Positions 1-64,000 of a stretch of DNA of 64,000 nucleotides are shown piece after piece. Under the pieces are notes generated by a model. The model made no database searches and was not told the DNA's origin. It saw only the letters and a program-made list of their open reading frames with translations. Origin of the DNA: Winogradskyella sp. MH6 (lineage in GTDB: Bacteria; Bacteroidota; Bacteroidia; Flavobacteriales; Flavobacteriaceae); contig NZ_CP094494.1 of the NCBI RefSeq assembly GCF_022810765.1, positions 124,001 through 188,000 on the forward strand, given 5' to 3'. The stretch's first letter is position 1. Each line of letters starts with the position of its first letter. Position numbers and translations under genes: made by a program.

Positions 1-1030
1 CCTTGCGTACGTTGCTATTATTACCAAACTCTACGCGTCTCACAAACTCGGCTTCTCTTTTGTTTCGCATTTCATTTCTGCGCTCAGCTAGTTCAGCTCT
101 ACGCGCTTCCTGCTCTTCAGAACGTTTTGCATGGCGCTCTTTTAATCGTTCTGTACGCTCTACTTGTCTTTCCATCAACTCGGCTTGTCTTTCCATCTGA
201 CGCTCTAAGCGCTCTCCCCAAACTTCCATTTTCTCGGCCCATTCCTTTCCAAATTTTTCACCAAACTCTTCTCCCCATTTCTCCATTTCTACAGCATACT
301 TCTCACCAAATTGCTCTCCCCATTTTTCCATTTCTTTGGCCCATTTTCCGTCAAAACGCTTACCATATTCCTCGCCCCATTTAGCCATTTTTTCTTGGTA
401 ACCAGATTCTGCAAATTTCTTTGCCCATTCTTCCATACGCTTTTGAAGTTCTTCACCACCTTCTTTTTCGTAGCGTTTACTCCATTCACTTAGATACTTC
501 TCCCCTTCTTTTTGGTATTTATCATAATCAAACTTAATTGTTTTTATACCTTCTGGCAATTCAGGAAGCTCTGGAAACTCAGGCATTTTTGGTAGTTTTG
601 GCATCTTAGGTAAGGTTGCCATTTCAGGCATTTTTGGCAATACTATAACTTCAGGAATTTCTGGTAAATCTGCTAACTCAAATTCTAAGTCTTTTAATAT
701 ATCAGAGTAGTCTCCATCTCCATATAAACCTAATGCACGTCCGCCATGCGAAGAGATCATTACTTTATTATTAGAGCCGTCTACTTTTAAGTTCCATGCT
801 TCTAAAGCTTTCTCTAATTCTTCTTGAGAGAGTTTATCACTTTCTAAATAGGCTTCAATCTCTACGATATCTCTATTCCAAGTATCGATTTCAATTTCTG
901 CATAGCTTGTATTTAAGTCTACCACCACATCTTTATCTACCTTAATAGACTGCGATATTTTGCTCAACTTTTTTTGTGCGTAACCAAACGTGGTTAACAA
1001 GCACAACACTAAAATTCTAATTGTGTTCAT
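1..1030 (-). CDS. secreted charged-repeat protein of the sigma-factor operon (3' end outside window)
   Basis: The reading frame opens with ATG at 1030 and runs without a stop for 343 codons off the left edge. It was read directly from the reverse strand. Residues 1-19 form a signal peptide ending near GYAQ. Residues about 20-110 are a mostly beta-type region resembling the adhesin-like DUF4097 proteins; this family guess is weak. Residues 122-160 are a Pro/Met/Leu/Glu-rich stretch with repeated LPKMPE-like units. From about 195 to 330 it becomes highly charged, with a degenerate repeat of about 13-16 residues (KWGEEFGEK, KWGEQFGEK, KWGEEYGKR) and then a long Arg/Glu helix, probably a coiled coil. 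It lies 46 bases after the anti-sigma-like gene, so it is probably the third gene of the sigma operon and a likely target of it. Function unknown. Confidence 0.75.
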   Translation of the reverse strand, partial: MNTIRILVLCLLTTFGYAQKKLSKISQSIKVDKDVVVDLNTSYAEIEIDTWNRDIVEIEAYLESDKLSQEELEKALEAWNLKVDGSNNKVMISSHGGRALGLYGDGDYSDILKDLEFELADLPEIPEVIVLPKMPEMATLPKMPKLPKMPEFPELPELPEGIKTIKFDYDKYQKEGEKYLSEWSKRYEKEGGEELQKRMEEWAKKFAESGYQEKMAKWGEEYGKRFDGKWAKEMEKWGEQFGEKYAVEMEKWGEEFGEKFGKEWAEKMEVWGERLERQMERQAELMERQVERTERLKERHAKRSEEQEARRAELAERRNEMRNKREAEFVRRVEFGNNSNVRK

Positions 1031-1076
1031 GATTTTTTTTGATTTAACTGTTCGTTTTTTGATTTATGAAATTTGA

Positions 1077-1637
1077 TTATGTTATTTCTTGTTCAAAAGC
1101 ATCGTCATTAAACTCTTCCAACTTGTCCTTAAGACGCATTACAAGATTTAATCTCAACTTTAAGTTTTCTATAAGTGCATCTAGAGTTACTGAGTTTGGT
1201 CCGCTTTCATTAAGTTCTTCCAATAGTTTATCGTATTCTTTATTTAACTCTTGAAGTCTGAGCACGTAACCATCAAACAATTCTTTGTTTTGTGGTGTTA
1301 ACTCTACTTTAGACAATTCTAAATTGATGCTTGCCAAATAATAATCCTCTACCTTTTTTAAGTCTGGTGATACATCTCCCAAGGTTTTTAAGTCTGTATC
1401 TACAACTTTAACAGGCTCTACAAATGGAGTATTAAAATACGTGTAAGCTCCATAACTCAACCCTAATAACACGACCACACTTGCTGCGATGTTTAAGAAA
1501 CTAAATCCACTAGATTTCTTCTCAACTGGCAGTTCCTTATTCAACTTCTCTAAAAAGCGTGCTTCATGATCTTGAGACATTTTTGCGCGCTGTGCCAACT
1601 TATCTTCTTCAAATAAATTTCTAAGATCTTGTGCCAT
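1077..1637 (-). CDS. anti-sigma-factor-like single-TM protein
   Basis: A 186-residue protein with a cytoplasmic N-terminal part of about 46 residues, one hydrophobic segment at about 47-68 (LNIAASVVVLLGLSYGAYTY) and a C-terminal extracytoplasmic domain with heptad-like Leu/Glu pattern at about 120-180. Its ATG lies inside the end of the ECF sigma-factor gene (17-base overlap), the usual arrangement of a sigma/anti-sigma pair with translational coupling. No Zn-binding HxxxCxxC motif of the ZAS anti-sigma class is visible, so assignment rests on topology and gene order. The inferred role is to hold the sigma factor at the inner membrane and release it on an envelope signal. Confidence 0.7.
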   Translation of the reverse strand: MAQDLRNLFEEDKLAQRAKMSQDHEARFLEKLNKELPVEKKSSGFSFLNIAASVVVLLGLSYGAYTYFNTPFVEPVKVVDTDLKTLGDVSPDLKKVEDYYLASINLELSKVELTPQNKELFDGYVLRLQELNKEYDKLLEELNESGPNSVTLDALIENLKLRLNLVMRLKDKLEEFNDDAFEQEIT

Positions 1638-2112
1638 TTTTTTCTCTTTTTAAAACGGTTTGTAACTTTTGTTTTCCTCTAGATAATTGTGTTCTAGATG
1701 CCACTTCAGAGATATTTAGTATTTCTGAGATTTCGCTGTGGTCGTAACCTTCAATTAAATAGAGCATGACGACATACCTGTATTTTTCGGGCAATTCTTC
1801 AATTGCTGTTTTTACATCTTCAATGGTTATGTCATCATCAACCAACCACTCATTTTCATCTTTAGCATCAATCACATTAAGATGATGCTCTTCCAATTCA
1901 ATCAATCGTTGTTTTTTCGATTTTAAAACATCAATACATCTATTCACCACAATACGTTTTAACCACGCGCCAAAACTTACTTCGGCTCTGTACTGATCTA
2001 ATCTTGAAAATGCTTTGATAAAGGCTTCTTGCACAATATCTTCAGCTTCCATCGTATCTTTTACAAATCGAAGTGCAACGATAAGCATGCCATCGCAATA
2101 TTGTCTGTACAA
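1621..2112 (-). CDS. ECF-family RNA polymerase sigma factor
   Basis: Region 2 is seen in the run around EAEDIVQEAFIKAF, followed by FGAWLKRIVVNRCID. Region 4 is seen as ELPEKYRYVVMLYLIEGYDHSEISEILNISEV-type helix-turn-helix near the C-terminus. Together these mark a sigma-70 ECF factor, which directs RNA polymerase to a small regulon, here probably its own operon including the anti-sigma gene that overlaps its 3' end. The first canonical start is TTG at 2112, giving 163 residues, but the frame stays open to the stop at 2185-2187 and the upstream codons encode IHIVEKCKQNDRQAQIQ, which looks like the first helix of region 2. The true start may be the ATT at 2178 (185 residues). Function is secure; the start is not. 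Confidence 0.9.
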   Translation of the reverse strand: MYRQYCDGMLIVALRFVKDTMEAEDIVQEAFIKAFSRLDQYRAEVSFGAWLKRIVVNRCIDVLKSKKQRLIELEEHHLNVIDAKDENEWLVDDDITIEDVKTAIEELPEKYRYVVMLYLIEGYDHSEISEILNISEVASRTQLSRGKQKLQTVLKREKNGTRS

Positions 2113-2178
2113 TTGTATTTGCGCTTGCCTGTCATTCTGTTTGCATTTTTCAACAATATGAATCTGGAACGTATTAAT

Positions 2179-2448
2179 GACTAATTAGTTTTTTTGATTG
2201 GTTCGCTCGATAATCGATATTAATTAGTTGAAATCAATTACTAATTTCAAACTAACTCACTCTAAAGACGACACATATTTTTAAGTGTTGCAAAAAATTT
2301 CAAAAAAAATTGATTTTATAAGATTTGCTTAAAATTATGCGTTCTGTTCTATAAATTTAGGGAATTGAATTATCTTTATTTTTTGAAACTCGCTGAATCA
2401 TATTCGGCATATATAAATTAGCTAAAAACTGCTTAAGAAAATTTCACT
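2179..2448. other. AT-rich divergent intergenic region
   Basis: This gap lies between the divergently transcribed sigma-factor gene and the DUF2911 gene and must hold promoters for both. No full TTG-N17-20-TAnnTTTG promoter was found on either strand. A near match, TATTTTTTG, occurs around 2378-2386 on the plus strand. No ORF of note, repeat or terminator was seen. Confidence 0.5.
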
Positions 2449-3012
2449 ATGCTAAAACGCATTCTTATTGTACTATCAATAATAGCTTTAGGTCTGTTAT
2501 TGTATTCTGTTTTTGTTGAAAATATTTTTGCCCCTAGACTAAGTCCAAAGGATACTGCAAAAATTACCCTCAATGATTTAAACTTAAAGGTGGAATATAA
2601 TAGACCATCCAAACGAGAGCGCGATATCTTTGGTGCACTTGTTCCATATAATAAAGTTTGGCGAACAGGTGCTAACGAAGCTACAACCTTTGAAACCAAC
2701 CAAGATTTGATGATTGATGGTATACTTCTAAAAGAGGGAAAATACACATTATGGACCGTGCCAATGGAAAATTCGTGGAAAGTGATGTTTAATACAAAGC
2801 AGTATGAATGGGGAGTTAATGAGAAAATGGAACCTATGTGGGATCCAAACTACGATGCCATAGAAATTGAAGTTAAAAAACAAGATCTTGATGAAATCGT
2901 AGAGAAATTTACTATTGCGTTTGACAATAAAACAGGTAACCTAAAACTTACTATGGCATGGGATCAAACCTTAATTGAAATCCCTTTGCACATCTATCCA
3001 CACAAACACTAA
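2449..3012 (+). CDS. DUF2911 domain protein with N-terminal membrane anchor
   Basis: A 187-residue protein. Residues about 5-21 are a hydrophobic anchor or uncleaved signal (ILIVLSIIALGLLLYSVFV). The rest matches the DUF2911 family, with the typical run VWRTGANEATTFET followed by LKEGKYTLWTVP and WKVMFN. The family is common in Bacteroidota, is usually exported and has no known biochemical role. The gene is followed 12 bases later by meaB, so the two may be co-transcribed, although no functional link is evident. Confidence 0.85.
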   Translation: MLKRILIVLSIIALGLLLYSVFVENIFAPRLSPKDTAKITLNDLNLKVEYNRPSKRERDIFGALVPYNKVWRTGANEATTFETNQDLMIDGILLKEGKYTLWTVPMENSWKVMFNTKQYEWGVNEKMEPMWDPNYDAIEIEVKKQDLDEIVEKFTIAFDNKTGNLKLTMAWDQTLIEIPLHIYPHKH

Positions 3013-3024
3013 GCATAAAACACA

Positions 3025-4113
3025 GTGGCAAAAAAAGGTGACACATATAAATCTGCCTTACACGAACAAGATGGAATTGAACCACCTGAAATTCTTAGTA
3101 CGCATTCTGCAAAATTTATAAAAGCTAAACGCAAAAAACAACCCTCTGTTGAGGATTTGGTAAAGGGTATTACTGCTGGAAACATTACTGACCTCAGTAG
3201 AGCTATTACCTTAGTAGAAAGCACAAACCAAACGCACACTCAAAAAGCACACGAGATTATTACAGCTTGTTTGCCGTATGCCAACAACTCTGTAAGGATT
3301 GGTATTACAGGAGTTCCTGGTGTTGGTAAAAGTACATTTATTGAAGCTTTTGGCACCTATCTTACTAGTATTGGCAGAAAGGTTGCTGTTCTTGCTGTTG
3401 ACCCAAGTAGCAGCTTGAGTAAAGGCAGTATTCTTGGTGATAAAACACGAATGGAGGATTTGGTAAAGGATAAAAACGCTTTTATTAGACCTTCTCCTTC
3501 TGGAGACTCACTTGGTGGTGTCGCAAGAAAAACCCGTGAAACCATTATCCTATGTGAAGCTGCTGGCTTTGATACTATTATAATAGAAACTGTTGGTGTA
3601 GGACAAAGTGAAACCGCTGTACACAGTATGGTCGATTTCTTTTTACTATTAAAACTTGCTGGTGCTGGCGATGAACTACAAGGCATAAAACGAGGCATCA
3701 TAGAAATGGCTGATGCTATTGTGATTAATAAAGCAGATGGAGATAACCTAAAGGCTGCCAAATCTGCTAAAGTAGAATTTAACAGAGCCTTACATTTGTA
3801 TCCTGAAAAAGATTCAGGTTGGTCACCAAAAGTATCGCTTTGCAGTGCCCTAAAACAAGAAGGTATTTCTGAAGTTTGGGATTTGATTCAAGAGTACTTG
3901 AAAACTACGTCTAACAATCATTATTTTGAACACAATAGAAACAACCAAAATAAGTTCTGGTTACTTCAAACTATTGAAGAACGTCTTAAATCTGACTTCT
4001 ATAAATCTGAAAAAATAAAAAAAGAGCTTTCAACTCAAATCAAATTGGTAGAAGAAGGAAAAACGACACCTTTTGCTGCAGCTGAGTATTTACTTAATCT
4101 TTCATCAAGTTAG
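3025..4113 (+). CDS. meaB: methylmalonyl-CoA mutase-associated GTPase MeaB
   Basis: A 362-residue G3E-family P-loop GTPase. The G1/Walker A motif GVPGVGKS is at about 96-103, followed by AVDPSSS (switch region), the conserved GDKTRM and [11 protein letters not shown] segments, ETVGVGQSE, and the base-recognition motif NKAD. MeaB protects and reloads B12-dependent methylmalonyl-CoA mutase, which interconverts methylmalonyl-CoA and succinyl-CoA. The start is a GTG at 3025; no in-frame ATG lies nearby and the N-terminal residues fit homologues. The mutase genes themselves are not in the window. Confidence 0.95.
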
Positions 4114-4162
4114 TTTAATTCACCTTTAAACATCAAGGTTTCTCCGTAATGCTAAAAAAGCA

Positions 4163-4170
4163 TACTTTTG
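4163..4170 (+). promoter_or_regulatory. candidate -7 element (TACTTTTG) for the glycosyltransferase operon
   Basis: TACTTTTG fits the Bacteroidota -7 consensus TAnnTTTG and lies 21 bases before the ATG at 4192. The -33 box is weak: TTTC instead of TTTG at about 20 bases upstream. It would drive the GT2, LAB_N and GT39 genes. Confidence 0.5.
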
Positions 4171-4191
4171 TGTCAGAAATTCTATCAATAA

Positions 4192-4908
4192 ATGAATTAC
4201 AAATTAACCATCATAGTGCCTGTTTATAATGAAGAGGATAATCTTGAGCGTGTAGAAACAGAGCTTTCAAATTATTTAAAGATTGCTTCAGTGCCAACAT
4301 GTGTATTATTTGTAAATGATGGTTCTAAAGACAAAAGTCAAACTATGATTGAGGCTATTTGCAATCGTAATGATGCTTTTGACTATGTACTTTTTCAAGA
4401 AAATCGTGGTTTAAGTGCTGCTATAAAAGCTGGCTTTGATTATGCTGATACAGCGCTTGTTGGCTATATAGATTCTGACTTACAAACCTCGCCTGAGGAT
4501 TTTAATATTCTACTAGAACATATTAACAACAATGAGCTTGTAACTGGTGTGCGTGCAGACCGTAAAGATTCTTTCGTTAAAAATATGTCTTCTAAAATTG
4601 CTAATGGCATTAGACGTGCGTTTACCAAAGATGGCATGGATGATACAGGTTGCCCTCTTAAAATTATTAAAACAGATTATGCCAAACGCATCCCAATGTT
4701 TAGAGGTTTGCATCGTTTTTTACCAGCCATGATTATGCTGCAAAATGGTAGAGTGACTCAAATACCTGTGCGTCATTTTCCTAGGATAGCTGGAAACGCA
4801 AAATTTGGACTTTGGAATCGTCTTCTTGGGCCATTAATGGATTGTTTTGCTTATTTATGGATGAAGAAAAAGTACATTAACTACGATGTTGCTAAAACCA
4901 GCAAATGA
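4192..4908 (+). CDS. GT2 glycosyltransferase, polyprenyl-phosphate sugar transferase type (ArnC/DPM-like)
   Basis: A 238-residue GT-A fold glycosyltransferase. It shows the N-terminal IIVPVYNEEDNL nucleotide-sugar motif, NDGSKD, ENRGLSAAIKAGF and the DXD-like DSDLQ metal site around residue 93. There is no C-terminal pair of membrane helices, so it is a short soluble or peripheral enzyme like DPM1 rather than full-length ArnC. Members transfer a sugar from UDP or GDP to polyprenyl phosphate. Its stop overlaps the LAB_N gene start by 4 bases (ATGA), and an ArnT-like transferase follows. This supports a role in charging undecaprenyl phosphate with a sugar for later transfer outside the inner membrane. 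The sugar is unknown. Confidence 0.88.
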   Translation: MNYKLTIIVPVYNEEDNLERVETELSNYLKIASVPTCVLFVNDGSKDKSQTMIEAICNRNDAFDYVLFQENRGLSAAIKAGFDYADTALVGYIDSDLQTSPEDFNILLEHINNNELVTGVRADRKDSFVKNMSSKIANGIRRAFTKDGMDDTGCPLKIIKTDYAKRIPMFRGLHRFLPAMIMLQNGRVTQIPVRHFPRIAGNAKFGLWNRLLGPLMDCFAYLWMKKKYINYDVAKTSK

Positions 4909-5528
4909 AAGACTGGATTATTTATAGCATAGGTTTTTTTGCGCAGATACTGTTCTCGTCCAGATTGCTCATTCAATGGGTTACATCCGAAAAACAACGT
5001 AAAGTTATTACACCAACAACGTTTTGGACCCTTAGCTTAGTTGCATCATTCTTGTTATTTATTTATGGGTATTTACGTTTAGATTTTGCCATTATGCTTG
5101 GCCAGAGTTTAACGTATTTTATCTATATCCGAAATTTACAATTGCAAGGGCAATGGCAAAAGTTCCCTAAGCTGGTTCAAATATTGCTATTTATTGTTCC
5201 TGTTCTTATTGTGATTTTTTATTACAACAACAATAAGATTGATATAGAGCTGCTATTTAAAAACGAAGCCATACCAACGTGGCTGCTTGTTTTAGGCATT
5301 GTAGCTCAGGTGATTTTCACTTTGCGTTTTGTGTACCAATGGATTCATTCAGAACGACATAAAGAATCTTCTTTGCCAATGGGTTTTTGGGTATTGAGTT
5401 TAATTGGCGCATCATTAATCTTAACCTATGCTATTATTAGAAAAGATCCTGTGTTGTTTGTTGGTCATCTTTTCGGTATGATGATATATGCCAGAAACGC
5501 TTATCTTATAAGAAAAACCAATGATTAA
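4905..5528 (+). CDS. duplicated LAB_N (lipid-A-disaccharide synthase N-terminal-like) membrane protein
   Basis: A 207-residue membrane protein made of two copies of the LAB_N domain. Copy one, about residues 5-80, has FFAQILFSSRLLIQW, TTFWTLSLVAS and GQSLTYFIYIRN. Copy two, about 125-205, has IVAQVIFTLRFVYQW, MGFWVLSLIGAS and GHLFGMMIYARN. Each copy holds about three hydrophobic helices and a further helix lies between them. No LpxB catalytic domain is present. It is co-translated with both neighbours (4-base overlap with GT2, 8-base overlap with the GT39 gene). The topology of two three-helix halves joined by a helix resembles SWEET/PQ-loop transporters, so a flippase or accessory role for a lipid-linked sugar is a reasonable inference, not a demonstrated one. 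Confidence 0.88.
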   Translation: MKDWIIYSIGFFAQILFSSRLLIQWVTSEKQRKVITPTTFWTLSLVASFLLFIYGYLRLDFAIMLGQSLTYFIYIRNLQLQGQWQKFPKLVQILLFIVPVLIVIFYYNNNKIDIELLFKNEAIPTWLLVLGIVAQVIFTLRFVYQWIHSERHKESSLPMGFWVLSLIGASLILTYAIIRKDPVLFVGHLFGMMIYARNAYLIRKTND

Positions 5529-7140
5529 GCTGATAGAAAAATATCCTATTGCAAGCCTTTTACTTTTTGTATTGGTAATGCTTGGTTTTACCATAGATGC
5601 GATTCCTGTGAGTATTATGGAAGCTCGGAATTTTATTTCGGCAAGAGAAATGCTTATGGATGACAACTGGATTTTAACTACCATGAATGGTGAAGCACGC
5701 TACGAAAAACCACCTTTACCAACCTGGATTACTGCTTTTTTCGGTATGCTTTTCGGGATAAAATCTGTGTTAGCGCTGCGATGGCCTGCCCTTTTATTTT
5801 TAGCAAGTATTGGCATTTCAACATATTTAATTTCGAAAAAATTAGAACTGACGAAATCGCATAGCCTTATCAACGGGTTTATAGTATTGAGTTCATTCTA
5901 TGTTATTGGCATTACTATTGAAGCACCTTGGGATATTTACACACACGGCTTTATGATTATGGCTTTATTTCAGCTGTTTATTATGTTGAAGCAACAAAAA
6001 ACAAGCATACTCAACAGTCTTTTATTTGTGCTGTTTATTGCAGGTTCAATATTATCTAAAGGTCCTGTATCATTGTATGTGCTGTTCCTATCCTTCGTTA
6101 TTGCTTACGCTATTGCACTAAAACCAAAAGGCAATCTGTTGCACTTCTTAAAACTTATTAGCTTATTGATATTCGGAATTGTGCTTGGTGGTTGGTGGTA
6201 CATGCATGTACGTATTGCAGATGCTGAAACTTTTGCTGCCATTGCTGCTAAAGAAACATCGAACTGGAGCAGCTATAATGTAAGACCATTTTATTATTAC
6301 TGGAGCTTTTTTGTGCAAAGTGGATTGTGGACCATTCCTGCGTTTATAAGTCTGTTATATCCTTATTTAAAGTCGCGCGTATCTAATCTAAAAGCCTATC
6401 GTTTTAGTTTCTTCTGGACGATAATTGCTGTAATATTATTATCTGTAATTCCTGAAAAAAAATCGCGCTACCTTATGCCAGTGCTAATTCCGTTAGCTTT
6501 TAATATTGGTTTTTATATCGAATATTTAATCAGAGAATTCAAAAACTTAAAAGACAAACGCGAAACATTCCCTGTGTATTTTCACTTTGGTTTAATAGGA
6601 ATGATTGGTATACTGTTTTGGATATCTGAATTCTTTATAGGCTCTTTCATTTTTAGTGATTATGCCGTTAGATATGTCATAACTTCCATTGTACTGATTA
6701 GTATTGGTGTTTTCATCTTTCAATATTTGAAGAAAAAGAACATCAAAACCGTTTTCTATTTATGTATTGCCTTGATGCTTAGTTTAGGTTTTTTCGCTTT
6801 ACCGTTAGCAAACTTGAATGTTCAAGACGATTACAAACCTATTTCAGAATTACAGAACATAAAAATTGATCTGTACCATTTAGATTATATAGCGCCTGAA
6901 ATGATTTATAATTATGGTGATAAAATACCGAGTATTAAAGCAGACGAAGGCTACCATATTCCTATTGAAAAAACATTTCATCTACTGACCAGAACCAAGC
7001 AACCAGATACGATTGAGGTACTTTCAAAATTGTATAAAATAGAATTTATAAATACTTACGACCTTAATCGTGCCTCCAAGGATTCGAGAGCCTATAACAA
7101 GCGACTGGTCAATCAGTTATACAAACTTACTCTGAAATAA
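5521..7140 (+). CDS. ArnT-like GT39-type polytopic glycosyltransferase
   Basis: A 539-residue protein with about 11-12 membrane helices. The first periplasmic loop carries the hallmark of ArnT/PMT enzymes: an acidic residue in MEAR at about 33-36, the run SAREMLMDDNWI, and EKPPLPTW at about 62-69. These enzymes use a polyprenyl-phosphate sugar to glycosylate lipid A (ArnT) or protein on the periplasmic face. The length agrees with ArnT. The gene overlaps the LAB_N gene by 8 bases and its 3' end overlaps the convergent PAP2 gene by 14 bases. The likely substrate is a lipid, because of the LAB_N and PAP2 neighbours, but protein O-glycosylation cannot be excluded. Confidence 0.88.
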   Translation: MIKLIEKYPIASLLLFVLVMLGFTIDAIPVSIMEARNFISAREMLMDDNWILTTMNGEARYEKPPLPTWITAFFGMLFGIKSVLALRWPALLFLASIGISTYLISKKLELTKSHSLINGFIVLSSFYVIGITIEAPWDIYTHGFMIMALFQLFIMLKQQKTSILNSLLFVLFIAGSILSKGPVSLYVLFLSFVIAYAIALKPKGNLLHFLKLISLLIFGIVLGGWWYMHVRIADAETFAAIAAKETSNWSSYNVRPFYYYWSFFVQSGLWTIPAFISLLYPYLKSRVSNLKAYRFSFFWTIIAVILLSVIPEKKSRYLMPVLIPLAFNIGFYIEYLIREFKNLKDKRETFPVYFHFGLIGMIGILFWISEFFIGSFIFSDYAVRYVITSIVLISIGVFIFQYLKKKNIKTVFYLCIALMLSLGFFALPLANLNVQDDYKPISELQNIKIDLYHLDYIAPEMIYNYGDKIPSIKADEGYHIPIEKTFHLLTRTKQPDTIEVLSKLYKIEFINTYDLNRASKDSRAYNKRLVNQLYKLTLK

Positions 7141-7699
7141 ATCGCTTTAAGATATACTTGTTAAGCTTATAAAAACCAAAGCCAGCTAAAGCACCAAAAG
7201 TCATTCCTGCTAAAATATCTATCGGAAAGTGCACACCAACGTAAATACGACTGTAAGCCACTAAAAACGCCCAAAATAACAGAATAAATATGAGGTTTTT
7301 AAAGTAAGGTCGCAAGACTAAACCACCAAAAACAGCTGCAGCCATAGAGTTAGATGCATGGCCAGAGAAAAAACTACGATTGCTACTACAACGTTCTGCT
7401 ATAAAACGAATGCTGTCCTTTATCTCATCGCAAGCACAAGGTCTAAAACGCAATACCGAACGCTTTACCAAATTAGTAGTTTGGTCTGTAAATAAAATCA
7501 TTAAGGCAATGGTCACAATGATAAACAACAAGGCCTTCCACCCTAATTTTCTATAAATTAAAAAAAGTAATATCGCATATAGTGGAGCAAAGGTAAACTC
7601 ATGCGTAATGGCCAACCACATACCATCCCAAGTTGGTGAGCCAAGACCATTGAGGTATACAAAAAGTTCGGTATCTAAGTCTAAAAGTTTGTCTAGCAT
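7127..7699 (-). CDS. PAP2-family membrane phosphatase
   Basis: A 190-residue membrane protein with the complete PAP2 signature: K79 to R86-P87 (KRSVLRFRP), FSGH at 111-114 and SRIYVGVHFPID at 150-161 with catalytic His157 and Asp161. About five to six helices are visible. Members remove phosphate from lipids such as undecaprenyl pyrophosphate, phosphatidate or lipid A. Its start shares one base with the stop of the upstream small gene (TAATG), so the two are translationally coupled. Facing the glycolipid module, lipid A or undecaprenyl-pyrophosphate dephosphorylation is the favoured guess. Confidence 0.93.
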   Translation of the reverse strand: MLDKLLDLDTELFVYLNGLGSPTWDGMWLAITHEFTFAPLYAILLFLIYRKLGWKALLFIIVTIALMILFTDQTTNLVKRSVLRFRPCACDEIKDSIRFIAERCSSNRSFFSGHASNSMAAAVFGGLVLRPYFKNLIFILLFWAFLVAYSRIYVGVHFPIDILAGMTFGALAGFGFYKLNKYILKRFISE

Positions 7700-7929
7700 T
7701 AATCTTCGTCGTAACGTGCCACTTCTCTATCGTAAAACTCTGTAGCCTCTCTAATATAATTTTCGGCTTCGGTTTCGAGTTCTTTTTGGTCGTGTTGGTC
7801 AAATTCCTCAAACCACTCTACCTCATCATTTTCAAGATTGATGATAAATCTCGGAAATTCAGTATGAATAACGAATATAGCATCTGGATAATCTGTGTTA
7901 TCGCCTAAGATGAATTTTGGTAGTTCCAT
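7699..7929 (-). CDS. small acidic hypothetical protein coupled to PAP2 phosphatase
   Basis: A 76-residue protein beginning MELPKFILGDNTDYPD. This ATG at 7929 is preferred over an in-frame start ten codons upstream because the extension looks unlike protein. It is strongly acidic, with a middle stretch FVIHTEFPRFIINLENDEVEWFEEFD and a C-terminal helix rich in Glu. No known domain was recognised. It is the first gene of a two-gene unit with the PAP2 phosphatase, joined by a TAATG overlap. Confidence 0.75.
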   Translation of the reverse strand: MELPKFILGDNTDYPDAIFVIHTEFPRFIINLENDEVEWFEEFDQHDQKELETEAENYIREATEFYDREVARYDED

Positions 7930-8026
7930 TAGTTTAGTTTGAAGTTTGAAAGACAAAAATACAAATTTAGTAATGAGTTCATCATACTTTTTTTTGCTTT
8001 GTCAATTCTAGTGATTTAAGCTTATG

Positions 8027-8212
8027 ACTTCTCGATACAATTCTTCGTGCCTCAGAATCACTCGAAGTGACGCAAAGTATAACAATCAAACCTCAATCGT
8101 CAGTTCGAGTGAATTTTATGATTGAAATGAATAAAATTAGTATCGAGAACTATTTCGGTAACTCAACTTCTCGATACAATCCTTTTAACCTTCAGAATCA
8201 CTCGAAGTGACG
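8027..8212. repeat. direct-inverted-direct intergenic repeat cluster (type C unit)
   Basis: A unit beginning ACTTCTCGATACAAT and ending TCAGAATCACTCGAAGTGACG appears twice in direct orientation (8027-8072 and 8166-8212), with diverged bases in the middle. Between the two is part of the same unit inverted (GTATCGAGAA at about 8140-8149 and GTTCGAGTGA near 8103). The motif CTCGAAGTGACG recurs near 12.4 and 14.2 kb. It lies between convergently or tandemly ending genes and has no coding potential. Confidence 0.85.
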
Positions 8213-8220
8213 TTGACGAG

Positions 8221-9600
8221 TTATTCAGCTTGTTGAGTAATCAACTTCTTCGTCAAATAACGAAAACGAATAAATAGCAATAAAGCCGCAGCACTTAAGC
8301 CAGCCAATAAGCCCATCCAAATACCCAAGCTACCATAAGCGTCTTCTTTGCCTAAATAGTAACTAATCGGAAAACCAATCACCCAATACGAAATAAAGGT
8401 GATGATGGTCGGAATCTTAACATCTTGCAAACCACGAAGTGCACCAAGCGCAATAACTTGCAAACTATCACTAATTTGAAACACTGCCGAAGCCAGTAAC
8501 AAAGTCGCTGCGATTTTTACCACCTCAGCGGTGTCCATGGCATTAGCAGGATCGTCTAAATCCACATACAAATCTGGTAGTGCTTTATGAAAAATCACAA
8601 ACAGCAACGCAAAAATGACTGCGAATATAAACCCAACAAAAAAGATAGATTCTGCAATACGTTTTAGGTTTTTATAATCCTTTAACCCTTTTTGATTACC
8701 AACACGCACCATAGCCGCAACACTCAATCCCATAGCCACCATAAAAGTCATGGATGATAAGTTGAGTGCAATCTGATTGGCAGCCTGTGCATTTTTACCC
8801 AACAATCCACTAAGCCAAATTGCTGCTGTAAAAATAGCCACCTCAAAAAACATCTGCATGGCACTTGGCAACCCTAAGTTGGTGAGCTTTTTTAGAGGTT
8901 GTTTACTGAGTTTAAAGAATTTTATATTGGTCACATAGGCTCTAGACCTATGACGTTTTGCCAACAGCCACCATAAGAAGAACAACATGGCAAAGCGCGA
9001 CACCAAAGTCCCAACGGCAGCTCCAACAATACCCATTTGAGGAAACCCAAATTTCCCAAAAATAAGTACATAGTTAATGGCTACGTTTAGAATGTTAGCT
9101 ACCAACGTGGCATACATTGGGTATTTGGTTAAGGACATACCATCGCTAAACTGTTTAAACGCCTGAAACACGATAAGCGGTACCAAAGAAAAGGCGACCA
9201 AATCTAAATACGGAATAGCGAGCTCTACCACTTCTTCTGGCTGATCCATAACATACATAAGTGGTTTGGCAAGCAACTCTAATAAAAACAGAAGGATACC
9301 TAAAACCGTACATAAGAAAAACCCATGCTTAAAAGCCGATTTCCCTTTAACGAAGTTTTGCTCTGTATCTGCCTCAGCAACCAAAGGTGTAATGGCTGTA
9401 GAAAAGCCAATACCCAAAGACATGGCAATAAAAATAAAGCTATTACCCAAAGACACAGCAGCCAACTCTGCCGAGCCCAATTGCCCAACCATCACATTAT
9501 CTACAAAGCTCACAAAGGTATGCCCAAGCATACCTAACATTACTGGTGATGCCAGTTTTAGGTTGTATTGAAATTCTTTAGTGTAGTTGCTTAAAACCAT
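8221..9600 (-). CDS. MATE-family multidrug/sodium antiporter
   Basis: A 459-residue polytopic protein with about 12 helices in two similar halves. The N-terminal half has LASPVMLGMLGHTFVSFVD, then MVGQLGSAELAAVSLGN, typical of NorM-type MATE exporters. The second half has LGLPSAMQMFFEV and MVRVGNQKG. The length is normal for the family. MATE proteins use sodium or proton gradients to export cationic drugs and metabolites. The gene stands alone between repeats. A -7-like promoter element sits only five bases before its ATG. Confidence 0.93.
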   Translation of the reverse strand: MVLSNYTKEFQYNLKLASPVMLGMLGHTFVSFVDNVMVGQLGSAELAAVSLGNSFIFIAMSLGIGFSTAITPLVAEADTEQNFVKGKSAFKHGFFLCTVLGILLFLLELLAKPLMYVMDQPEEVVELAIPYLDLVAFSLVPLIVFQAFKQFSDGMSLTKYPMYATLVANILNVAINYVLIFGKFGFPQMGIVGAAVGTLVSRFAMLFFLWWLLAKRHRSRAYVTNIKFFKLSKQPLKKLTNLGLPSAMQMFFEVAIFTAAIWLSGLLGKNAQAANQIALNLSSMTFMVAMGLSVAAMVRVGNQKGLKDYKNLKRIAESIFFVGFIFAVIFALLFVIFHKALPDLYVDLDDPANAMDTAEVVKIAATLLLASAVFQISDSLQVIALGALRGLQDVKIPTIITFISYWVIGFPISYYLGKEDAYGSLGIWMGLLAGLSAAALLLFIRFRYLTKKLITQQAE

Positions 9601-9604
9601 GCCG

Positions 9605-9612
9605 CAAATGTA
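9605..9612 (-). promoter_or_regulatory. candidate -7 element (TACATTTG) immediately before the MATE gene
   Basis: On the minus strand TACATTTG fits TAnnTTTG and ends five bases before the ATG at 9600, so transcription would begin at or beside the start codon. No clear -33 TTG box was found at the right spacing, which keeps this tentative. Confidence 0.4.
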
Positions 9613-9665
9613 GGGCTTCGATTTTGCTTTGGCTAATAAATTTTAATACGGGTCTTAGCTATTGC

Positions 9666-9780
9666 GCTTAACGTGTTCGTGTATAGTATGTGCCTGCTCG
9701 GTTACAGATTAGTTACACGAAAATTTATTAAACTAAATTGTGTATGCATACTGACATGCATTATACATGTTGTTGTAACC
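9666..9780 (-). repeat. attC-like imperfect hairpin, 115 bases
   Basis: Read in the direction of the adjoining gene, the element begins GGTTACAAC (9780-9772), runs through an arm with ATGTATAATGCATG, a central spacer, and a second arm GCACATACTATACACG, and ends at GTTAAGC (9672-9666), which matches the integron core GTTRRRY. Nine of 14 central arm bases pair exactly. Four of the five mismatches become G-T pairs if the strand opposite to the gene folds, as in attC sites. It starts 7 bases after the stop of the PIN-like gene. Confidence 0.6.
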
Positions 9781-9787
9781 TATGCTA

Positions 9788-11203
9788 CTAATCAAATGAG
9801 ATTAACAAACTAAATTCTTTTGATCCTTGATTGTTCTCAATTTTAAAATTTACATCCTCAAAATTCCATTCCCTACCAATCCATTTGTCTGATCTCATCA
9901 ATTCTAATTCCTTTTCCCAATCAAATTTTCCTTTGAAGTTAATGTCATCTCCAAATATCCTAAAGGCATTATTGATAACCAATTCATATTCTCGGTAAAA
10001 TTTAAAATATGAATAATTATAAGTTACTCTGTAGAAGTATAAATATTGCTTACCATCCTCTATTATTTTGTCAATACGGTTAAAAAAACCTAGATAAGTA
10101 TGAACGGGTTTAATCGTTTCTGTTTTTCTATCTCTGTCAAGTGATTGATGTGAATTGATTATTAAGCTATTGTTTAAATCGTTTTTTAATAATTGAATAA
10201 AAGTTGATACATCAGACGCCTCTTTTTCAACTATAAAGTCAAAAGAATTAATGAACTCATCTATATGAAGAACTTTTGTCTCTATACCTAGCAGTCTATA
10301 TAGTGCTCTAGTCTTCTTTAAAAAAGCTAAATCTTCTGAAACGACGCAATCAGTATAGGCACCATAATAACTATGTAGAGCATCATTCATCATGTTATTG
10401 AATTTGAACTTCTTAGATGGTTCTTTACTAATCCCTAGCAGGTCTAACGTACAATAAGCATTTACAAAAAAATCATATTTGGTTACTTCTGTGGTTCCAT
10501 TAGGATTCAAATTATCATTTACGAATTGTGTAAAAGTTTTTTTTAGTTCGGAATTTTCCAGCTCATCATTAAAGTCTATTTCGTCATAATTGATTGTAAA
10601 TTTTCCATTATTGAAATGTGTGTCCGTAATGTTTCTTAATCCTTTCCAAACTTTATTGTCATCTTTCATTTTTGTAACTAAGGACATCATATGTTCACTC
10701 CAATCTATCATGGACATAGGATCTTTACCAAATGGCAGTATTTTACTAACTGTATCTAAGACTTCAGAATCAGCGTCTATCAATCCTGAGAAATTAAAAT
10801 CTAAAATTGGCTCAGTCAAGAGCTTTTTGGCTTTTTCTACTTTTTGTTTGTCCTCATCATTTAAGTCAGTTGTATCAAATTCTAAAAGGCTTGCAAAATC
10901 AATATTGTCATCTTCATGTTCTACATCTTTAAATGCCATGTTGGGAGTTGCTAAGTAGCAGGATGTTCTTTTTTCAATAGCGTGATAAGACAAGTAATTA
11001 TCACCAACTATAGATTCGATAAAATCTAATTCAGAATATTTTATGTCTGTTTTATCGCTTTTTAAATCAAGTAAATGTGCGTGCGAGAAAACAAATAAAC
11101 TTGAACGCTGATTTCTGATTTTATCTAATAGTTTGACATACTTTGTTTTATCCTTTTTAAAAAGGTTACTAAAGATTTGTTTATCAAAGTAAATTCTTAC
11201 CAT
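9788..11203 (-). CDS. orphan protein with split PIN-like domain
   Basis: A 471-residue protein with no close family recognised. The N-terminus, MVRIYFDKQIF, puts Asp7 at the end of a first beta strand, followed by SLFVFSHAHLLDL. Near 274-302 there is a segment with ND, HSYYGAYTDCVVSEDLAFL and KKTRALYRLLGIETKV, very like the second half of PIN nuclease domains (HxxYxxxxDxxVSxDxxxxKK). The region between is an acidic, mostly helical insert of about 200 residues, and the C-terminal 150 residues are of unknown type. PIN domains are metal-dependent RNases or structure-specific nucleases. The gene is the only cargo of the cassette-like unit, so a toxin- or defence-type role is possible but unproven. 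Confidence 0.7.
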   Translation of the reverse strand: MVRIYFDKQIFSNLFKKDKTKYVKLLDKIRNQRSSLFVFSHAHLLDLKSDKTDIKYSELDFIESIVGDNYLSYHAIEKRTSCYLATPNMAFKDVEHEDDNIDFASLLEFDTTDLNDEDKQKVEKAKKLLTEPILDFNFSGLIDADSEVLDTVSKILPFGKDPMSMIDWSEHMMSLVTKMKDDNKVWKGLRNITDTHFNNGKFTINYDEIDFNDELENSELKKTFTQFVNDNLNPNGTTEVTKYDFFVNAYCTLDLLGISKEPSKKFKFNNMMNDALHSYYGAYTDCVVSEDLAFLKKTRALYRLLGIETKVLHIDEFINSFDFIVEKEASDVSTFIQLLKNDLNNSLIINSHQSLDRDRKTETIKPVHTYLGFFNRIDKIIEDGKQYLYFYRVTYNYSYFKFYREYELVINNAFRIFGDDINFKGKFDWEKELELMRSDKWIGREWNFEDVNFKIENNQGSKEFSLLISFD

Positions 11204-11272
11204 ATTGCGGATAAGGTGGCATTGGCTACAACATTTAGATAAGTTCAGTTTTAATTGAATTTATCGAACGAT

Positions 11273-11289
11273 GCTGAAACAAGTTCAGC
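11273..11289. repeat. dispersed palindrome, type B
   Basis: GCTGAAACAAGTTCAGC forms a 6-bp stem (GCTGAA/TTCAGC) with a five-base loop. It belongs to the family seen at 12.33, 14.14, 17.54, 50.60 and 57.59 kb. Confidence 0.8.
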
Positions 11290-11327
11290 GCATGTAAGCG
11301 AAGTTCGGTTTTTTTAAACAAAAAGTC

Positions 11328-11347
11328 AATACGTAACGTTACGTATT
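11328..11347. terminator. perfect 20-base palindrome after the nitronate monooxygenase gene
   Basis: AATACGTAACGTTACGTATT is a perfect palindrome that begins one base beyond the stop codon at 11349-11351. A T-rich run follows on the minus strand. It can act as an intrinsic terminator, although a perfect palindrome without a natural loop could also be a protein-binding site. Confidence 0.5.
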
Positions 11348-11348
11348 T

Positions 11349-12290
11349 TTAGAGTAAAGTCACCTGCTTTTTCGCCTCCTCAAACTCAGTTACCATGTCG
11401 TTTACAATATCTGCAACAGGTTTAATGTCGTGGATTAATCCTGCGATTTGGCCAATTTCTAGCTCTCCATCGTCTAAATCACCTTCAAACATACCACGTT
11501 TGGCTCTGGCACGTCCTAAAAGTTCTTTGAGCTGCTCTGGTGTTGGTGCAGTTTTATACAACTCTTGTAGATCGTTAAAGAATTTGTTTTTCACCAATCT
11601 TACAGGTGCAAGTTCTTTTAAGGTCAATTGTGTATCGCCCTCTTTAGCATCCACCACAACTTGTTTAAAATCTTGGTGTGCAGAAGACTCTTCACTCGCC
11701 ACAAAGCGGCTACCAACCTGTACTCCATCGGCTCCCAGAACCATACAAGCTAACATGGCTTTTCCGGTGGCAATACCACCTGCGGCAATTAATGGAATTT
11801 CTAAGTGCTCTTTTACCATTGGGATTAAAGTGAGCGTGGTAGTTTCGTCTCTACCATTATGTCCTCCTGCTTCAAAACCTTCTGCCACCACAGCATCTAC
11901 TCCTGCGTCTTGGGCTTTGAGCGCAAACTTTACACTACTCACCACATGTACCACAGTAATGCCACGCTCTTGTAACCAGCTGGTCCATGTTTTCGGATTT
12001 CCGGCAGAGGTGAATACAATCTTTACTCCTTCTTCAACAATGATATCCATAATTTCTTCAATGTTTGGATATAGCATTGGCACGTTCACGCCAAAAGGTT
12101 TGTCGGTTGCAGCTTTACATTTTTGGATGTGCTCGCGCAACACATCTGGATACATAGAGCCTGCGCCTATTAAGCCTAAAATGCCAGCATTACTTGCTGC
12201 TGAGGCGAGTCGCCAACCGCTGTTCCAGATCATGCCTGCTTGTACGATTGGATATTGTATATTGAAAAGTTCTGTGATTCTGTTTGCCAT
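11349..12290 (-). CDS. FMN-dependent nitronate monooxygenase / FabK-like oxidoreductase
   Basis: A 313-residue TIM-barrel flavoprotein of the 2-nitropropane dioxygenase family. The N-terminus RITELFNIQYPIVQAGM, the active-site segment EGFEAGGHNG, the phosphate-binding IAAGGIATG and GADGVQVGSRF are all present. Members either oxidise nitronates such as propionate 3-nitronate or reduce enoyl-ACP (FabK). The sequence is equally close in pattern to enoyl-ACP reductase II, so the exact reaction is open. It is a single-gene unit followed by a palindrome. Confidence 0.88.
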   Translation of the reverse strand: MANRITELFNIQYPIVQAGMIWNSGWRLASAASNAGILGLIGAGSMYPDVLREHIQKCKAATDKPFGVNVPMLYPNIEEIMDIIVEEGVKIVFTSAGNPKTWTSWLQERGITVVHVVSSVKFALKAQDAGVDAVVAEGFEAGGHNGRDETTTLTLIPMVKEHLEIPLIAAGGIATGKAMLACMVLGADGVQVGSRFVASEESSAHQDFKQVVVDAKEGDTQLTLKELAPVRLVKNKFFNDLQELYKTAPTPEQLKELLGRARAKRGMFEGDLDDGELEIGQIAGLIHDIKPVADIVNDMVTEFEEAKKQVTLL

Positions 12291-12327
12291 GAATTTTAAA
12301 ATTTAAAGGGTAAAGTTATGCAAAAAG

Positions 12328-12405
12328 ATGCTGAATCAAGTTCAGCATGACAATGAATTGTTTTGATAAAATTGATCTATTTTGAGGGTATTGCTCGAAG
12401 TGACG
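12328..12405. repeat. type B palindrome plus type C motif
   Basis: ATGCTGAATCAAGTTCAGCAT at 12328-12348 is an 8-bp stem with a five-base loop (type B). GCTCGAAGTGACG at 12393-12405 is a copy of the type C motif also found at 8.06, 8.20 and 14.22 kb. Confidence 0.8.
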
Positions 12406-12412
12406 CTCGGTT

Positions 12413-14023
12413 CTATTCTTTAATAAACTTAAACGTTTTGGATTGACGTTCTGCAGAAAGCTTCATCACATAAATTCCAGATGATAAATTCGCCACGTTA
12501 ATATTGGAAACATTCTGGCCTAACTTCACGGTTTTCACTTCCTGCCCTAACGAAGTGTAAATGGTAATTTTTAGAGGATTACTTTCAATAGGTATATTGA
12601 ATTTTAATTCATCTTTCACAGGATTCGGATAAACACTAAAACTATTGAAAGCCTCCTCTTCTACTCCTAGGGTTCTTGCCAATGCCAAATCTGGAATACC
12701 ATACCCTAAAAAATCATCTGGCATGGTGTATTGCGAAGCCGATTGCCTCACGTAATCCATCACTTCGGTTGGTGACAATTCAGGTACAGCTTGCCATAAC
12801 GAGGCAATACCACCACATAAAATAGGACCACTCAACGATGTCCCATTATTTTGAGTAATGACATCATTTTCACTAACCACATAAGCAGCTCCACCACGAG
12901 CAACAACATCTGGTTTTTGATAACCGACTTGCGCAGCACTACCTTGTGAACTAAATGCCACGTAATCTCCATTGGCATCTACAGCTCCAACAGATAGCAC
13001 ATCTGGAGAATCCGCTGGTGCACTAACGGTTTGCCAAGTTGTGGCACCTGAGTTACCTGCACTTACAACCACCAAAATCCCTTTTTCTGAGGCAATAGTG
13101 GCACCTTTAGTAATAAAAGCGGTTTGACCGTTCATGTCTGCAGGTGTATAATTGTAATTCGGATTATCATATTCCGTGTAACCCAAAGAGGTATTTATTA
13201 AATCGACACCCAAGCTATCTGCACGTTCGGCAGCTTCTACCCAATAACTTTCTTCTACTGGATTTTCACCAGTAGCATCTTCGGTAATAAACAAATAATA
13301 AGATGCATCTGGTGCTGTACCCACAAACTCATCCTGAACAAATGCTGCCATAGTACTCAACACTTTTGTGCCATGAGAACTGGCAATGTTATCATAAACC
13401 GCTTCTGTTCGATTTACAAAATCGTAGCCGTCTAGCAAATCTCCATTATCGCGTAAGCGCTGAAAGGCAGACATGGTATTAACATTTGGAAAACCAGCAT
13501 CTAAAACCGCAACGGTAATACCTTCTCCTGTAAAATCATCAAGGTGCAAATTGTCTACATTGATCATTTCTATCTGATTTTGTGTATCACCATAGGTAAA
13601 CACAATGCTCTCGTCTTCAATATTTAATTTATCCTGAAGTGCTGATGAACGTGAACCTAGATCCAATCCATTGTCAGCAAAGTCGATACTATCTACAAAA
13701 CTCAGATTTAGTAATGCTGAAATATCGGTTTCTGCACCTCTGACGTGTACAGCATTAAACCATTTAGATTTTGCCATAACTGTAATGCCTGTTTGACTTT
13801 TAAGCGTTGTAATATATGGTTCATGTACTGGCACATCTCTGGTATCGATGGCAATGCCATGATTTTGTTTTCTATCTAACGCTTTTTGAGTAAGTATGGA
13901 AATTGGATTTGCTAAAGCAGCAGCTTCATTAGGCTTGTCGGTAAGGTAAACCCAAGCATCTTCTTGTGCGTAGCTGTTTATTGTGATGAGGAGCAATAAA
14001 AGCAATGGTAATGTTCTATTCAT
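12413..14023 (-). CDS. secreted subtilisin-family (S8) protease with T9SS tail
   Basis: The chosen ATG at 14023 gives 536 residues starting with a signal peptide (LPLLLLLLITINSYAQ); an in-frame upstream extension to 14119 would bury the signal. The catalytic triad is visible: Asp175 in VAVLDAGF, His217 in SSHGTKV and Ser396 in NGTSLSGP, with oxyanion Asn324 in SAGNSG. Residues 462-536 are a type IX secretion sorting domain (YPNPVKDELKF, then SLGQEV, ending SSGIYVMKL and KFIKE). The protein should cross the inner membrane by Sec and the outer membrane by T9SS, and act as an extracellular or cell-surface serine peptidase. Confidence 0.93.
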   Translation of the reverse strand: MNRTLPLLLLLLITINSYAQEDAWVYLTDKPNEAAALANPISILTQKALDRKQNHGIAIDTRDVPVHEPYITTLKSQTGITVMAKSKWFNAVHVRGAETDISALLNLSFVDSIDFADNGLDLGSRSSALQDKLNIEDESIVFTYGDTQNQIEMINVDNLHLDDFTGEGITVAVLDAGFPNVNTMSAFQRLRDNGDLLDGYDFVNRTEAVYDNIASSHGTKVLSTMAAFVQDEFVGTAPDASYYLFITEDATGENPVEESYWVEAAERADSLGVDLINTSLGYTEYDNPNYNYTPADMNGQTAFITKGATIASEKGILVVVSAGNSGATTWQTVSAPADSPDVLSVGAVDANGDYVAFSSQGSAAQVGYQKPDVVARGGAAYVVSENDVITQNNGTSLSGPILCGGIASLWQAVPELSPTEVMDYVRQSASQYTMPDDFLGYGIPDLALARTLGVEEEAFNSFSVYPNPVKDELKFNIPIESNPLKITIYTSLGQEVKTVKLGQNVSNINVANLSSGIYVMKLSAERQSKTFKFIKE

Positions 14024-14138
14024 AGCTTTTCTTTTATTGCAAGTTAAGGATTTGTTGGGAATTTTTAGAGTGTTCTTGATGCATCTAGAAGATTGCTGTC
14101 CGGACACCCGAACTGACAAAGCGTATATATACTTGTCT

Positions 14139-14269
14139 TTCTGAACTTGATTCAGAATCTAAGACAAAAAAGGGTTCTAGATACATTTTTAATCTCATTT
14201 CATTCGATTAAAAACACTCGAAGTGACGAAGTGTTACGATATAAGTGAGATTCCTGCTTTCGCAGGAAT
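14139..14269. repeat. stacked dispersed palindromes, types B, C and A
   Basis: Three families lie in one gap: TTCTGAACTTGATTCAGAA at 14139-14157 (type B variant), CACTCGAAGTGACG at 14215-14228 (type C) and ATTCCTGCTTTCGCAGGAAT at 14250-14269 (type A, 8-bp stem with a four-base loop). The gap separates the protease gene from mnmA and ends just before the mnmA stop. Confidence 0.85.
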
Positions 14270-14273
14270 AGTA

Positions 14274-15461
14274 TTATGAAATCACGCCTGAACCTAACAA
14301 CTCATCGTTGTTGTACCAAGCCACAAATTGACCTTCGGTAATAGCAGATTGTTTGTTTTCGAATTCTACATACAATCCTGAAGCGACTTTATGTAGTGTT
14401 GCTTTTTCTAAAGGTTGTCTGTAACGTATTCTTGCCATCACATCCATAGTTTCACCTTCGTTTAAGGCTAAATCCTCACGAATCCAGTGCAATTCATCAT
14501 TAGACACAAAGAGTACGTTTCGTAATAACCCAGGATGATTTTTACCTTGACCTGTATAAATCACATTTTCTTCAACGTCAGTTTCAATGACGAACAAAGG
14601 CTCTTTGGTTCCACCAACTGCTAAACCTTTACGTTGTCCTTTAGTAAAGTAATGTGCGCCTTGATGCTTGCCAACTACTTTTCCATCAGATAAGGCGTAT
14701 TCTGGTTTTTTGGCTAAGTATGCTAACTCACTTTCTTTTGAGGTAAACTCTGGATGTGTTCGGTTATAAACTTCGAGAGAATCCTCAACCTCAACAATAA
14801 CACCTTCTTTTGGTTTAAGCTGCTGCTGCAAAAAGTCCGGAAGTCTAACTTTACCAATAAAACATAAGCCTTGTGAATCCTTTTTCTCTGCGGTTATTAA
14901 ATCTTGAGCCTTAGCTATTTCTCTAACCTCTGGCTTGGTTAATTCACCAATTGGGAATAAAGCTTTTGTTAATTGATCTTGCGACAACTGACATAAAAAG
15001 TAAGACTGATCTTTGTTGTTATCTTTTCCGGCTAAAAGCTGATGAATTTCTTTACCGTCTTTTTCGATTGTAGATTTACGACAATAGTGTCCTGTAGCCA
15101 CATAATCTGCACCTAAATCCATAGCAATGTCCATAAAGACATCGAACTTAATTTCGCGATTACATAATACATCAGGATTTGGTGTACGACCTTTTTCGTA
15201 TTCATTAAACATATAGTCTACAATACGCTCTTTATATTGCACGCTTAAATCTACTGTTTGAAAAGGAATACCTAATTTGTCCGCTACCAACATGGCATCG
15301 TTGCTATCCTCTAACCAAGGGCATTCATCTGAAATGGTTACAGAATCATCGTGCCAGTTTTTCATAAACAAGCCAATAACTTCGTAGCCTTGCTCTTTTA
15401 AAAGATATGCTGCAACGCTAGAATCTACACCTCCTGAAAGTCCTACTATTACTCTTTTCAT
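14274..15461 (-). CDS. mnmA: tRNA 2-thiouridine(34) synthase MnmA
   Basis: A 395-residue enzyme from ATG 15461. The PP-loop SGGVDSS at 9-15 binds ATP. Catalytic Cys100 lies in [13 protein letters not shown] and Cys200 in [10 protein letters not shown], and GHYCR and the KDQSYFL segment are conserved. MnmA adds sulfur to U34 of Lys, Glu and Gln tRNAs using persulfide from a sulfur relay. The frame extends upstream to 15527 but the extra 22 residues are not typical of the family. Two possible -7 elements (TAATTTTG) lie upstream at 15529-15536 and 15567-15574. Confidence 0.97.
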
Positions 15462-15582
15462 ATTAATTGACCTGATTTCCTTTTTACTCTTTTTTATGGA
15501 CGCATTCTTTCCTTGAAGTCGAAACACACAAAATTATGAGTAATGTCTTTGTCTGAAAAACTTCGGCAAAATTACAAATAAA

Positions 15583-15609
15583 AATAGCAATCTAATGAAG
15601 ACTGCTATT
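15583..15609 (-). terminator. intrinsic terminator of the MORN-like repeat gene
   Basis: AATAGCA (15583-15589) pairs with TGCTATT (15603-15609) around a 13-base loop. On the minus strand the stem is followed by TTTTATTTG. It lies 31 bases after the stop of the gene at 15640. Confidence 0.6.
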
Positions 15610-15639
15610 CCTAAAAACTATATTATTTATAGTTTAAAA

Positions 15640-16350
15640 CTATTTGTATTTTTTTATAACCTTGTTGTTGGTATGGTCTATTTCTTTTTTGAGTTTCCCA
15701 GTTTCGTAATACTTCCAAATGCCTGATTTTTTATCGTTGGTATAATCGCCTTCGGAAGTTTTATTGCCATCAGAATCATAGTTTATAGTTTTGCCATTCA
15801 ATTCTCCATTTTTATAAATGGATTGTCTCAGTAGTGATTTACCTTCTGAAAACCATTTAGATTCACCATCTAGTTTTCCATCCTTATAATTTGTCTCTTC
15901 AGCTACTAAACCATTTTTATAAAATACGGTTCTAGAGCCTTCAAGCTCTCCTTCATCATTATAATGTTCAACAATCATTTTTGCTGAAGAGTCCTTATGA
16001 TAAAATACCCATTGACCAATATAGCGTTTACCATTCATCTTACCTTCACTTATGACTTTTCCTTTAGAGGTGAAGAATTTCACATCAGACAAACTATCCT
16101 TAATATTAAAGACCTTTGTAGCACTAAGCACGCTTTTGCCTTTAGAAAGCGTATAGTATTTAAACGTGTCTACTTCTTTTCCATGAACAAATTGACCTTC
16201 GTAACGTTTTTGATCGGTCTTATGGTAGTTTTTTGTCCATATACCGTGACGTTTCCCGCTTTTATCAAATTGATTTACTGACTTTTGAGCATGAGCGATT
16301 GTTAAAATTATTGTAAAAATAAAACTGAAATAAACTTTTTGTTTAATCAT
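15640..16350 (-). CDS. secreted MORN/YwqK-type repeat protein
   Basis: A 236-residue protein with a signal peptide (YFSFIFTIILTIAHAQ) and about six to seven repeats of 20-25 residues with the pattern GxWxxY, YKDGKLDGES, YKNGELNGK and KSGIWKYY. This is the MORN-like repeat found in the YwqK family, often labelled antitoxin by database convention. No toxin partner is adjacent, so an envelope or surface repeat protein is more likely. It ends with its own terminator hairpin and is a single-gene unit. Confidence 0.8.
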   Translation of the reverse strand: MIKQKVYFSFIFTIILTIAHAQKSVNQFDKSGKRHGIWTKNYHKTDQKRYEGQFVHGKEVDTFKYYTLSKGKSVLSATKVFNIKDSLSDVKFFTSKGKVISEGKMNGKRYIGQWVFYHKDSSAKMIVEHYNDEGELEGSRTVFYKNGLVAEETNYKDGKLDGESKWFSEGKSLLRQSIYKNGELNGKTINYDSDGNKTSEGDYTNDKKSGIWKYYETGKLKKEIDHTNNKVIKKYK

Positions 16351-16416
16351 TTTGTAAATTCGTTAAACAAACTAACCAAGTTTGTGTAATGTTGAACAAT
16401 TTAAAAACTCAAAAAA

Positions 16417-17430
16417 ATGAAAATTATTTCAAAAACTCTCAAATTACTGACAGTATTTCTATTGGTTTTAGGTGTAACTGGATGTAGTGACGATGATGAC
16501 AACAATGGACCTGGCGTACAAGCAACAACTGTAGTTGATGTAGCTTTAGCAAATGGTTTAACTTCCCTAGCTGCTGCACTTGAAGCCACAGATTTAGTAA
16601 CCACATTACAAGGCTCTGGACCTTTCACAGTGTTTGCTCCAGATAATGATGCATTTGATGCTTTATTAACTGCAACAGGATTAGACTTAAATAATCTTTC
16701 TGCCTCTGAAGAAGCTCTAGTAAGAAACATTCTACTAAACCATGTAATTATGGGTCAAAACTTATCTTCAACAGATTTAGCAAATGCAGGATCGGGTTAT
16801 ACAAACGTGGCTGCAACAGGACCTAATGGTGAAAATTTAAGCTTATATTTTAACACTACTAATGGTGTTGTAATTAATGGACAATCAACAGTTACCAATG
16901 CAGATTTAACGGCTACTAATGGTACCATTCATATTGTAAATACAGTTATAGATTTACCAACCATTGCAACATTTGCGACTTCAAACCCAGGATTATCTAC
17001 ATTAGTAGCTGCTTTACAATACGCAGATACTGGCGCACCTACAGTACCATACATCAATACTGTATCTGATTCTGAAGCAGGACCATTTACAGTATTCGCT
17101 CCAACTAATGACGCTTTTACAGATCCTACTAATGGTGTATTAGCTGAATTAGGGTTATCAGGTTTTGGTGAAGGTACAGGTGAATTAAATGCAGCAACCA
17201 CAGATACCGTTTTGCTTTATCATATTGTAGGAGCTAATGTGCAATCTGACCAACTGGCTACTGGAACCGTTACGACATTAGGAGGAGACATTACTGCAAA
17301 TACAAGCAACTTTACTTTAACCGATGCTAATGGTCGAGTGAGTAACATAGTGACATCTTTAGTAGATATACAAGCAATAAATGGTGTTGTGCATGTAATT
17401 GATAAAGTGATTTTATTCCCATTACCATAA
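16417..17430 (+). CDS. surface lipoprotein with two FAS1 (fasciclin) domains
   Basis: A 337-residue lipoprotein. The lipobox is LGVTGC with Cys23, followed directly by SDDDD, which fits the Bacteroidota lipoprotein export signal (Ser then acidic residues) for display on the cell surface. Two FAS1 domains follow, about 38-175 and 185-335. Each has the FAS1 H1 motif (GPFTVFAPDNDAF and GPFTVFAPTNDAF) and the H2 motif ending NGTIHIVNTVI and NGVVHVIDKVI. FAS1 domains act in cell-cell or cell-matrix adhesion. It is monocistronic with a strong terminator after it. Confidence 0.93.
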   Translation: MKIISKTLKLLTVFLLVLGVTGCSDDDDNNGPGVQATTVVDVALANGLTSLAAALEATDLVTTLQGSGPFTVFAPDNDAFDALLTATGLDLNNLSASEEALVRNILLNHVIMGQNLSSTDLANAGSGYTNVAATGPNGENLSLYFNTTNGVVINGQSTVTNADLTATNGTIHIVNTVIDLPTIATFATSNPGLSTLVAALQYADTGAPTVPYINTVSDSEAGPFTVFAPTNDAFTDPTNGVLAELGLSGFGEGTGELNAATTDTVLLYHIVGANVQSDQLATGTVTTLGGDITANTSNFTLTDANGRVSNIVTSLVDIQAINGVVHVIDKVILFPLP

Positions 17431-17486
17431 TTTAGAAAAGTCGAGGGTGATTACCTCATTTTTATATTGATTGATTTAGTTAGTAG

Positions 17487-17515
17487 AAAAAACCCAGACG
17501 ATTGTCTGGGTTTTT
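17487..17515. terminator. bidirectional intrinsic terminator
   Basis: AAAAACCCAGAC and GTCTGGGTTTTT form a 12-bp stem around GATT, flanked by A and T runs on both sides. It separates the FAS1 lipoprotein gene from the convergent yidC gene and can serve both. Confidence 0.9.
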
Positions 17516-17536
17516 AATTTATAAAGCTATGTGAGT

Positions 17537-17555
17537 TTCTGAATTAAATTCAGAA
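17537..17555. repeat. dispersed palindrome, type B variant
   Basis: TTCTGAATTAAATTCAGAA has TTCTGAAT paired with ATTCAGAA. It is the same variant class as 14139-14157 and lies just after the yidC stop. Confidence 0.7.
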
Positions 17556-17566
17556 TGATAATACGT

Positions 17567-19471
17567 TTACTTTTTACGTCTTTGCTGTGCTTGTTTTTGC
17601 TGTTCAGCTTGCTCCATCATTTCAGCCATTTTTCTCTGAAACTTATTTTGTTTTTTAGGCTTACTCTTACTTACTTCTATTTTAGCCAACACTTTATCCT
17701 CATCGATAATGTAGTTTTTAATCACTAACATAATACCAATACTAATTAAGTTAGAAATAAAGTAATACAAACTTAAACCAGAGGCATAGTTGTTAAAGAA
17801 GATTAACATTAACAAAGGCGAGAAGTAAATCATATACTTCATCATTTTACTCATATCTGGCATACCTTCTTGTGGTGCTGGTTGCATAGCGGTTTGTTGA
17901 CCTGTTGTCATCTTCATATAGAAGAAAATAGCAATAGCTGCCAAAATTGGAAATAATGCAACATGATCACCATAAAATGGAATATTGAATGGTAAATCTG
18001 CAATAGAGTCATAAGAACTTAAATCGTCTGCCCAAAGGAAACTTTTCTGTCTTAAATCGAATGCTGTTGGGAAAAACATAAACAAGGCATAAAACACAGG
18101 AATCTGCATTAAACCTGGTAAACAACCACTAAGTGGACTTGCACCAGCTTTGTTCTGCAATGCCATAGTTTCTTGTTGTGCCTTTAACTTATTGTCTTTG
18201 TATTTTTCTCTAATGGCTTCTAACTCTGGTTTTAAAATTTTCATTTTAGCCTGAGATAAAAACTGCTTGTACTGCACAAAAGACAACATTAATTTTACCA
18301 AAACCGTCATAACAATAATAGCAATACCATAAGGCAACATACTACTTAACCAACCAAACAACGGAATAAACAAAGCTTTGTTTATCCATCCAAAAATTCC
18401 CCAACCAAAAGGGATACTTTCTTGTAAATTCTTGTCGTAAGCTTTTAAAACCTTAGCATCTGTAGGTCCGTAGTATAAACCTAAATTTTTGTTTACCTCG
18501 CCACCATTATAAGCTAACGGTATTTTTGAAGTGTATAATTTTGTATATAAAGAATCTACTTCTTCGTCTTCAACTAAATTCTGAGAAGTCAATTCTGCTT
18601 TTGAAAACGGATTATCTTTAGCTACTAATATAGAACTAAAGAAGTGTTGTCTATAGGATAACCACTCTACATCTTCAACCGTTTCTTCATCATTACCCAT
18701 TTGTGATAACTTTTCTACACGATCGTCGTCGTGCATATAGGTTAATCTGGTATAACGGTTTTCGTAACTAATACTTTTTGCGTGTCTAATTCCTTTTTGT
18801 TTCCAATCTAAAGTAATTGGTTGAGAAGTATTAAACTCGCCACTTAAACCTTGAGACTTGATTGAAAAATCAATCATATAATCATCTGGTTTCAACTCGT
18901 ATCTATACTCTAAAAATTCTGTTTCAGAAAATTTAAGTTTCATTGATACAATAGTATTCTCACCACTCTTACTTACACTAGGCTGAAAAGGATAATCTAG
19001 AGTATTGCGTGTACGATTATCAGAAGTACCGAATGTAATATTGAAAGCACTGTTTTGGTCTTTTACCATGTAGATAGGTAAAGAGTCAAAGGTTACAAAC
19101 TTTTTAAGCTTTACTTCCGTCAAATGACCTCCCATTCTACTGAATTTTAATTGAAACACATCTGTCTCAACAGTAGTAAAGTCTTCACCTGGTAAAGTTA
19201 AAGCATAAGCTAAAGATCCTTCTTTGCTTTTAAGTGCTGCTAATTGCGTAGAGTCTAAGTCTTTTGTATTGCTGTAATCATCTGAAGTTGTAACAACTGC
19301 TTCATTTTGTTTACTATTCTTTTTCTCTGCTTCTACTTGCTCTTGCTCAGCTTGTTTTTGAGCTTCAATCTCTTCTTCTGTTGGTGCATTTTGATACATC
19401 ATAAACACCAAAATCCCGAATATAAGGATGAATCCTATGATTGAATTAATATCGAGTTTCTTTTCTTCCAT
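17567..19471 (-). CDS. yidC: membrane protein insertase YidC
   Basis: A 634-residue protein with an N-terminal anchor (IIGFILIFGILVFMMYQ), a large periplasmic domain to about residue 350, and the conserved five-helix insertase core from about 375 to 585 (WLSSMLPYGIAIIVMTVLVKL, LSGCLPGLMQIPVFYALFMF, and the paired C-terminal helices). The C-terminal tail is rich in Lys and Gln and probably contacts the ribosome. YidC inserts and folds inner-membrane proteins alone or with SecYEG. It follows pyrG by 88 bases on the same strand, an order common in this family. Confidence 0.97.
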   Translation of the reverse strand: MEEKKLDINSIIGFILIFGILVFMMYQNAPTEEEIEAQKQAEQEQVEAEKKNSKQNEAVVTTSDDYSNTKDLDSTQLAALKSKEGSLAYALTLPGEDFTTVETDVFQLKFSRMGGHLTEVKLKKFVTFDSLPIYMVKDQNSAFNITFGTSDNRTRNTLDYPFQPSVSKSGENTIVSMKLKFSETEFLEYRYELKPDDYMIDFSIKSQGLSGEFNTSQPITLDWKQKGIRHAKSISYENRYTRLTYMHDDDRVEKLSQMGNDEETVEDVEWLSYRQHFFSSILVAKDNPFSKAELTSQNLVEDEEVDSLYTKLYTSKIPLAYNGGEVNKNLGLYYGPTDAKVLKAYDKNLQESIPFGWGIFGWINKALFIPLFGWLSSMLPYGIAIIVMTVLVKLMLSFVQYKQFLSQAKMKILKPELEAIREKYKDNKLKAQQETMALQNKAGASPLSGCLPGLMQIPVFYALFMFFPTAFDLRQKSFLWADDLSSYDSIADLPFNIPFYGDHVALFPILAAIAIFFYMKMTTGQQTAMQPAPQEGMPDMSKMMKYMIYFSPLLMLIFFNNYASGLSLYYFISNLISIGIMLVIKNYIIDEDKVLAKIEVSKSKPKKQNKFQRKMAEMMEQAEQQKQAQQRRKK

Positions 19472-19559
19472 AATTTAGTTCGTACACTACGATTGATTGA
19501 TTAATGCTTTGGCTATCCCAAAAAGCAATCCAAAATTCGTTTTACGCCAAAGTGGCACA

Positions 19560-21185
<1,626 letters not shown>

Positions 21186-21196
21186 TTAAACGCAGG

Positions 21197-21204
21197 CAAA
21201 TTTA
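21197..21204 (-). promoter_or_regulatory. candidate -7 element (TAAATTTG) for pyrG
   Basis: TAAATTTG on the minus strand matches TAnnTTTG exactly and ends 20 bases before the pyrG ATG. At 18 bases upstream the -33 position reads TGG instead of TTG. Confidence 0.55.
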
Positions 21205-21269
21205 CGAAATTTAATGACTTTTCCACCTATTGTTTATGCTTTGTTGAAATGTTATTTAAAAGACACATA

Positions 21270-21497
21270 TTAAGGTTTAAATTCCCTCCTTATATTATGA
21301 ATTATTTCTTCTAAACCATTGATTTTGATATCGTGCATTTGAATCATCATTCTTCCTAGTTTTCCTTCGGGAAATCCTTTTTGCTTAAACCATGTGTAAT
21401 AATATTCTGGAATATCTACCAAATAATCACCTTTGTATTTACCAAAAGGCATTTTATAGTGCGCAAGTTCTATTAGCATGTTCTTATCTAATTCCAT
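21270..21497 (-). CDS. DUF3820 family small protein
   Basis: A 75-residue protein. The signature is MPFGKYKGDYLVDIPEYYYTWF followed by GFPEGKLG, the DUF3820 pattern, sometimes labelled putative quorum-sensing-regulated virulence factor. Its role is unknown. The same FGKxKG...YxxW pattern occurs at the C-terminus of the DnaQ-like exonuclease at 55606-56382, which hints at a nucleic-acid-linked role. A type A palindrome lies just upstream of its start. Confidence 0.85.
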   Translation of the reverse strand: MELDKNMLIELAHYKMPFGKYKGDYLVDIPEYYYTWFKQKGFPEGKLGRMMIQMHDIKINGLEEIIHNIRREFKP

Positions 21498-21516
21498 AAC
21501 TGTCTAAAAAAATAAA

Positions 21517-21534
21517 TTCCTGCGTGCGCAGGAA
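21517..21534. repeat. dispersed palindrome, type A
   Basis: TTCCTGCG and CGCAGGAA form an 8-bp stem with a two-base loop. Same family as 14250-14269, 54640-54657 and 55588-55603. It sits between the DUF922 and DUF3820 genes. Confidence 0.8.
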
Positions 21535-21566
21535 GGATGTAAAAACTTCTTTTATTTCCTTTCAAC

Positions 21567-22112
21567 TTATTGCGACTTGTATTTTTCTAATTTTTTAAGC
21601 TCTTCTTCAATGTAATTTTCCCAGTAGTTTTGAGCTTCAACATTTATAGAATGGTTGGTCTGCTCATCATAAGTCTTCTGAGTTTTATCTAAAGCTTCGT
21701 TTATGGCTACGTGAATTTGATTCATCTGAATTTTTATATTCTGATTGACGACCAAACGCTCTAGCTGTTGCCTAAACTTTCTAACATAAAGCTCAGTAAT
21801 ATCAAAATGTAATTGCTCATGAGCAAGAATATGATTGTCTGCTTTTTCAGATAAATACCAAGACTTATTTGGATAAAAATGTGCTTCTACCGTTGTTGAG
21901 TAATCAATAATGCGTTTTCCAGATGTTTTTACAGAATACCCAAAAGTAATTCCTGAGGCTGTTAAAGCTACAGCATCTGAATCGGGATTTGGATTGCCTT
22001 TAAAATCTTCCCACACGAGTTTTCGAGTGTCATTCCATGGTATTGTTTCGTCATTGAAAGTCATTCCAACAAACAAAAACAAAACTGAAATTATGAGATG
22101 ATTTATTTGCAT
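21567..22112 (-). CDS. DUF922 protein with putative zinc-protease motif
   Basis: A 181-residue protein with an N-terminal hydrophobic signal (LIISVLFLFVGMTF). The key motif is HILAHEQLHFDITE with His98, Glu99 and His102, the HExxH zinc-binding pattern of DUF922, annotated as predicted secreted Zn-dependent protease. The N-terminal segment WNDTRKLVWEDFKG is also typical of the family. It abuts the OsmC gene (start right after that gene's stop), so the two are probably co-transcribed. No activity is known. Confidence 0.85.
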   Translation of the reverse strand: MQINHLIISVLFLFVGMTFNDETIPWNDTRKLVWEDFKGNPNPDSDAVALTASGITFGYSVKTSGKRIIDYSTTVEAHFYPNKSWYLSEKADNHILAHEQLHFDITELYVRKFRQQLERLVVNQNIKIQMNQIHVAINEALDKTQKTYDEQTNHSINVEAQNYWENYIEEELKKLEKYKSQ

Positions 22113-22514
22113 TTATTGCCAATTAAACGTGATATCTCTCTCGATATCTGGATGTAAACTTTGGTTTACAGGACAAGTATTTGCTATATGCTCTAAAACT
22201 TTTTTAGTCTTATTATCAGCTTCAAACGGAAAATTAAGTACGACTTCAATTTTTGAAATTCGTCTCGGATTACTAGCCATAGTCTTTGTAACCTCAGCGG
22301 TTGTACCAGACATATCAACATTCATTTCTCTGGCTTTAATTCCCATAACCGTTAGCATACAACTCGCTAATCCTGTAGCAACAGTATCTGTAGGAGAAAA
22401 CGCTTCTCCTTTGCCATTATTGTCTGTTGGTGCATCTGTAATATAACTGTTACCAGATTTTACATGCACACTTTCTGCTCTGAGATTGCCTAAGTAAGTT
22501 ACTTTAGAAGTCAT
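22113..22514 (-). CDS. OsmC-family peroxidase-like protein
   Basis: A 133-residue protein with the OsmC fold pattern and two conserved cysteines, Cys52 in GLASCMLTVMGI and Cys114 in NTCPVNQSL. OsmC/Ohr proteins reduce organic hydroperoxides with these two thiols. The sequence is closer to general OsmC (YhfA-like) than to Ohr. It lies 3 bases after the LysM-receptor-like gene and directly before the DUF922 gene in the same direction. Confidence 0.92.
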   Translation of the reverse strand: MTSKVTYLGNLRAESVHVKSGNSYITDAPTDNNGKGEAFSPTDTVATGLASCMLTVMGIKAREMNVDMSGTTAEVTKTMASNPRRISKIEVVLNFPFEADNKTKKVLEHIANTCPVNQSLHPDIERDITFNWQ

Positions 22515-22517
22515 GGT

Positions 22518-24422
22518 TTAATTGGCTTCAACGATTCTTAAATTATCGTACTTCACTATATATACAGCTTCGTTAACATAGCCACCATATAGTGATTTGT
22601 TGTATCTAAACTTGTTTTCTACGTATTCGGTTTCAACAACCTCATTAGAAGCTTCGTATAGATTATCTTCGGTCGCTAATCTTAAGAGAATATCTAATGT
22701 AATATCAAAACCACGAGCAACATATTTGCTTGGTGACACACCAAATTCCTTTTTATAGGCTTTTACAAAACCATTTGATTTATGCTCATCAAAATTTCTA
22801 TGTGCCGAAGGGTAATGGAATTGAAGATTAGATAAGTTGTTGTTATCCACATCCTTGCCTTCAAAGGCTTTATTTTTATCTAGTGTTACCAATACAATTT
22901 CTGTTTTATCCACTGTATGGGCATTTAGCATGCTTATAACGCTAGAAGCAAACGCTCCATTATTAGTTTCTAAAAATACAATGGTTTTTCCTGGTCTAAA
23001 AACATTTTCTAATTGCACAGGATATATAAAGTGTGCGTCTTTACCTGTTTTCTTATCTTTTTGAGAGTAAATCTGGGTTGCTGTAGGAAATTCCTTTTTC
23101 AGCATTTCACTAGTGGCTTTGTGAGATTGATCTGCAATAACAACAACTTTAGTTTTTAAACTATCTGCCTTTACAAAATCGATCATTGCTTTTTGCAATA
23201 ATTTATCTTCTGGAATGGTTTTAAAAACATTAGCATAAATCTCCTTAGGATTATTTAAAGCTGCAATTACAGGAACTCTGTCGCTCCTTAAACCATCTGC
23301 AACTCTATCGAAACTTTTTTCTTCCATAGGACCAATTACGGCATCGTAATCTGAGAAATCGTTATCCGAAAGTATTTTGCTTATGGTTGACGGTTGATAT
23401 TCTGTATCAAATACTTTTAAATTTGTAGAAATACCTAATTGCTTTGCAGAATCTAATGCCATTCTTACTCCAACATGAAAGTCTAAAACAATAGGCAGAA
23501 GCTTATCTTTCTTAATCATATCTTTAGCTTCTTCTACAGAATCCACATCTATTCTATGCAAACGATAAGGCAACATTAAAGCTAATTTTTTAACCTTAAA
23601 ATTTTTGATTTTTGATTCTAGATTAGTTGTTTCCACATCTAAAAGACCTGAAGTGGCATCAGCTGAAGCTGGTATTTTTAGCACCATACCAGCTTTTAAT
23701 CCACTTTCTTTTAGCTCTGGGTTTATAGCTTCTAACTCTTCTTGAGTAAGGCCTGTTTTTATTTTTAATCTGTAAAACCCTTCTTTTGGCAAAACTTCAT
23801 AATAATCATATTCAGATTCTATGACCTTTTCATCTTGGTCTTCAATATTTGGCACATTGAGCTCGTCTCCTGGTTGAAGAATTGGTTTCATGTTTGGGTT
23901 CAAAGCTTCGAGTTCTGCAACAGTAATTCCGAACTTATAAGCAACACGCCATTTTCCTTCCTTAGGCTGAACTTTATACTTTTTAACTGTATTCTTAAGG
24001 CTTACTTTAGACACAAAGGTTTTGTATCTGGGAATCTTGATTTTATCTCCTTTCTTAAGATTTTCGGAATACAGAAAACGATTGGCTTTTTTTATTTCTT
24101 CTTCGGAAACTCCATATTTTTTTGATAAGCCATAAAGTGTTTCTTTACGCTTTACTTTATGGGTTTTATAGCCTATGAGTTCTTTTGATTCCTCATCAAT
24201 AGGTTTATTTTTAATTTTTGAATTAGGGATAATTAAAACCGTATTGGGCTGAAATTTAGTTTTCGCATCAGGATTCAACGCATAAATATCAAAAGGTGTT
24301 ACCAGATATTTTTTTGCTATACTTTCAATAGTTTCACCTTCTTCTATCTTATGCTCAATATAGTTTTGAGCACTAAGATTTAAACCTAAGGCAATTAATA
24401 TGACGGTTAATAATTTCTTCAT
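22518..24422 (-). CDS. LysM-repeat protein with periplasmic-binding-like domain
   Basis: A 634-residue exported protein (signal ending LNLSAQ). Four LysM repeats follow at about 20-65, 87-135, 145-190 and 205-255; clear cores are EGETIESIAKKY, RKETLYGLSKKYGVS and LTQEELEAINPEL. Residues about 275-634 resemble a type I periplasmic-binding fold as in branched-chain amino acid receptors (DYDAVIGPMEEKSFDRVADGL, VPVIAALNNPKE). LysM binds peptidoglycan, so the receptor-like domain is probably anchored to the wall. The third and fourth repeats are degenerate. The ligand is unknown. Confidence 0.88.
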   Translation of the reverse strand: MKKLLTVILIALGLNLSAQNYIEHKIEEGETIESIAKKYLVTPFDIYALNPDAKTKFQPNTVLIIPNSKIKNKPIDEESKELIGYKTHKVKRKETLYGLSKKYGVSEEEIKKANRFLYSENLKKGDKIKIPRYKTFVSKVSLKNTVKKYKVQPKEGKWRVAYKFGITVAELEALNPNMKPILQPGDELNVPNIEDQDEKVIESEYDYYEVLPKEGFYRLKIKTGLTQEELEAINPELKESGLKAGMVLKIPASADATSGLLDVETTNLESKIKNFKVKKLALMLPYRLHRIDVDSVEEAKDMIKKDKLLPIVLDFHVGVRMALDSAKQLGISTNLKVFDTEYQPSTISKILSDNDFSDYDAVIGPMEEKSFDRVADGLRSDRVPVIAALNNPKEIYANVFKTIPEDKLLQKAMIDFVKADSLKTKVVVIADQSHKATSEMLKKEFPTATQIYSQKDKKTGKDAHFIYPVQLENVFRPGKTIVFLETNNGAFASSVISMLNAHTVDKTEIVLVTLDKNKAFEGKDVDNNNLSNLQFHYPSAHRNFDEHKSNGFVKAYKKEFGVSPSKYVARGFDITLDILLRLATEDNLYEASNEVVETEYVENKFRYNKSLYGGYVNEAVYIVKYDNLRIVEAN

Positions 24423-24480
24423 GTATTCTTGTTTAGCTTATCCTAATTTTAGAAACAAAATCAACTATAACGTCACTATT

Positions 24481-26016
24481 TTATTCCCATTCTATTGTTG
24501 CAGGCGGCTTAGAACTGATATCATATACAACTCTGTTAACGCCTTTTACTTTATTTATAATTTCATTTGAGGTCTTTTGTAAAAACTCATACGGTAAATT
24601 TACCCAATCTGCCGTCATTCCATCTGTACTCTCTACAGCTCTTAATGCCACACACTTTTCATAAGTACGCTCATCTCCCATTACACCAACACTATTAACT
24701 GGTAATAACATTGCTCCAGCCTGCCAAACCTTATCGTATAAATTCCAAGAACGCAGGTTATTAATAAAGATAGCATCTACCTCTTGTAATATACGAACTT
24801 TCTCACGAGTTAGATCTCCAAGAATACGAATTGCTAATCCTGGACCTGGAAATGGGTGACGACCTAATAAATGCGAATCCATATTCATAGAAGCACCTAC
24901 ACGCCTTACCTCATCTTTAAACAAGGCTTTTAAAGGCTCAACAACCTTTAACTTCATAAAGTCTGGTAAACCACCAACATTATGATGACTCTTAATTGTT
25001 GCACTTGGCCCTCCTGTTGCAGAAACACTTTCTATAACATCTGGATAAATGGTGCCTTGTGCCAGCCATTTTACATCTTGTATAAGATGTGCTTCATCAT
25101 CAAAAACCTCAATGAACACACGACCAATGGTTTTTCGTTTTTCCTCTGGGTCGCTCTTTCCTGCTAAGGCATCCAAAAAGCGTGCCGAAGCATCTACACC
25201 TTTAACGTTTAATCCCATACCTTCGTATTGATGTAATACATCTTCGAACTCATTTTTTCGAAGTAAACCATTGTTAACGAAGATACAGTAAAGGTTTTCG
25301 CCTATAGCTTTATGTAATAACATTGCAGCGACTGAGGAATCTACTCCACCTGACAAACCTAATACGACTTTATCATTACCAAGCTTTTCTTTAAGTTCTT
25401 CTACAGTTTCTTCTACAAATGCATTTGGTGTCCAATCTTGATTAACCTTTGCAATCTTCACCAAGAAATTTTGAAGTAACTGATGACCATCTGTTGAGTG
25501 ATACACTTCTGGATGGAATTGAATAGCATAGGTATCTTCACCTTCAATTCTGTAAGCTGCATTTTCTACATCTCCTGTACTAGCAAGCAAAACACCACTT
25601 TCTGGTAATTTCTTAATTGTATCACTATGGCTCATCCAAACTTGACTACCTTCATGAATATTTTCAAAAAAGTCTTCATCACTTTTTATAAAAGCCAGAT
25701 TTGCTCTACCATATTCTCTAGTGTTAGATTCTGCCACTTCACCACCAGAAAAATGTGCCAAATACTGCGCACCATAGCACACTGCAAGCATTGGCTTTTT
25801 ACCTCTAATATTTGAAAGGTCAGGGTGAAGTACATCTTTTCCCCTAACTGAATTTGGGCTTCCTGATAAAATTACAGCTTTAAAGCTATCTGAATCTGAA
25901 GGAATTTTATTGAATGGATGAATTTCGCAATAGATATTCAACTCTCTAACTCGGCGTGCAATAAGCTGTGTGTATTGCGACCCGAAATCTAAAATAAGGA
26001 CTTTGTTGTGTTGCAT
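24481..26016 (-). CDS. guaA: GMP synthase (glutamine-hydrolysing)
   Basis: A 511-residue enzyme. The amidotransferase domain has Cys80 in AVCYGAQ and His168/Glu170 in FHPE. The ATP-pyrophosphatase loop SGGVDSS is at 222-228, and the C-terminal dimerisation domain has RPFPGPGL-like [11 protein letters not shown] and ends [10 protein letters not shown]. It converts XMP to GMP. ATG 26016 is preferred over the TTG two codons upstream. A -7 element ends four bases before this ATG, so the mRNA may have almost no leader. Confidence 0.97.
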
Positions 26017-26019
26017 GTG

Positions 26020-26048
26020 CAAAAGTAATTATTTACCAATTTTAACAA
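26020..26048 (-). promoter_or_regulatory. guaA promoter, complete -33/-7 pair
   Basis: On the minus strand TTG (26048-26046), an 18-base spacer and TACTTTTG (26027-26020) match the Bacteroidota TTG-N17-20-TAnnTTTG promoter exactly. The predicted start of transcription falls on or next to the guaA ATG at 26016. Confidence 0.65.
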
Positions 26049-26098
26049 TCAAGAAAATTGTAATTTTTTATACCTGTTTTTAAACCAAACTTAAATGC

Positions 26099-27469
26099 TT
26101 AAGCCATAGTGTCTAGTATCATTTTAATATCTTCTTCGGTTGTATCTGGATTAATAAAACAAAATCTTGAAACCGTTTCATAGCTATCTCCACTTTTCCA
26201 TTTAGTTGGCGTTACTAGTGCAAAACCTTTGTTGTGGTTGTCATAAGTCCAATTAGTGTAGTCTTCAGGACTCCAACCTATTCTTCTAAAGAGCACACAA
26301 GATAAGCTAGGTTCCCTAACTAATTCTACACAAGGATTCTCTTCAATCATTTTACCAGCTATTTGAGCCAACTCTACACCTCGTTCTACTGCTTCCTTAT
26401 AACGGTTTGTACCATGTGTGGCTAATGAAAACCATAAAGGCAAACCTCTCACTCTTCGTGTTAACTGAATTTGATAATCGGTTGGATTAAATCCATGAGC
26501 TCCTTCATCCTTAAAAATCTCCAAATAGGAACCTTGTTGCGAGTGCGCCTTTTTGGCAAACTCTGGACGTCTATAAATAACAGCACCGCAATCGTATGGT
26601 GAAAACATCCATTTATGAGGATCTATGGTAATGCTATCGGCTCGTTCGATACCTTTTAGAAGGTGCTTAACAGAATCTGCTACTAAAGCTCCACCTCCAT
26701 AAGCGGCATCTACATGAAACCAAATACGCTCCTCATCACAAACACTAGCAATGCCTGCTAGATCATCGATAATCCCAGCATTGGTAGTTCCTCCTGTAGC
26801 CACAACAGCAAACAATCTTTTACGTTGATGAAAGGTAAGGTTGTCTATTGTTTCTCTAAGGTTTTCTCCAGTTAATCGTTCTTCAGACTCCACCAAAAGG
26901 ATATCTACATCTGCCACTTTAGCCATAGCTTTTATAGAAGAATGTGCTCCTTCTGAGGTGATAATCAGTCCTTTTTCACGTTTATAAGTATCATCCTCTC
27001 TCCAATGTTCTCTGGCTGTAACTATTGCTGATAAATTAGCGGCTGTTCCTCCACTTGTAAAGACACCAAAAGCACCTTTAGGCAATCCTGTTAAAGAGAC
27101 AATCCATGACATAGCTTCGTTTTCGCAAAAAATACCACCAGCACCTTCCATCCAATAAGCACCATGGATACTAGATACCGATGTCACCAGGTCGAACATT
27201 ATTGCGGCACGTGTTGGTGCTGCAGGAACAAAAGCTAAATTCCGAGGGTGATCTACTGGTACATTTGCTTTAGCCAAATGCTCTTTCCATAATTGAAAAG
27301 CCTTTTCTCCTCCAATTCCTTTTTCTGTTATCGTTTCTCCAACGAGGCTTTTTAGGACTTCTGCTTTTTGCGGTTTTCCTATTTTTTGTTTGGTATGCGA
27401 AATACGGTCAATGGTATATTTCATCACATCCATTGTCATTTCAATAAGATCAAAATCTATCTTATGCAT
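26099..27469 (-). CDS. PLP-dependent group II amino acid decarboxylase
   Basis: A 456-residue fold-type I enzyme. The PLP lysine is Lys286 in TIDPHKWMF. Asp254 in HVDAAYGGG holds the pyridine nitrogen and His175 in EGAHSS stacks on the ring. The family contains aromatic-L-amino-acid, 2,4-diaminobutyrate and glutamate decarboxylases; the pattern GVFTSGGTAANL fits the aromatic/diaminobutyrate side but the substrate cannot be read from the sequence. It is a single-gene unit with a -7 element 42 bases upstream. Confidence 0.9.
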   Translation of the reverse strand: MHKIDFDLIEMTMDVMKYTIDRISHTKQKIGKPQKAEVLKSLVGETITEKGIGGEKAFQLWKEHLAKANVPVDHPRNLAFVPAAPTRAAIMFDLVTSVSSIHGAYWMEGAGGIFCENEAMSWIVSLTGLPKGAFGVFTSGGTAANLSAIVTAREHWREDDTYKREKGLIITSEGAHSSIKAMAKVADVDILLVESEERLTGENLRETIDNLTFHQRKRLFAVVATGGTTNAGIIDDLAGIASVCDEERIWFHVDAAYGGGALVADSVKHLLKGIERADSITIDPHKWMFSPYDCGAVIYRRPEFAKKAHSQQGSYLEIFKDEGAHGFNPTDYQIQLTRRVRGLPLWFSLATHGTNRYKEAVERGVELAQIAGKMIEENPCVELVREPSLSCVLFRRIGWSPEDYTNWTYDNHNKGFALVTPTKWKSGDSYETVSRFCFINPDTTEEDIKMILDTMA

Positions 27470-27510
27470 GAATATTAAGTCTTAAAAATTAACATATCTC
27501 TTTACGCATG

Positions 27511-27518
27511 CAAAATTA
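27511..27518 (-). promoter_or_regulatory. candidate -7 element (TAATTTTG) for the decarboxylase
   Basis: TAATTTTG on the minus strand matches TAnnTTTG and lies 41 bases before the ATG at 27469. No -33 TTG at standard spacing was found. Confidence 0.45.
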
Positions 27519-27619
27519 CGATTATGCGTTCAATTAGTAAGTATAAAAGCTAGACTTATACAGCCTAAGTTTTATCAAACACATATGATATCTCTCTTTT
27601 AGTTAAGTTATGAATGAGT

Positions 27620-29221
27620 CTACAGAGTAATTATGGTAAACTCATTTTGAAGTGGTTGCAAAGCTTTGATTAATTCAGGAATTAATTCATCACCAAACTC
27701 TAAGTATAATTCTGAAAAATTAGTATTACGCTCTTGTAGGCTTTGCCCAGGAAATAGTTGCTCTTGCAATTCAGTGCAACGCTCAATTTGATCCTTTAAT
27801 TTTCGTTTTTGAGCTTTAAGCAAACGTTTTTCAAGATGTTTTAGACCCTTTATTTGCTTTACCTCTTGGGCTTTTACAGCTCCTAAAAACGATTTGTCAG
27901 TTTGTTCTGCTAATTTGAATAAATCCTCAAACTGCTGTTCTAAATATATTATCTGATCTGAAAAATCAATATCGATGTTTGAAATTTTTCTAACCTTTTT
28001 ATTGATGAATGAACTTCTATTTAAAAATAAGTCAGCATCAGAAATATTGAGTTTCTCTAATTTTTCTGCTTGTTTTTTTGTTTTTACTAAAGCAGAATTT
28101 CTCAGTGATAACATAGGAAACGTAACACCTTGAGCTTCAAAATTAGATTTTAATTGCAACCAGTAAATCATTTCTCCACCTCCACCTATGTAGCATAAAT
28201 TTGGAAGAATCACTTCCTGATATAAAGGACGCATAATGACATTTGGAGAAAAACGTTCAGGAAATTCATTGAGATGTGCTATCAATTCATCTTTAGTCCA
28301 CTGAAATTTAGAATCTAAAACCGAAAACATGCCATCTGTCTCAACAATACGCTCTCGCAAACCTTCATGAATATAAAATAAATTAATCTCCCTAGGATTT
28401 ACTTGAATTTTCAACCCTAAGTCTTCAAGAGTCTTATTGGTTTCTGAAACCGTTTTAAAAGCTGGTAGGTCAACTAATTCCTTTTGCATCTGTGGAATAA
28501 ACAAACGCTTTAATTCTCTATTGTCTGCATCAATAATTACCAATCCATATTCACCAAACAATGCATTTGCCAGGTATCGTGTTGCATCTGCTAAATTATC
28601 GTTATTGAGATAGGCATTTTTAAACCATTCTTTTAATTGCTCTGCGAATTTACCTGAACCAAACTCAGCAGAAATCACTTCATATACATCCTCTAGTCCA
28701 CTAGTATTAAAATGACCAACGGCACCTGTTTGATTAGAATTCCACTGAATCTTTTTGCCTTTAAAATTGAAGTAATTGATTTCATCAAAATCATGATCTT
28801 CAGAAGCCATCCAATACACAGGCACAAAATTATAATCTGGATATGTTGATTTTAATTCTTCGGTAAGATTTATCGTTGAAATAATCTTATACAGAAAATA
28901 CAAAGGTCCTGTAAACAAGTTTAACTGATGACCTGTCGTAATGGTAAATGTATTTTTTGATTTTAAGCTTTCAATATTGTTTAGGGTTAATTCTGAAGCT
29001 TCAATATTAGCATATTGATTTACCAAAGTTTCAGAAAGCACCTTTCGACTAGATTCTGAAACATGTTCAGAATGATACTTTTCCTCTATCTGAGCTTTAA
29101 AATTTTCTATAGTTGGAAAACGATTGTATAAAGGTTTTAGCTCAGGCTTTTGATCTAAATAATCGCAAATAAAATCAGAGAAATATCCGGTTGCTCTAAA
29201 CGGAATACAGTCAGTTGGCAT
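27620..29221 (-). CDS. bshC: bacillithiol biosynthesis cysteine-adding enzyme BshC
   Basis: A 533-residue protein matching BshC from end to end: the N-terminal IPFRATGYFSDFICDYL, the conserved TITTGHQLNLFTGPLYFLYK around 95-115, VYWMASEDHDFDE, the NVIMRPLYQEVILPNLCYIGG segment and a C-terminal coiled coil. BshC joins cysteine to glucosaminyl-malate in the last step of bacillithiol synthesis, the main low-molecular-weight thiol in several Bacteroidota. bshA and bshB are not in the window. Confidence 0.95.
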   Translation of the reverse strand: MPTDCIPFRATGYFSDFICDYLDQKPELKPLYNRFPTIENFKAQIEEKYHSEHVSESSRKVLSETLVNQYANIEASELTLNNIESLKSKNTFTITTGHQLNLFTGPLYFLYKIISTINLTEELKSTYPDYNFVPVYWMASEDHDFDEINYFNFKGKKIQWNSNQTGAVGHFNTSGLEDVYEVISAEFGSGKFAEQLKEWFKNAYLNNDNLADATRYLANALFGEYGLVIIDADNRELKRLFIPQMQKELVDLPAFKTVSETNKTLEDLGLKIQVNPREINLFYIHEGLRERIVETDGMFSVLDSKFQWTKDELIAHLNEFPERFSPNVIMRPLYQEVILPNLCYIGGGGEMIYWLQLKSNFEAQGVTFPMLSLRNSALVKTKKQAEKLEKLNISDADLFLNRSSFINKKVRKISNIDIDFSDQIIYLEQQFEDLFKLAEQTDKSFLGAVKAQEVKQIKGLKHLEKRLLKAQKRKLKDQIERCTELQEQLFPGQSLQERNTNFSELYLEFGDELIPELIKALQPLQNEFTIITL

Positions 29222-29338
29222 ACAAATAATTATTATGGCATAAAGATAAGGTACTTCTATTTTTTAACTGCTAATTTTTAGTTAATTCAATTTCACGAAC
29301 TATCTTTACTAGCTTTCAAACAAAAAACATCGTATTTA

Positions 29339-31819
29339 ATGCAAAAATTTCTTTTAGTCGTATTGGTCGCTTTTGGCTGCTTTACCTTAACAACGGCACA
29401 AAATCTTCAATCACCAAGTGCATTTTTAGGTTATGATATTGGCACACAATTTAGTCGTCATCATCAAGTTATCGATTATTTTAAGTCTGTTTCTGAGGCT
29501 GTTCCAAATAATGTAAAAGTTGAACAGTACGGAACTACAAATGAGCGTAGAGCGCTTGTATTAGCTTACATTTCTTCTGAAGAAAACATAAAAAACCTCG
29601 AAACAATCCGTGAAAACAACTTAAAAAACACAGGACTTTTAGAAGGCGAACCAACCAATACCAATATTGCCATTGTTTGGCTAAGTTACAACGTACATGG
29701 TAATGAAGCATCGAGTTCTGAAGCTGCCATGCTCACGCTTTATAAGTTACTTACTGAACGAAAAGATTTACTAGAAAATACTGTAGTTATAATAGATCCA
29801 GGCATTAATCCAGATGGTAGAGACAGATATGTTAATTGGTATAACGAAACCAAAAGCACACCTTATGACATAGACCAACAGGCTAGCGAGCACAATGAGC
29901 CTTGGCCTGGCGGACGACCAAATCATTATTTATTTGATTTGAATAGAGATTGGGCTTGGGCAACACAAATTGAAACGCAAGAGCGTTTAAAAGTTTACAA
30001 TAAATGGATGCCTCATATTCATGTCGATTTTCATGAGCAAGGTCCTAATGAGCCCTATTATTTTGCACCAGCTGCTGAACCATTCCATGAGATTATTAGC
30101 GATTGGCAACGTGATTTTCAGACACAAATAGGACAAAACCACGCTAAATATTTTGATGCTGAAGGTTGGTTATTCTTTACCAGAGAGCGTTTCGATTTGT
30201 TTTATCCAAGTTATGGTGATACCTACCCAACATACATGGGAGCTATTGGTATGACTTACGAACAAGGTGGTCATGGTATGTCTGGCTTAGGTATTTTAAA
30301 CGATGAAGGTCATGTACTAACGTTAGTAGAGCGTTTGACGCACCATACAGTTACAGGACTTTCAACGGTTGAAATCGCTTCAAAAAAAGCAAAACAACTG
30401 AATACTGAATTTGCTAAATTCTTTGACAATAGTGATTTAAAATATAAAAGCTATGTGGTAAAAGGCAACCAAGACAAACTGAACAGCCTTAAGAGCTTAT
30501 TAAGCAAACATGACATTAAATTCGAAAACACTAATAATGGGAAAGTTTCAGGTTACGATTATGCTACTGGCAAACAAGGAACTATGTCGGTTGATGCCAA
30601 TTCTCTAGTAATTCACACCAATCAACCAAAAGGCAAAATGGTTAAAGTTTTGTTTGAACCTAACGCTAAATTAAACGACTCACTAACTTACGATATTACG
30701 GCCTGGTCTGTGCCATATGCATATGGTTTAGATGCTATTGCTAGCACATCTAAAGTGAGTAGTACTAAAACTTATGAAGGTAAAATGCCAACTGTGCTTT
30801 CTGAAGCTTATGGCTATGTTAGTAAATGGAATTCGCTAAAAGATGCACAGTTTTTAGCAGATTTGTTGAAGCATGATTTTAGAGTGCGATTTACTGAAAA
30901 ACCATTTGCTTCTAATGGAAAAAATTTTGATAGAGGTTCACTAATTATCACCAAAGGAGACAATAAACACCTTGAAGATTTTCTTGGTTTATTAAATCAA
31001 ATAAAGCAGAAACATGAACAACATTTGACTCAAATTAATTCAGGATTTTCTCAAACTACACCAGATATTGGTTCGCCAGACATTAAGCTAGTGAATAAGC
31101 AAAAGGTTGCCGTGTTATCTGGTGAAGGCACTTCTTCTTTGAGTTATGGTGAAATCTGGCACTTCTTTGAACAACAATTACATTATCCTTTAACTTCAAT
31201 AAACACAGACGATTTAAGCGGAACTAATCTTAATAAATATAATGTGCTTATCATTCCAAATGGTTATTATGGTAGCGTACTTAATGAAAATAATCTGCAA
31301 AAAATTAATGATTGGGTACAAGCTGGTGGAAAAGTTATTGCTATTGATGGTGCTCTTAGAAGTTTTGCTGGCAAAGATGGTTTTAGTTTAAAATATAAAT
31401 CGTCGGACAACTATAGTAGTAATGACAATCTAACACCATATGCAGATCGTGAGCGTGAATACACCAACAACCTTATTACTGGTGCTATTTTTAAAACTAA
31501 AATAGACAACACACACCCAATGGCCTTTGGTTACAGCAAAGATTATTTTACCTTAAAACTAGGGAGTTCCTCTTATGATTTATTGGATAGCGGCTATAAC
31601 GTTGGGCATCTAGCTGACACTAAAGTGTATTCTGGTTTTGCTGGTAAAGATGCACTGGCTAATTTAGGTAACACTTTAGTTTTTGGTGAAGAACGTAAAG
31701 GTAGCGGTAGCTTCATCTATTTTGTAGACAATACCTTATTTAGAAGTTTTTGGGAAAACGGAAAATTATTCTTGGTGAACTCCGTTTTCTTTGTGAATAA
31801 TAATGCATACGAATTATAA
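29339..31819 (+). CDS. secreted M14-family zinc carboxypeptidase
   Basis: An 826-residue protein with a signal peptide (LLVVLVAFGCFTLTTAQ). The Zn site is VHGNEASS with His120 and Glu123, followed by DPGINPDGRDRY, LNRDWAW and HIHVDFHEQGP around 226-235. The catalytic Glu is probably in MTYEQGGHG. Residues about 590-680 look like a GATase-like beta domain (KQKVAVLSGEGTSSLSYGE), as in related Bacteroidota M14 proteins. It lies 22 bases before an M16 lipoprotein peptidase gene on the same strand, so both may be a peptide-degradation unit in the envelope. Confidence 0.92.
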   Translation: MQKFLLVVLVAFGCFTLTTAQNLQSPSAFLGYDIGTQFSRHHQVIDYFKSVSEAVPNNVKVEQYGTTNERRALVLAYISSEENIKNLETIRENNLKNTGLLEGEPTNTNIAIVWLSYNVHGNEASSSEAAMLTLYKLLTERKDLLENTVVIIDPGINPDGRDRYVNWYNETKSTPYDIDQQASEHNEPWPGGRPNHYLFDLNRDWAWATQIETQERLKVYNKWMPHIHVDFHEQGPNEPYYFAPAAEPFHEIISDWQRDFQTQIGQNHAKYFDAEGWLFFTRERFDLFYPSYGDTYPTYMGAIGMTYEQGGHGMSGLGILNDEGHVLTLVERLTHHTVTGLSTVEIASKKAKQLNTEFAKFFDNSDLKYKSYVVKGNQDKLNSLKSLLSKHDIKFENTNNGKVSGYDYATGKQGTMSVDANSLVIHTNQPKGKMVKVLFEPNAKLNDSLTYDITAWSVPYAYGLDAIASTSKVSSTKTYEGKMPTVLSEAYGYVSKWNSLKDAQFLADLLKHDFRVRFTEKPFASNGKNFDRGSLIITKGDNKHLEDFLGLLNQIKQKHEQHLTQINSGFSQTTPDIGSPDIKLVNKQKVAVLSGEGTSSLSYGEIWHFFEQQLHYPLTSINTDDLSGTNLNKYNVLIIPNGYYGSVLNENNLQKINDWVQAGGKVIAIDGALRSFAGKDGFSLKYKSSDNYSSNDNLTPYADREREYTNNLITGAIFKTKIDNTHPMAFGYSKDYFTLKLGSSSYDLLDSGYNVGHLADTKVYSGFAGKDALANLGNTLVFGEERKGSGSFIYFVDNTLFRSFWENGKLFLVNSVFFVNNNAYEL

Positions 31820-31841
31820 TTATCATCAATCAAAATACATT

Positions 31842-34682
31842 ATGAAACCAATTAAATCCTTATTTCTAAGTCTATTTGTTTTAATAGCTATATCAGCTTG
31901 TAAACAAAACGAAACCAAAGAAACCACACCAGAATTTAAAGTTGATTTTGAAAAATTCACTTTAGATAATGGCTTACAAGTTATACTACATGTAGACCGA
32001 TCAGATCCTGTTGCTGCAGTAGCATTAACAGCTCACGTTGGTTCTGCAAGAGAAAAGGAAGGTCGTACTGGTTTTGCTCACCTTTTTGAACACTTATTAT
32101 TTTTAGAATCGGAAAACTTAGGCAAAGGTGGACTCGACCAAATGAGTGCGCGTATCGGAGGTTCTGGAGCTAATGGTTCTACAAACAGAGATAGAACTAA
32201 CTACTTTCAAACCGTACCTAAAGACGCTTTGGAAAAAATGATTTGGGCAGAAGCCGATAAACTCGGTTTCTTTATCAATACAGTTACCGAGCCTGTTTTA
32301 GCAAAAGAAAAACAAGTCGTTAAAAACGAAAAACGTCAAAGCATAGACAACAGACCTTATGGACATACATCAGCAGTCATCAACAGCAATCTTTATCCAG
32401 AAGGACATCCTTATAACTGGGAAGTTATTGGTTCTCTTGAAGATTTACAGAATGCCACATTAGCCGACGTTAAAGAATTTTACAGACGTTGGTACACACC
32501 AAATAACACTACCTTAACCATTGCTGGAGATATTGATGTAGAGCAAACCAAAGCATGGGTAAAAAAGTACTTTGATGAAATTCCAAGAGGTGAAGCTATT
32601 CCTAATCTAGAAAAACAACCTGTAAACTTAAAGTCAACAAAACGCTTATTCTACGAAGACAACTTTGCAAGAGCTCCACAATTAACAATGGCCTGGCCAA
32701 CCGTACCTGAGTACCACAAAGATTCTTATGCCTTAAATGTACTAACAAGCTATTTATCTGATGGCAAAAAAGCACCTTTAAACAAAGTACTAATTGATGA
32801 CGAGAAGCTTACAGACAATGTATCTTTTTATCAATATAACTCAGAATTAGCCGGACAATTAATGCTTACCGTTACAGCATTTGATCAAACCGATTTAAAT
32901 ACTGTTGCCTCAGCTATTAAAAACGGATTAAAAGATTTTGAACTTAATGGAATTTCTGAAAAAGACCTGAATCGTATTAAAGCCGGACAAGAAACCGATT
33001 TTTACCGAGGTTTATCTAGTGTTTTGGGCAAAGGATTTCAATTAGCACAATACGAAATATTTGCTGGAGATCCTGGCTTCATTAATCAAGATGTAAAAAA
33101 CATTCTTGCTGTAACACCAGAGGATGTAATGCGAGTTTACAACACCTACATAAAGGACAAAAACTTTATAGCAACAAGCTTTGTTCCAAAAGGACAAAAG
33201 AGCTTGGTATTGGATAATTCGCAATTAGCTGATATTAAAGAAGAAAAAATTGTTGAAGGAGCTGAGGAAACCTTTGATGCAAGTATAGCTGCTACTTATG
33301 AAAAAACACCAAGTAGTTTCGACAGAAGCGTAGAACCGCCATATGGATCAAGTCCTGAACTAAATATCCCTACCGTTTGGAAAAAAGAATTAGAGTCTGG
33401 TGTTAAAGTTTATGGTATAGAAAATAACGAAGTGCCTTTAGTACAGTTTGAAATACAAATTGCAGGAGGCTTACTATTAGAAAACAAGGACCAAGTTGGT
33501 GTGTCTAACCTTTTAGCAAATCTCATGACAAAAGGCACAAAAAACAAAACCACAGAAGAACTTGAAAATGCCATAGAAAGTATTGGAGCAAGTATTTATA
33601 GTTATGCCACAGAAGAAAGTATTATTATCTCTGGCACGACACTTTCAAAGCATTTTGATAAAACAATGGATTTAGTTAACGAAGTTTTATTAGAACCACG
33701 TTGGGATGAAGCTGAATTTGAACTTTTAAAACAAAGTACCATCAGCAATATTCAACGTAGCAAGGCTAATCCTAATAGTATTGCTTCTGATGAATTTTCG
33801 AAATTACTTTATGGAGAAAATAATATTTTAGCTTACAACAATAGAGGTACCGAAGCCTCTGTAAATAGTATTGACTTAATAGATCTAAAAAATTATTACA
33901 ACAAAAACTTATCACCACAGCTTACCAATTTTCATGTTGTTGGTGCTATATCAGAACAAGATGTTGTAAAAGCTTTAGACAAAATTGATACAACTTGGGA
34001 ATCAAAAGACGTTGCTATTACTGAATTACCAATGCCACTATATCCTGAAAAATCTACAGTTTATTTCTATGATGTGCCTGGTGCAAAGCAATCGGTAATT
34101 CGCTTTGGATATCCATCTGTAAAAGCAACACATAAGGACTTTTATCTTGCCAATGTAATGAACTATCGTTTAGGCGGAGGTGGTTTTGCTTCACAATTAA
34201 CACAAGAGTTAAGAGAAGGCAAAGGCTATACTTATGGTATAAGATCTCGTTTTTCTGGCTCTCAGTATGTTGGCGAATATACCATAAGCAGTGGTATACG
34301 TACCAATGTAACGTATGAAGCTTCTAGCTTGATAAAACAAATCTTAGAAGATTATGGAAAAAACTATAATGAGGAAGACCTAGAAGTTACCAAAGGCTAC
34401 ACCATTAAAAGTACTGCCAGAGCTTTTGAAACTTTGGGAGCCAAGTTAGATATGCTTAGCAATATTAGCAATTATGAATTATCTGATGACTACGCTAAAC
34501 AACGTGAAACTCTTGTAAAAGAGTTAACTGTAGATGATGTAAAAACTTTGATAACGCATTACATTAAACCTAACCAAATGATTTATTTAATTGTTGGAGA
34601 TGCCGAAACACAATTAGATAAATTGGAAGCTTTAGGTTTTGGAAAGCCTGTGTTATTAAACCAAAATGAAAATTTAGAATAA
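31842..34682 (+). CDS. M16-family metallopeptidase lipoprotein
   Basis: From ATG 31842 the protein has 946 residues with a lipobox ISAC at Cys20; an upstream in-frame ATG at 31803 would overlap the previous gene and spoil the signal. The inverted zinc motif HLFEH is at His80-Glu83-His84. Two M16 halves are visible, about 35-480 (active) and 510-930 (inactive: no HxxEH, and it carries NYRLGGGGFASQLTQELRE and GKGYTYGIRSRF, the R/Y substrate-binding pair). M16 enzymes degrade short peptides in a clam-shell chamber. It is likely attached to the outer membrane facing the periplasm. Confidence 0.94.
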   Translation: MKPIKSLFLSLFVLIAISACKQNETKETTPEFKVDFEKFTLDNGLQVILHVDRSDPVAAVALTAHVGSAREKEGRTGFAHLFEHLLFLESENLGKGGLDQMSARIGGSGANGSTNRDRTNYFQTVPKDALEKMIWAEADKLGFFINTVTEPVLAKEKQVVKNEKRQSIDNRPYGHTSAVINSNLYPEGHPYNWEVIGSLEDLQNATLADVKEFYRRWYTPNNTTLTIAGDIDVEQTKAWVKKYFDEIPRGEAIPNLEKQPVNLKSTKRLFYEDNFARAPQLTMAWPTVPEYHKDSYALNVLTSYLSDGKKAPLNKVLIDDEKLTDNVSFYQYNSELAGQLMLTVTAFDQTDLNTVASAIKNGLKDFELNGISEKDLNRIKAGQETDFYRGLSSVLGKGFQLAQYEIFAGDPGFINQDVKNILAVTPEDVMRVYNTYIKDKNFIATSFVPKGQKSLVLDNSQLADIKEEKIVEGAEETFDASIAATYEKTPSSFDRSVEPPYGSSPELNIPTVWKKELESGVKVYGIENNEVPLVQFEIQIAGGLLLENKDQVGVSNLLANLMTKGTKNKTTEELENAIESIGASIYSYATEESIIISGTTLSKHFDKTMDLVNEVLLEPRWDEAEFELLKQSTISNIQRSKANPNSIASDEFSKLLYGENNILAYNNRGTEASVNSIDLIDLKNYYNKNLSPQLTNFHVVGAISEQDVVKALDKIDTTWESKDVAITELPMPLYPEKSTVYFYDVPGAKQSVIRFGYPSVKATHKDFYLANVMNYRLGGGGFASQLTQELREGKGYTYGIRSRFSGSQYVGEYTISSGIRTNVTYEASSLIKQILEDYGKNYNEEDLEVTKGYTIKSTARAFETLGAKLDMLSNISNYELSDDYAKQRETLVKELTVDDVKTLITHYIKPNQMIYLIVGDAETQLDKLEALGFGKPVLLNQNENLE

Positions 34683-34695
34683 AAATCAAAGAACT

Positions 34696-35067
34696 ATGAA
34701 ACTCGGAGCATTTTCAGTTAGCCTAGCTGTAAAAGATATTAAAGCCTCAAAAGCATTTTATGAGACTTTAGGATTTAAAGTGTTTGCTGGTGATTTAGAT
34801 AGAAACTACCTCATCATGAAAAACGAATCCACTTTAATTGGTTTGTTTCAAGGTATGTTTGAAAACAATATTTTAACCTTTAATCCTGGATGGGATCAAG
34901 ATGCCAATACGTTAGAAAATTATGATGATGTTAGAGCTATTCAAAAACATTTAAAATCTAAAAGAATTTCTTTTACCAGTGAAGCAGATGAATCTACAAC
35001 AGGACCTGCAAGTTTTGTAGTTTTAGATCCTGATGGTAATGCTATTTTGGTAGACCAACATATTTAA
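34696..35067 (+). CDS. VOC-family (glyoxalase/bleomycin-resistance fold) protein
   Basis: A 123-residue single-domain protein with paired beta-alpha-beta-beta-beta modules: AVSLAVKDIKASKAFYETLGF at the N-terminus and FVVLDPDGNAILVDQH at the C-terminus. VOC proteins include glyoxalase I, dioxygenases and antibiotic-binding proteins. The metal-binding residues are not a clear set here, so the substrate is unknown. It is placed 13 bases after the M16 gene and 11 before the DUF4287/DUF5655 gene on the same strand. Confidence 0.88.
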   Translation: MKLGAFSVSLAVKDIKASKAFYETLGFKVFAGDLDRNYLIMKNESTLIGLFQGMFENNILTFNPGWDQDANTLENYDDVRAIQKHLKSKRISFTSEADESTTGPASFVVLDPDGNAILVDQHI

Positions 35068-35078
35068 TTATCACTATT

Positions 35079-35624
35079 ATGAGCGACGCATTACAAACAA
35101 TGATTAACAACATGCCAGAGAAAACTGGTAAGTCATTAGAAGAATGGAAAAAAATCCTAAAAGGAAAAGCATTTACAAAACACTCGGAAGGTGTTAACTT
35201 TTTGAAGAAAGAACACGGTGTTACCCACGGTTTTGCCAATACTATTGTAACACTTTCTAAGGAAGAAAATAATTCTTCTGATGAAGACCTAGTAACCAAT
35301 CAATATAAAGGCAAAGAAAGTTTGTTTCCTATTTATGAAAAGTTACTACCTATAGTAAAAGGCTTTGGAAATGACGTTACTGTAACACCTAAGAAAGGTA
35401 GTGTTAGTATTATTAGAAAACGTCAATTTGTTTTAATAAAACCTGCTACCAAAACACGCATTGATCTGGGTTTAAAACTTCCTAATAAACCAACAACTGA
35501 CAGACTTGGCGACTCTGGACCTTTTGGTTCAATGTGTACGCATCGTGTTCAACTGACTTCGGTAGATGATGTTGACAACGAGTTGATCGGTTGGATGCAA
35601 GAAGCTTATAATTTGGCAGATTAA
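35079..35624 (+). CDS. DUF4287 and DUF5655 domain protein
   Basis: A 181-residue protein. Residues about 1-60 match DUF4287 (MPEKTGKSLEEW, then HGVTHGFANTIV), and about 75-180 match DUF5655 (LFPIYEKLLPIVKGFG, SIIRKRQFVLIKPATKTRI, GLKLPNKP). Both domains are of unknown function; DUF5655 is often fused to predicted transport- or nuclease-related proteins. Its last 4 bases overlap the convergent lipoprotein gene. Confidence 0.85.
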   Translation: MSDALQTMINNMPEKTGKSLEEWKKILKGKAFTKHSEGVNFLKKEHGVTHGFANTIVTLSKEENNSSDEDLVTNQYKGKESLFPIYEKLLPIVKGFGNDVTVTPKKGSVSIIRKRQFVLIKPATKTRIDLGLKLPNKPTTDRLGDSGPFGSMCTHRVQLTSVDDVDNELIGWMQEAYNLAD

Positions 35625-36376
35625 ATATTATTTTTATCAGTAAAAAATATTTTCACTTTATTTTCATTCACAAGTTCCTTTGTATAAGCCTCTATAGTTT
35701 TAGAAGTTAATTCTGGGCTTTTAACTTGTAAAGATCTAAATGTTCCATCTTTTTGAGGTGCGATGAGTATTGTTTTCCCAAAATTGAGGTTGAATAATCT
35801 TGTATTTATAATAGCATAGGATTCACCTTCGACAGTATCAAAAGCAACGTAATCTATAGTATTGCTTTTCGTCTTAACAAAGCCTTGCCCAACATAATCT
35901 GGGTGGTTTCTAGATATGGCTATACTTTTATTTAAGTTATAATTTTCCGTGTCTAAAGTGTCTGTTAGCACCAAAAGTTGAAAAAATACTTCATTATCTT
36001 TATCACCTAGTCTTTCTTTGTTTATTTCGTTTTTCTCAACAAAGAAGCTATTCATTACAACAGTTTTATCTCCTACTTTAAAGTCTTCATTTTTATTACC
36101 TAAACCTTTAAAACTTTCTTTTCCTAAAAGCTCATATTTAGGTACTGGAAAAACTCCAAGCTCAAAAGGACCGAGTTCACCAAATCCAATTAATTGCTTA
36201 TCGTTATCAAGCATTTCGTTATCCCAAGTTGTAGAATCATTTCGGTTATTTAGATGTTGTTCTCTCTTTAGATTATTCCAACCCGTTTTGTCTATATTAC
36301 TTTCTATCTTAGAAGTTTTATCTACATTGCTACAACCGACTATTATAAGACATAGAATTACAACTATATTTTTCAC
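35621..36376 (-). CDS. hypothetical lipoprotein
   Basis: A 251-residue lipoprotein with lipobox LIIVGC at Cys15. The rest shows no recognised domain; it includes an acidic, Asn-rich N-terminal linker and a beta-rich core with FVKTKSNTIDYVAFDTVEGE. It is the last of three genes on the minus strand that encode exported proteins (with the erythromycin-esterase-like enzyme and the gluzincin-like lipoprotein). The gap to the next gene upstream is 17 bases, so co-transcription is likely. Confidence 0.75.
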   Translation of the reverse strand: MKNIVVILCLIIVGCSNVDKTSKIESNIDKTGWNNLKREQHLNNRNDSTTWDNEMLDNDKQLIGFGELGPFELGVFPVPKYELLGKESFKGLGNKNEDFKVGDKTVVMNSFFVEKNEINKERLGDKDNEVFFQLLVLTDTLDTENYNLNKSIAISRNHPDYVGQGFVKTKSNTIDYVAFDTVEGESYAIINTRLFNLNFGKTILIAPQKDGTFRSLQVKSPELTSKTIEAYTKELVNENKVKIFFTDKNNI

Positions 36377-36393
36377 GACTTTAAATTTAATTA

Positions 36394-37647
36394 TTAATCA
36401 GCCCAAGTAATTTCACTTGTTTTATCAATATAAATTATCGCATCAAAAGCTCTTCCGAATACTTTAGTTTCTGTCTCGCTGCTTCTTGCTCGTGCTCCTG
36501 CGCCACTCATTGATGTTAGTTCTGAATTGATATAGTAAGCCAGTTTTTCATTAGTCCTTGTTGCTCTAAAATTTAGAAATGTATTTGGTTTACCATAGTT
36601 TTTTAAACATTCTGTAAATGTATTCTCAACTACTTTATCAACTGTAAAGGTTTTAAAACGCCAATTACCTGTTTTATTAGCATCATTAGGGTATGCTATA
36701 AAATTTCCTGTTCCAAAATCTGTAGCAATATTAAAGTAGTACTCGCCATAAAGCTTTCTTAACTGATGCCCTGTTACATCCACTATACCATTATCTACCC
36801 AATCACCTACGTGCGCATTATGAGCCCAATACATTGCTTTTTTGTTGTGTTCATAAAAATTCATAATCCAAAGGATATTTTCTCCCATATAAATATCCCG
36901 AAAATCTGCTTTTCGCTGCCCATTATTTTGATTTATGGTAGTAACAAACTGCCCTAAAATTTCAACTAAATGATAAGCTATATTAAATTCTTCTTCGGAA
37001 GTTTTACTTTTAAACACTTCAGAATTATCAATAAAGTATTTTTTCAATTTCGCATAAGCAATGAAGTGATCCGTTTTTTCATTTTCATCAAAATTATTCC
37101 ATAACTCATACTTTTCAAACCCTTCGATTTTATAACTGGACTCAACTGATTTTAAATAGTCCTTGATTCGGTCGATTTCAGAACGCACATACTGCATCTC
37201 GCATCCGTATAGATAAATTTTATCTTCATTATTTTGGTTGTAATCTCTTAACCAATTCATTAAGCTTTCAAACTCTTTTGTTTTATAGCGCCAAGTTGAA
37301 TTGATGTTTTTCAAAACAAACTTTAAATCATCTCTTTTTCCTTGTATATAATCGTTGAGATAAAGTCCTTCACCAAAACCTGTTTCTATAATTAGAATCT
37401 TAAAATCGTGCTTTTCCTTAAGGTATTGCATTAGCTCTTTGGCAAGTATGGTAAATTCAGCTGTACCATGAGTATCTTCTCCATAGCCAACAATTCTTAT
37501 ATCATTGACTGCATCATCTAAAAAGGAAAATGATTTGGCCTGTATGGTATCAAATGCTGTAGTATAATTTTCTAATTCTGTATGGCATTGCGCAAGACTT
37601 AGCTTTGTTACCAATACGAATAACATTAAAAGCAAATATTGTTTCAT
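36394..37647 (-). CDS. secreted erythromycin-esterase-family hydrolase
   Basis: A 417-residue protein with a signal peptide (LLLMLFVLVTKLSLAQ). Family motifs are in order: GYGEDTHG with Glu57 and His60, IIETGFGEG around 86-94, the LYGCEMQ segment, RDIYMGENI around 250-258 and AHNAHVGDW with His276 and His279. These correspond to the metal-free catalytic cleft of EreA/EreB and the wider succinoglycan biosynthesis (Lmo2642-like) relatives. True macrolide esterases are a small subset; a chromosomal secreted homologue is more likely to act on another ester or lactone. The gene overlaps the upstream lipoprotein gene by 4 bases. Confidence 0.88.
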   Translation of the reverse strand: MKQYLLLMLFVLVTKLSLAQCHTELENYTTAFDTIQAKSFSFLDDAVNDIRIVGYGEDTHGTAEFTILAKELMQYLKEKHDFKILIIETGFGEGLYLNDYIQGKRDDLKFVLKNINSTWRYKTKEFESLMNWLRDYNQNNEDKIYLYGCEMQYVRSEIDRIKDYLKSVESSYKIEGFEKYELWNNFDENEKTDHFIAYAKLKKYFIDNSEVFKSKTSEEEFNIAYHLVEILGQFVTTINQNNGQRKADFRDIYMGENILWIMNFYEHNKKAMYWAHNAHVGDWVDNGIVDVTGHQLRKLYGEYYFNIATDFGTGNFIAYPNDANKTGNWRFKTFTVDKVVENTFTECLKNYGKPNTFLNFRATRTNEKLAYYINSELTSMSGAGARARSSETETKVFGRAFDAIIYIDKTSEITWAD

Positions 37648-38972
37648 AGTTTTTTTGTCTTAAATTCTATTAAATAAGGCTTTAAAGGTCTATTGTCTCT
37701 TGTTCTAAAATTATTAGTAATAAATATTTGATACGTTTTGTTAGGCTCTAATTTAACGGGAATTGTCCAAGATTTGTTGTCTTCACCCCATTTTCTACCA
37801 TCTAATGTTCCTTTTGGAAATGCATCGCGTCCTAATTCACCCAAATCTACACTTGTACGATAACCGTCCAGAGCTTCAGAAAAAAATATAGTAATCTCCT
37901 TAAGATTAGGTGATACATTGTCACTCATATTCTCAAATTGTTCAATGCCTGTAACTTTTGGACGGTTGCTTTCAAAATTTTGTTCTAGCTCTTCTAAAGA
38001 CGTTGAGAAATAATTAGATTTTTTGATAAACTCCTCAATTTCTGATTCGTTTTCATAATCCAATTCAATCATAGTTTTGATAGCTACTTTTTTATCTTCT
38101 GCCTGGTTATAATAATTTTCACAAATTTGATAGCCAACATAGTAGCCTAAATCTCGCATGCCAAACTCATTAGTATCATTACTATTTAACCATTTGCCAA
38201 AATTTGCGACGTAAAACATTTCGTTTTCAAAGACTTCTCTAATTCGTTTTGCATTATTCTTTCCGAATTCAATTTGTGGATTAGGTGACAACTGATGTAA
38301 TGTTTTTGCAGACACAAATTCGGCAACGCCTTCGTAAATAACTGAAGATAATAAATTATAAACCCTAGGCTTTTGTTGTGTATGCACAAACTCGTGGATT
38401 TTTAAAAACACTAGGTTTTCATTGGGATTTGTAGAAAAATAGGTTTTCAAATGTGCTAGATTTTCAGGAAATTCGCTTGTTACGGTATTAGCATCTGCCA
38501 TGGCTAATTCAGAACCAATAAGCACCAAGCTATCCATAGTTGTACCTGGTGTACGAAAAGCTCCAATAGAGAAATAGATTTTTGCTGGTTTTAGTTCAGG
38601 GTATATTGATTTGAGTTTTTTAATGCCATCTTGTAATTGCGAGCTGACATTATTTGCTTGTAATGTATTTTCTCTTATTGAATTCCAAAATTCAGGATAA
38701 TTGTTAATAGCATTGATATATTCTTCTGCTGTATAACTTCTAGCCTTAATTATACCTTCTAAACCAGCTGTTCCTTTATCTAAATACAAACTATCTAGGT
38801 ACTTGTACTGCAACACAGAATCTTGGGTTGTGATGATTTGGTCATAAGCATTCCAAAAGTTAGTAATATCTGTTGTGATGACATTACCGTTTTTCTGATT
38901 TGTCTTTTCGGAATTTTTGCAAGCTGATAACATTATTAAACTTACTACTAGAACAATAATTAATTGTCTCAT
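37644..38972 (-). CDS. gluzincin-like lipoprotein with C-terminal Ig-like domain
   Basis: A 442-residue lipoprotein with lipobox LSAC at Cys18. Zinc-binding HEFVH is at 193-197 and Glu214 in YEGVAEF supplies the likely third ligand, a pattern like DUF2268 predicted Zn proteases. Residues about 335-440 form an SbsA-like Ig domain (VSPNLKEITIFFSEALDG, ITNNFRTRDNRPLKPYLIEF). A cell-envelope metallopeptidase is the likely function. It overlaps the erythromycin-esterase-like gene by 4 bases and begins the three-gene unit. Confidence 0.78.
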   Translation of the reverse strand: MRQLIIVLVVSLIMLSACKNSEKTNQKNGNVITTDITNFWNAYDQIITTQDSVLQYKYLDSLYLDKGTAGLEGIIKARSYTAEEYINAINNYPEFWNSIRENTLQANNVSSQLQDGIKKLKSIYPELKPAKIYFSIGAFRTPGTTMDSLVLIGSELAMADANTVTSEFPENLAHLKTYFSTNPNENLVFLKIHEFVHTQQKPRVYNLLSSVIYEGVAEFVSAKTLHQLSPNPQIEFGKNNAKRIREVFENEMFYVANFGKWLNSNDTNEFGMRDLGYYVGYQICENYYNQAEDKKVAIKTMIELDYENESEIEEFIKKSNYFSTSLEELEQNFESNRPKVTGIEQFENMSDNVSPNLKEITIFFSEALDGYRTSVDLGELGRDAFPKGTLDGRKWGEDNKSWTIPVKLEPNKTYQIFITNNFRTRDNRPLKPYLIEFKTKKL

Positions 38973-39034
38973 TAAATTGTCTTTAAATCATTAAACTTTA
39001 TTCAAAATAGTTATTAGGCCTTATTTAGGGATCG

Positions 39035-40678
39035 TTAATTTGTAGTGTAGATCTTATCCATTTCCTTAGAAATTTCCATAGCTTCCTCTATAACTTCTTT
39101 CGGGTAATCATTTATCTCTAGAATTTTAATAGCATTTCTATTTTTTAGTTTACCTTCTTTTAACTTGTAATCAAATCCAACCGTATTTTCATTAACAGTT
39201 TCGCTAAAATGATATAAATCATATTGATTTAAAAGCATATCTGTCAATTCAATATCGTGAGTTGAAACCAATACCTTATTACCGTTTCTTGCTAAAGCTG
39301 ACAGTACAGACTTACCTGCTGCAATACGCTCTACAGTATTCGTTCCCTTAAAAATTTCGTCTAATAAAAATAAGTTGTTTCCATCTTGACTTATGCTCAA
39401 TAGCTCTTTAATGGTCAAAACTTCCTCAAAATAATAGCTCTTATCATTAAGCAAATCATCACTAATTCTAATTGCCGAAAATATTTTAAGCAATGGAAAT
39501 GTCATTGATTTTGCAAAGCAGGTGTTAATCGTTAATCCTGTAATAATATTAAGTCCCAATGCCCTTATAAACGTTGTTTTACCAGACATATTAGAGCCTG
39601 TTAGCAAAACAGATTTTTCAGACAAGTTAACATCATTAGTTTCACAATTAAAAACCAGAGGATGACTCATTTCTTTTGCTACTATTTGGTTTTCTGTATT
39701 GATGTTAGGTAAACAATAAGTATTCAATCCTTCTCTTAACGAAGCTATAGAAATCAACATATCTATATGACCTACAAATTGAAAGACATTATCTATGTGA
39801 TTTCTTTTAGTGTTTAATCTTTTGAGAACACCAAATAACAAAAGTGGTTCTAACAAAAACATAGTTTTAATAATCTCAAACACAAACCATAGAATGATTT
39901 CCATTTCACCTTGTAGTTTGGCTTCTAACTGAAAAAAGCGCATCCTACTTTTAACCTCATTGATAATTGCCATAGACTTTGGCAAATCTGTACTTAGCTT
40001 TTTAAACTGGTCATAAACATATAAATGAGAAGCTACACTATTGAGTTTTAAAAGTTCTGGAATAGAACCCACATACTCCACAATATTCTTTTTATTCCAA
40101 TAATGAAGTATAAAATTAATGCAAAACACAGCCAATAACACCATGAAAAACATGGGATTAAAAAAGGCTAACACCAACGATATCAAACTTGTAAATGACA
40201 ATAATTTTATAATGAAAAACCATTTTGGAGGATGTAGATGTTCTTCTTGAAAAAGTGTACTTATATAATAAGCTTCTTTCCGATTTAATTTATCAAGTTT
40301 TTTTTGAACTGATAATCTAAAATCAGAATCCTCAGTAATTTTTTTAATCAGCGCTTCATTTAAATTTGTTTTATTTTCATTTACTACTATTGTACGAAGT
40401 TGATTATAAAGATATTGCTGACCTACTTTGGAATGCGTGCGATCTAGTAAAATGAATAAGTCCTCAAAGTCTAAATCATTACAGGTTTTATCTGATAAAA
40501 CTTGAAAAGCTTCTGAATGGTCCTTATTCCTGAAATATTTTTGAATGTAATCAAAGTCAAAAGCATCATCCTTTAGCTTTCCGAATGATGCTTTCAATTT
40601 ATTAGTTGTTTCTTTTTTACTATTAAATTTTAGTTTTGAAAACGAAAATTTAATTTGATACAAAATGTCTTTTACCAT
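39035..40678 (-). CDS. membrane-linked MutS-like ATPase
   Basis: A 547-residue protein related to the C-terminal half of MutS. Walker A is GSNMSGKTT at 361-369; the ABC-type ATPase follows with DEIFKGTNTVERIAAGKSVL (Walker B and dimer contact) and the His switch STHDIE. Residues about 80-145 match the MutS lever/core helices (LLDRTHSKVGQQYLYNQLRT). Unlike MutS it lacks the mismatch-binding N-terminal domain and has hydrophobic helices at about 152-194 and 260-285, so it is probably in the inner membrane. Its job is unknown; canonical mismatch repair is unlikely. Confidence 0.85.
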   Translation of the reverse strand: MVKDILYQIKFSFSKLKFNSKKETTNKLKASFGKLKDDAFDFDYIQKYFRNKDHSEAFQVLSDKTCNDLDFEDLFILLDRTHSKVGQQYLYNQLRTIVVNENKTNLNEALIKKITEDSDFRLSVQKKLDKLNRKEAYYISTLFQEEHLHPPKWFFIIKLLSFTSLISLVLAFFNPMFFMVLLAVFCINFILHYWNKKNIVEYVGSIPELLKLNSVASHLYVYDQFKKLSTDLPKSMAIINEVKSRMRFFQLEAKLQGEMEIILWFVFEIIKTMFLLEPLLLFGVLKRLNTKRNHIDNVFQFVGHIDMLISIASLREGLNTYCLPNINTENQIVAKEMSHPLVFNCETNDVNLSEKSVLLTGSNMSGKTTFIRALGLNIITGLTINTCFAKSMTFPLLKIFSAIRISDDLLNDKSYYFEEVLTIKELLSISQDGNNLFLLDEIFKGTNTVERIAAGKSVLSALARNGNKVLVSTHDIELTDMLLNQYDLYHFSETVNENTVGFDYKLKEGKLKNRNAIKILEINDYPKEVIEEAMEISKEMDKIYTTN

Positions 40679-40815
40679 AAAATATAAGTGCAGTCTATCT
40701 ATTAAATGTTACAAGACACTTTCTTAATTTAGAATTGAATTTCAGCATTTTACTAATTTAAGATAGATTTTTTATTCTAAACCCTTTTATTTTTAAGTAA
40801 TAACAAAAATTAAAA
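40679..40815. other. AT-rich spacer
   Basis: No promoter with both boxes or ORF was found here. The spacer lies between the MutS-like gene and the LRR-gene terminator and presumably holds the MutS-like gene's promoter. Confidence 0.4.
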
Positions 40816-40858
40816 AAGCTAGAATCGAATAAAATACTATTAGAAACAATTCTAGCTT
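40816..40858 (-). terminator. intrinsic terminator of the LRR gene
   Basis: AAGCTAGAAT (40816-40825) pairs with ATTCTAGCTT (40849-40858) around a 23-base loop. On the minus strand a run of T follows the stem. It lies 21 bases after the stop at 40880. Confidence 0.75.
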
Positions 40859-40879
40859 ATGTTTTAATATAAATTTCAA

Positions 40880-42469
40880 TTATTTGAGAATAAATTTTTT
40901 AACCACGGTTCCTCTATCAAAATTGATTCTTAGAATATAAATACCACTTGCAAAACTGCTTGTAGATATAGTACTTTCTTTTCCCCTCATTATTTCTATT
41001 CCTGAAATTGAATACATTGTATAATCTTGAAGTTGCAAACTTTGGTTTGAAATAATTTTTAAAGCATCAGTAGCGGTAACAACTTTAACAGTATTTGCCA
41101 AATCAAATTCATCTATGCTCAAAGCGTCTTCGGTTACTGGATTAAAACCTGTCCATAAAGCACCAGGATCGGTAACATACGCTCCCATTGTGCCTGCTGG
41201 AATGTGTAAGTGAATAGTACTACGAGCCTGATTAAAAGTATCTGAGTTGGGCGCACTACTTGTAGAAATTGTTGGAGGTACCATGCCTTGACAATAAATA
41301 TTTGTAATAGCATCAGTCCCTCCAAAACCACCAAATGCAACAACACCAATATTGGTAACACTCGCAGGTATAGTTATGTCATTTAGAGGACAAAAACGAA
41401 AAGAAAAGTCTCCAATAGTAGTAAGATTATTTCCTAACACAAGATTCGTCAAGTTTTGGCTATTAGCAAAGGCACCATCGTCAATGTTAATAACACTATC
41501 GGGAATTGTAAGCGTTGTTATATTATTGATAGAGAATGCACCTACTCCGATATAAGTAATTGTATTTGGTAAAGTTACACTCGTTAAATTATTGGGATCA
41601 TTTATATTATTGGAAGCAAAAGCATAATTTCCTATTTCTGTAACGGTATAGGTTTCACAACCTCTAGTAACCGTAGCAGGTATATTAACCACAGTACCTC
41701 CTGTAGTATTATAATCGGTAGTTTTTACAGTATTATTTGTTGAAGAAGTTATTGCATATGTAATATGGTTTACAGTAAAATTTCCTGTTACTCCTTCCGC
41801 TACACTATTAAAACCTGTCCATGTTGCAGCTGCATAATCATTTGCTGTTCCTGTTGGTATGGTTAAGTCTATATTACTACGAGTGTTAAAAGAATCGCCT
41901 GTACCTGTAATTATTGTTGGTGGCACTGTAGCTTCTACTGTTATACAGGTTAGCTGATTATTACTTTCAAATGCTCTCCAACCAATCGCTGTAATATTAT
42001 CTGGAATGGTAAGACTTGTAAATTGATTATTTTGAAAAGATTGTTCGGGAATACTTGTTAAACCACTTCCAAAGTCTATATTAGTTAACTGATTACTTAA
42101 AAATGAATAGTTCCCAATATTTAAGACATTATCGGGAATCACAACATTGACTAATTGATTTTGTCTAAAAGCTGATTGACCACAGCTAATAATATTATTC
42201 CCAATGGTAATACTAGTTAACTGCTTATCAAAAAAACATGCCGAACCTACACTTGTTACATCAAATACAATGGTATTATAAGTGACAGTATCAGGAACAG
42301 TAACTACTGTACCTCCATTTGTATCATAATCTACAGTTTCAACATTGTTAGGTGAAAGAGAGGTAATTTCATAGGTTATAAAATTGTCTATAAACTGGTC
42401 TCCAATAGATTGTGAATACACTAATATAGATATACTCAGAGCGATTAAAAAAAGTACTTGTTTTTTCAT
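40880..42469 (-). CDS. secreted BspA-type leucine-rich-repeat protein with T9SS tail
   Basis: A 529-residue protein with signal peptide (LFLIALSISILVYSQ). It carries two blocks of LRR_5/BspA repeats (LTSITIGNNIISCGQSAF, LTNIDFGSGLTSIPEQSF, LTSVTLPNTITYIGVGAF, LTNLVLGNNLTTIGDFSF) with the typical Ile-Gly-Xaa-Xaa-Ala-Phe turn. Residues about 440-529 include the sorting tail (SLQLQDYTMYSISGIEIMRG, FASGIYILRI, VVKKFILK), so it should be secreted by T9SS. BspA-like proteins bind host or polymer surfaces. It has its own terminator. Confidence 0.9.
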   Translation of the reverse strand: MKKQVLFLIALSISILVYSQSIGDQFIDNFITYEITSLSPNNVETVDYDTNGGTVVTVPDTVTYNTIVFDVTSVGSACFFDKQLTSITIGNNIISCGQSAFRQNQLVNVVIPDNVLNIGNYSFLSNQLTNIDFGSGLTSIPEQSFQNNQFTSLTIPDNITAIGWRAFESNNQLTCITVEATVPPTIITGTGDSFNTRSNIDLTIPTGTANDYAAATWTGFNSVAEGVTGNFTVNHITYAITSSTNNTVKTTDYNTTGGTVVNIPATVTRGCETYTVTEIGNYAFASNNINDPNNLTSVTLPNTITYIGVGAFSINNITTLTIPDSVINIDDGAFANSQNLTNLVLGNNLTTIGDFSFRFCPLNDITIPASVTNIGVVAFGGFGGTDAITNIYCQGMVPPTISTSSAPNSDTFNQARSTIHLHIPAGTMGAYVTDPGALWTGFNPVTEDALSIDEFDLANTVKVVTATDALKIISNQSLQLQDYTMYSISGIEIMRGKESTISTSSFASGIYILRINFDRGTVVKKFILK

Positions 42470-42511
42470 AATAAAATTGGTTTAAGGTTATGGTAAATTT
42501 GATTTATAGTT

Positions 42512-43093
42512 TTAGAAGTCCATCTTGGTTAAGTCCCCTTCAAGTGTATAGTAGAAACTAAAAGTTGTCCCACCTCTTTCTGGCTGAAGATTAATCATAT
42601 ACTGTGCTTTTGAGATATCTCCGTTATCAGGAAAGTTTAAACCAGCAATACTTAGAATCGGGTTTTTAATATCTTTTTCATCCTTTAGCTTTTGTATAGA
42701 TTGCTCTACCAACGCGCCTAATTTTGACAAACTTATGGTATCACCTAGCTGAAACATATAGTCCGATGCTTTTGTACCTACTGGTACTTCAATGATAATG
42801 TCTGAGTTTTGTTGCCAGTTCCCTTGAGTTAAATTCCATTGGCCCATTTTTAATGACTCTGGGATTTCTGTAACAGTAACACCTACAATGTTACCAATGG
42901 ATTTGTTGTAGGTAACTGTGAGATCTGTATAATAAGCATCTTTACCAAATTGGTCTTTTAGTGCGTTTTCAATATTCTGGAAACCATCTGCCGTTGCTGG
43001 TTGGTTTTCGATAGAATTGCTACAAGAGGCTACATGTAACAATAAAACCAAGAGTAGGTTTAAGCGCTTTAATTTTGGGGTAAAATTTTTCAT
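42512..43093 (-). CDS. hypothetical lipoprotein
   Basis: A 193-residue lipoprotein with lipobox LHVASC around Cys24. The mature protein has no recognised domain; conserved-looking stretches are FGKDAYYTDLTVTYNKSIGN, LTQGNWQQNSDIIIEV and QLGDTISLSKLGALVEQ, then YMINLQPERGGTTFSFYY. It lies 42 bases upstream of the LRR gene on the same strand and may share its transcript. Confidence 0.72.
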   Translation of the reverse strand: MKNFTPKLKRLNLLLVLLLHVASCSNSIENQPATADGFQNIENALKDQFGKDAYYTDLTVTYNKSIGNIVGVTVTEIPESLKMGQWNLTQGNWQQNSDIIIEVPVGTKASDYMFQLGDTISLSKLGALVEQSIQKLKDEKDIKNPILSIAGLNFPDNGDISKAQYMINLQPERGGTTFSFYYTLEGDLTKMDF

Positions 43094-43241
43094 TCTATTT
43101 TAGGTTTAATAGAATAAATGTATGCCCCAATTATGAAGAAAGAAATACCGAAACTATTTCTAATACTTATTAATCAATAAGCGTTATGCTTTAGAGAATA
43201 TTCGTAAAGCAAAGAAGCAATTTAAATTATAGATGAATCTT

Positions 43242-43979
43242 TTAATCAGATATTCTATTTAAAAAAGCTGTTACAAACTGTTCTTTTTTGCGGGAAGAGA
43301 CAGGAATCTTTTTTCCGTTCTTTAAATGAATAACACCTGACTTATCATATTTATCTATGAATTTTAAATTGACCATAAAGGATTGATGTGGTCTGGTAAA
43401 ATTGGCCTTAGTAAGCCGTTCTTCAAATTCTTTCAACGTTTTTGAAACCAAGTGCTTTTTACCATCATTGCAATAAAACGTGGTATAACCTTTATCAGAT
43501 TCGCAATACGTAAGTTCATTTAAGTCAACAACCTGAAAACTATCTTGTAGCGAAAGTATTAATTTATCTTCTTGATTATTCCATACCTGTTTGGCAACAT
43601 TGATTTGCTCTTTTTGTTCTGTTACCGATAGTTGTTTTACCTTATCTAAGGCTATCTTTAATTCTTCAACATCAACGGGCTTAAGCAGATAATCTATAGC
43701 TCCCATCTTCAGAGCTTTTAAAGCAAATTCTTCATAAGCCGTAATAAAAATTACTTTGAAATTAAGGTGCTTTGTTTGTTCTAAAAAATCGAAAGCATTA
43801 CCATCGGTTAAATTAATATCTAAAAAAACAAGCTCTGGTTTACAAGCCTTAGCTACAATAACAGCCTCTTTAACAGATTCGCATTCGCCTACTACTTTTA
43901 CATCTGTATCAATAAGTTCTAAAAGGTTGAGCAGACCTTTTCTTATATAGGTTTTATCTTCTACTATAATTGCTTGCAT
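43242..43979 (-). CDS. LytTR-family response regulator
   Basis: A 245-residue regulator. The receiver domain has phospho-acceptor Asp54 in LVFLDINLTDG, acidic pair Glu7/Asp8 and Lys102 in YLLKPVD. The C-terminal LytTR DNA-binding domain follows from about 145 (LNELTYCESDKGYTTFYC, FTRPHQSFMVNLKFI, IPVSSRKKEQF). LytTR regulators bind direct-repeat sites. Its ATG overlaps the kinase stop as TAATG, so the pair is translationally coupled. No target is identified; nearby LRR and lipoprotein genes on the same strand are candidates. Confidence 0.93.
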   Translation of the reverse strand: MQAIIVEDKTYIRKGLLNLLELIDTDVKVVGECESVKEAVIVAKACKPELVFLDINLTDGNAFDFLEQTKHLNFKVIFITAYEEFALKALKMGAIDYLLKPVDVEELKIALDKVKQLSVTEQKEQINVAKQVWNNQEDKLILSLQDSFQVVDLNELTYCESDKGYTTFYCNDGKKHLVSKTLKEFEERLTKANFTRPHQSFMVNLKFIDKYDKSGVIHLKNGKKIPVSSRKKEQFVTAFLNRISD

Positions 43980-46165
43980 TAGGCTACATCTTTTTTATAA
44001 GGAATGACTAAAGTAACTATAGTACCTTGTTCATTATACTGTTTTCTATCTTCAATATGTACAGATCCCTCAATATTAAAATCTTTAGATAGCATCTTTA
44101 GTCGCTCTGAAGTTATAGTGGTTGCTAAGGATTTTTTATCTTTTCGTTTATGTCCGTTTTGGGCATCAATTCCAATTCCGTTATCCTTTATTGTAAATAT
44201 TAATTCCTCACTAATATATTTTAACTGAATATCTATTTTTCTATTGTCTTTTCGATCTTCAAAAGCATGCTCAATAGCATTTTCGATGAAGGGCTGAATG
44301 AGCATTGGCGGAATCTTAAACAAAGTTTCATCAATATTCTTATCTACCAAAATTGTATAGTCATATGATTGACTGGCTTCTAAATTTTGAAGTTCTAAGT
44401 AGTTATTTACAGCTTCCATTTCTTGGTTAAGTGGTACTAGTTTATCTCTTGAATTTTCTAGTGTGATACGCAAAAGTTTTGAAAACTTAGACAAGTAAAA
44501 TATAGATTTTTTCTCTTCCTTATTTAATATCATGCCTTGCAATACAGAAAGCGAATTAAAGATAAAATGCGGTGTCATTTGCGAACGTAACAATTTTTGT
44601 TCTATAGCAATATTTTGAGTTTTGGCTTTTTGGTGCCTTAACTTTAAAGAGAAAATGATTCCACCCAAAACAATTATACTAACTAAAAATGTAATAACTC
44701 CCAAAAACAAATTGCGTTGCGATTTTTCTAGATCTTGAGACGTTGCTTTTATTGTCTTAGTGAGCTTTAACTCATTAATACTTAGAGAATCTATTTGTTG
44801 TTTATACTTATACTCGTACTCTAATTGAGTGATTTTTTCAATATTTTCTTCATTAAAAACACTATCATTCAGTGTTTTATACATTTCATAACTCTCAAGT
44901 GCTTTTTTAAAATTACCATCCTTCTTATAAATTTCAGAAAGTATTTGGTATGCATTTTTTTTATGTACTAAATGCTGATGCTTGTTAGCAAGTTTAATTG
45001 CTTTATTTACGTTACTTAAAGCAAGTTCTTTCTTATTTGTTAATAAATAGACGTTTGCCAATCCTAAATACGAATGAATTAGCTCGTGCATTTTTTGATT
45101 AACAGTCGTTATATCATTAGCCGCCTTGTAAGAATTTAAAGCTTTTGGATAGTCTTCATTAGCTAAATAAATATGACCTAGATTAATTAGGCAAACAGCT
45201 GTTTGATCTTTATCACCAACTTCTCTACTAAGTGCTAGAGATTCTTTAATAAGTTTAGTTGCGTTAATATAGTCTTGCTTTTGTATGTAAAGTCCTCCCA
45301 TACTACTTTTTATGGCCATTACATTTCTTAGACTTTGTTTAGCTTCCTCCATAACTAAAGCCTTTTTATAAAAACCTAAAGCCTTGTCATAATTTTGTTG
45401 CTGTTTATATAGGTTGCCAATATTATGTAGAGCCATAAAAATACTTGAAGAGTCTTTAGTAATTTCCGCAGTTTCTAAGGACTTATTATAATATAACATA
45501 GCCTGTGGATAATTACCTTGTTCTACATAAGCACTCGCCATGGCATTCCAACAATGTAGTTTACCATATTGGTTATTTTTTTCATTATAAATAGAAAGTG
45601 CCTTTTCATAATTGATAAATGCTTCTTCATAGTTTCCTAAATCTGAGTATATGCTTGCTATATTATGAAGATAATGGGGAATGTTCTCTTCTAATCCTAG
45701 TTCTTTATCTATAGCCATTGCTTTTTTAAAATTCGCAATAGCTTTTTGCAAATCACCTTGGTAATGAAAAAGTACGCCTAAAGCATTATTACAACCTGCT
45801 AATCCTTTCAGATAATCTATAGATATAAATAGGTCTATTGCTGCTTGAAAGTTGTCAATAGCAACTTCGTAATTCCCAAGGTCCAAATATGTAATTCCTT
45901 TCATATAATGGCTTTGGCCTTTACCTTTGATTGAATTTATTTCATCCGCCAATCTAGCAGCTTTGTCTGCATAATCTAAAGCCTCATTAGGATTATTTGA
46001 ATAGTTATAAAAGGCCAAATCGTTGAGAATCTGTAATCGAATAGTATCCCTTTTTTGATAGCTTTTTAACTCATTCTTTAAGCTATCTATTACAGTATTT
46101 TGAGATAAACCAATACATGGCAACAACAAAAAGAAGGTTAAAATAACAACGAATTTCCTTTTCAT
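43979..46165 (-). CDS. TPR-containing LytS/YehU-type sensor histidine kinase
   Basis: A 728-residue protein with signal peptide or N-terminal anchor, about nine TPR repeats from 45 to 440 (DLGNYEEAFINYEKALSIY, EQGNYPQAMLYYNKSLE, QQQNYDKALGFYKKAL), a membrane helix at about 486-507 and a His_kinase domain. The phospho-accepting His533 sits in QMTPHFIFNSLS. The ATPase has the IQPFIENAIEHAF N-box and NGIGID G-box. The TPR block is periplasmic and probably senses a peptide or protein. It is paired with the LytTR regulator just downstream. Confidence 0.93.
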   Translation of the reverse strand: MKRKFVVILTFFLLLPCIGLSQNTVIDSLKNELKSYQKRDTIRLQILNDLAFYNYSNNPNEALDYADKAARLADEINSIKGKGQSHYMKGITYLDLGNYEVAIDNFQAAIDLFISIDYLKGLAGCNNALGVLFHYQGDLQKAIANFKKAMAIDKELGLEENIPHYLHNIASIYSDLGNYEEAFINYEKALSIYNEKNNQYGKLHCWNAMASAYVEQGNYPQAMLYYNKSLETAEITKDSSSIFMALHNIGNLYKQQQNYDKALGFYKKALVMEEAKQSLRNVMAIKSSMGGLYIQKQDYINATKLIKESLALSREVGDKDQTAVCLINLGHIYLANEDYPKALNSYKAANDITTVNQKMHELIHSYLGLANVYLLTNKKELALSNVNKAIKLANKHQHLVHKKNAYQILSEIYKKDGNFKKALESYEMYKTLNDSVFNEENIEKITQLEYEYKYKQQIDSLSINELKLTKTIKATSQDLEKSQRNLFLGVITFLVSIIVLGGIIFSLKLRHQKAKTQNIAIEQKLLRSQMTPHFIFNSLSVLQGMILNKEEKKSIFYLSKFSKLLRITLENSRDKLVPLNQEMEAVNNYLELQNLEASQSYDYTILVDKNIDETLFKIPPMLIQPFIENAIEHAFEDRKDNRKIDIQLKYISEELIFTIKDNGIGIDAQNGHKRKDKKSLATTITSERLKMLSKDFNIEGSVHIEDRKQYNEQGTIVTLVIPYKKDVA

Positions 46166-46367
46166 AAAGGTGGTAGCTTGTAGTTTTATGCTAATTTATT
46201 ATTTAATAGTACGCATAAATAATCAAATTAATGGTATTACATAAAACTTAGCTGTAAGAATAAATTTTCGATATACTTTAAGCTATATTCGTGAAGTATC
46301 AATCCATATTCGTTTATAAAATATAGAAGTGATTTATCGTTTTATAAAATTGAAATGGAAAGCCAAT

Positions 46368-47672
46368 TTAGCTAATTACCTCACCATAAAGATCAAAATC
46401 TTCTGCTTCTGTGACTTTTATTGTGGTGAATTCTCCTGTTTTTAAATACACTTTTGAAGCATCAATCAACACTTCATTATCAACATCTGGCGAATCAAAT
46501 TCTGTACGACCAACAAAGTAATTACCTTCTTTTCTGTCAATAACGACTTTAAAATCCTGTCCTATTTTAGCTTGGTTAAGTTCCCATGAAATTTGGGATT
46601 GAATTTCCATAATCTCATTAGCACGTTGCATTTTTACTTCTTCTGGCACATCATCTTCAAGATTGTAGGCATGTGTGTTTTCTTCATGAGAATAGGTAAA
46701 ACAGCCCAAACGCTCAAAACGCATATCTTTTACCCATTGTTTCAAGGTTTGAAAATCTTCTTCTGTTTCACCTGGATAACCCACAATTAAGGTAGTCCTA
46801 ATAGTCATTTCAGGAACTTTAGCTCTAAAGTCTTCCAAAAGTTTTGTGGTTTTTGCCTGTGTAGTACCACGACGCATACTTTTTAAAATAGTATCGGAAA
46901 TATGTTGCAAAGGAATGTCTAAATAATTACAAATCTTAGGCTCACGTTTCATAATATCTAACACATCCATAGGGAATCCCGTTGGGAACGCATAATGCAA
47001 ACGAATCCATTCTATACCTTCAACTTTTACTAGGTTTTCAAGTAATTCAGCAAGGTTTCGCTTTTTATATAAATCAAGACCATAATAGGTTAAGTCTTGA
47101 GCTATAAGAATCAACTCCTTAACACCAGAAGCAGCTAGTTTTTCAGCTTCAATCACCAGATCTTCAATTGGTGTACTTTTATGTTTTCCTCGCATTAAAG
47201 GAATGGCACAAAAACTACAAGGTCTGTCACATCCTTCCGCAATTTTTAAATAGGCATAGTTTTTTGGTGTCGTCGTTATACGCTCGCCTATCAATTCATG
47301 TTTATAATCTGCGCCTAAAGCTTTAAGCAAACCTGGTAATTCTGTAGTACCAAAATACTGATCTACGTTTGGAATTTCCTTTTGCAAATCTGGCTTGTAG
47401 CGCTCACTCAAACAACCTGTTACAAACACTTTATCAACTTCACCAGCCTCTTTTTTTTGCATGAATTCCAGAATCGTATTCACACTTTCTTCCTTGGCAT
47501 TATTTATAAAACCACAAGTATTTATAACAACAACATTTCCTTCTTGCTCATGTACAACGTCCTTACCACTGGCTTTTAGTTGTCCCATTAACACTTCACT
47601 ATCGTACACATTTTTGCTACAACCAAGCGTTACAACATTAATTCTATTCTTCTTCAGTGTTTTAGTTCTCAT
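46368..47672 (-). CDS. rimO: ribosomal protein S12 methylthiotransferase RimO
   Basis: A 434-residue radical SAM enzyme. The MTTase domain has Cys18, Cys53 and Cys87 for the auxiliary cluster; the radical SAM motif CDRPCSFC supplies Cys148, Cys152 and Cys155; a TRAM domain is at the C-terminus (QDFKVVIDRKEGNYFVGRTEFDSPDV). It adds a methylthio group to Asp88 of ribosomal protein S12. RimO is separated from MiaB by the C-terminal sequence and EGCDRPCSF context. Single-gene unit with a -7 element 23 bases upstream. Confidence 0.96.
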   Translation of the reverse strand: MRTKTLKKNRINVVTLGCSKNVYDSEVLMGQLKASGKDVVHEQEGNVVVINTCGFINNAKEESVNTILEFMQKKEAGEVDKVFVTGCLSERYKPDLQKEIPNVDQYFGTTELPGLLKALGADYKHELIGERITTTPKNYAYLKIAEGCDRPCSFCAIPLMRGKHKSTPIEDLVIEAEKLAASGVKELILIAQDLTYYGLDLYKKRNLAELLENLVKVEGIEWIRLHYAFPTGFPMDVLDIMKREPKICNYLDIPLQHISDTILKSMRRGTTQAKTTKLLEDFRAKVPEMTIRTTLIVGYPGETEEDFQTLKQWVKDMRFERLGCFTYSHEENTHAYNLEDDVPEEVKMQRANEIMEIQSQISWELNQAKIGQDFKVVIDRKEGNYFVGRTEFDSPDVDNEVLIDASKVYLKTGEFTTIKVTEAEDFDLYGEVIS

Positions 47673-47695
47673 CTGTTTACGTAAAAATCAGTTTG

Positions 47696-47703
47696 CAAAG
47701 ATA
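47696..47703 (-). promoter_or_regulatory. candidate -7 element (TATCTTTG) for rimO
   Basis: TATCTTTG on the minus strand fits TAnnTTTG and is followed by C as in strong Bacteroidota promoters. It ends 23 bases before the rimO ATG. A -33 TTG is not obvious. Confidence 0.55.
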
Positions 47704-47756
47704 CAACGGAATTTAAACCTTTTGTATATTTATGTGTCTTATATAAAAACTTAACC

Positions 47757-48836
47757 ATGAGATTACCAAAAATAGCGCTCGTATTATTTGGTTTTTTAGT
47801 GATTTTGTCATGTTCTAGTGACAATGACTCACCTAACAATTCTGACCCACAAAATGAAGATATTTATTTTCCTCCTTTAAATTCTGATACTTGGGAAACA
47901 AAGTCTATTTCAGAATTAGGTTGGAATGAGAATGAACTACAACCTCTTTTAGACTATTTGGAAGTCAAGAACAGCAAAAGTTTTATGATATTACATGAAG
48001 GCAAAATAGTCGTTGAAACTTACTTTGATGGTCACACCAACACCTCTCCATGGTATTGGGCTAGTGCAGGAAAAACATTAACGACAGCCATGACAGGTAT
48101 TGCTGAAAGTGAAGGCTTATTGAATATCGACGATAAGGTCTCTGATTATTTGGGTACTGGATGGACAAGTACTCCTGTAGAAAAAGAAAACCTGATTACT
48201 TGTAAGCATTTGCTATCAATGTCTTCTGGTTTGGATGACAGCTTAGGAGATGATGTTTCTCCTTCAAATCTTCAATATATAGCTGATGCTGGTACGCGTT
48301 GGGCTTATCACAATGTTTATGTAAAGCTTCAAGATGTCATTGCAACAGCTAGTAACCAAGATTGGTCAACCTATTTTAACACTAAATTGAAAGATAGAAT
48401 CGGCATGTCAGGCGCATGGATACAAACTGGAGATTTTAGTGTGTATTGGAGTACAACACGTAGTATGGCAAGATTTGGATTGTTAGTATATGCTGGTGGA
48501 AAATGGGAAAGTCAACAAATTATTCCAGAAAATTACTTAAATGACGCTATAAATACTTCTCAAAACCTTAATGAATCTTATGGCTATATGTGGTGGTTAA
48601 ACGGAAAATCGTCTTTTAGATTACCACAATCCCAAGTTCAATTTCCAGGTGAACTCATACCCAATGCACCTAATGACATGTATGCTGCTCTTGGAAAAAA
48701 TGACCAAAAAATTTATGTTGTCCCAAGTAAGAAGCTTGTTATCATTAGAATGGGAGATGCTGCAGATGCTGAAAATTTTGCCCTCTCTAACTTTGATAAT
48801 GAACTATGGGAAAAGATAAATGCACTAATAAATTAG
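47757..48836 (+). CDS. beta-lactamase-class-C-family serine hydrolase lipoprotein
   Basis: A 359-residue lipoprotein with lipobox VILSC at Cys19 followed by Ser-Ser-Asp. The catalytic SAGK is at 103-106 and YHN at 184-186, as in class C beta-lactamases and DD-peptidases. The usual third motif (KTG or HxG) was not clearly seen. Members are often esterases or peptidases, so beta-lactam resistance is not implied. Its last 4 bases overlap the convergent amidase gene. Confidence 0.9.
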   Translation: MRLPKIALVLFGFLVILSCSSDNDSPNNSDPQNEDIYFPPLNSDTWETKSISELGWNENELQPLLDYLEVKNSKSFMILHEGKIVVETYFDGHTNTSPWYWASAGKTLTTAMTGIAESEGLLNIDDKVSDYLGTGWTSTPVEKENLITCKHLLSMSSGLDDSLGDDVSPSNLQYIADAGTRWAYHNVYVKLQDVIATASNQDWSTYFNTKLKDRIGMSGAWIQTGDFSVYWSTTRSMARFGLLVYAGGKWESQQIIPENYLNDAINTSQNLNESYGYMWWLNGKSSFRLPQSQVQFPGELIPNAPNDMYAALGKNDQKIYVVPSKKLVIIRMGDAADAENFALSNFDNELWEKINALIN

Positions 48837-50506
48837 TCATAATCTTTTGGCGAAACTCGTGCTTTAGAAGCTTGCTCATAAACGTAAGCCCATTCTAACA
48901 ATTGCTTTTCTTGAAGTCGTTTTGCTATAAACGTTAAACCCTTCGGCACACCTTTATCAGTATAACCCATTGGCACAGTGACAGCTGGATATTCTGCTAC
49001 AGCAGCAAAAGCAGCATGGTAATTATTTATGGATAAAAATCCATCTAAATGATGTTCACGCATTGGTACATCAAAATAGTGTTTACCATTTCGACTTAAA
49101 GTATCTTTTATTCGCTCTAAGTATTCAGCATTACCTTTATCAGCAACAATACCCTTAAATAAACTTTGTCCATAAGGCATGGTTTTAATAGAATCTTTTA
49201 GATTGAATTCTATGACATCTGCAACTGTTCTTATTGGAATATTTTTATTAGCATGAGCATCCATATACGCTGGTAAATCCTTTTTCATATCAAGATTAAG
49301 AAGATTAATAAAGTTTGGCAAACCTAATTGCTCTTCATCTATCTCAACAATTTCAGCTCCTTGTAGCTTTAAAACATCCAGAGCCTTCACATACAGAGTA
49401 TCCTCTAACAAACGTTTTGGAGCACCGAAACGTTTGCCTTTTAGACTCGCATTTTTTAAGTCTTTAGTATAAAAACCAGACTCCCATAAGGCATAGATTG
49501 ATTTAGAATCAGACTTGTCTTCACCATATATTGCATCTAAAACTATGGCGTTGTCTGTAACTGTTCTGGTGATTGGACCTGCAGTATCTAAAGTTGAAGA
49601 AATTGGCACAATTCCACTACGACTTACCAAACCAATGGTAGGTTTTAAGCCAACTACCGAATTTTGGCTTGCTGGCGACAATATAGAACCCGCAGTTTCA
49701 CTACCAATCGTAGCTGCTGCAAAATTCGCAGAAGCCGATACACCACTACCTGAACTTGAGCCACCTGTATCTATAATGCGTCTTCCATAAGGATTAAGGG
49801 TTTGACCTCCTATGGCTGAATATCCACTTGGACACTCACCGCAAAAGAAATAAGCCCATTCGCTAAGATTAGCTTTACCCAAAATTAAAGCACCTTTAGA
49901 TTTTAATTGCTTTACAATAAATGCATCATCAGTAACATTATCTCTTAGAGCAACTGCTCCTGCTGTTGTTGCCATTCCAGAAGCGTTAATGTTGTCTTTT
50001 AATAAAATTGGCATGCCCATAATTGGATGCAGCCTAGTGCCATTTTCAAAATCAATATCCAGCTCTTTAGCCGCCTCTATAACAGTGGGATTAATTGCTA
50101 TTACAGAATTTAAAGACAATGTGTTTTCTCTATCAAATTTTCTTATTCGGTATAAGTAAAACTTTACTAACTCTTCATATGTAAATTTGCTGGCAGTTCT
50201 TCGGACTTGTAGTTCAGTTATATCACGCTCTAAAATCCATTTTTTTAGGCGATTGTAATCAGCTTCAGTGAAGTCTTCCATTTGCGGATTGATTTCTGCC
50301 CAGATGTCTGCTTTACTTAAGTTTTTAGAATCCAGAACTTTAAATTCGGTGAAGTCCTTAGTTGAAATTGCATCTAACTCCGATCGTTCTTCTGCGGTAG
50401 TTTCTACGGTTTCTGATTTTGAAATCGGTTCACGTGCTTCTCTAGATTTTGGATCTTTACATGAAAAAACAACGAGAAAAACGAAAAGAAAGAGGATATA
50501 ACGCAT
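48833..50506 (-). CDS. amidase-signature-family lipoprotein
   Basis: A 557-residue lipoprotein with lipobox VVFSC at Cys16. The Ser-cisSer-Lys triad is visible: Lys170 in MPILLKDNI, cis-Ser250 in DTGGSSSGSG and nucleophile Ser274 in GSETAGSILSPAS, spaced as in FAAH and peptide amidases. The enzyme hydrolyses an amide in the envelope; the substrate is not known. The protein is single-gene with a strong terminator upstream and overlaps the convergent serine hydrolase gene by 4 bases. Confidence 0.94.
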   Translation of the reverse strand: MRYILFLFVFLVVFSCKDPKSREAREPISKSETVETTAEERSELDAISTKDFTEFKVLDSKNLSKADIWAEINPQMEDFTEADYNRLKKWILERDITELQVRRTASKFTYEELVKFYLYRIRKFDRENTLSLNSVIAINPTVIEAAKELDIDFENGTRLHPIMGMPILLKDNINASGMATTAGAVALRDNVTDDAFIVKQLKSKGALILGKANLSEWAYFFCGECPSGYSAIGGQTLNPYGRRIIDTGGSSSGSGVSASANFAAATIGSETAGSILSPASQNSVVGLKPTIGLVSRSGIVPISSTLDTAGPITRTVTDNAIVLDAIYGEDKSDSKSIYALWESGFYTKDLKNASLKGKRFGAPKRLLEDTLYVKALDVLKLQGAEIVEIDEEQLGLPNFINLLNLDMKKDLPAYMDAHANKNIPIRTVADVIEFNLKDSIKTMPYGQSLFKGIVADKGNAEYLERIKDTLSRNGKHYFDVPMREHHLDGFLSINNYHAAFAAVAEYPAVTVPMGYTDKGVPKGLTFIAKRLQEKQLLEWAYVYEQASKARVSPKDYD

Positions 50507-50548
50507 GGTTGGTATTTTTTATAAAAATACGAAAACAGATCATAAAAA

Positions 50549-50578
50549 AACCTCACAGGTTTTTATACCTGTGAGGTT
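50549..50578. terminator. bidirectional intrinsic terminator
   Basis: AACCTCACAGGT (50549-50560) pairs with ACCTGTGAGGTT (50567-50578) around TTTTAT, flanked by A and T runs. It is upstream of the amidase gene and after ftsY, and stops ftsY transcription. Confidence 0.9.
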
Positions 50579-50598
50579 TTAATATCTTTATTAATGAG

Positions 50599-50619
50599 AT
50601 GCTGAAACCAGTTCAGCAT
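50599..50619. repeat. dispersed palindrome, type B
   Basis: ATGCTGAAACCAGTTCAGCAT has an 8-bp stem with a five-base loop. It lies between the ftsY stop and the terminator. Confidence 0.85.
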
Positions 50620-50634
50620 GACAAACTTCATTTA

Positions 50635-51609
50635 TTATTTAAAAAACGAATCCACAAACTCATATTTATTAAAGACTTGCAAGTCCTCAATACCTTCACC
50701 AACACCAATATACTTTACAGGAATTTTAAATTGATCACTGATACCAATAACCACACCACCTTTTGCAGTTCCATCTAGTTTAGTAACTGCTAAAGACGTT
50801 ACCTCTGTTGCTGCAGTAAACTGTTTGGCTTGTTCAAAAGCATTTTGTCCTGTAGAGCCATCTAAAACTAATAAGACATCGTGTGGCGCTTCACCAACTA
50901 CTTTTTGCATCACACGCTTTACTTTAGAGAGCTCGTTCATTAAGTTTACTTTGTTATGTAAACGTCCAGCTGTATCAATAATAATAACATCCGCATCTTG
51001 ATTAACACCAGATTGTAAAGCATCAAAAGCTACAGAAGCAGGATCACTTCCCATTTCTTGTCTTATCATTGGTACATCTACACGATCTGCCCAAACCTGT
51101 AATTGGTCTATTGCCGCAGCTCTAAATGTATCGGCAGCACCAAGAACCACTTTTAAGCCTTTCTTCTTAAACTGATAGGCCAACTTACCAATAGTTGTTG
51201 TTTTACCAACACCATTAACACCGACTACCATTAAAACATAAGGCGTTTTTTTACCATTGTCTTGAGCTGGTAGGTTAGGAATTGTATAATCGGTTTCTTC
51301 TCCAGAGTTGGTTTCTGATAGTAGGCCTGCAATTTCTTCTCTTAGGATTTTATTAAGTTCAGATGTTCCTAAATATTTATCCTTAGCCACACGCTCTTCT
51401 ATACGCTCAATGACTTTAAGGGTTGTATTAACACCAACATCACTGGTTACAAGTACTTCTTCAAGATTATCCAGAACGTCATCATCTACTTTAGACTTTC
51501 CTGCAACAGCTTTATTTAGTTTGGTAAAAAAAGAGGATTTAGATTTTTCTAAACCTTTATCTAACGTTTCCTTCTTTTCTGAAGAAAATATTTTTTTAAA
51601 AAAACTCAT
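50635..51609 (-). CDS. ftsY: signal recognition particle receptor FtsY
   Basis: A 324-residue SRP GTPase. The G1 motif GVNGVGKTT is at 130-138, followed by AADTFRAAAIDQL, DTAGRLHN, TKLDGTAKGG and the C-terminal PVKYIGVGEGIEDL. It docks the SRP-ribosome complex on SecYEG. The acidic A domain of Enterobacteria is absent, as in other Bacteroidota. It follows DUF4295, with a terminator-like hairpin between them, in the L28-L33-DUF4295-FtsY order typical of the phylum. Confidence 0.97.
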   Translation of the reverse strand: MSFFKKIFSSEKKETLDKGLEKSKSSFFTKLNKAVAGKSKVDDDVLDNLEEVLVTSDVGVNTTLKVIERIEERVAKDKYLGTSELNKILREEIAGLLSETNSGEETDYTIPNLPAQDNGKKTPYVLMVVGVNGVGKTTTIGKLAYQFKKKGLKVVLGAADTFRAAAIDQLQVWADRVDVPMIRQEMGSDPASVAFDALQSGVNQDADVIIIDTAGRLHNKVNLMNELSKVKRVMQKVVGEAPHDVLLVLDGSTGQNAFEQAKQFTAATEVTSLAVTKLDGTAKGGVVIGISDQFKIPVKYIGVGEGIEDLQVFNKYEFVDSFFK

Positions 51610-51700
51610 TTAATTTCTATTTGCTTAGCTAATAGCAACAACCTTGCCTTTAATACGTTTCTGCTAAGTTGTCATAATCGGTCAAATATAGACATAAAAA

Positions 51701-51726
51701 AACTGCTTTCAAATATGAAAGCAGTT
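51701..51726. terminator. intrinsic terminator between DUF4295 and ftsY
   Basis: AACTGCTTTC (51701-51710) pairs with GAAAGCAGTT (51717-51726) around AAATAT. On the minus strand the stem is followed by a T run. It would end or attenuate the rpmB-rpmG-DUF4295 transcript before ftsY. Confidence 0.75.
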
Positions 51727-51751
51727 CTATAAATCTCTATATAAATAAAGA

Positions 51752-51904
51752 TTATTTCTTATCTAAAAATTCATTGACAAATTCTGGTGCCATTACTGAT
51801 TCTACAAACATGTATGCTCCAGTTTTAGGTGATTTCACCATCTTAATAGCTTTTGTCAATCTTTTTGATCCTGTCTGTAAAGACGCTACTGATTTCTTTG
51901 CCAT
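51752..51904 (-). CDS. DUF4295 family ribosome-operon small protein
   Basis: A 50-residue basic protein read from ATG 51904: MAKKSVASLQTGSKRLTKAI at the N-terminus and FVNEFLDKK at the end. The family is restricted to Bacteroidota and nearly always sits between rpmG and ftsY, so a ribosome-linked role is inferred. Its ATG follows the rpmG stop by 6 bases. Confidence 0.9.
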   Translation of the reverse strand: MAKKSVASLQTGSKRLTKAIKMVKSPKTGAYMFVESVMAPEFVNEFLDKK

Positions 51905-51910
51905 GATTTA

Positions 51911-52093
51911 TTATTTTATCTCTTTATGAACTGTCATACGCTTAAGGATAGGATTAAATTTTTTAATCTCCATACGGTCTGGCGTATTTTTCTTATTCTT
52001 TGTTGTAATGTATCTAGAAGTTCCTGGCATACCAGAAGCTTTGTGCTCTGTGCACTCTAAGATAACTTGTATTCTATTTCCTTTCTTTGCCAT
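51911..52093 (-). CDS. rpmG: 50S ribosomal protein L33
   Basis: A 60-residue protein of the L33 type: [28 protein letters not shown] and [16 protein letters not shown]. It contains a single Cys (C14), so it is a form without the CxxC zinc knuckle pairs. It lies between rpmB and DUF4295 and is co-transcribed with both. Confidence 0.97.
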
Positions 52094-52118
52094 TTTATCT
52101 TGACTTTAGCGTATGCTT

Positions 52119-52355
52119 TTATTTGTAAAATCCTTTTGCTCTAGCTTCTTTTAATGCAGCAGTAATACCAATTTTATTGATAGTCTTTAATGCAGATGTA
52201 GAAACTTTTAATGTTACCCACTTATCTTCTTCAGGGATATAAAAACGCTTTTTAATCAAGTTTGCATTAAACTTGCGTTTTGTTTTATTCATCGCGTGAG
52301 AAACATTGTTTCCAACCATCGCTTTTTTCCCAGTAAGTTCACAAACTCTTGACAT
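52119..52355 (-). CDS. rpmB: 50S ribosomal protein L28
   Basis: A 78-residue protein with the L28 signature SRVCELTGKKAMVGNNVSHA followed by KRKFNANLIKKRFYIPEE. It is the first gene of the rpmB-rpmG-DUF4295 operon and has a complete upstream promoter. Confidence 0.97.
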   Translation of the reverse strand: MSRVCELTGKKAMVGNNVSHAMNKTKRKFNANLIKKRFYIPEEDKWVTLKVSTSALKTINKIGITAALKEARAKGFYK

Positions 52356-52394
52356 TGTTTTCTTTCTTTAGGTATGTTATTTTAAAACAGGGTG

Positions 52395-52425
52395 CAAATT
52401 TAATAAAACTTTACGTTTCAACAAA
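52395..52425 (-). promoter_or_regulatory. rpmB operon promoter, complete -33/-7 pair
   Basis: On the minus strand TTTG (52425-52422), a 19-base spacer and TAAATTTG (52402-52395) match the Bacteroidota consensus fully. The -7 element ends 39 bases before the rpmB ATG. Confidence 0.75.
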
Positions 52426-52434
52426 CATAAAACT

Positions 52435-53679
52435 CTACTTTTTTAAAATTTCTTTTTGAAGCATTTCAAAGGCCTTGTTTGTAGCCCTCATAATTACCTT
52501 TTCTCTATGGTTTCCAAAGTTAAAAACTTCGGCTCTAACTCCTTCATCAGAAGTAATTGCAATCCATACTGTACCAACCTCTGCATCAGAGTCTCCTTTT
52601 GAAGGCCCTGCATTTCCTGTTGTACTAATCCCATAGTCACTTTTAAACAGTACTCTTACTTGTTTGGCCATAGCTTCAGCAACTTCCTTGCTCACCACTG
52701 AATGGTTTTCAATTTCCTTTTCAGATATTTTTAAAATATCAACCTTAGATTCTGTGGCATAACTCACCACACTTCCTTTAAAATATTTAGAAGCTCCTGC
52801 ATTTGCTGTAATGGCTTTTGCAATTTGACCACCTGTACAACTTTCAGCAATTGAAATTGTTTTTCCTAAATCAGTTAATTGCTTACCAATAATAGCTTCT
52901 AGAGATAAATCGTCTTCAAAACCAACAAAAACATCTTCAATTTGAGGCAATAGCAATTGAATTTGCTGTTCCATTTCGGTTTCAACAATATTCTTATCCA
53001 TAGCTTTAGCAGACAAGCGCAAACGGACTTTTCCTAAGTTTGGCAGATAAGCTAATTTTATAAAACTTGGCAAATTATCTTCCCAAGCTTCTATTCTGTC
53101 TGCAAGTGCACTTTCACCTATACCATAAGTTAATAATGTTTTGTGCTTTATGTAAGGAAACTGAAATTTAGATCGTAATGAAGGAATAACCTCATCTTTA
53201 ATCAAGGCCTTCATTTCGTATGGCACACCTGGAAGTGAAACAAAAACTTTTCCATTTTTTTCTAACCACATGCCTGGTGCTGTACCATACTTATTCATAA
53301 GTACTTTAGCTCCAGAAGGCACTAAAGCCTGATGCCTATTGACCGCTAAAAGTGGTGCATTATATTTTGAAAAAATCTGCTCTACATTATTAAGAACAGC
53401 TTTATCTTCGATTAGAGTATCATTAAAATACTCGCAAATGGTATGCTTTGTAATATCGTCTTTAGTTGGACCTAAACCACCCGTAATAATAATGATATCA
53501 GCATTTTCTTCAGCTTCTTTTAGAGCTTTTAGAATATGTGCTTTATCATCTTGAACAGAAGTAATCTGATAGACAGAAACACCTATCTTATTGAATTCCT
53601 TACCTAGAAATGCTGAATTTGTATCTACAATTTGACCAATGAGAATTTCATCGCCAATTGTTATAATTTCTGCTTGCAT
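52435..53679 (-). CDS. CinA-family nicotinamide-nucleotide amidohydrolase/ADP-ribose pyrophosphatase
   Basis: A 414-residue protein with the full CinA layout. Residues 1-170 are the MoCF-like domain (IITIGDEILIGQIVDTNS, IITGGLGPTKDDIT, SLPGVPYEMK). Residues about 255-414 are the PncC domain (ISIAESCTGGQIAKAITANAG, YGISTTGNAGPSKGDS) that deamidates NMN. CinA recycles pyridine nucleotides. It starts immediately after the stop of the Hpt gene. Confidence 0.95.
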   Translation of the reverse strand: MQAEIITIGDEILIGQIVDTNSAFLGKEFNKIGVSVYQITSVQDDKAHILKALKEAEENADIIIITGGLGPTKDDITKHTICEYFNDTLIEDKAVLNNVEQIFSKYNAPLLAVNRHQALVPSGAKVLMNKYGTAPGMWLEKNGKVFVSLPGVPYEMKALIKDEVIPSLRSKFQFPYIKHKTLLTYGIGESALADRIEAWEDNLPSFIKLAYLPNLGKVRLRLSAKAMDKNIVETEMEQQIQLLLPQIEDVFVGFEDDLSLEAIIGKQLTDLGKTISIAESCTGGQIAKAITANAGASKYFKGSVVSYATESKVDILKISEKEIENHSVVSKEVAEAMAKQVRVLFKSDYGISTTGNAGPSKGDSDAEVGTVWIAITSDEGVRAEVFNFGNHREKVIMRATNKAFEMLQKEILKK

Positions 53680-54021
53680 TTATAATCCGAAATCTGCTTT
53701 TATTTCGTTAGTTGCATTTTCTACAGCAGTCAATACAATTTGAAGTTGAGCTTCTATATTTTCATCAGATTTTTCAAACTTTCCCCAATCTTGTACCTCT
53801 ATAAGCTTATCTAAAATACCTAGCTCAAACAAATCCACAGTTGGTTTCATTTTGTGTGCAGCCTGATAAGTTTCGTAAAAATCACCTTCTGGCACTGCTT
53901 TTCTTAAGCGTTCAGCATCTTCAGGAACTTCTTCTATAAAGGCTGCTGCCAAAGCCATAACGAAGTCTTCGTCGTTATCGGCCATTTCGCGTACGCGATC
54001 TAATTTATAATGTTTTGCCAT
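53680..54021 (-). CDS. orphan Hpt (histidine phosphotransfer) domain protein
   Basis: A 113-residue, single-domain four-helix protein. The phospho-acceptor His56 lies in QAAHKMKPTVDLF, matching the Hpt AHKLKG-type motif except that the usual Gly after Lys is Pro. No kinase or regulator is next to it. It abuts both neighbours (cinA and the FAH-family gene) without spacing, as part of a tight minus-strand operon. It probably relays phosphate between hybrid kinases and response regulators encoded elsewhere. Confidence 0.85.
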   Translation of the reverse strand: MAKHYKLDRVREMADNDEDFVMALAAAFIEEVPEDAERLRKAVPEGDFYETYQAAHKMKPTVDLFELGILDKLIEVQDWGKFEKSDENIEAQLQIVLTAVENATNEIKADFGL

Positions 54022-54633
54022 TTATTTTATTTTGATTGAAAACATTTCTTGGTTTTCAATATACCCTTTTAATTCATCGTTTGCAAAAACCTTACCAACA
54101 CCAGACGGTGTTCCAGTAAAGATAATATCTCCAATTTTTAAAGTAAAATATTTTGACACATATTCTATAAGCTCGTCAATCTTCCAAAGCATAAGTTCTG
54201 TATTTCCAGACTGTACGAGTTCATCATTTTTTTTCAAACTAAAATTGATATTATCTACATTTTCGAAATTAGATTTTGGCAACCACTTCCCTATCACAGC
54301 AGCACCATCAAAGGCTTTTGCCTTTTCCCATGGTAGACCTTTAGCTTTTAATTGCGCTTGTAGATCTCTCGCTGTAAAGTCTATACCAAGCCCTATTTCA
54401 TCATAATATTTATGTGCAAATTTTTTATCGATGTACTTCCCTACTTTTTTAATCTTTACCAAAATTTCGACTTCGTGATGAACTTCATCAGAAAAATCTG
54501 GAATAAAAAACGGTTGTTTTTTAAGCAATATTGAAGTATCTGGTTTTAAAAACACAACAGGATCTGTAGGTTTTTCGTTTTCTAATTCTTTGATGTGGTC
54601 TGTGTAGTTACGACCGATGCAAATGAGTTTCAT
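54022..54633 (-). CDS. fumarylacetoacetate hydrolase-family protein
   Basis: A 203-residue FAH-domain protein: KLICIGRNYTDHIKE, VVFLKPDTSILL, VHHEVEILVKI (metal ligands), IGLGIDFTARDLQ, KAFDGAAVIGKW and GDIIFTGTPSGVG. The family includes acylpyruvases and hydratase-decarboxylases such as YisK/FAHD1. A short oxaloacetate or acylpyruvate hydrolase is most likely. It lies in a tight operon with the Hpt gene downstream. Confidence 0.92.
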   Translation of the reverse strand: MKLICIGRNYTDHIKELENEKPTDPVVFLKPDTSILLKKQPFFIPDFSDEVHHEVEILVKIKKVGKYIDKKFAHKYYDEIGLGIDFTARDLQAQLKAKGLPWEKAKAFDGAAVIGKWLPKSNFENVDNINFSLKKNDELVQSGNTELMLWKIDELIEYVSKYFTLKIGDIIFTGTPSGVGKVFANDELKGYIENQEMFSIKIK

Positions 54634-54639
54634 ATATTT

Positions 54640-54657
54640 TTCCTGCTTCGGCAGGAA
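54640..54657. repeat. dispersed palindrome, type A
   Basis: TTCCTGCTTCGGCAGGAA, a 7-bp stem with a TTCG tetraloop, lies in the short gap before the FAH-family gene. Confidence 0.85.
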
Positions 54658-54666
54658 TCTTTTTAA

Positions 54667-55569
54667 TTAATTTGACAAAGTTAAGGATATTGCTGGTACT
54701 GCCTTCTTTTCACTTTTATAAGCTTTAGCTGCATAAAAACACCATTCACCAGAAATATAAGATGCTACCATATATTTTCCTTCATCTTCACAAGTTGCTG
54801 AAAATGTAGGTTGATATTTGATACGCTTTTCTTTCTTCTTTTTTTTATCAGTAAAATAAAAAGTTACTTCTTCGGCATTATAAGGAATGTACAACCATTC
54901 AAAAGCAACGTAAAAACCTTCTCTTGGAAAGAGAATATCATAGTCTGAAATATCAACAACAGCTTCCTTTTGTTTCTTCTTAAGTTCTACAATAACATTT
55001 TCTTTTAAGAGATCTTTATCTGGCAGGCTATCTTTCCCGATTGTAAATAAACGCAATCTAAACTTCGCCTTTTTATTTTTAAAATTTCCAAAGTGAAATT
55101 TAACCGACTTAAGAAATTCAGTTTCTTTGTAATCTTCGTTATATGGAAAGTACAAAGCCATTATCCATGGGTTTTCTGCTAACGAACCGTATCCGTAACA
55201 TAAATCTAAATCTTCAATTTTGTTTACAACATTGGTTTTCTCTTCAAACTTATCCTTAATGACTACTTCTTCTAAAACCTCTGTTCTGGGTTTCAAAAAA
55301 ATCTTTTCAGACTTAAGGAATAAAGAAACTGGTATTTTGCTACTTTCATAACCTAATGATGATAAACTGACCACCTTATTTGTATCATCTTCGTTAATTT
55401 CCAAACGAAAGCTCCCATCATCATCACTAGATGTGCCAACTGTAGACTCTAGAATAGAAATATTGACATAAGGAATTGGCTCGTTAGTTACTTTATCTAG
55501 GACCATGCCTTTTGCAACTTGTTGTTGCGCGAATACCAGAAATGGCAATAATAAAAAGAATACTTTCAT
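54667..55569 (-). CDS. CarboxypepD_reg-like domain protein
   Basis: A 300-residue exported protein with signal MKVFFLLLPFLVFAQQ. The N-terminal domain, about 18-95, is the carboxypeptidase regulatory-like plug found in SusC/TonB proteins (AKGMVLDKVTNEPIPYVNIS, GTSSDDDGSFRLEI). The rest, about 110-300, is a beta-rich region typical of a Bacteroidota family of unknown function (KSVKFHFGNFKNKKAKFRLR, GFYVAFEWLYIP). It is not a TonB receptor, because no barrel is present. Confidence 0.85.
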   Translation of the reverse strand: MKVFFLLLPFLVFAQQQVAKGMVLDKVTNEPIPYVNISILESTVGTSSDDDGSFRLEINEDDTNKVVSLSSLGYESSKIPVSLFLKSEKIFLKPRTEVLEEVVIKDKFEEKTNVVNKIEDLDLCYGYGSLAENPWIMALYFPYNEDYKETEFLKSVKFHFGNFKNKKAKFRLRLFTIGKDSLPDKDLLKENVIVELKKKQKEAVVDISDYDILFPREGFYVAFEWLYIPYNAEEVTFYFTDKKKKKEKRIKYQPTFSATCEDEGKYMVASYISGEWCFYAAKAYKSEKKAVPAISLTLSN

Positions 55570-55587
55570 ATGAACTAGGAAAAAGAC

Positions 55588-55603
55588 TCCTGCCTTCGCA
55601 GGA
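55588..55603. repeat. dispersed palindrome, type A
   Basis: TCCTGCCTTCGCAGGA, a 6-bp stem with a four-base loop, lies in the gap between the CarboxypepD and DnaQ-like genes. Confidence 0.8.
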
Positions 55604-55605
55604 AT

Positions 55606-56382
55606 TTATCCCAATTTATTATTAAACTGACGTAACTTAATTGCGGTTAACACTTTTTTAGTATACAAAGGAAAATCTGCATTTAACAACCAACCAAAAT
55701 AACCTGGCTCTTGCTCCATAACATCAACAACACGCTTACCTTTGTGCTTACCAAAAGAAAAACATTCTTTCCCTTCTTTGTTGAAAATTAAAAACCCTGC
55801 AAAATCTGCAAACTTTTTGCGCGAACTAAATTCCGCTAAAAATTTAGTGTCATTTTCTAGCTCCTCGTAGCGCTCTAATTGAGCTTTTAAAACCTCGTAA
55901 GTTGCTTTAGTATCAGCTTCAGCACTATGTGCATCGTCTAAACTTTTATCGCAATAAAACTTATAAGCTGCGCTTAGCGTACGTTGCTCCATTTTATGAA
56001 AAATAGTCTGAACATCTACTGCCAAACGGTTTTTCATATCAAAGTCTACCTCAGCACGTAACATTTCTTCTGCTAAAAGCGGAATATCAAATCGGTTAGA
56101 ATTAAATCCACCTAAATCTGAATCTTTTATAAAGTTATGTACTTCTTTAGAAATTTCTTTAAAGGTTGGTGCGTCTGCAACATCTGCATCTGAAATTCCA
56201 TGAACTTTAGTCACTTCTGCCGGAATAGGAATTGTTGGATTTACCAATTTTGTATAGGTTTCCTCCTTTCCGTTAGGATGAACTTTTAATATTGAAATTT
56301 CTACAATTCTGTCATTTGAGATATTGATTCCTGTAGTTTCTAAATCGAAAAAACAGATAGGCTTGTTTAGGTTGAGTTGCAT
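55606..56382 (-). CDS. DnaQ-like 3'-5' exonuclease with C-terminal DUF3820-type segment
   Basis: From ATG 56382 the protein has 258 residues; an upstream start at 56463 adds residues not typical of the family. The DEDDh exonuclease motifs are in order: FFDLETTG with Asp13 and Glu15, GFNSNRFDIPLL, and HSAEADTKATYE. The C-terminal 60 residues (FSFGKHKGKRVVDV, PGYFGWLLNADFP) resemble DUF3820, the same domain as the stand-alone gene at 21270. It probably degrades DNA or RNA 3' ends in repair or turnover. It is the first gene of the minus-strand run down to cinA. Confidence 0.92.
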   Translation of the reverse strand: MQLNLNKPICFFDLETTGINISNDRIVEISILKVHPNGKEETYTKLVNPTIPIPAEVTKVHGISDADVADAPTFKEISKEVHNFIKDSDLGGFNSNRFDIPLLAEEMLRAEVDFDMKNRLAVDVQTIFHKMEQRTLSAAYKFYCDKSLDDAHSAEADTKATYEVLKAQLERYEELENDTKFLAEFSSRKKFADFAGFLIFNKEGKECFSFGKHKGKRVVDVMEQEPGYFGWLLNADFPLYTKKVLTAIKLRQFNNKLG

Positions 56383-56572
56383 ATTAAAATTTTGAAAACC
56401 AAAGATAAATAGAATTAGCTGAATAGCATTGTTTGTATTGAAAAAGCTAACCTCGTTTAACACTTAAAAAAACATTGAAAAGATTTGTTATCTTAGTCGT
56501 TATAGTAAAGATATAGATAATATCTATATTCAATTGTTATGTGCAATAGGTATAAAACGACCAAATTTTAAA

Positions 56573-57331
56573 ATGAAAAAGAAAAAAAAGTATTTGATAT
56601 TTGGATTTATCATCATAAACCTAATTCTCATCCCGTGGATTGTTTTTCATAATGAATGTGATTTTGAGAAAATTATTAAATACACAAAAGAACTAGCCAT
56701 TTTTGAGTTTTCAACTATTTCATTAATTATTGCAATTAGTCTATTTGATAAATTTGGTATTAATAAAAAACTGACAGAGAAAAGAACCGAACTAGTTTTA
56801 GAATTAATAGCTGAATTAAAAGCTCAGGAAGGTTTTGGAACGAATATTTTTGAAAGTGGAAATTTTATCACAAATCCTCCTTTTTACTTTGGAATTAATA
56901 TGTTAGAAAAAGCGTCTAAGATGTTTAAGCATATGCAGAACGAAAGAAATCAATCATATTTAGATGCACCAATAAATATCAATAGCCAAGATTTTGATGA
57001 AGCGTTTAAAAAAGTTCGAAAGCTTTTAAATAACCCAATAATGCCTAAAAGCATAGTTCAAAAAAGTAGTTTTTTAAAATTATCTGGAGGTCATAACAAT
57101 AAAGAATTAAGAGCAAGAAAAATAATTGTTTTCGTATACTTCACCTCAAAAGCAAAAAAAGAATTAATTGCAAATAATGGGAATACTTGGGTGGTTTCTT
57201 CAAATAACGACTGTACTTTAAGAGAATTTTTGGTAAAATTTGAAAACATCTTTAAAGAATGTCAGCAATGGACTGATAATCATTCTGATATAAGTGAAGA
57301 ATTAAATTTTCAGAATTTTGACTTGAATTAA
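56573..57331 (+). CDS. orphan two-TM protein of unknown function
   Basis: From ATG 56573 the protein has 252 residues. Residues about 7-24 (LIFGFIIINLILIPWIVF) and about 40-58 (IFEFSTISLIIAISLFD) are hydrophobic. The rest is a cytoplasmic-looking, Lys- and Asn-rich domain with FGINMLEKASKMFKHMQ, ARKIIVFVYFTSKAKKEL and a C-terminal FENIFKECQQW. No family was recognised. A start codon at 56534 lies in the cassette core and is not favoured. It is the sole cargo of the cassette-like unit; a stress or defence role is only a guess. Confidence 0.75.
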   Translation: MKKKKKYLIFGFIIINLILIPWIVFHNECDFEKIIKYTKELAIFEFSTISLIIAISLFDKFGINKKLTEKRTELVLELIAELKAQEGFGTNIFESGNFITNPPFYFGINMLEKASKMFKHMQNERNQSYLDAPININSQDFDEAFKKVRKLLNNPIMPKSIVQKSSFLKLSGGHNNKELRARKIIVFVYFTSKAKKELIANNGNTWVVSSNNDCTLREFLVKFENIFKECQQWTDNHSDISEELNFQNFDLN

Positions 57332-57335
57332 TAAA

Positions 57336-57534
57336 GCACATAACACGGTGTATAAAACATAGCTAATAAGTGTTTAACCGAAAGGTTTGTGCTTGTTTAC
57401 GAAGACCGCCAAATTTTTAATTTGGCTTTTAAAAAGAGAAAAATTAAAAACAAAATATAAAAATTCGGCTCTGTGTTAATCCGAAAAGTTAGTGTCTTTT
57501 TACACGCTACGTTTCATACACTAGACCGTTAAAC
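57336..57534 (+). repeat. attC-like imperfect hairpin, 199 bases
   Basis: Outer arms GTGTATAAAACATAGC (57348-57363) and GCTACGTTTCATACAC (57506-57521) pair at 14 of 16 positions. Both mismatches are A opposite C on the top strand, and become T-G pairs on the bottom strand. Inner hairpins AACCGAAAGGTT (57376-57387) and GCCAAATTTTTAATTTGGC (57408-57426) add structure. The element is longer than usual attC sites. The rest of this non-coding stretch (57535-57651) holds a terminator and a type B palindrome. Confidence 0.6.
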
Positions 57535-57550
57535 GAACTTCAAAAAAACA

Positions 57551-57580
57551 AAAAAGCACAGTCCTAAAACTGTGCTTTTT
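57551..57580. terminator. bidirectional intrinsic terminator
   Basis: AAAAAGCACAGT (57551-57562) pairs with ACTGTGCTTTTT (57569-57580) around CCTAAA. It stops the E2 gene transcript and may also stop read-through from the cassette-like unit. Confidence 0.9.
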
Positions 57581-57593
57581 TTATATATGTGAG

Positions 57594-57638
57594 ATGCTGA
57601 ATCAACACTTCGACACGCTCAGTGTGACAGTTCAGCAT
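57594..57638. repeat. type B palindrome interrupted by a nested hairpin
   Basis: ATGCTGAA (57594-57601) and TTCAGCAT (57631-57638) are type B arms. Instead of a five-base loop they enclose 29 bases with ACACTTCGACACGCTCAGTG, whose CACT and AGTG can pair. Confidence 0.75.
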
Positions 57639-57651
57639 GACAAGGCATTAA

Positions 57652-58992
57652 TTAAATTTCCCTATTAGAATCCCAAGCTTCAAGATAATCTTTTACAGCT
57701 TTTACAAACTGTCCACCTAAAGCTCCATTGACCACTCTATGGTCATATGAGTGAGACATAAACATTTTGTATCTAATACCTATAAAGTCACCTTGAGGAG
57801 TTTCTATAACTGCTGGCACTTTTCTTATAGCACCCAATGCTAAAATACCCACTTGTGGTTGATTGATGATTGGCGTACCCATAATGCTACCAAATGTACC
57901 AACATTAGTTACAGTATAAGTACCACCTTGTATGTCGTCTGGACTCAATTTATTTTCTCTTGCTCTATTGGCTAAATCATTAACCTTTTTAGCCATACCT
58001 AATAAATTAAGCTGGTCTGCATCTTTTATAACAGGTACAATTAAGTTACCATCTGGTAAAGCTGCTGCCATACCTAAGTTGATGTGTTTCTTCTTTATAA
58101 TACTATCTCCCTGTACTGAGATATTCATCATTGGAAAATCGCGCAAAGCTTTTGCAACCGCCTCCATAAATATAGGAGTAAAGGTTAGATTTTCTCCTTC
58201 ACGATTTTTGAAACTGTTTTTATGCTTGTTTCTCCAGTTCCAGATTTCGGTTACATCTGCCTCAATAAATGACTGTACATGAGCAGAAGTCTGCACAGAC
58301 TCAACCATGTGCTTAGAAATGAGTTTACCCATTCTGGTCATTTCTATAATCTCATCTTCACCTGAAGCAACTACTGGTGTAGAAGCTGGTTTTTCTTTTG
58401 GTTGATTTGATGCAACTGCCTTAGTTTCTACTTTTTGCTCCACAACTGGCTGAGATTTTACTTCCTCAACTGGTGCTGAACTGCGTGACTGCAAGTAAGA
58501 TTTAATATCGTTTTTAGTAACACGACCATCTTTTCCTGTTCCTGCTATAGCATCTAATTCTGCTTGAGAAATTCCTTCTTGTTTAGCAATGTTTTTAACT
58601 AAAGGAGAATAAAAACGATCACCAGAAGAAACTACAGGCTCAGCTGCTGCTTTTGCTGCCACAACGGTTTGCGCTACTTCTGCTACAGCTTTAGGAGCTT
58701 CCTCTTTTTTAGATTCAGTTGCTGGTGCTTTTACCTCAACCGTATCACCTCCTTCGGTTTCTATTACTGCAATGGTTTGACCTACTTGTACGACATCATC
58801 AACATCAAAAAGCTTTTCTACCAACACACCATCAACCTCACTTGGTACTTCACTATCTACCTTATCTGTTGCTATTTCTAAAACAGCTTCATCAGCTTCA
58901 ATAGTGTCGCCAACGTCTTTTAACCAAGACGTTATAGTTGCTTCTGCAACACTCTCTCCCATTTTAGGTAACTTAAGTTCAAACTTTGCCAT
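57652..58992 (-). CDS. 2-oxo acid dehydrogenase E2 (dihydrolipoamide acyltransferase)
   Basis: A 446-residue E2 enzyme. One lipoyl domain at about 3-76 with Lys44 in ATDKVDSEVP; an E3-binding domain at about 129-168 (YSPLVKNIAKQEGIS, GTGKDGRVTKNDI); and the catalytic core, with HSYDHRVVNGALGG holding DHR at 417-419. The enzyme transfers acyl groups to CoA in the pyruvate, branched-chain or 2-oxoglutarate complex. The linker rich in Ala and Val and the single lipoyl domain fit the branched-chain type. E1 and E3 genes are not adjacent. Confidence 0.94.
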   Translation of the reverse strand: MAKFELKLPKMGESVAEATITSWLKDVGDTIEADEAVLEIATDKVDSEVPSEVDGVLVEKLFDVDDVVQVGQTIAVIETEGGDTVEVKAPATESKKEEAPKAVAEVAQTVVAAKAAAEPVVSSGDRFYSPLVKNIAKQEGISQAELDAIAGTGKDGRVTKNDIKSYLQSRSSAPVEEVKSQPVVEQKVETKAVASNQPKEKPASTPVVASGEDEIIEMTRMGKLISKHMVESVQTSAHVQSFIEADVTEIWNWRNKHKNSFKNREGENLTFTPIFMEAVAKALRDFPMMNISVQGDSIIKKKHINLGMAAALPDGNLIVPVIKDADQLNLLGMAKKVNDLANRARENKLSPDDIQGGTYTVTNVGTFGSIMGTPIINQPQVGILALGAIRKVPAVIETPQGDFIGIRYKMFMSHSYDHRVVNGALGGQFVKAVKDYLEAWDSNREI

Positions 58993-59029
58993 ATCTATAA
59001 TTTGAAGGTCTTTATTTTAAAATCGAATG

Positions 59030-59037
59030 CAAAATTA
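59030..59037 (-). promoter_or_regulatory. candidate -7 element (TAATTTTG) for the E2 gene
   Basis: TAATTTTG on the minus strand fits TAnnTTTG and ends 37 bases before the ATG at 58992. No -33 TTG at standard spacing was seen. Confidence 0.5.
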
Positions 59038-59078
59038 ATAAAAAACGGTCTGTTTTACTGATTTTTATTCAATAAAAA

Positions 59079-60176
59079 TTAGAAGTTTACTACTTCACCT
59101 CTACCAACACTACTGTCACTTCCGAGCATAAAATTACTACTTTTTACCCATATTCTATAGGTGTTTTGTTTTGTAGTGTTATTAGTTTTTATAAACGCTA
59201 TGATAGCCTTATAGCTTAAGAATTCAGTATCTAAAATAACTTGTGCTTGAGTTTGCACATCCTTTATATTTGAAGTAAAAGCCACTGGACTATTAATTCT
59301 ATTTTTTAATTCCTCATCATTAGAATCTGAAATTACTATAGTTTCTTTCTTAATTAATACACCTGACTCATTCACAGGATTCCGCTTTGATGCCAAACTC
59401 AATACAATTTTTACCAGAGCAGAGATCAGCACATTTTTCTTAAAATGTTTTTTGTAAAAGATTTCCATGGCACCATAAAATCGCTGCGCATAAACTTTGT
59501 CTCGTAACGTGCTCTCTCCTTTATAATGTATTACAGAGGTTTCACCAAAATAATAATTATCGTAACCTGCTTTCAAAACTTTATAAGATAAATCTACATC
59601 TTCACCATACATAAAATAGTCTTCATCTAGGCCATTCACTTCATTATAAATGTCTCGTTTTAGTAACATAAAAGCTCCTACTAATATCTCTGTTTTACCA
59701 ATATCATCTGGCTTTAAACTAGTGGTATAATAGTTTTTTGAGTTTCCTATTAATTTTTGAAGTGCCACTTTTGGTGTTGGAATATGCCTTTTACTTTCAG
59801 GAAGAAACTTTCCTCTTCCATCCACAAGTTGGCATCCTACAATTCCGAGGTTAGCATGAGATTTAGCAAAATCTAAAACTTTTGAAAACGTATCTTCAGC
59901 AACAACTGTATCTGGATTAAGAATACACAAATATTCACCTTTTGCTTGAGCAACACCTATATTGTTTCCTTTAGAAAAGCCGTGATTTTCCTTGTTTTCT
60001 ATCAGTTTTACATTAGGAAACAATTGTTTTACCATAGCACAGCTATCATCTGGCGAATTGTTGTCTACCACGATAATCTCTGCATCAATAGTTTTTACAG
60101 CCTGCTCTACACTTCTTAGGCAAAGCTCTAAAAAGTAACGCACGTTATAGTTGAGTATGACTACGGAAAGCTTCAA
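59079..60176 (-). CDS. GT2-family glycosyltransferase (rhamnosyltransferase-like)
   Basis: A 365-residue GT-A glycosyltransferase: SVVILNYNVRYFLELCLRSV at the N-terminus, VVDNNSPDDS, the DXD-equivalent NPDTVV, and LDEDYFMYGEDVDLSYKVLKAGY, the usual acidic acceptor segment of this family. The C-terminal 100 residues (about 270-365) are less conserved and lack a membrane helix. It may act in surface polysaccharide or lipid-linked glycan synthesis. It lies 7 bases after recR on the same strand, with no polysaccharide genes nearby. Confidence 0.92.
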   Translation of the reverse strand: MKLSVVILNYNVRYFLELCLRSVEQAVKTIDAEIIVVDNNSPDDSCAMVKQLFPNVKLIENKENHGFSKGNNIGVAQAKGEYLCILNPDTVVAEDTFSKVLDFAKSHANLGIVGCQLVDGRGKFLPESKRHIPTPKVALQKLIGNSKNYYTTSLKPDDIGKTEILVGAFMLLKRDIYNEVNGLDEDYFMYGEDVDLSYKVLKAGYDNYYFGETSVIHYKGESTLRDKVYAQRFYGAMEIFYKKHFKKNVLISALVKIVLSLASKRNPVNESGVLIKKETIVISDSNDEELKNRINSPVAFTSNIKDVQTQAQVILDTEFLSYKAIIAFIKTNNTTKQNTYRIWVKSSNFMLGSDSSVGRGEVVNF

Positions 60177-60183
60177 AATGAGA

Positions 60184-60801
60184 CTATGATTTTAAGGAAG
60201 CTTCAAACGGAATACGATCTACAATGCTTCTACCCAAAGTAATTTCGTCTGTATATTCTAATTCATTACCTGCCGCAACACCTCTTGCGATAGTCGAAGT
60301 CTTAACATTGTAATCTTGTATTTGCTTGAAGATATAAAAATTGGTGGTATCTCCTTCCATTGTTGGGCTCATAGCAAAGATGAGTTCTTTTACTTTACCC
60401 AATTTCACCTTTTCAACAAGCGAGGTGATATTTAAATCTTGAGGCCCAATACCATCCATTGGTGATATTTTTCCTCCTAAAACATGATACAATCCTTTAA
60501 AAGAACTTGTATTTTCGATAGCCATAACATCTCTAATGTCTTCAACAACGCAAATTAATTCTTCGTTACGGTTAGGATTTTCGCATATTTCACAAAGCGC
60601 TTTATCACTGATATTATGACACGATTTACAAAAATTGATTTCAGCCCTGACTTTTGAAAGTGCTTCTGCCAATTGAAAAGTCTGATGTTCTGGTTGTCTC
60701 AGTAAATGCAAAACCAAACGTAACGCTGTGCGTTTACCAACACCTGGTAATTGCGACATTTCGTTTACTGCATTTTCCAAAAGTTTAGAAGAGAATTCCA
60801 T
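60184..60801 (-). CDS. recR: recombination protein RecR
   Basis: A 205-residue protein with the full RecR set: the helix-hairpin-helix [17 protein letters not shown], the zinc site Cys58, Cys61, Cys70 and Cys73 ([16 protein letters not shown]), and the Toprim domain with [20 protein letters not shown] and TTNFYIFK, ending in the Walker-like [12 protein letters not shown]. With RecFO it loads RecA on gapped DNA. Confidence 0.97.
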
Positions 60802-60835
60802 GGGTGCTAAGGTACAGATTTTAGAGCTAAAAAAA

Positions 60836-60863
60836 GCCCAATTGATTGGTATAACAATTGGGC
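60836..60863 (-). terminator. intrinsic terminator of the beta-propeller gene
   Basis: GCCCAATTG (60836-60844) pairs with CAATTGGGC (60855-60863) around a 10-base loop; on the minus strand it is followed by a T run. It lies 20 bases after the stop at 60884. Confidence 0.85.
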
Positions 60864-60883
60864 AATTATAAGTTATCTGATTG

Positions 60884-63418
60884 TTAGTTAAGAATCAGCT
60901 TTTTAGTAATTTCACCATTATTGCTATTTAGCTTAACAAAGTAAATTCCGCTATTGAAAGAGGAAACATCAACTTTAAATCCGTTAAATAAATTGACTTT
61001 CTTGCCAAAGAACATAATTTTACCTTGAGCATCAAAAATTCTTATGCTTACATCTTCTGGCTTGTTCCACTTTAGATTTACCTCACTTTTAGCAGGATTA
61101 GGATATAATGATAGATCACTAAACACAAAGTCATTCACACTTAAAGATGAATCATAAAGACTAGACCTCCAAAGACCTCTACCATAGGTTGCGGCATAGA
61201 TTTTATTATCAGCTGTATTAATCTCCAACTCATTAATTCTAACATTTGGCAAGCCATTGTTAAACGGCTCCCATTCTGTTAACGTATTATCGGTATAAAA
61301 CACACCATAATTCATCCCAACATACAAGCCATCATCTCCGTTATCTTGCCACGCTAAAGCCTGAGCCACGAAACCTGGCAAATTCATTAGTTTAGACGTC
61401 CATGTTAAACCACCATCTGAGCTTACATAAACTTTTTGACTATTGGTAGTAGCTATAGCAACTTTATTAGGGTTTGAAGGATGTACTGCAATTTCATTAA
61501 TAATTGCACTACCTATACTTAAAGGAGAAACTGTCCAAGATGCGCCTCCATCAACTGAAAATCTTAGCACACCATTAATTGCACAATACATAATCTGGTT
61601 ATTACTTGGTGCAATTTTAAAATGATCTATGCTATCTCCGAAATTCGGAGAAATAGAAACCCAGTTCGTACCACTATCTACCGATTTATAGACTTCATCA
61701 AAAGTTACGTATATGGTATTTTGAACTATTGGATCTTGCTCAAAAGGCACTACCCAATTCCAGTTATAATCTCCACCTTTACCATCTGGCTGAGAAAGAC
61801 TAGCTACGTTGCTACCAAACACATTATATTCTGTTCTGTACAGAGATCCAAACTGTGTAGTTCCGTACATTATAGCCGCATTGTCTTTATCAACAAATCC
61901 TTCCATACCATCTGCACCTAACCAATCTGACCAAAGTCCATCTTCCCTCAAAGTAGATGTACCATTATCTTGCGAACCACCAGTAACAACAACAGGATCT
62001 GTTTGACTGACACCAATCTTATAAAATTGTCTAATACCTAAACCTGGAGTTAAATCGGTATAATAACCAGAACTTACAATCGTAGGATTATCAGCTCTAT
62101 ATATACCACCATCGGTACCAACATATAATTTGGCATCTGTTCCTGTACCTGCAAAATGCATAATATCTACATCTGCATGACAATACCCAATCCCAGAACC
62201 GCTAGCAACACTTGGCACCCATTGTGAGGTAATACTAAAACTAGCTCCACCATCTATAGAACGCCATGTATTAATACCAGCTATATGAACATCATCAACA
62301 TCATTTGGATTAACTGTAATATCCATATCTCTTGGTGCTTGACCAAGTGCATCGTTTCCGTTAGAGTCATATCCAAAAAAGTTTTGGGTATGAGTTAGCT
62401 TAGTAAAACTACTACCACTATCACTAGAAGTATACAGCGCTCCAAACAAACCACCGTCAGCTTCTAAAACATAAACTATATTAGGATTATCAGCAGAAAC
62501 CCCTATCATTTTTGGACCATTAGAAAACTGATCAACTCCAGAACCTGATATCTGCGTAAAACTGGCACCTCCATTAGTTGAAACATAAAATGCATTTCCT
62601 GAAGCATATACTACACTAGGATCATTTGGTTTGAACTCAAAATCATAACCAGTGCCTGTTGCAACGAAATAAATGGAGCTCCAAGTAGCACCACCATCTG
62701 TTGATTTATACAAGCCATTACCTTGTACACTAGCATATACCTTCATAGCATTTGTTGGGTCTACCAATATTTTATTGACGACACCATAAGCTAATCCTCC
62801 CAGAGACGACCATGTTGAACCTCCATCAGTAGACTTAAAAATTGCACCACTTGTTGAGCCCCAATAATAGGTATTACTATCTGAAGGATCTATAGCAAGA
62901 GCATATACATCTATGTTGGCAAGATTATCTGAAAGCACGGTCCATGACATTCCACCATCTGTACTTTTCCATACTCCACCAGTTTCGCTTCCTGCGAGAA
63001 TATGATTTAGATTAGATTCGTCTACAGCCAAAGAAGTGATTCTACCAACACCAGGATTCCACCCAGAAGTAGCGTCCCAATAGGTTGGTCCCATTTCTTC
63101 CCAAGTACCTACAGTAGTTCTGGCTGCGAGGCCTTCACTGTTAATACTTGCATTATAATTTTCTAATTCTTCATAGTAAAACTCAGGTGATTTTAATTTC
63201 CCTGTTTCATCCATAGCACGTTCAGCGAAATATTGCCATCTCTTAAAATTCTTAAAACCCGTTCCTCGTCCTCGTCCTACAGAATCAAAATGTTGCTCTG
63301 CAACTTCAGAAATATGCTGAATGGTGTGATTTCCCTCTCTAATTAATTCTCGATAATCCTGACCATAAGCACTTAAACCAAACAAGCTTAATGCTACAAG
63401 TAGAAATGTATTTTTCAT
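60884..63418 (-). CDS. T9SS-secreted BNR/Sortilin-like beta-propeller protein
   Basis: An 844-residue protein with signal peptide ([15 protein letters not shown]). The body is made of about 10-12 BNR-like repeats: [63 protein letters not shown]. Such Asp-box repeats form VPS10/sortilin-type beta-propellers and are usual in Bacteroidota surface proteins with no proven enzyme activity. The last 75 residues are the T9SS tail ([38 protein letters not shown]). Confidence 0.9.
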
Positions 63419-63448
63419 AAAAAATTGAATTTAAATAGCTATTTTTTT

Positions 63449-63456
63449 CAAATGTA
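63449..63456 (-). promoter_or_regulatory. candidate -7 element (TACATTTG) for the beta-propeller gene
   Basis: TACATTTG on the minus strand fits TAnnTTTG and ends 30 bases before the ATG at 63418, in the 74-base gap shared with the divergent symporter gene. No -33 TTG at normal spacing was found. Confidence 0.45.
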
Positions 63457-63492
63457 CTATTTTTCATAAATTTTTAGCACAGAAATTCATTT

Positions 63493-64000
63493 ATGAGTCC
63501 TACTTCAATTTTAATTTTAATAGCCAGTTATTTTGCGATTTTAGTATTGATATCTTATTTCACAGGAAAAGAAGATTCTAACGCTGCATTTTTTAAGGCT
63601 AACAAATCTGCTCCATGGTATCTTGTAGCTTTTGGTATGATTGGTGCTTCATTATCTGGCGTTACTTTTATCTCTGTTCCTGGTGCTGTAGAAACTAAGC
63701 AGTTTGGGTATCTTCAGGTGGTTTTTGGCTATTTTTTCGGGTATTTGGTGATAGCATATATTTTGCTTCCGCTTTATTACAGATTGAATTTAACTTCAAT
63801 TTACACTTATCTCAGAGATCGTTTTGGTAAAACAAGCTATAAAACTGGTTCTGTAGCTTTTCTTATTTCTAGAACTGTTGGAGCTGCTTTTAGATTGTTT
63901 TTAGTTGCTAAAGTTCTTCAACTTTTGGTTTTTGATCTTTTTGATATTCCGTTTGTTGTTACCGTCATTATTACCATAGCTTTAATCTGGCTCTATACAT
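63493..64000 (+). CDS. sodium:solute symporter, N-terminal part (3' end outside window)
   Basis: The frame starts with ATG 63493 and stays open for 169 codons to the right edge. The start reads [20 protein letters not shown], then [20 protein letters not shown] and [10 protein letters not shown], typical of the SSS family (YidK/SglT-like). Five hydrophobic stretches are visible in this piece. SSS proteins bring in sugars, amino acids or vitamins with Na+; the substrate cannot be read from this fragment. It is divergent from the beta-propeller gene. Confidence 0.88.

What the first reader, a model, noticed from the sequence alone, without database searches (positions are those of the whole stretch)
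56536..57534. Isolated single-gene integron-like cassette with a 199-base attC-like site and no integrase
Seen: GTTATGTGC at 56536 and its exact reverse complement GCACATAAC at 57336 bracket one ORF, which begins 28 bases after the first and stops 4 bases before the second. A long imperfect hairpin follows and ends at GTTAAAC (GTTRRRY). Known: in integron cassettes the start of the unit and the inverse core of attC are complementary because they join in the circular form. Inference: this is a cassette inserted singly into a housekeeping region, carrying an orphan two-TM protein. The length exceeds typical attC sites, so it may be an unusual class.
Basis: partly seen in the sequence, partly recalled or inferred. 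Interest (0 to 1): 0.85.

Follow-up and report, generated by a model that had tools for sequence, protein, structure and literature searches.

The report
Lone cassette of a Bacteroidota integron-like system
This is a single mobile gene cassette parked beside a leftover docking site in a Flavobacteriaceae-type chromosome, one of very many in a gene-capturing system that works like an integron but seems to be run by a different kind of recombinase.

Summary
Window 56537-57528 is one gene cassette (TT...G) with a hairpin recombination site of attC design. About 256 kb away the genome has an array of such cassettes, right behind a 375-aa tyrosine recombinase gene (G000:C1:436144-437271) and its docking site (attI). 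The window site keeps a copy of that attI with the last codons of the recombinase gene (56478-56536).

In 231 unique cassettes from arrays of 11 genomes of the genus (the window's own included), the six variable bases at the cassette start match the cassette's own R'' box at 1349 of 1386 positions (shuffled 522 +/- 21), the signature of a circular cassette. Folded as circles, 227 of 231 are more stable on the bottom strand. A covariance model finds such sites in 220 of 249 genomes of the family.

The recombinases beside the arrays lack the insert that defines integron integrases. So it works like an integron but is not one by its integrase. Three of 16 other species readable at this locus also hold a cassette there, all with unrelated genes. 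No experiment was possible; no description was found in seven paper searches.

The parts
56478..56536 (+). attI-like docking site; begins with AAAAGATTTGTTATCTTAG, the last codons (KDLLS stop) of the recombinase gene, then imperfect palindrome GATATAG..CTATATTC and CAATTG; crossover after G56536
   Evidence: blastn 81.5% over 65 columns (56478-56539) to the 3' end of the own-genome recombinase gene and what follows it; compared by eye with attI of L082, L081, L086; pattern 56510-56536 occurs at 4 distinct places in the genome, reversed control 0
56537..57528 (+). the mobile unit: one gene cassette, 992 bp, TTATGTGC ... G
   Evidence: boundaries by comparison with 231 delimited cassettes; similarity to the same locus in three relatives resumes at 57521-57525
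56573..57331 (+). cassette gene, 252 aa, two hydrophobic stretches near the N-terminus (residues about 7-25 and 41-59), family unknown
   Evidence: no Pfam or PADLOC family; 9 homologues besides itself among about 5.8 billion proteins; 1 of 68 genus and 1 of 397 family genomes, in both cases the window's own
57336..57344 (+). R'' box GCACATAAC, complementary to G56536 + TTATGTGC
57348..57363 (+). L'' arm GTGTATAAAACATAGC (3-nt spacer from R'')
   Evidence: stem register of 231 relatives, placed in the window by eye
57364..57505 (+). terminal part of the hairpin (long variant, 142 bases)
   Evidence: alignment A3, bottom-strand fold
57506..57521 (+). L' arm GCTACGTTTCATACAC
   Evidence: stem register of 231 relatives, placed in the window by eye
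57522..57528 (+). 6-nt spacer TAGACC and the G of the crossover G/TT
57529..57541 (+). right junction TTAAACGAACTTC, host side; shared with G001 (L114) and, with changes, G027 (L113) and G036 (L116)
55606..56382 (-). flanking gene: 3'-5' exonuclease (RNase_T family)
57652..58992 (-). flanking gene: 2-oxo acid dehydrogenase E2 component (odhB-like; name given by eye from the translation)
9672..11231 (-). second solitary cassette in the window (TTGTAGCC ... CG/TT) with a 471-aa ORF (9788-11203); attC-like match 9670-9783
   Evidence: 36.2 bits, E 5.8e-6; start/R'' 5 of 6; ORF and ends

Best explanation
The window holds one cassette of an integron-type gene-capture system of Bacteroidota. A cassette is a circle (425 to 4829 bp in my set, median 892) with one gene and one attC-like site. 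Its bottom strand folds into a hairpin in which R'' pairs with the cassette's own start. A tyrosine recombinase joins it, at G/TT, to an attI palindrome next to the recombinase gene or to the attC of another cassette, building arrays. The enzyme is most likely the XerA-like protein with an extra N-terminal domain that sits beside attI and the array. The window site is a second attI (with the last codons of that gene) holding one cassette: either a platform that lost its recombinase gene, or an attI copy filled in trans from the platform 256 kb away. Shown by sequence: cassette boundaries, circular-form complementarity, conserved hairpin with bottom-strand bias, arrays, attI next to the recombinase gene, the same cassettes in different species with different neighbours. 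Inferred: that this recombinase catalyses it, that single strands are the substrate, that the N-terminal domain reads the hairpin, and that the window cassette can still move.
For: Start/R'' complementarity in 231 unique cassettes: 1349 of 1386 positions, 214 of 231 exact; shuffled pairing 522 +/- 21 and 4.3; control with the next unit's start 4 exact. 219 of 231 have an ORF of 60 aa or more, 211 of those 219 on the attC strand. The L stem keeps pairing through changes on both sides, and A.C on top (= T.G on bottom) far outnumbers G.T on top: 218 against 0 of 230 at stem position 6, 190 against 1 at position 11. 227 of 231 fold better on the bottom strand. attI directly 3' of the recombinase gene: 13 of 25 group-A loci by a strict script rule, 23 of 25 by eye; 14 of 25 have sites by profile in the stretch held; 12 of 25 held contigs end within 2 kb after the gene, 0 of 25 within 2 kb before it. 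G027: 105 sites and only three PF00589 proteins in the genome, the one at the array and two of 301 and 306 aa. 131 of 134 recombinase-positive family genomes have sites against 89 of 115 negative, Fisher p 4e-7 (cross-table made by hand from the two lists); all 43 genomes with a match below E 1e-99 have sites. 12 between-genome pairs (4 cassette genes) of the same cassette, up to 97.9% identical, followed by unlike units. The exonuclease-odhB locus in G027, G001 and G036 has flanks like the window's or each other's and unrelated inserts.
Against: No recombination was observed. Recombinase-negative genomes mostly also have sites (89 of 115), so divergent recombinases act there or many copies are orphans. 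The recombinase-positive set at E 1e-60 includes proteins only 35-50% identical. attC-negative genomes are mostly small, which confounds the test. G027's recombinase is about 40% identical to group A and points away from its array, so more than one recombinase family would have to serve the same sites. Two group-A loci with about 10 kb held after the gene (L158, L165) show no site by this profile, nor do the partial group-A loci L167 and L168. The window's attI has no intact recombinase gene; the unit may be a fossil. The N-terminal domain match is weak. Rfam has no matching family at gathering score in the window.
Confidence: 0.86

Rival explanations
1. An ordinary integron: cassettes are moved by a classical IntI that sits elsewhere in these genomes or came and went on plasmids; the array-adjacent recombinase is unrelated.
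For: Cassette logic (G/TT, R'/R'', L'/L'', bottom strand) is that of classical attC as described in PMC2727003 (passages). Integrons have been reported in Bacteroidota: the phylum is in the lists of PMC8618304 and PMC9668308 (passages), and PMC9024848 names a complete one in Salinibacter ruber M1 (passage).
Against: No match to TIGR02249 over its cut-off in 249 family genomes, though none of the tool's 14 control genomes rang either, so this is weak. G027 has only three PF00589 proteins: the array's own and two of XerC/D size. attI is joined to the 3' end of the non-IntI recombinase gene. No extrahelical base in the first 16 positions of the L stem.
Confidence: 0.05
2. The housekeeping XerC/XerD recombinases move the cassettes, as they are thought to move pdif modules (recalled); the neighbouring recombinase is a passenger.
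For: G027 has two Xer-sized recombinases besides the array-adjacent one; recombinase-negative genomes still carry sites.
Against: The unit has one hairpin site and a start complementary to it, not two dif-like sites. attI palindromes follow the recombinase gene itself. The own-genome recombinase is not XerC or XerD by cut-off (203.5 of 335 and 208.2 of 329.6 bits).
Confidence: 0.05
3. A transposon-like or MITE-like repeat that happens to lie between genes; the gene is not part of a mobile unit.
For: The element is AT-rich and repeated in relatives.
Against: The repeat closes one gene unit as a rule, stop codon a median of 12 nt before R'' and start codon a median of 31 nt into the unit; start/R'' complementarity is unit-specific; whole units recur in other species with unlike neighbours.
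Confidence: 0.02
4. The system is real but the window copy is a dead relic of a former recombinase-attI platform (compatible with the best explanation; odds are for the window copy only).
For: Only the last codons of the recombinase gene remain. Related G036 has a decayed cassette at the same locus (L116, by eye). Another attI-like site in the genome has no attC by profile (L238).
Against: The window's R'' and arms are intact and the circular form folds well on the bottom strand (-31.3 against -26.9 kcal/mol); the ORF is open; three of 16 other species readable at this locus carry other cassettes, which fits exchange there.
Confidence: 0.4

Closest known systems
Integron cassettes and attC sites (class 1, Vibrio superintegrons)
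   Same: one gene plus one site per unit; G/TT crossover; R'' complementary to the cassette's own start over about nine bases; L''/L' stem; asymmetric unpaired spacer (3 by 6); bottom-strand bias; long arrays in one orientation
   Different: no extrahelical base seen in the first 16 L-stem positions; instead conserved A.C pairs on top that become T.G on the bottom strand; two length classes of about 123 and 186-190 bases from AAC to G
IntI integron integrases (TIGR02249; PDB 2a3v IntI4)
   Same: tyrosine recombinase fold; the two flanking parts align (residues 115-280 and 306-370 of the own-genome protein)
   Different: 68 residues of IntI4 between the two parts face 25 of ours, so the IntI-specific insert is missing; extra N-terminal part of about 100 residues
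XerA-type recombinases (NF040815; PDB 5hxy, 4a8e)
   Same: best family by score for the own-genome protein (245.5 bits, cut-off 220) and best solved relatives by sequence and fold
   Different: N-terminal extra domain; lies beside attI and cassette arrays (role inferred); three of six other array-linked recombinases scanned score just below the cut-off
CALIN (attC clusters lacking an integrase; PMC7923331 abstract in a search listing)
   Same: solitary or clustered cassettes without a detected IntI
   Different: a recombinase of another kind is beside the main arrays and the window unit has an attI copy

Membership tests
Integron gene cassette | single gene unit ending in a site whose R'' is complementary to the unit's own start (circular form) | tested here: met
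   window exact; 214 of 231 relatives exact over six variable bases
Integron gene cassette | attC hairpin with R and L stems and unpaired central spacer, bottom strand favoured | tested here: met
   227 of 231 fold better on the bottom strand
Integron gene cassette | extrahelical bases in the L stem | tested here: not met
   gapless register over stem positions 0-15; beyond that not examined
Integron gene cassette | recognised by published attC models (IntegronFinder, HattCI) | not testable with these tools
   programs not on hand
Integron (platform) | recombinase gene with adjacent attI followed by the array | tested here: met
   own genome L082/L100; named genomes: attI 13 of 25 strict, 23 of 25 by eye; sites in 14 of 25
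Integron (platform) | array promoter Pc | not tested
   no promoter analysis was made
IntI integron integrase | IntI-specific additional domain (I2) near patch III, the feature that defines IntI (PMC9668308, PMC4792948, passages) | tested here: not met
   7 of 7 recombinases scanned match TIGR02249 below its cut-off of 265 (192.1-218.8 bits) and in two stretches; for L055 it is nonetheless the best model (192.4 against 190.7 for NF040815); own-genome protein aligned to 2a3v only at 14-180 and 249-313
IntI integron integrase | recombination of folded attC with attI | not testable with these tools
   needs an assay
XerA-type tyrosine recombinase | NF040815 score over curated cut-off (220) | tested here: met
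   own genome 245.5, L083 229.3, L087 233.7, L088 226; but L055 190.7, L099 198.8 and L096 217.4 are below it
UvsW/XPB/HARP-type branched-DNA-binding domain (N-terminal part) | shared fold or sequence family | tested here: inconclusive

The most novel reading that the evidence does not exclude
Bacteroidota have their own integron-type system, either evolved independently of IntI or kept from before IntI gained its I2 insert. Its recombinase reads the folded bottom strand through an N-terminal domain like those that bind branched DNA in UvsW, XPB and SMARCAL1, and chooses the strand by conserved T.G pairs instead of extrahelical bases. Its sites are present in most Flavobacteriaceae, and it moves a large, mostly uncharacterised pool of genes, some of them anti-phage defence genes. 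The window locus is a secondary attI refilled in trans with single cassettes that differ between species.
Probability: 0.45. Interest if true: 0.95.

Novelty: new variant of a known kind. Interest (0 to 1): 0.88.

Why it matters
Integrons are on record for the phylum (lists in PMC8618304 and PMC9668308, passages), but the only complete one named for Bacteroidetes in the IntegronFinder 2.0 passage I saw is in Salinibacter ruber (PMC9024848). IntegronFinder recognises integrases by PF00589 plus an IntI-specific profile (PMC9668308, passage), so these recombinases would probably be missed, and their arrays at best called integrase-less. If true, a large family of bacteria has gene-capture arrays that were overlooked. 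[quoted passage not shown] An attC-type system without that insert makes the question testable. Of 110 cassette proteins scanned (of 208), some match defence or toxin-antitoxin families.

Tried and rejected
Chance repeat: the 9-mer pair alone is compatible with chance and was not used as proof. Single-copy element: true by plain DNA search of the own genome, overturned by profile searches. Exact 27-base pattern in viral contigs: 0. Plasmids by DNA: one partial hit, Flammeovirga kamogawensis. Phages by protein: distant recombinases, best listed 37.6%. Plasmids by protein: distant relatives, including a shorter Acinetobacter recombinase; not followed. Rfam: nothing at gathering score in the window; in three array stretches one sub-threshold Flavo-1 match. 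TIGR02249 over 249 genomes: none, but no control rang, so I do not use it as proof of absence. HARP identity of the N-terminal domain: not claimed, scores too low; families absent from the structure lists are not counted as excluded. The strict attI rule gave only 13 of 25; the by-eye count of 23 of 25 leaves out L162 (not inspected) and L163 (contig ends 2 bases after the stop). Of the 11 group-A loci without a site by profile, eight hold under 0.9 kb after the gene, L156 holds 1.3 kb, L158 and L165 about 10 kb. Cassette gene in other species: not found in the other 67 genus or 396 family genomes; the context of the Tenacibaculum homologue P0004 could not be fetched. Papers: eight searches used of ten; seven on this system, one on the HARP domain. 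Of these I saw the listings (at most 8 to 30 papers of up to 77 found) and passages of seven papers; none described this system. Preprints and most subscription journals are not in the library. Before the count, 1 of 248 delimited cassettes was dropped for a truncated neighbour and 16 as exact duplicates; units outside 150-5000 bp were not delimited; 324 sites were found in all, with weak matches up to E 1 used to place ends. The pairs are 12 but come from only 4 cassette genes, nine of them from one.

Full report
WHAT THE WINDOW SHOWS. A 252-aa ORF (56573-57331) lies between G56536 TTATGTGC and GCACATAAC (57336-57344), followed by a hairpin-forming stretch that ends at CCG/TT. Alone this would be weak: two or more copies of the 9-mer turn up in 11 of 100 shuffles, and the raw fold is only moderately better than shuffles (z -1.49 top, -2.33 bottom).

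THE ELEMENT IN RELATIVES. Plain DNA search finds it once in full in the own genome, but 38 of 60 genomes searched, the own among them, have a match at E <= 1e-3; some of these hits are short AT-rich pieces, and most of the strong ones end at the same G-TT. Several genomes have it in series. I fetched array stretches of 11 genomes of the genus, the own included, and built an iterated profile. In 16 regions it marks 324 sites. In G027, 96 lie over 102 kb at one end of the contig and 9 over 8 kb at the other end, about 116 kb if the contig is circular; the strong matches are on one strand.

THE CASSETTE LOGIC, TESTED. 248 units could be cut out between successive G/TT points; 231 are unique and complete. 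In an integron the cassette is a circle, so the start of the unit should be complementary to its own R'' box and not to that of its neighbour. The six variable bases after GTT match the unit's own R'' at 1349 of 1386 positions, 214 of 231 exactly; random pairing gives 522 +/- 21 and 4.3; the start of the next unit gives 4 exact. 91 different six-base words occur at the starts, so this is matching and not fixed sequence. 219 of 231 units hold an ORF of 60 aa or more, 211 of them on the strand of the site. In units with an ORF of 80 aa or more on that strand, the start codon lies a median 31 bases into the unit and the stop codon ends a median 12 bases before the AAC of R''. The window unit fits: ATG 36 bases in, stop 10 bases before.

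THE SITE. Two length classes occur, 189 short and 42 long of 231, with medians near 123 and 186-190 bases from AAC to G; the window has the long one. Both share R'', a 3-base spacer, L'', a variable middle, L', a 5- or 6-base spacer and G/TT (200 of 231 have 3 and 6). Along the L stem pairs change on both sides (position 2: GC 108, AT 72, CG 36, TA 10 of 230). At positions 6, 7, 10 and 11 the top strand has A.C or C.A in 218, 85, 36 and 190 of 230, which are T.G pairs on the bottom strand, while the reverse type is 0 or 1 there. In the R stem one position is C.A in 202 of 231. Folded in circular form, 227 of 231 are more stable on the bottom strand (mean -28.5 against -24.3 kcal/mol). Related sequences share ancestry, so these counts are not independent events, but they point one way. 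Classical attC sites use extrahelical bases for this choice (PMC2727003, passages); I saw none in the first 16 L-stem positions.

HOW COMMON. A covariance model from 56 short sites finds sites at E <= 1e-4 in 220 of 249 genomes of the family (207 of 235 genera) and 85 of 296 of the phylum sample. Of 11 named genomes reached by loci, the seven with a group-A recombinase have 14 to 52 sites, while Acinetobacter portensis, a Treponema MAG and a Chlorobiota MAG have none and a Thermochlorobacteriaceae bacterium has one at E 6.8e-5. The recombinase query (E <= 1e-60, which takes in relatives of 35-50% identity) is met in 134 of 249 family genomes; by hand from the two lists, 131 of these have sites against 89 of 115 others (p 4e-7), and all 43 genomes with a match below E 1e-99 have them. 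Genome size confounds this.

MOVEMENT. Twelve pairs of the same cassette occur between different species (74.7-97.9% identical; four cassette genes, nine pairs from one) and the first 60 bases of the next unit are only 27-52% identical. At the window's locus, between the exonuclease and odhB, 30 loci were fetched of 67 genomes with a match among 68 searched; in 17 odhB lies within reach. Four of the 17 hold a cassette: the window's own, G027, G001 and (decayed) G036. The script's strict rule marked the window and G027; G001 and G036 were judged by eye, and two further script marks (L122, L132) I judged chance because no site follows. Five have only a short gap and eight other genes. Among the four, G027, G001 and G036 share their left flank (88 to 173 bases at 90-100%), and all four share the right flank, the window's similarity starting at 57521-57525; the genes in between show no match to one another by blastp or blastn at E 1e-3. 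The window's left flank is its own, because it carries the attI copy.

THE WINDOW'S ATTI. 56478-56536 matches the 3' end of the recombinase gene plus attI (81.5% over 65 columns). The attI pattern occurs at four distinct places in the genome (the recombinase's own, this one, one followed by another cassette whose start matches its R'' at 5 of 6, one with no site after it) and never in the reversed control. Other sites outside the array are scattered in the genome, singly or in small groups, including a second one in this window (9672-11231, minus strand).

THE GENE. 252 aa, two hydrophobic stretches, no family, nine homologues besides itself, one of them from Tenacibaculum sp. SZ-18 (56%). It is absent from the other 67 genus genomes and 396 family genomes searched. 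Function is open. A membrane-anchored protein of a defence or toxin-immunity kind is only a guess from company: among 110 of 208 cassette proteins scanned, 64 Pfam families appear at E <= 1e-4, including AAA/AbiEii, GmrSD, ThsB-TIR, Schlafen and antidote families, each in one or two members, and 186 PADLOC models match some of them (the 25 shown match two members each).

VERDICT. The finding is real. It works like an integron. By its integrase it is not one: the defining insert was tested and is missing. I call it a new variant of a known kind. I found no description in seven paper searches, which do not cover preprints or most subscription journals; integrons as such have been reported in the phylum.

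Noticed in passing
window 9672-11231 (minus strand): A second solitary cassette with a 471-aa ORF, with no attI-like sequence seen before it, start/R'' 5 of 6.
   Followed up: partly
L238 (G000:C1:2350894, minus strand): An attI-like site followed by a cassette-like start (TTGTGAGTAAT) but no attC found by the profile.
   Followed up: partly
L050-L056 (G027:C1, both ends of the contig): A cassette array of 105 sites found, about 116 kb or 3.5 percent of the genome if the contig is circular.
   Followed up: partly
L166-L206 (named contigs): More distant recombinases, many of about 455-570 aa, with a similar N-terminal motif; several appear by eye to lie just before an ssb-like gene (name recalled) and have no array. 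Their role is unknown.
   Followed up: no
L113 and L114, left of the cassette: Their attI-like palindrome at the exonuclease-odhB locus has a longer middle that contains a repeat resembling one in the window near 57610 (by eye).
   Followed up: no
L050:2891-2961 (minus strand): Sub-threshold match to the Rfam Flavo-1 RNA (34.5 of 42 bits) inside the array stretch.
   Followed up: no
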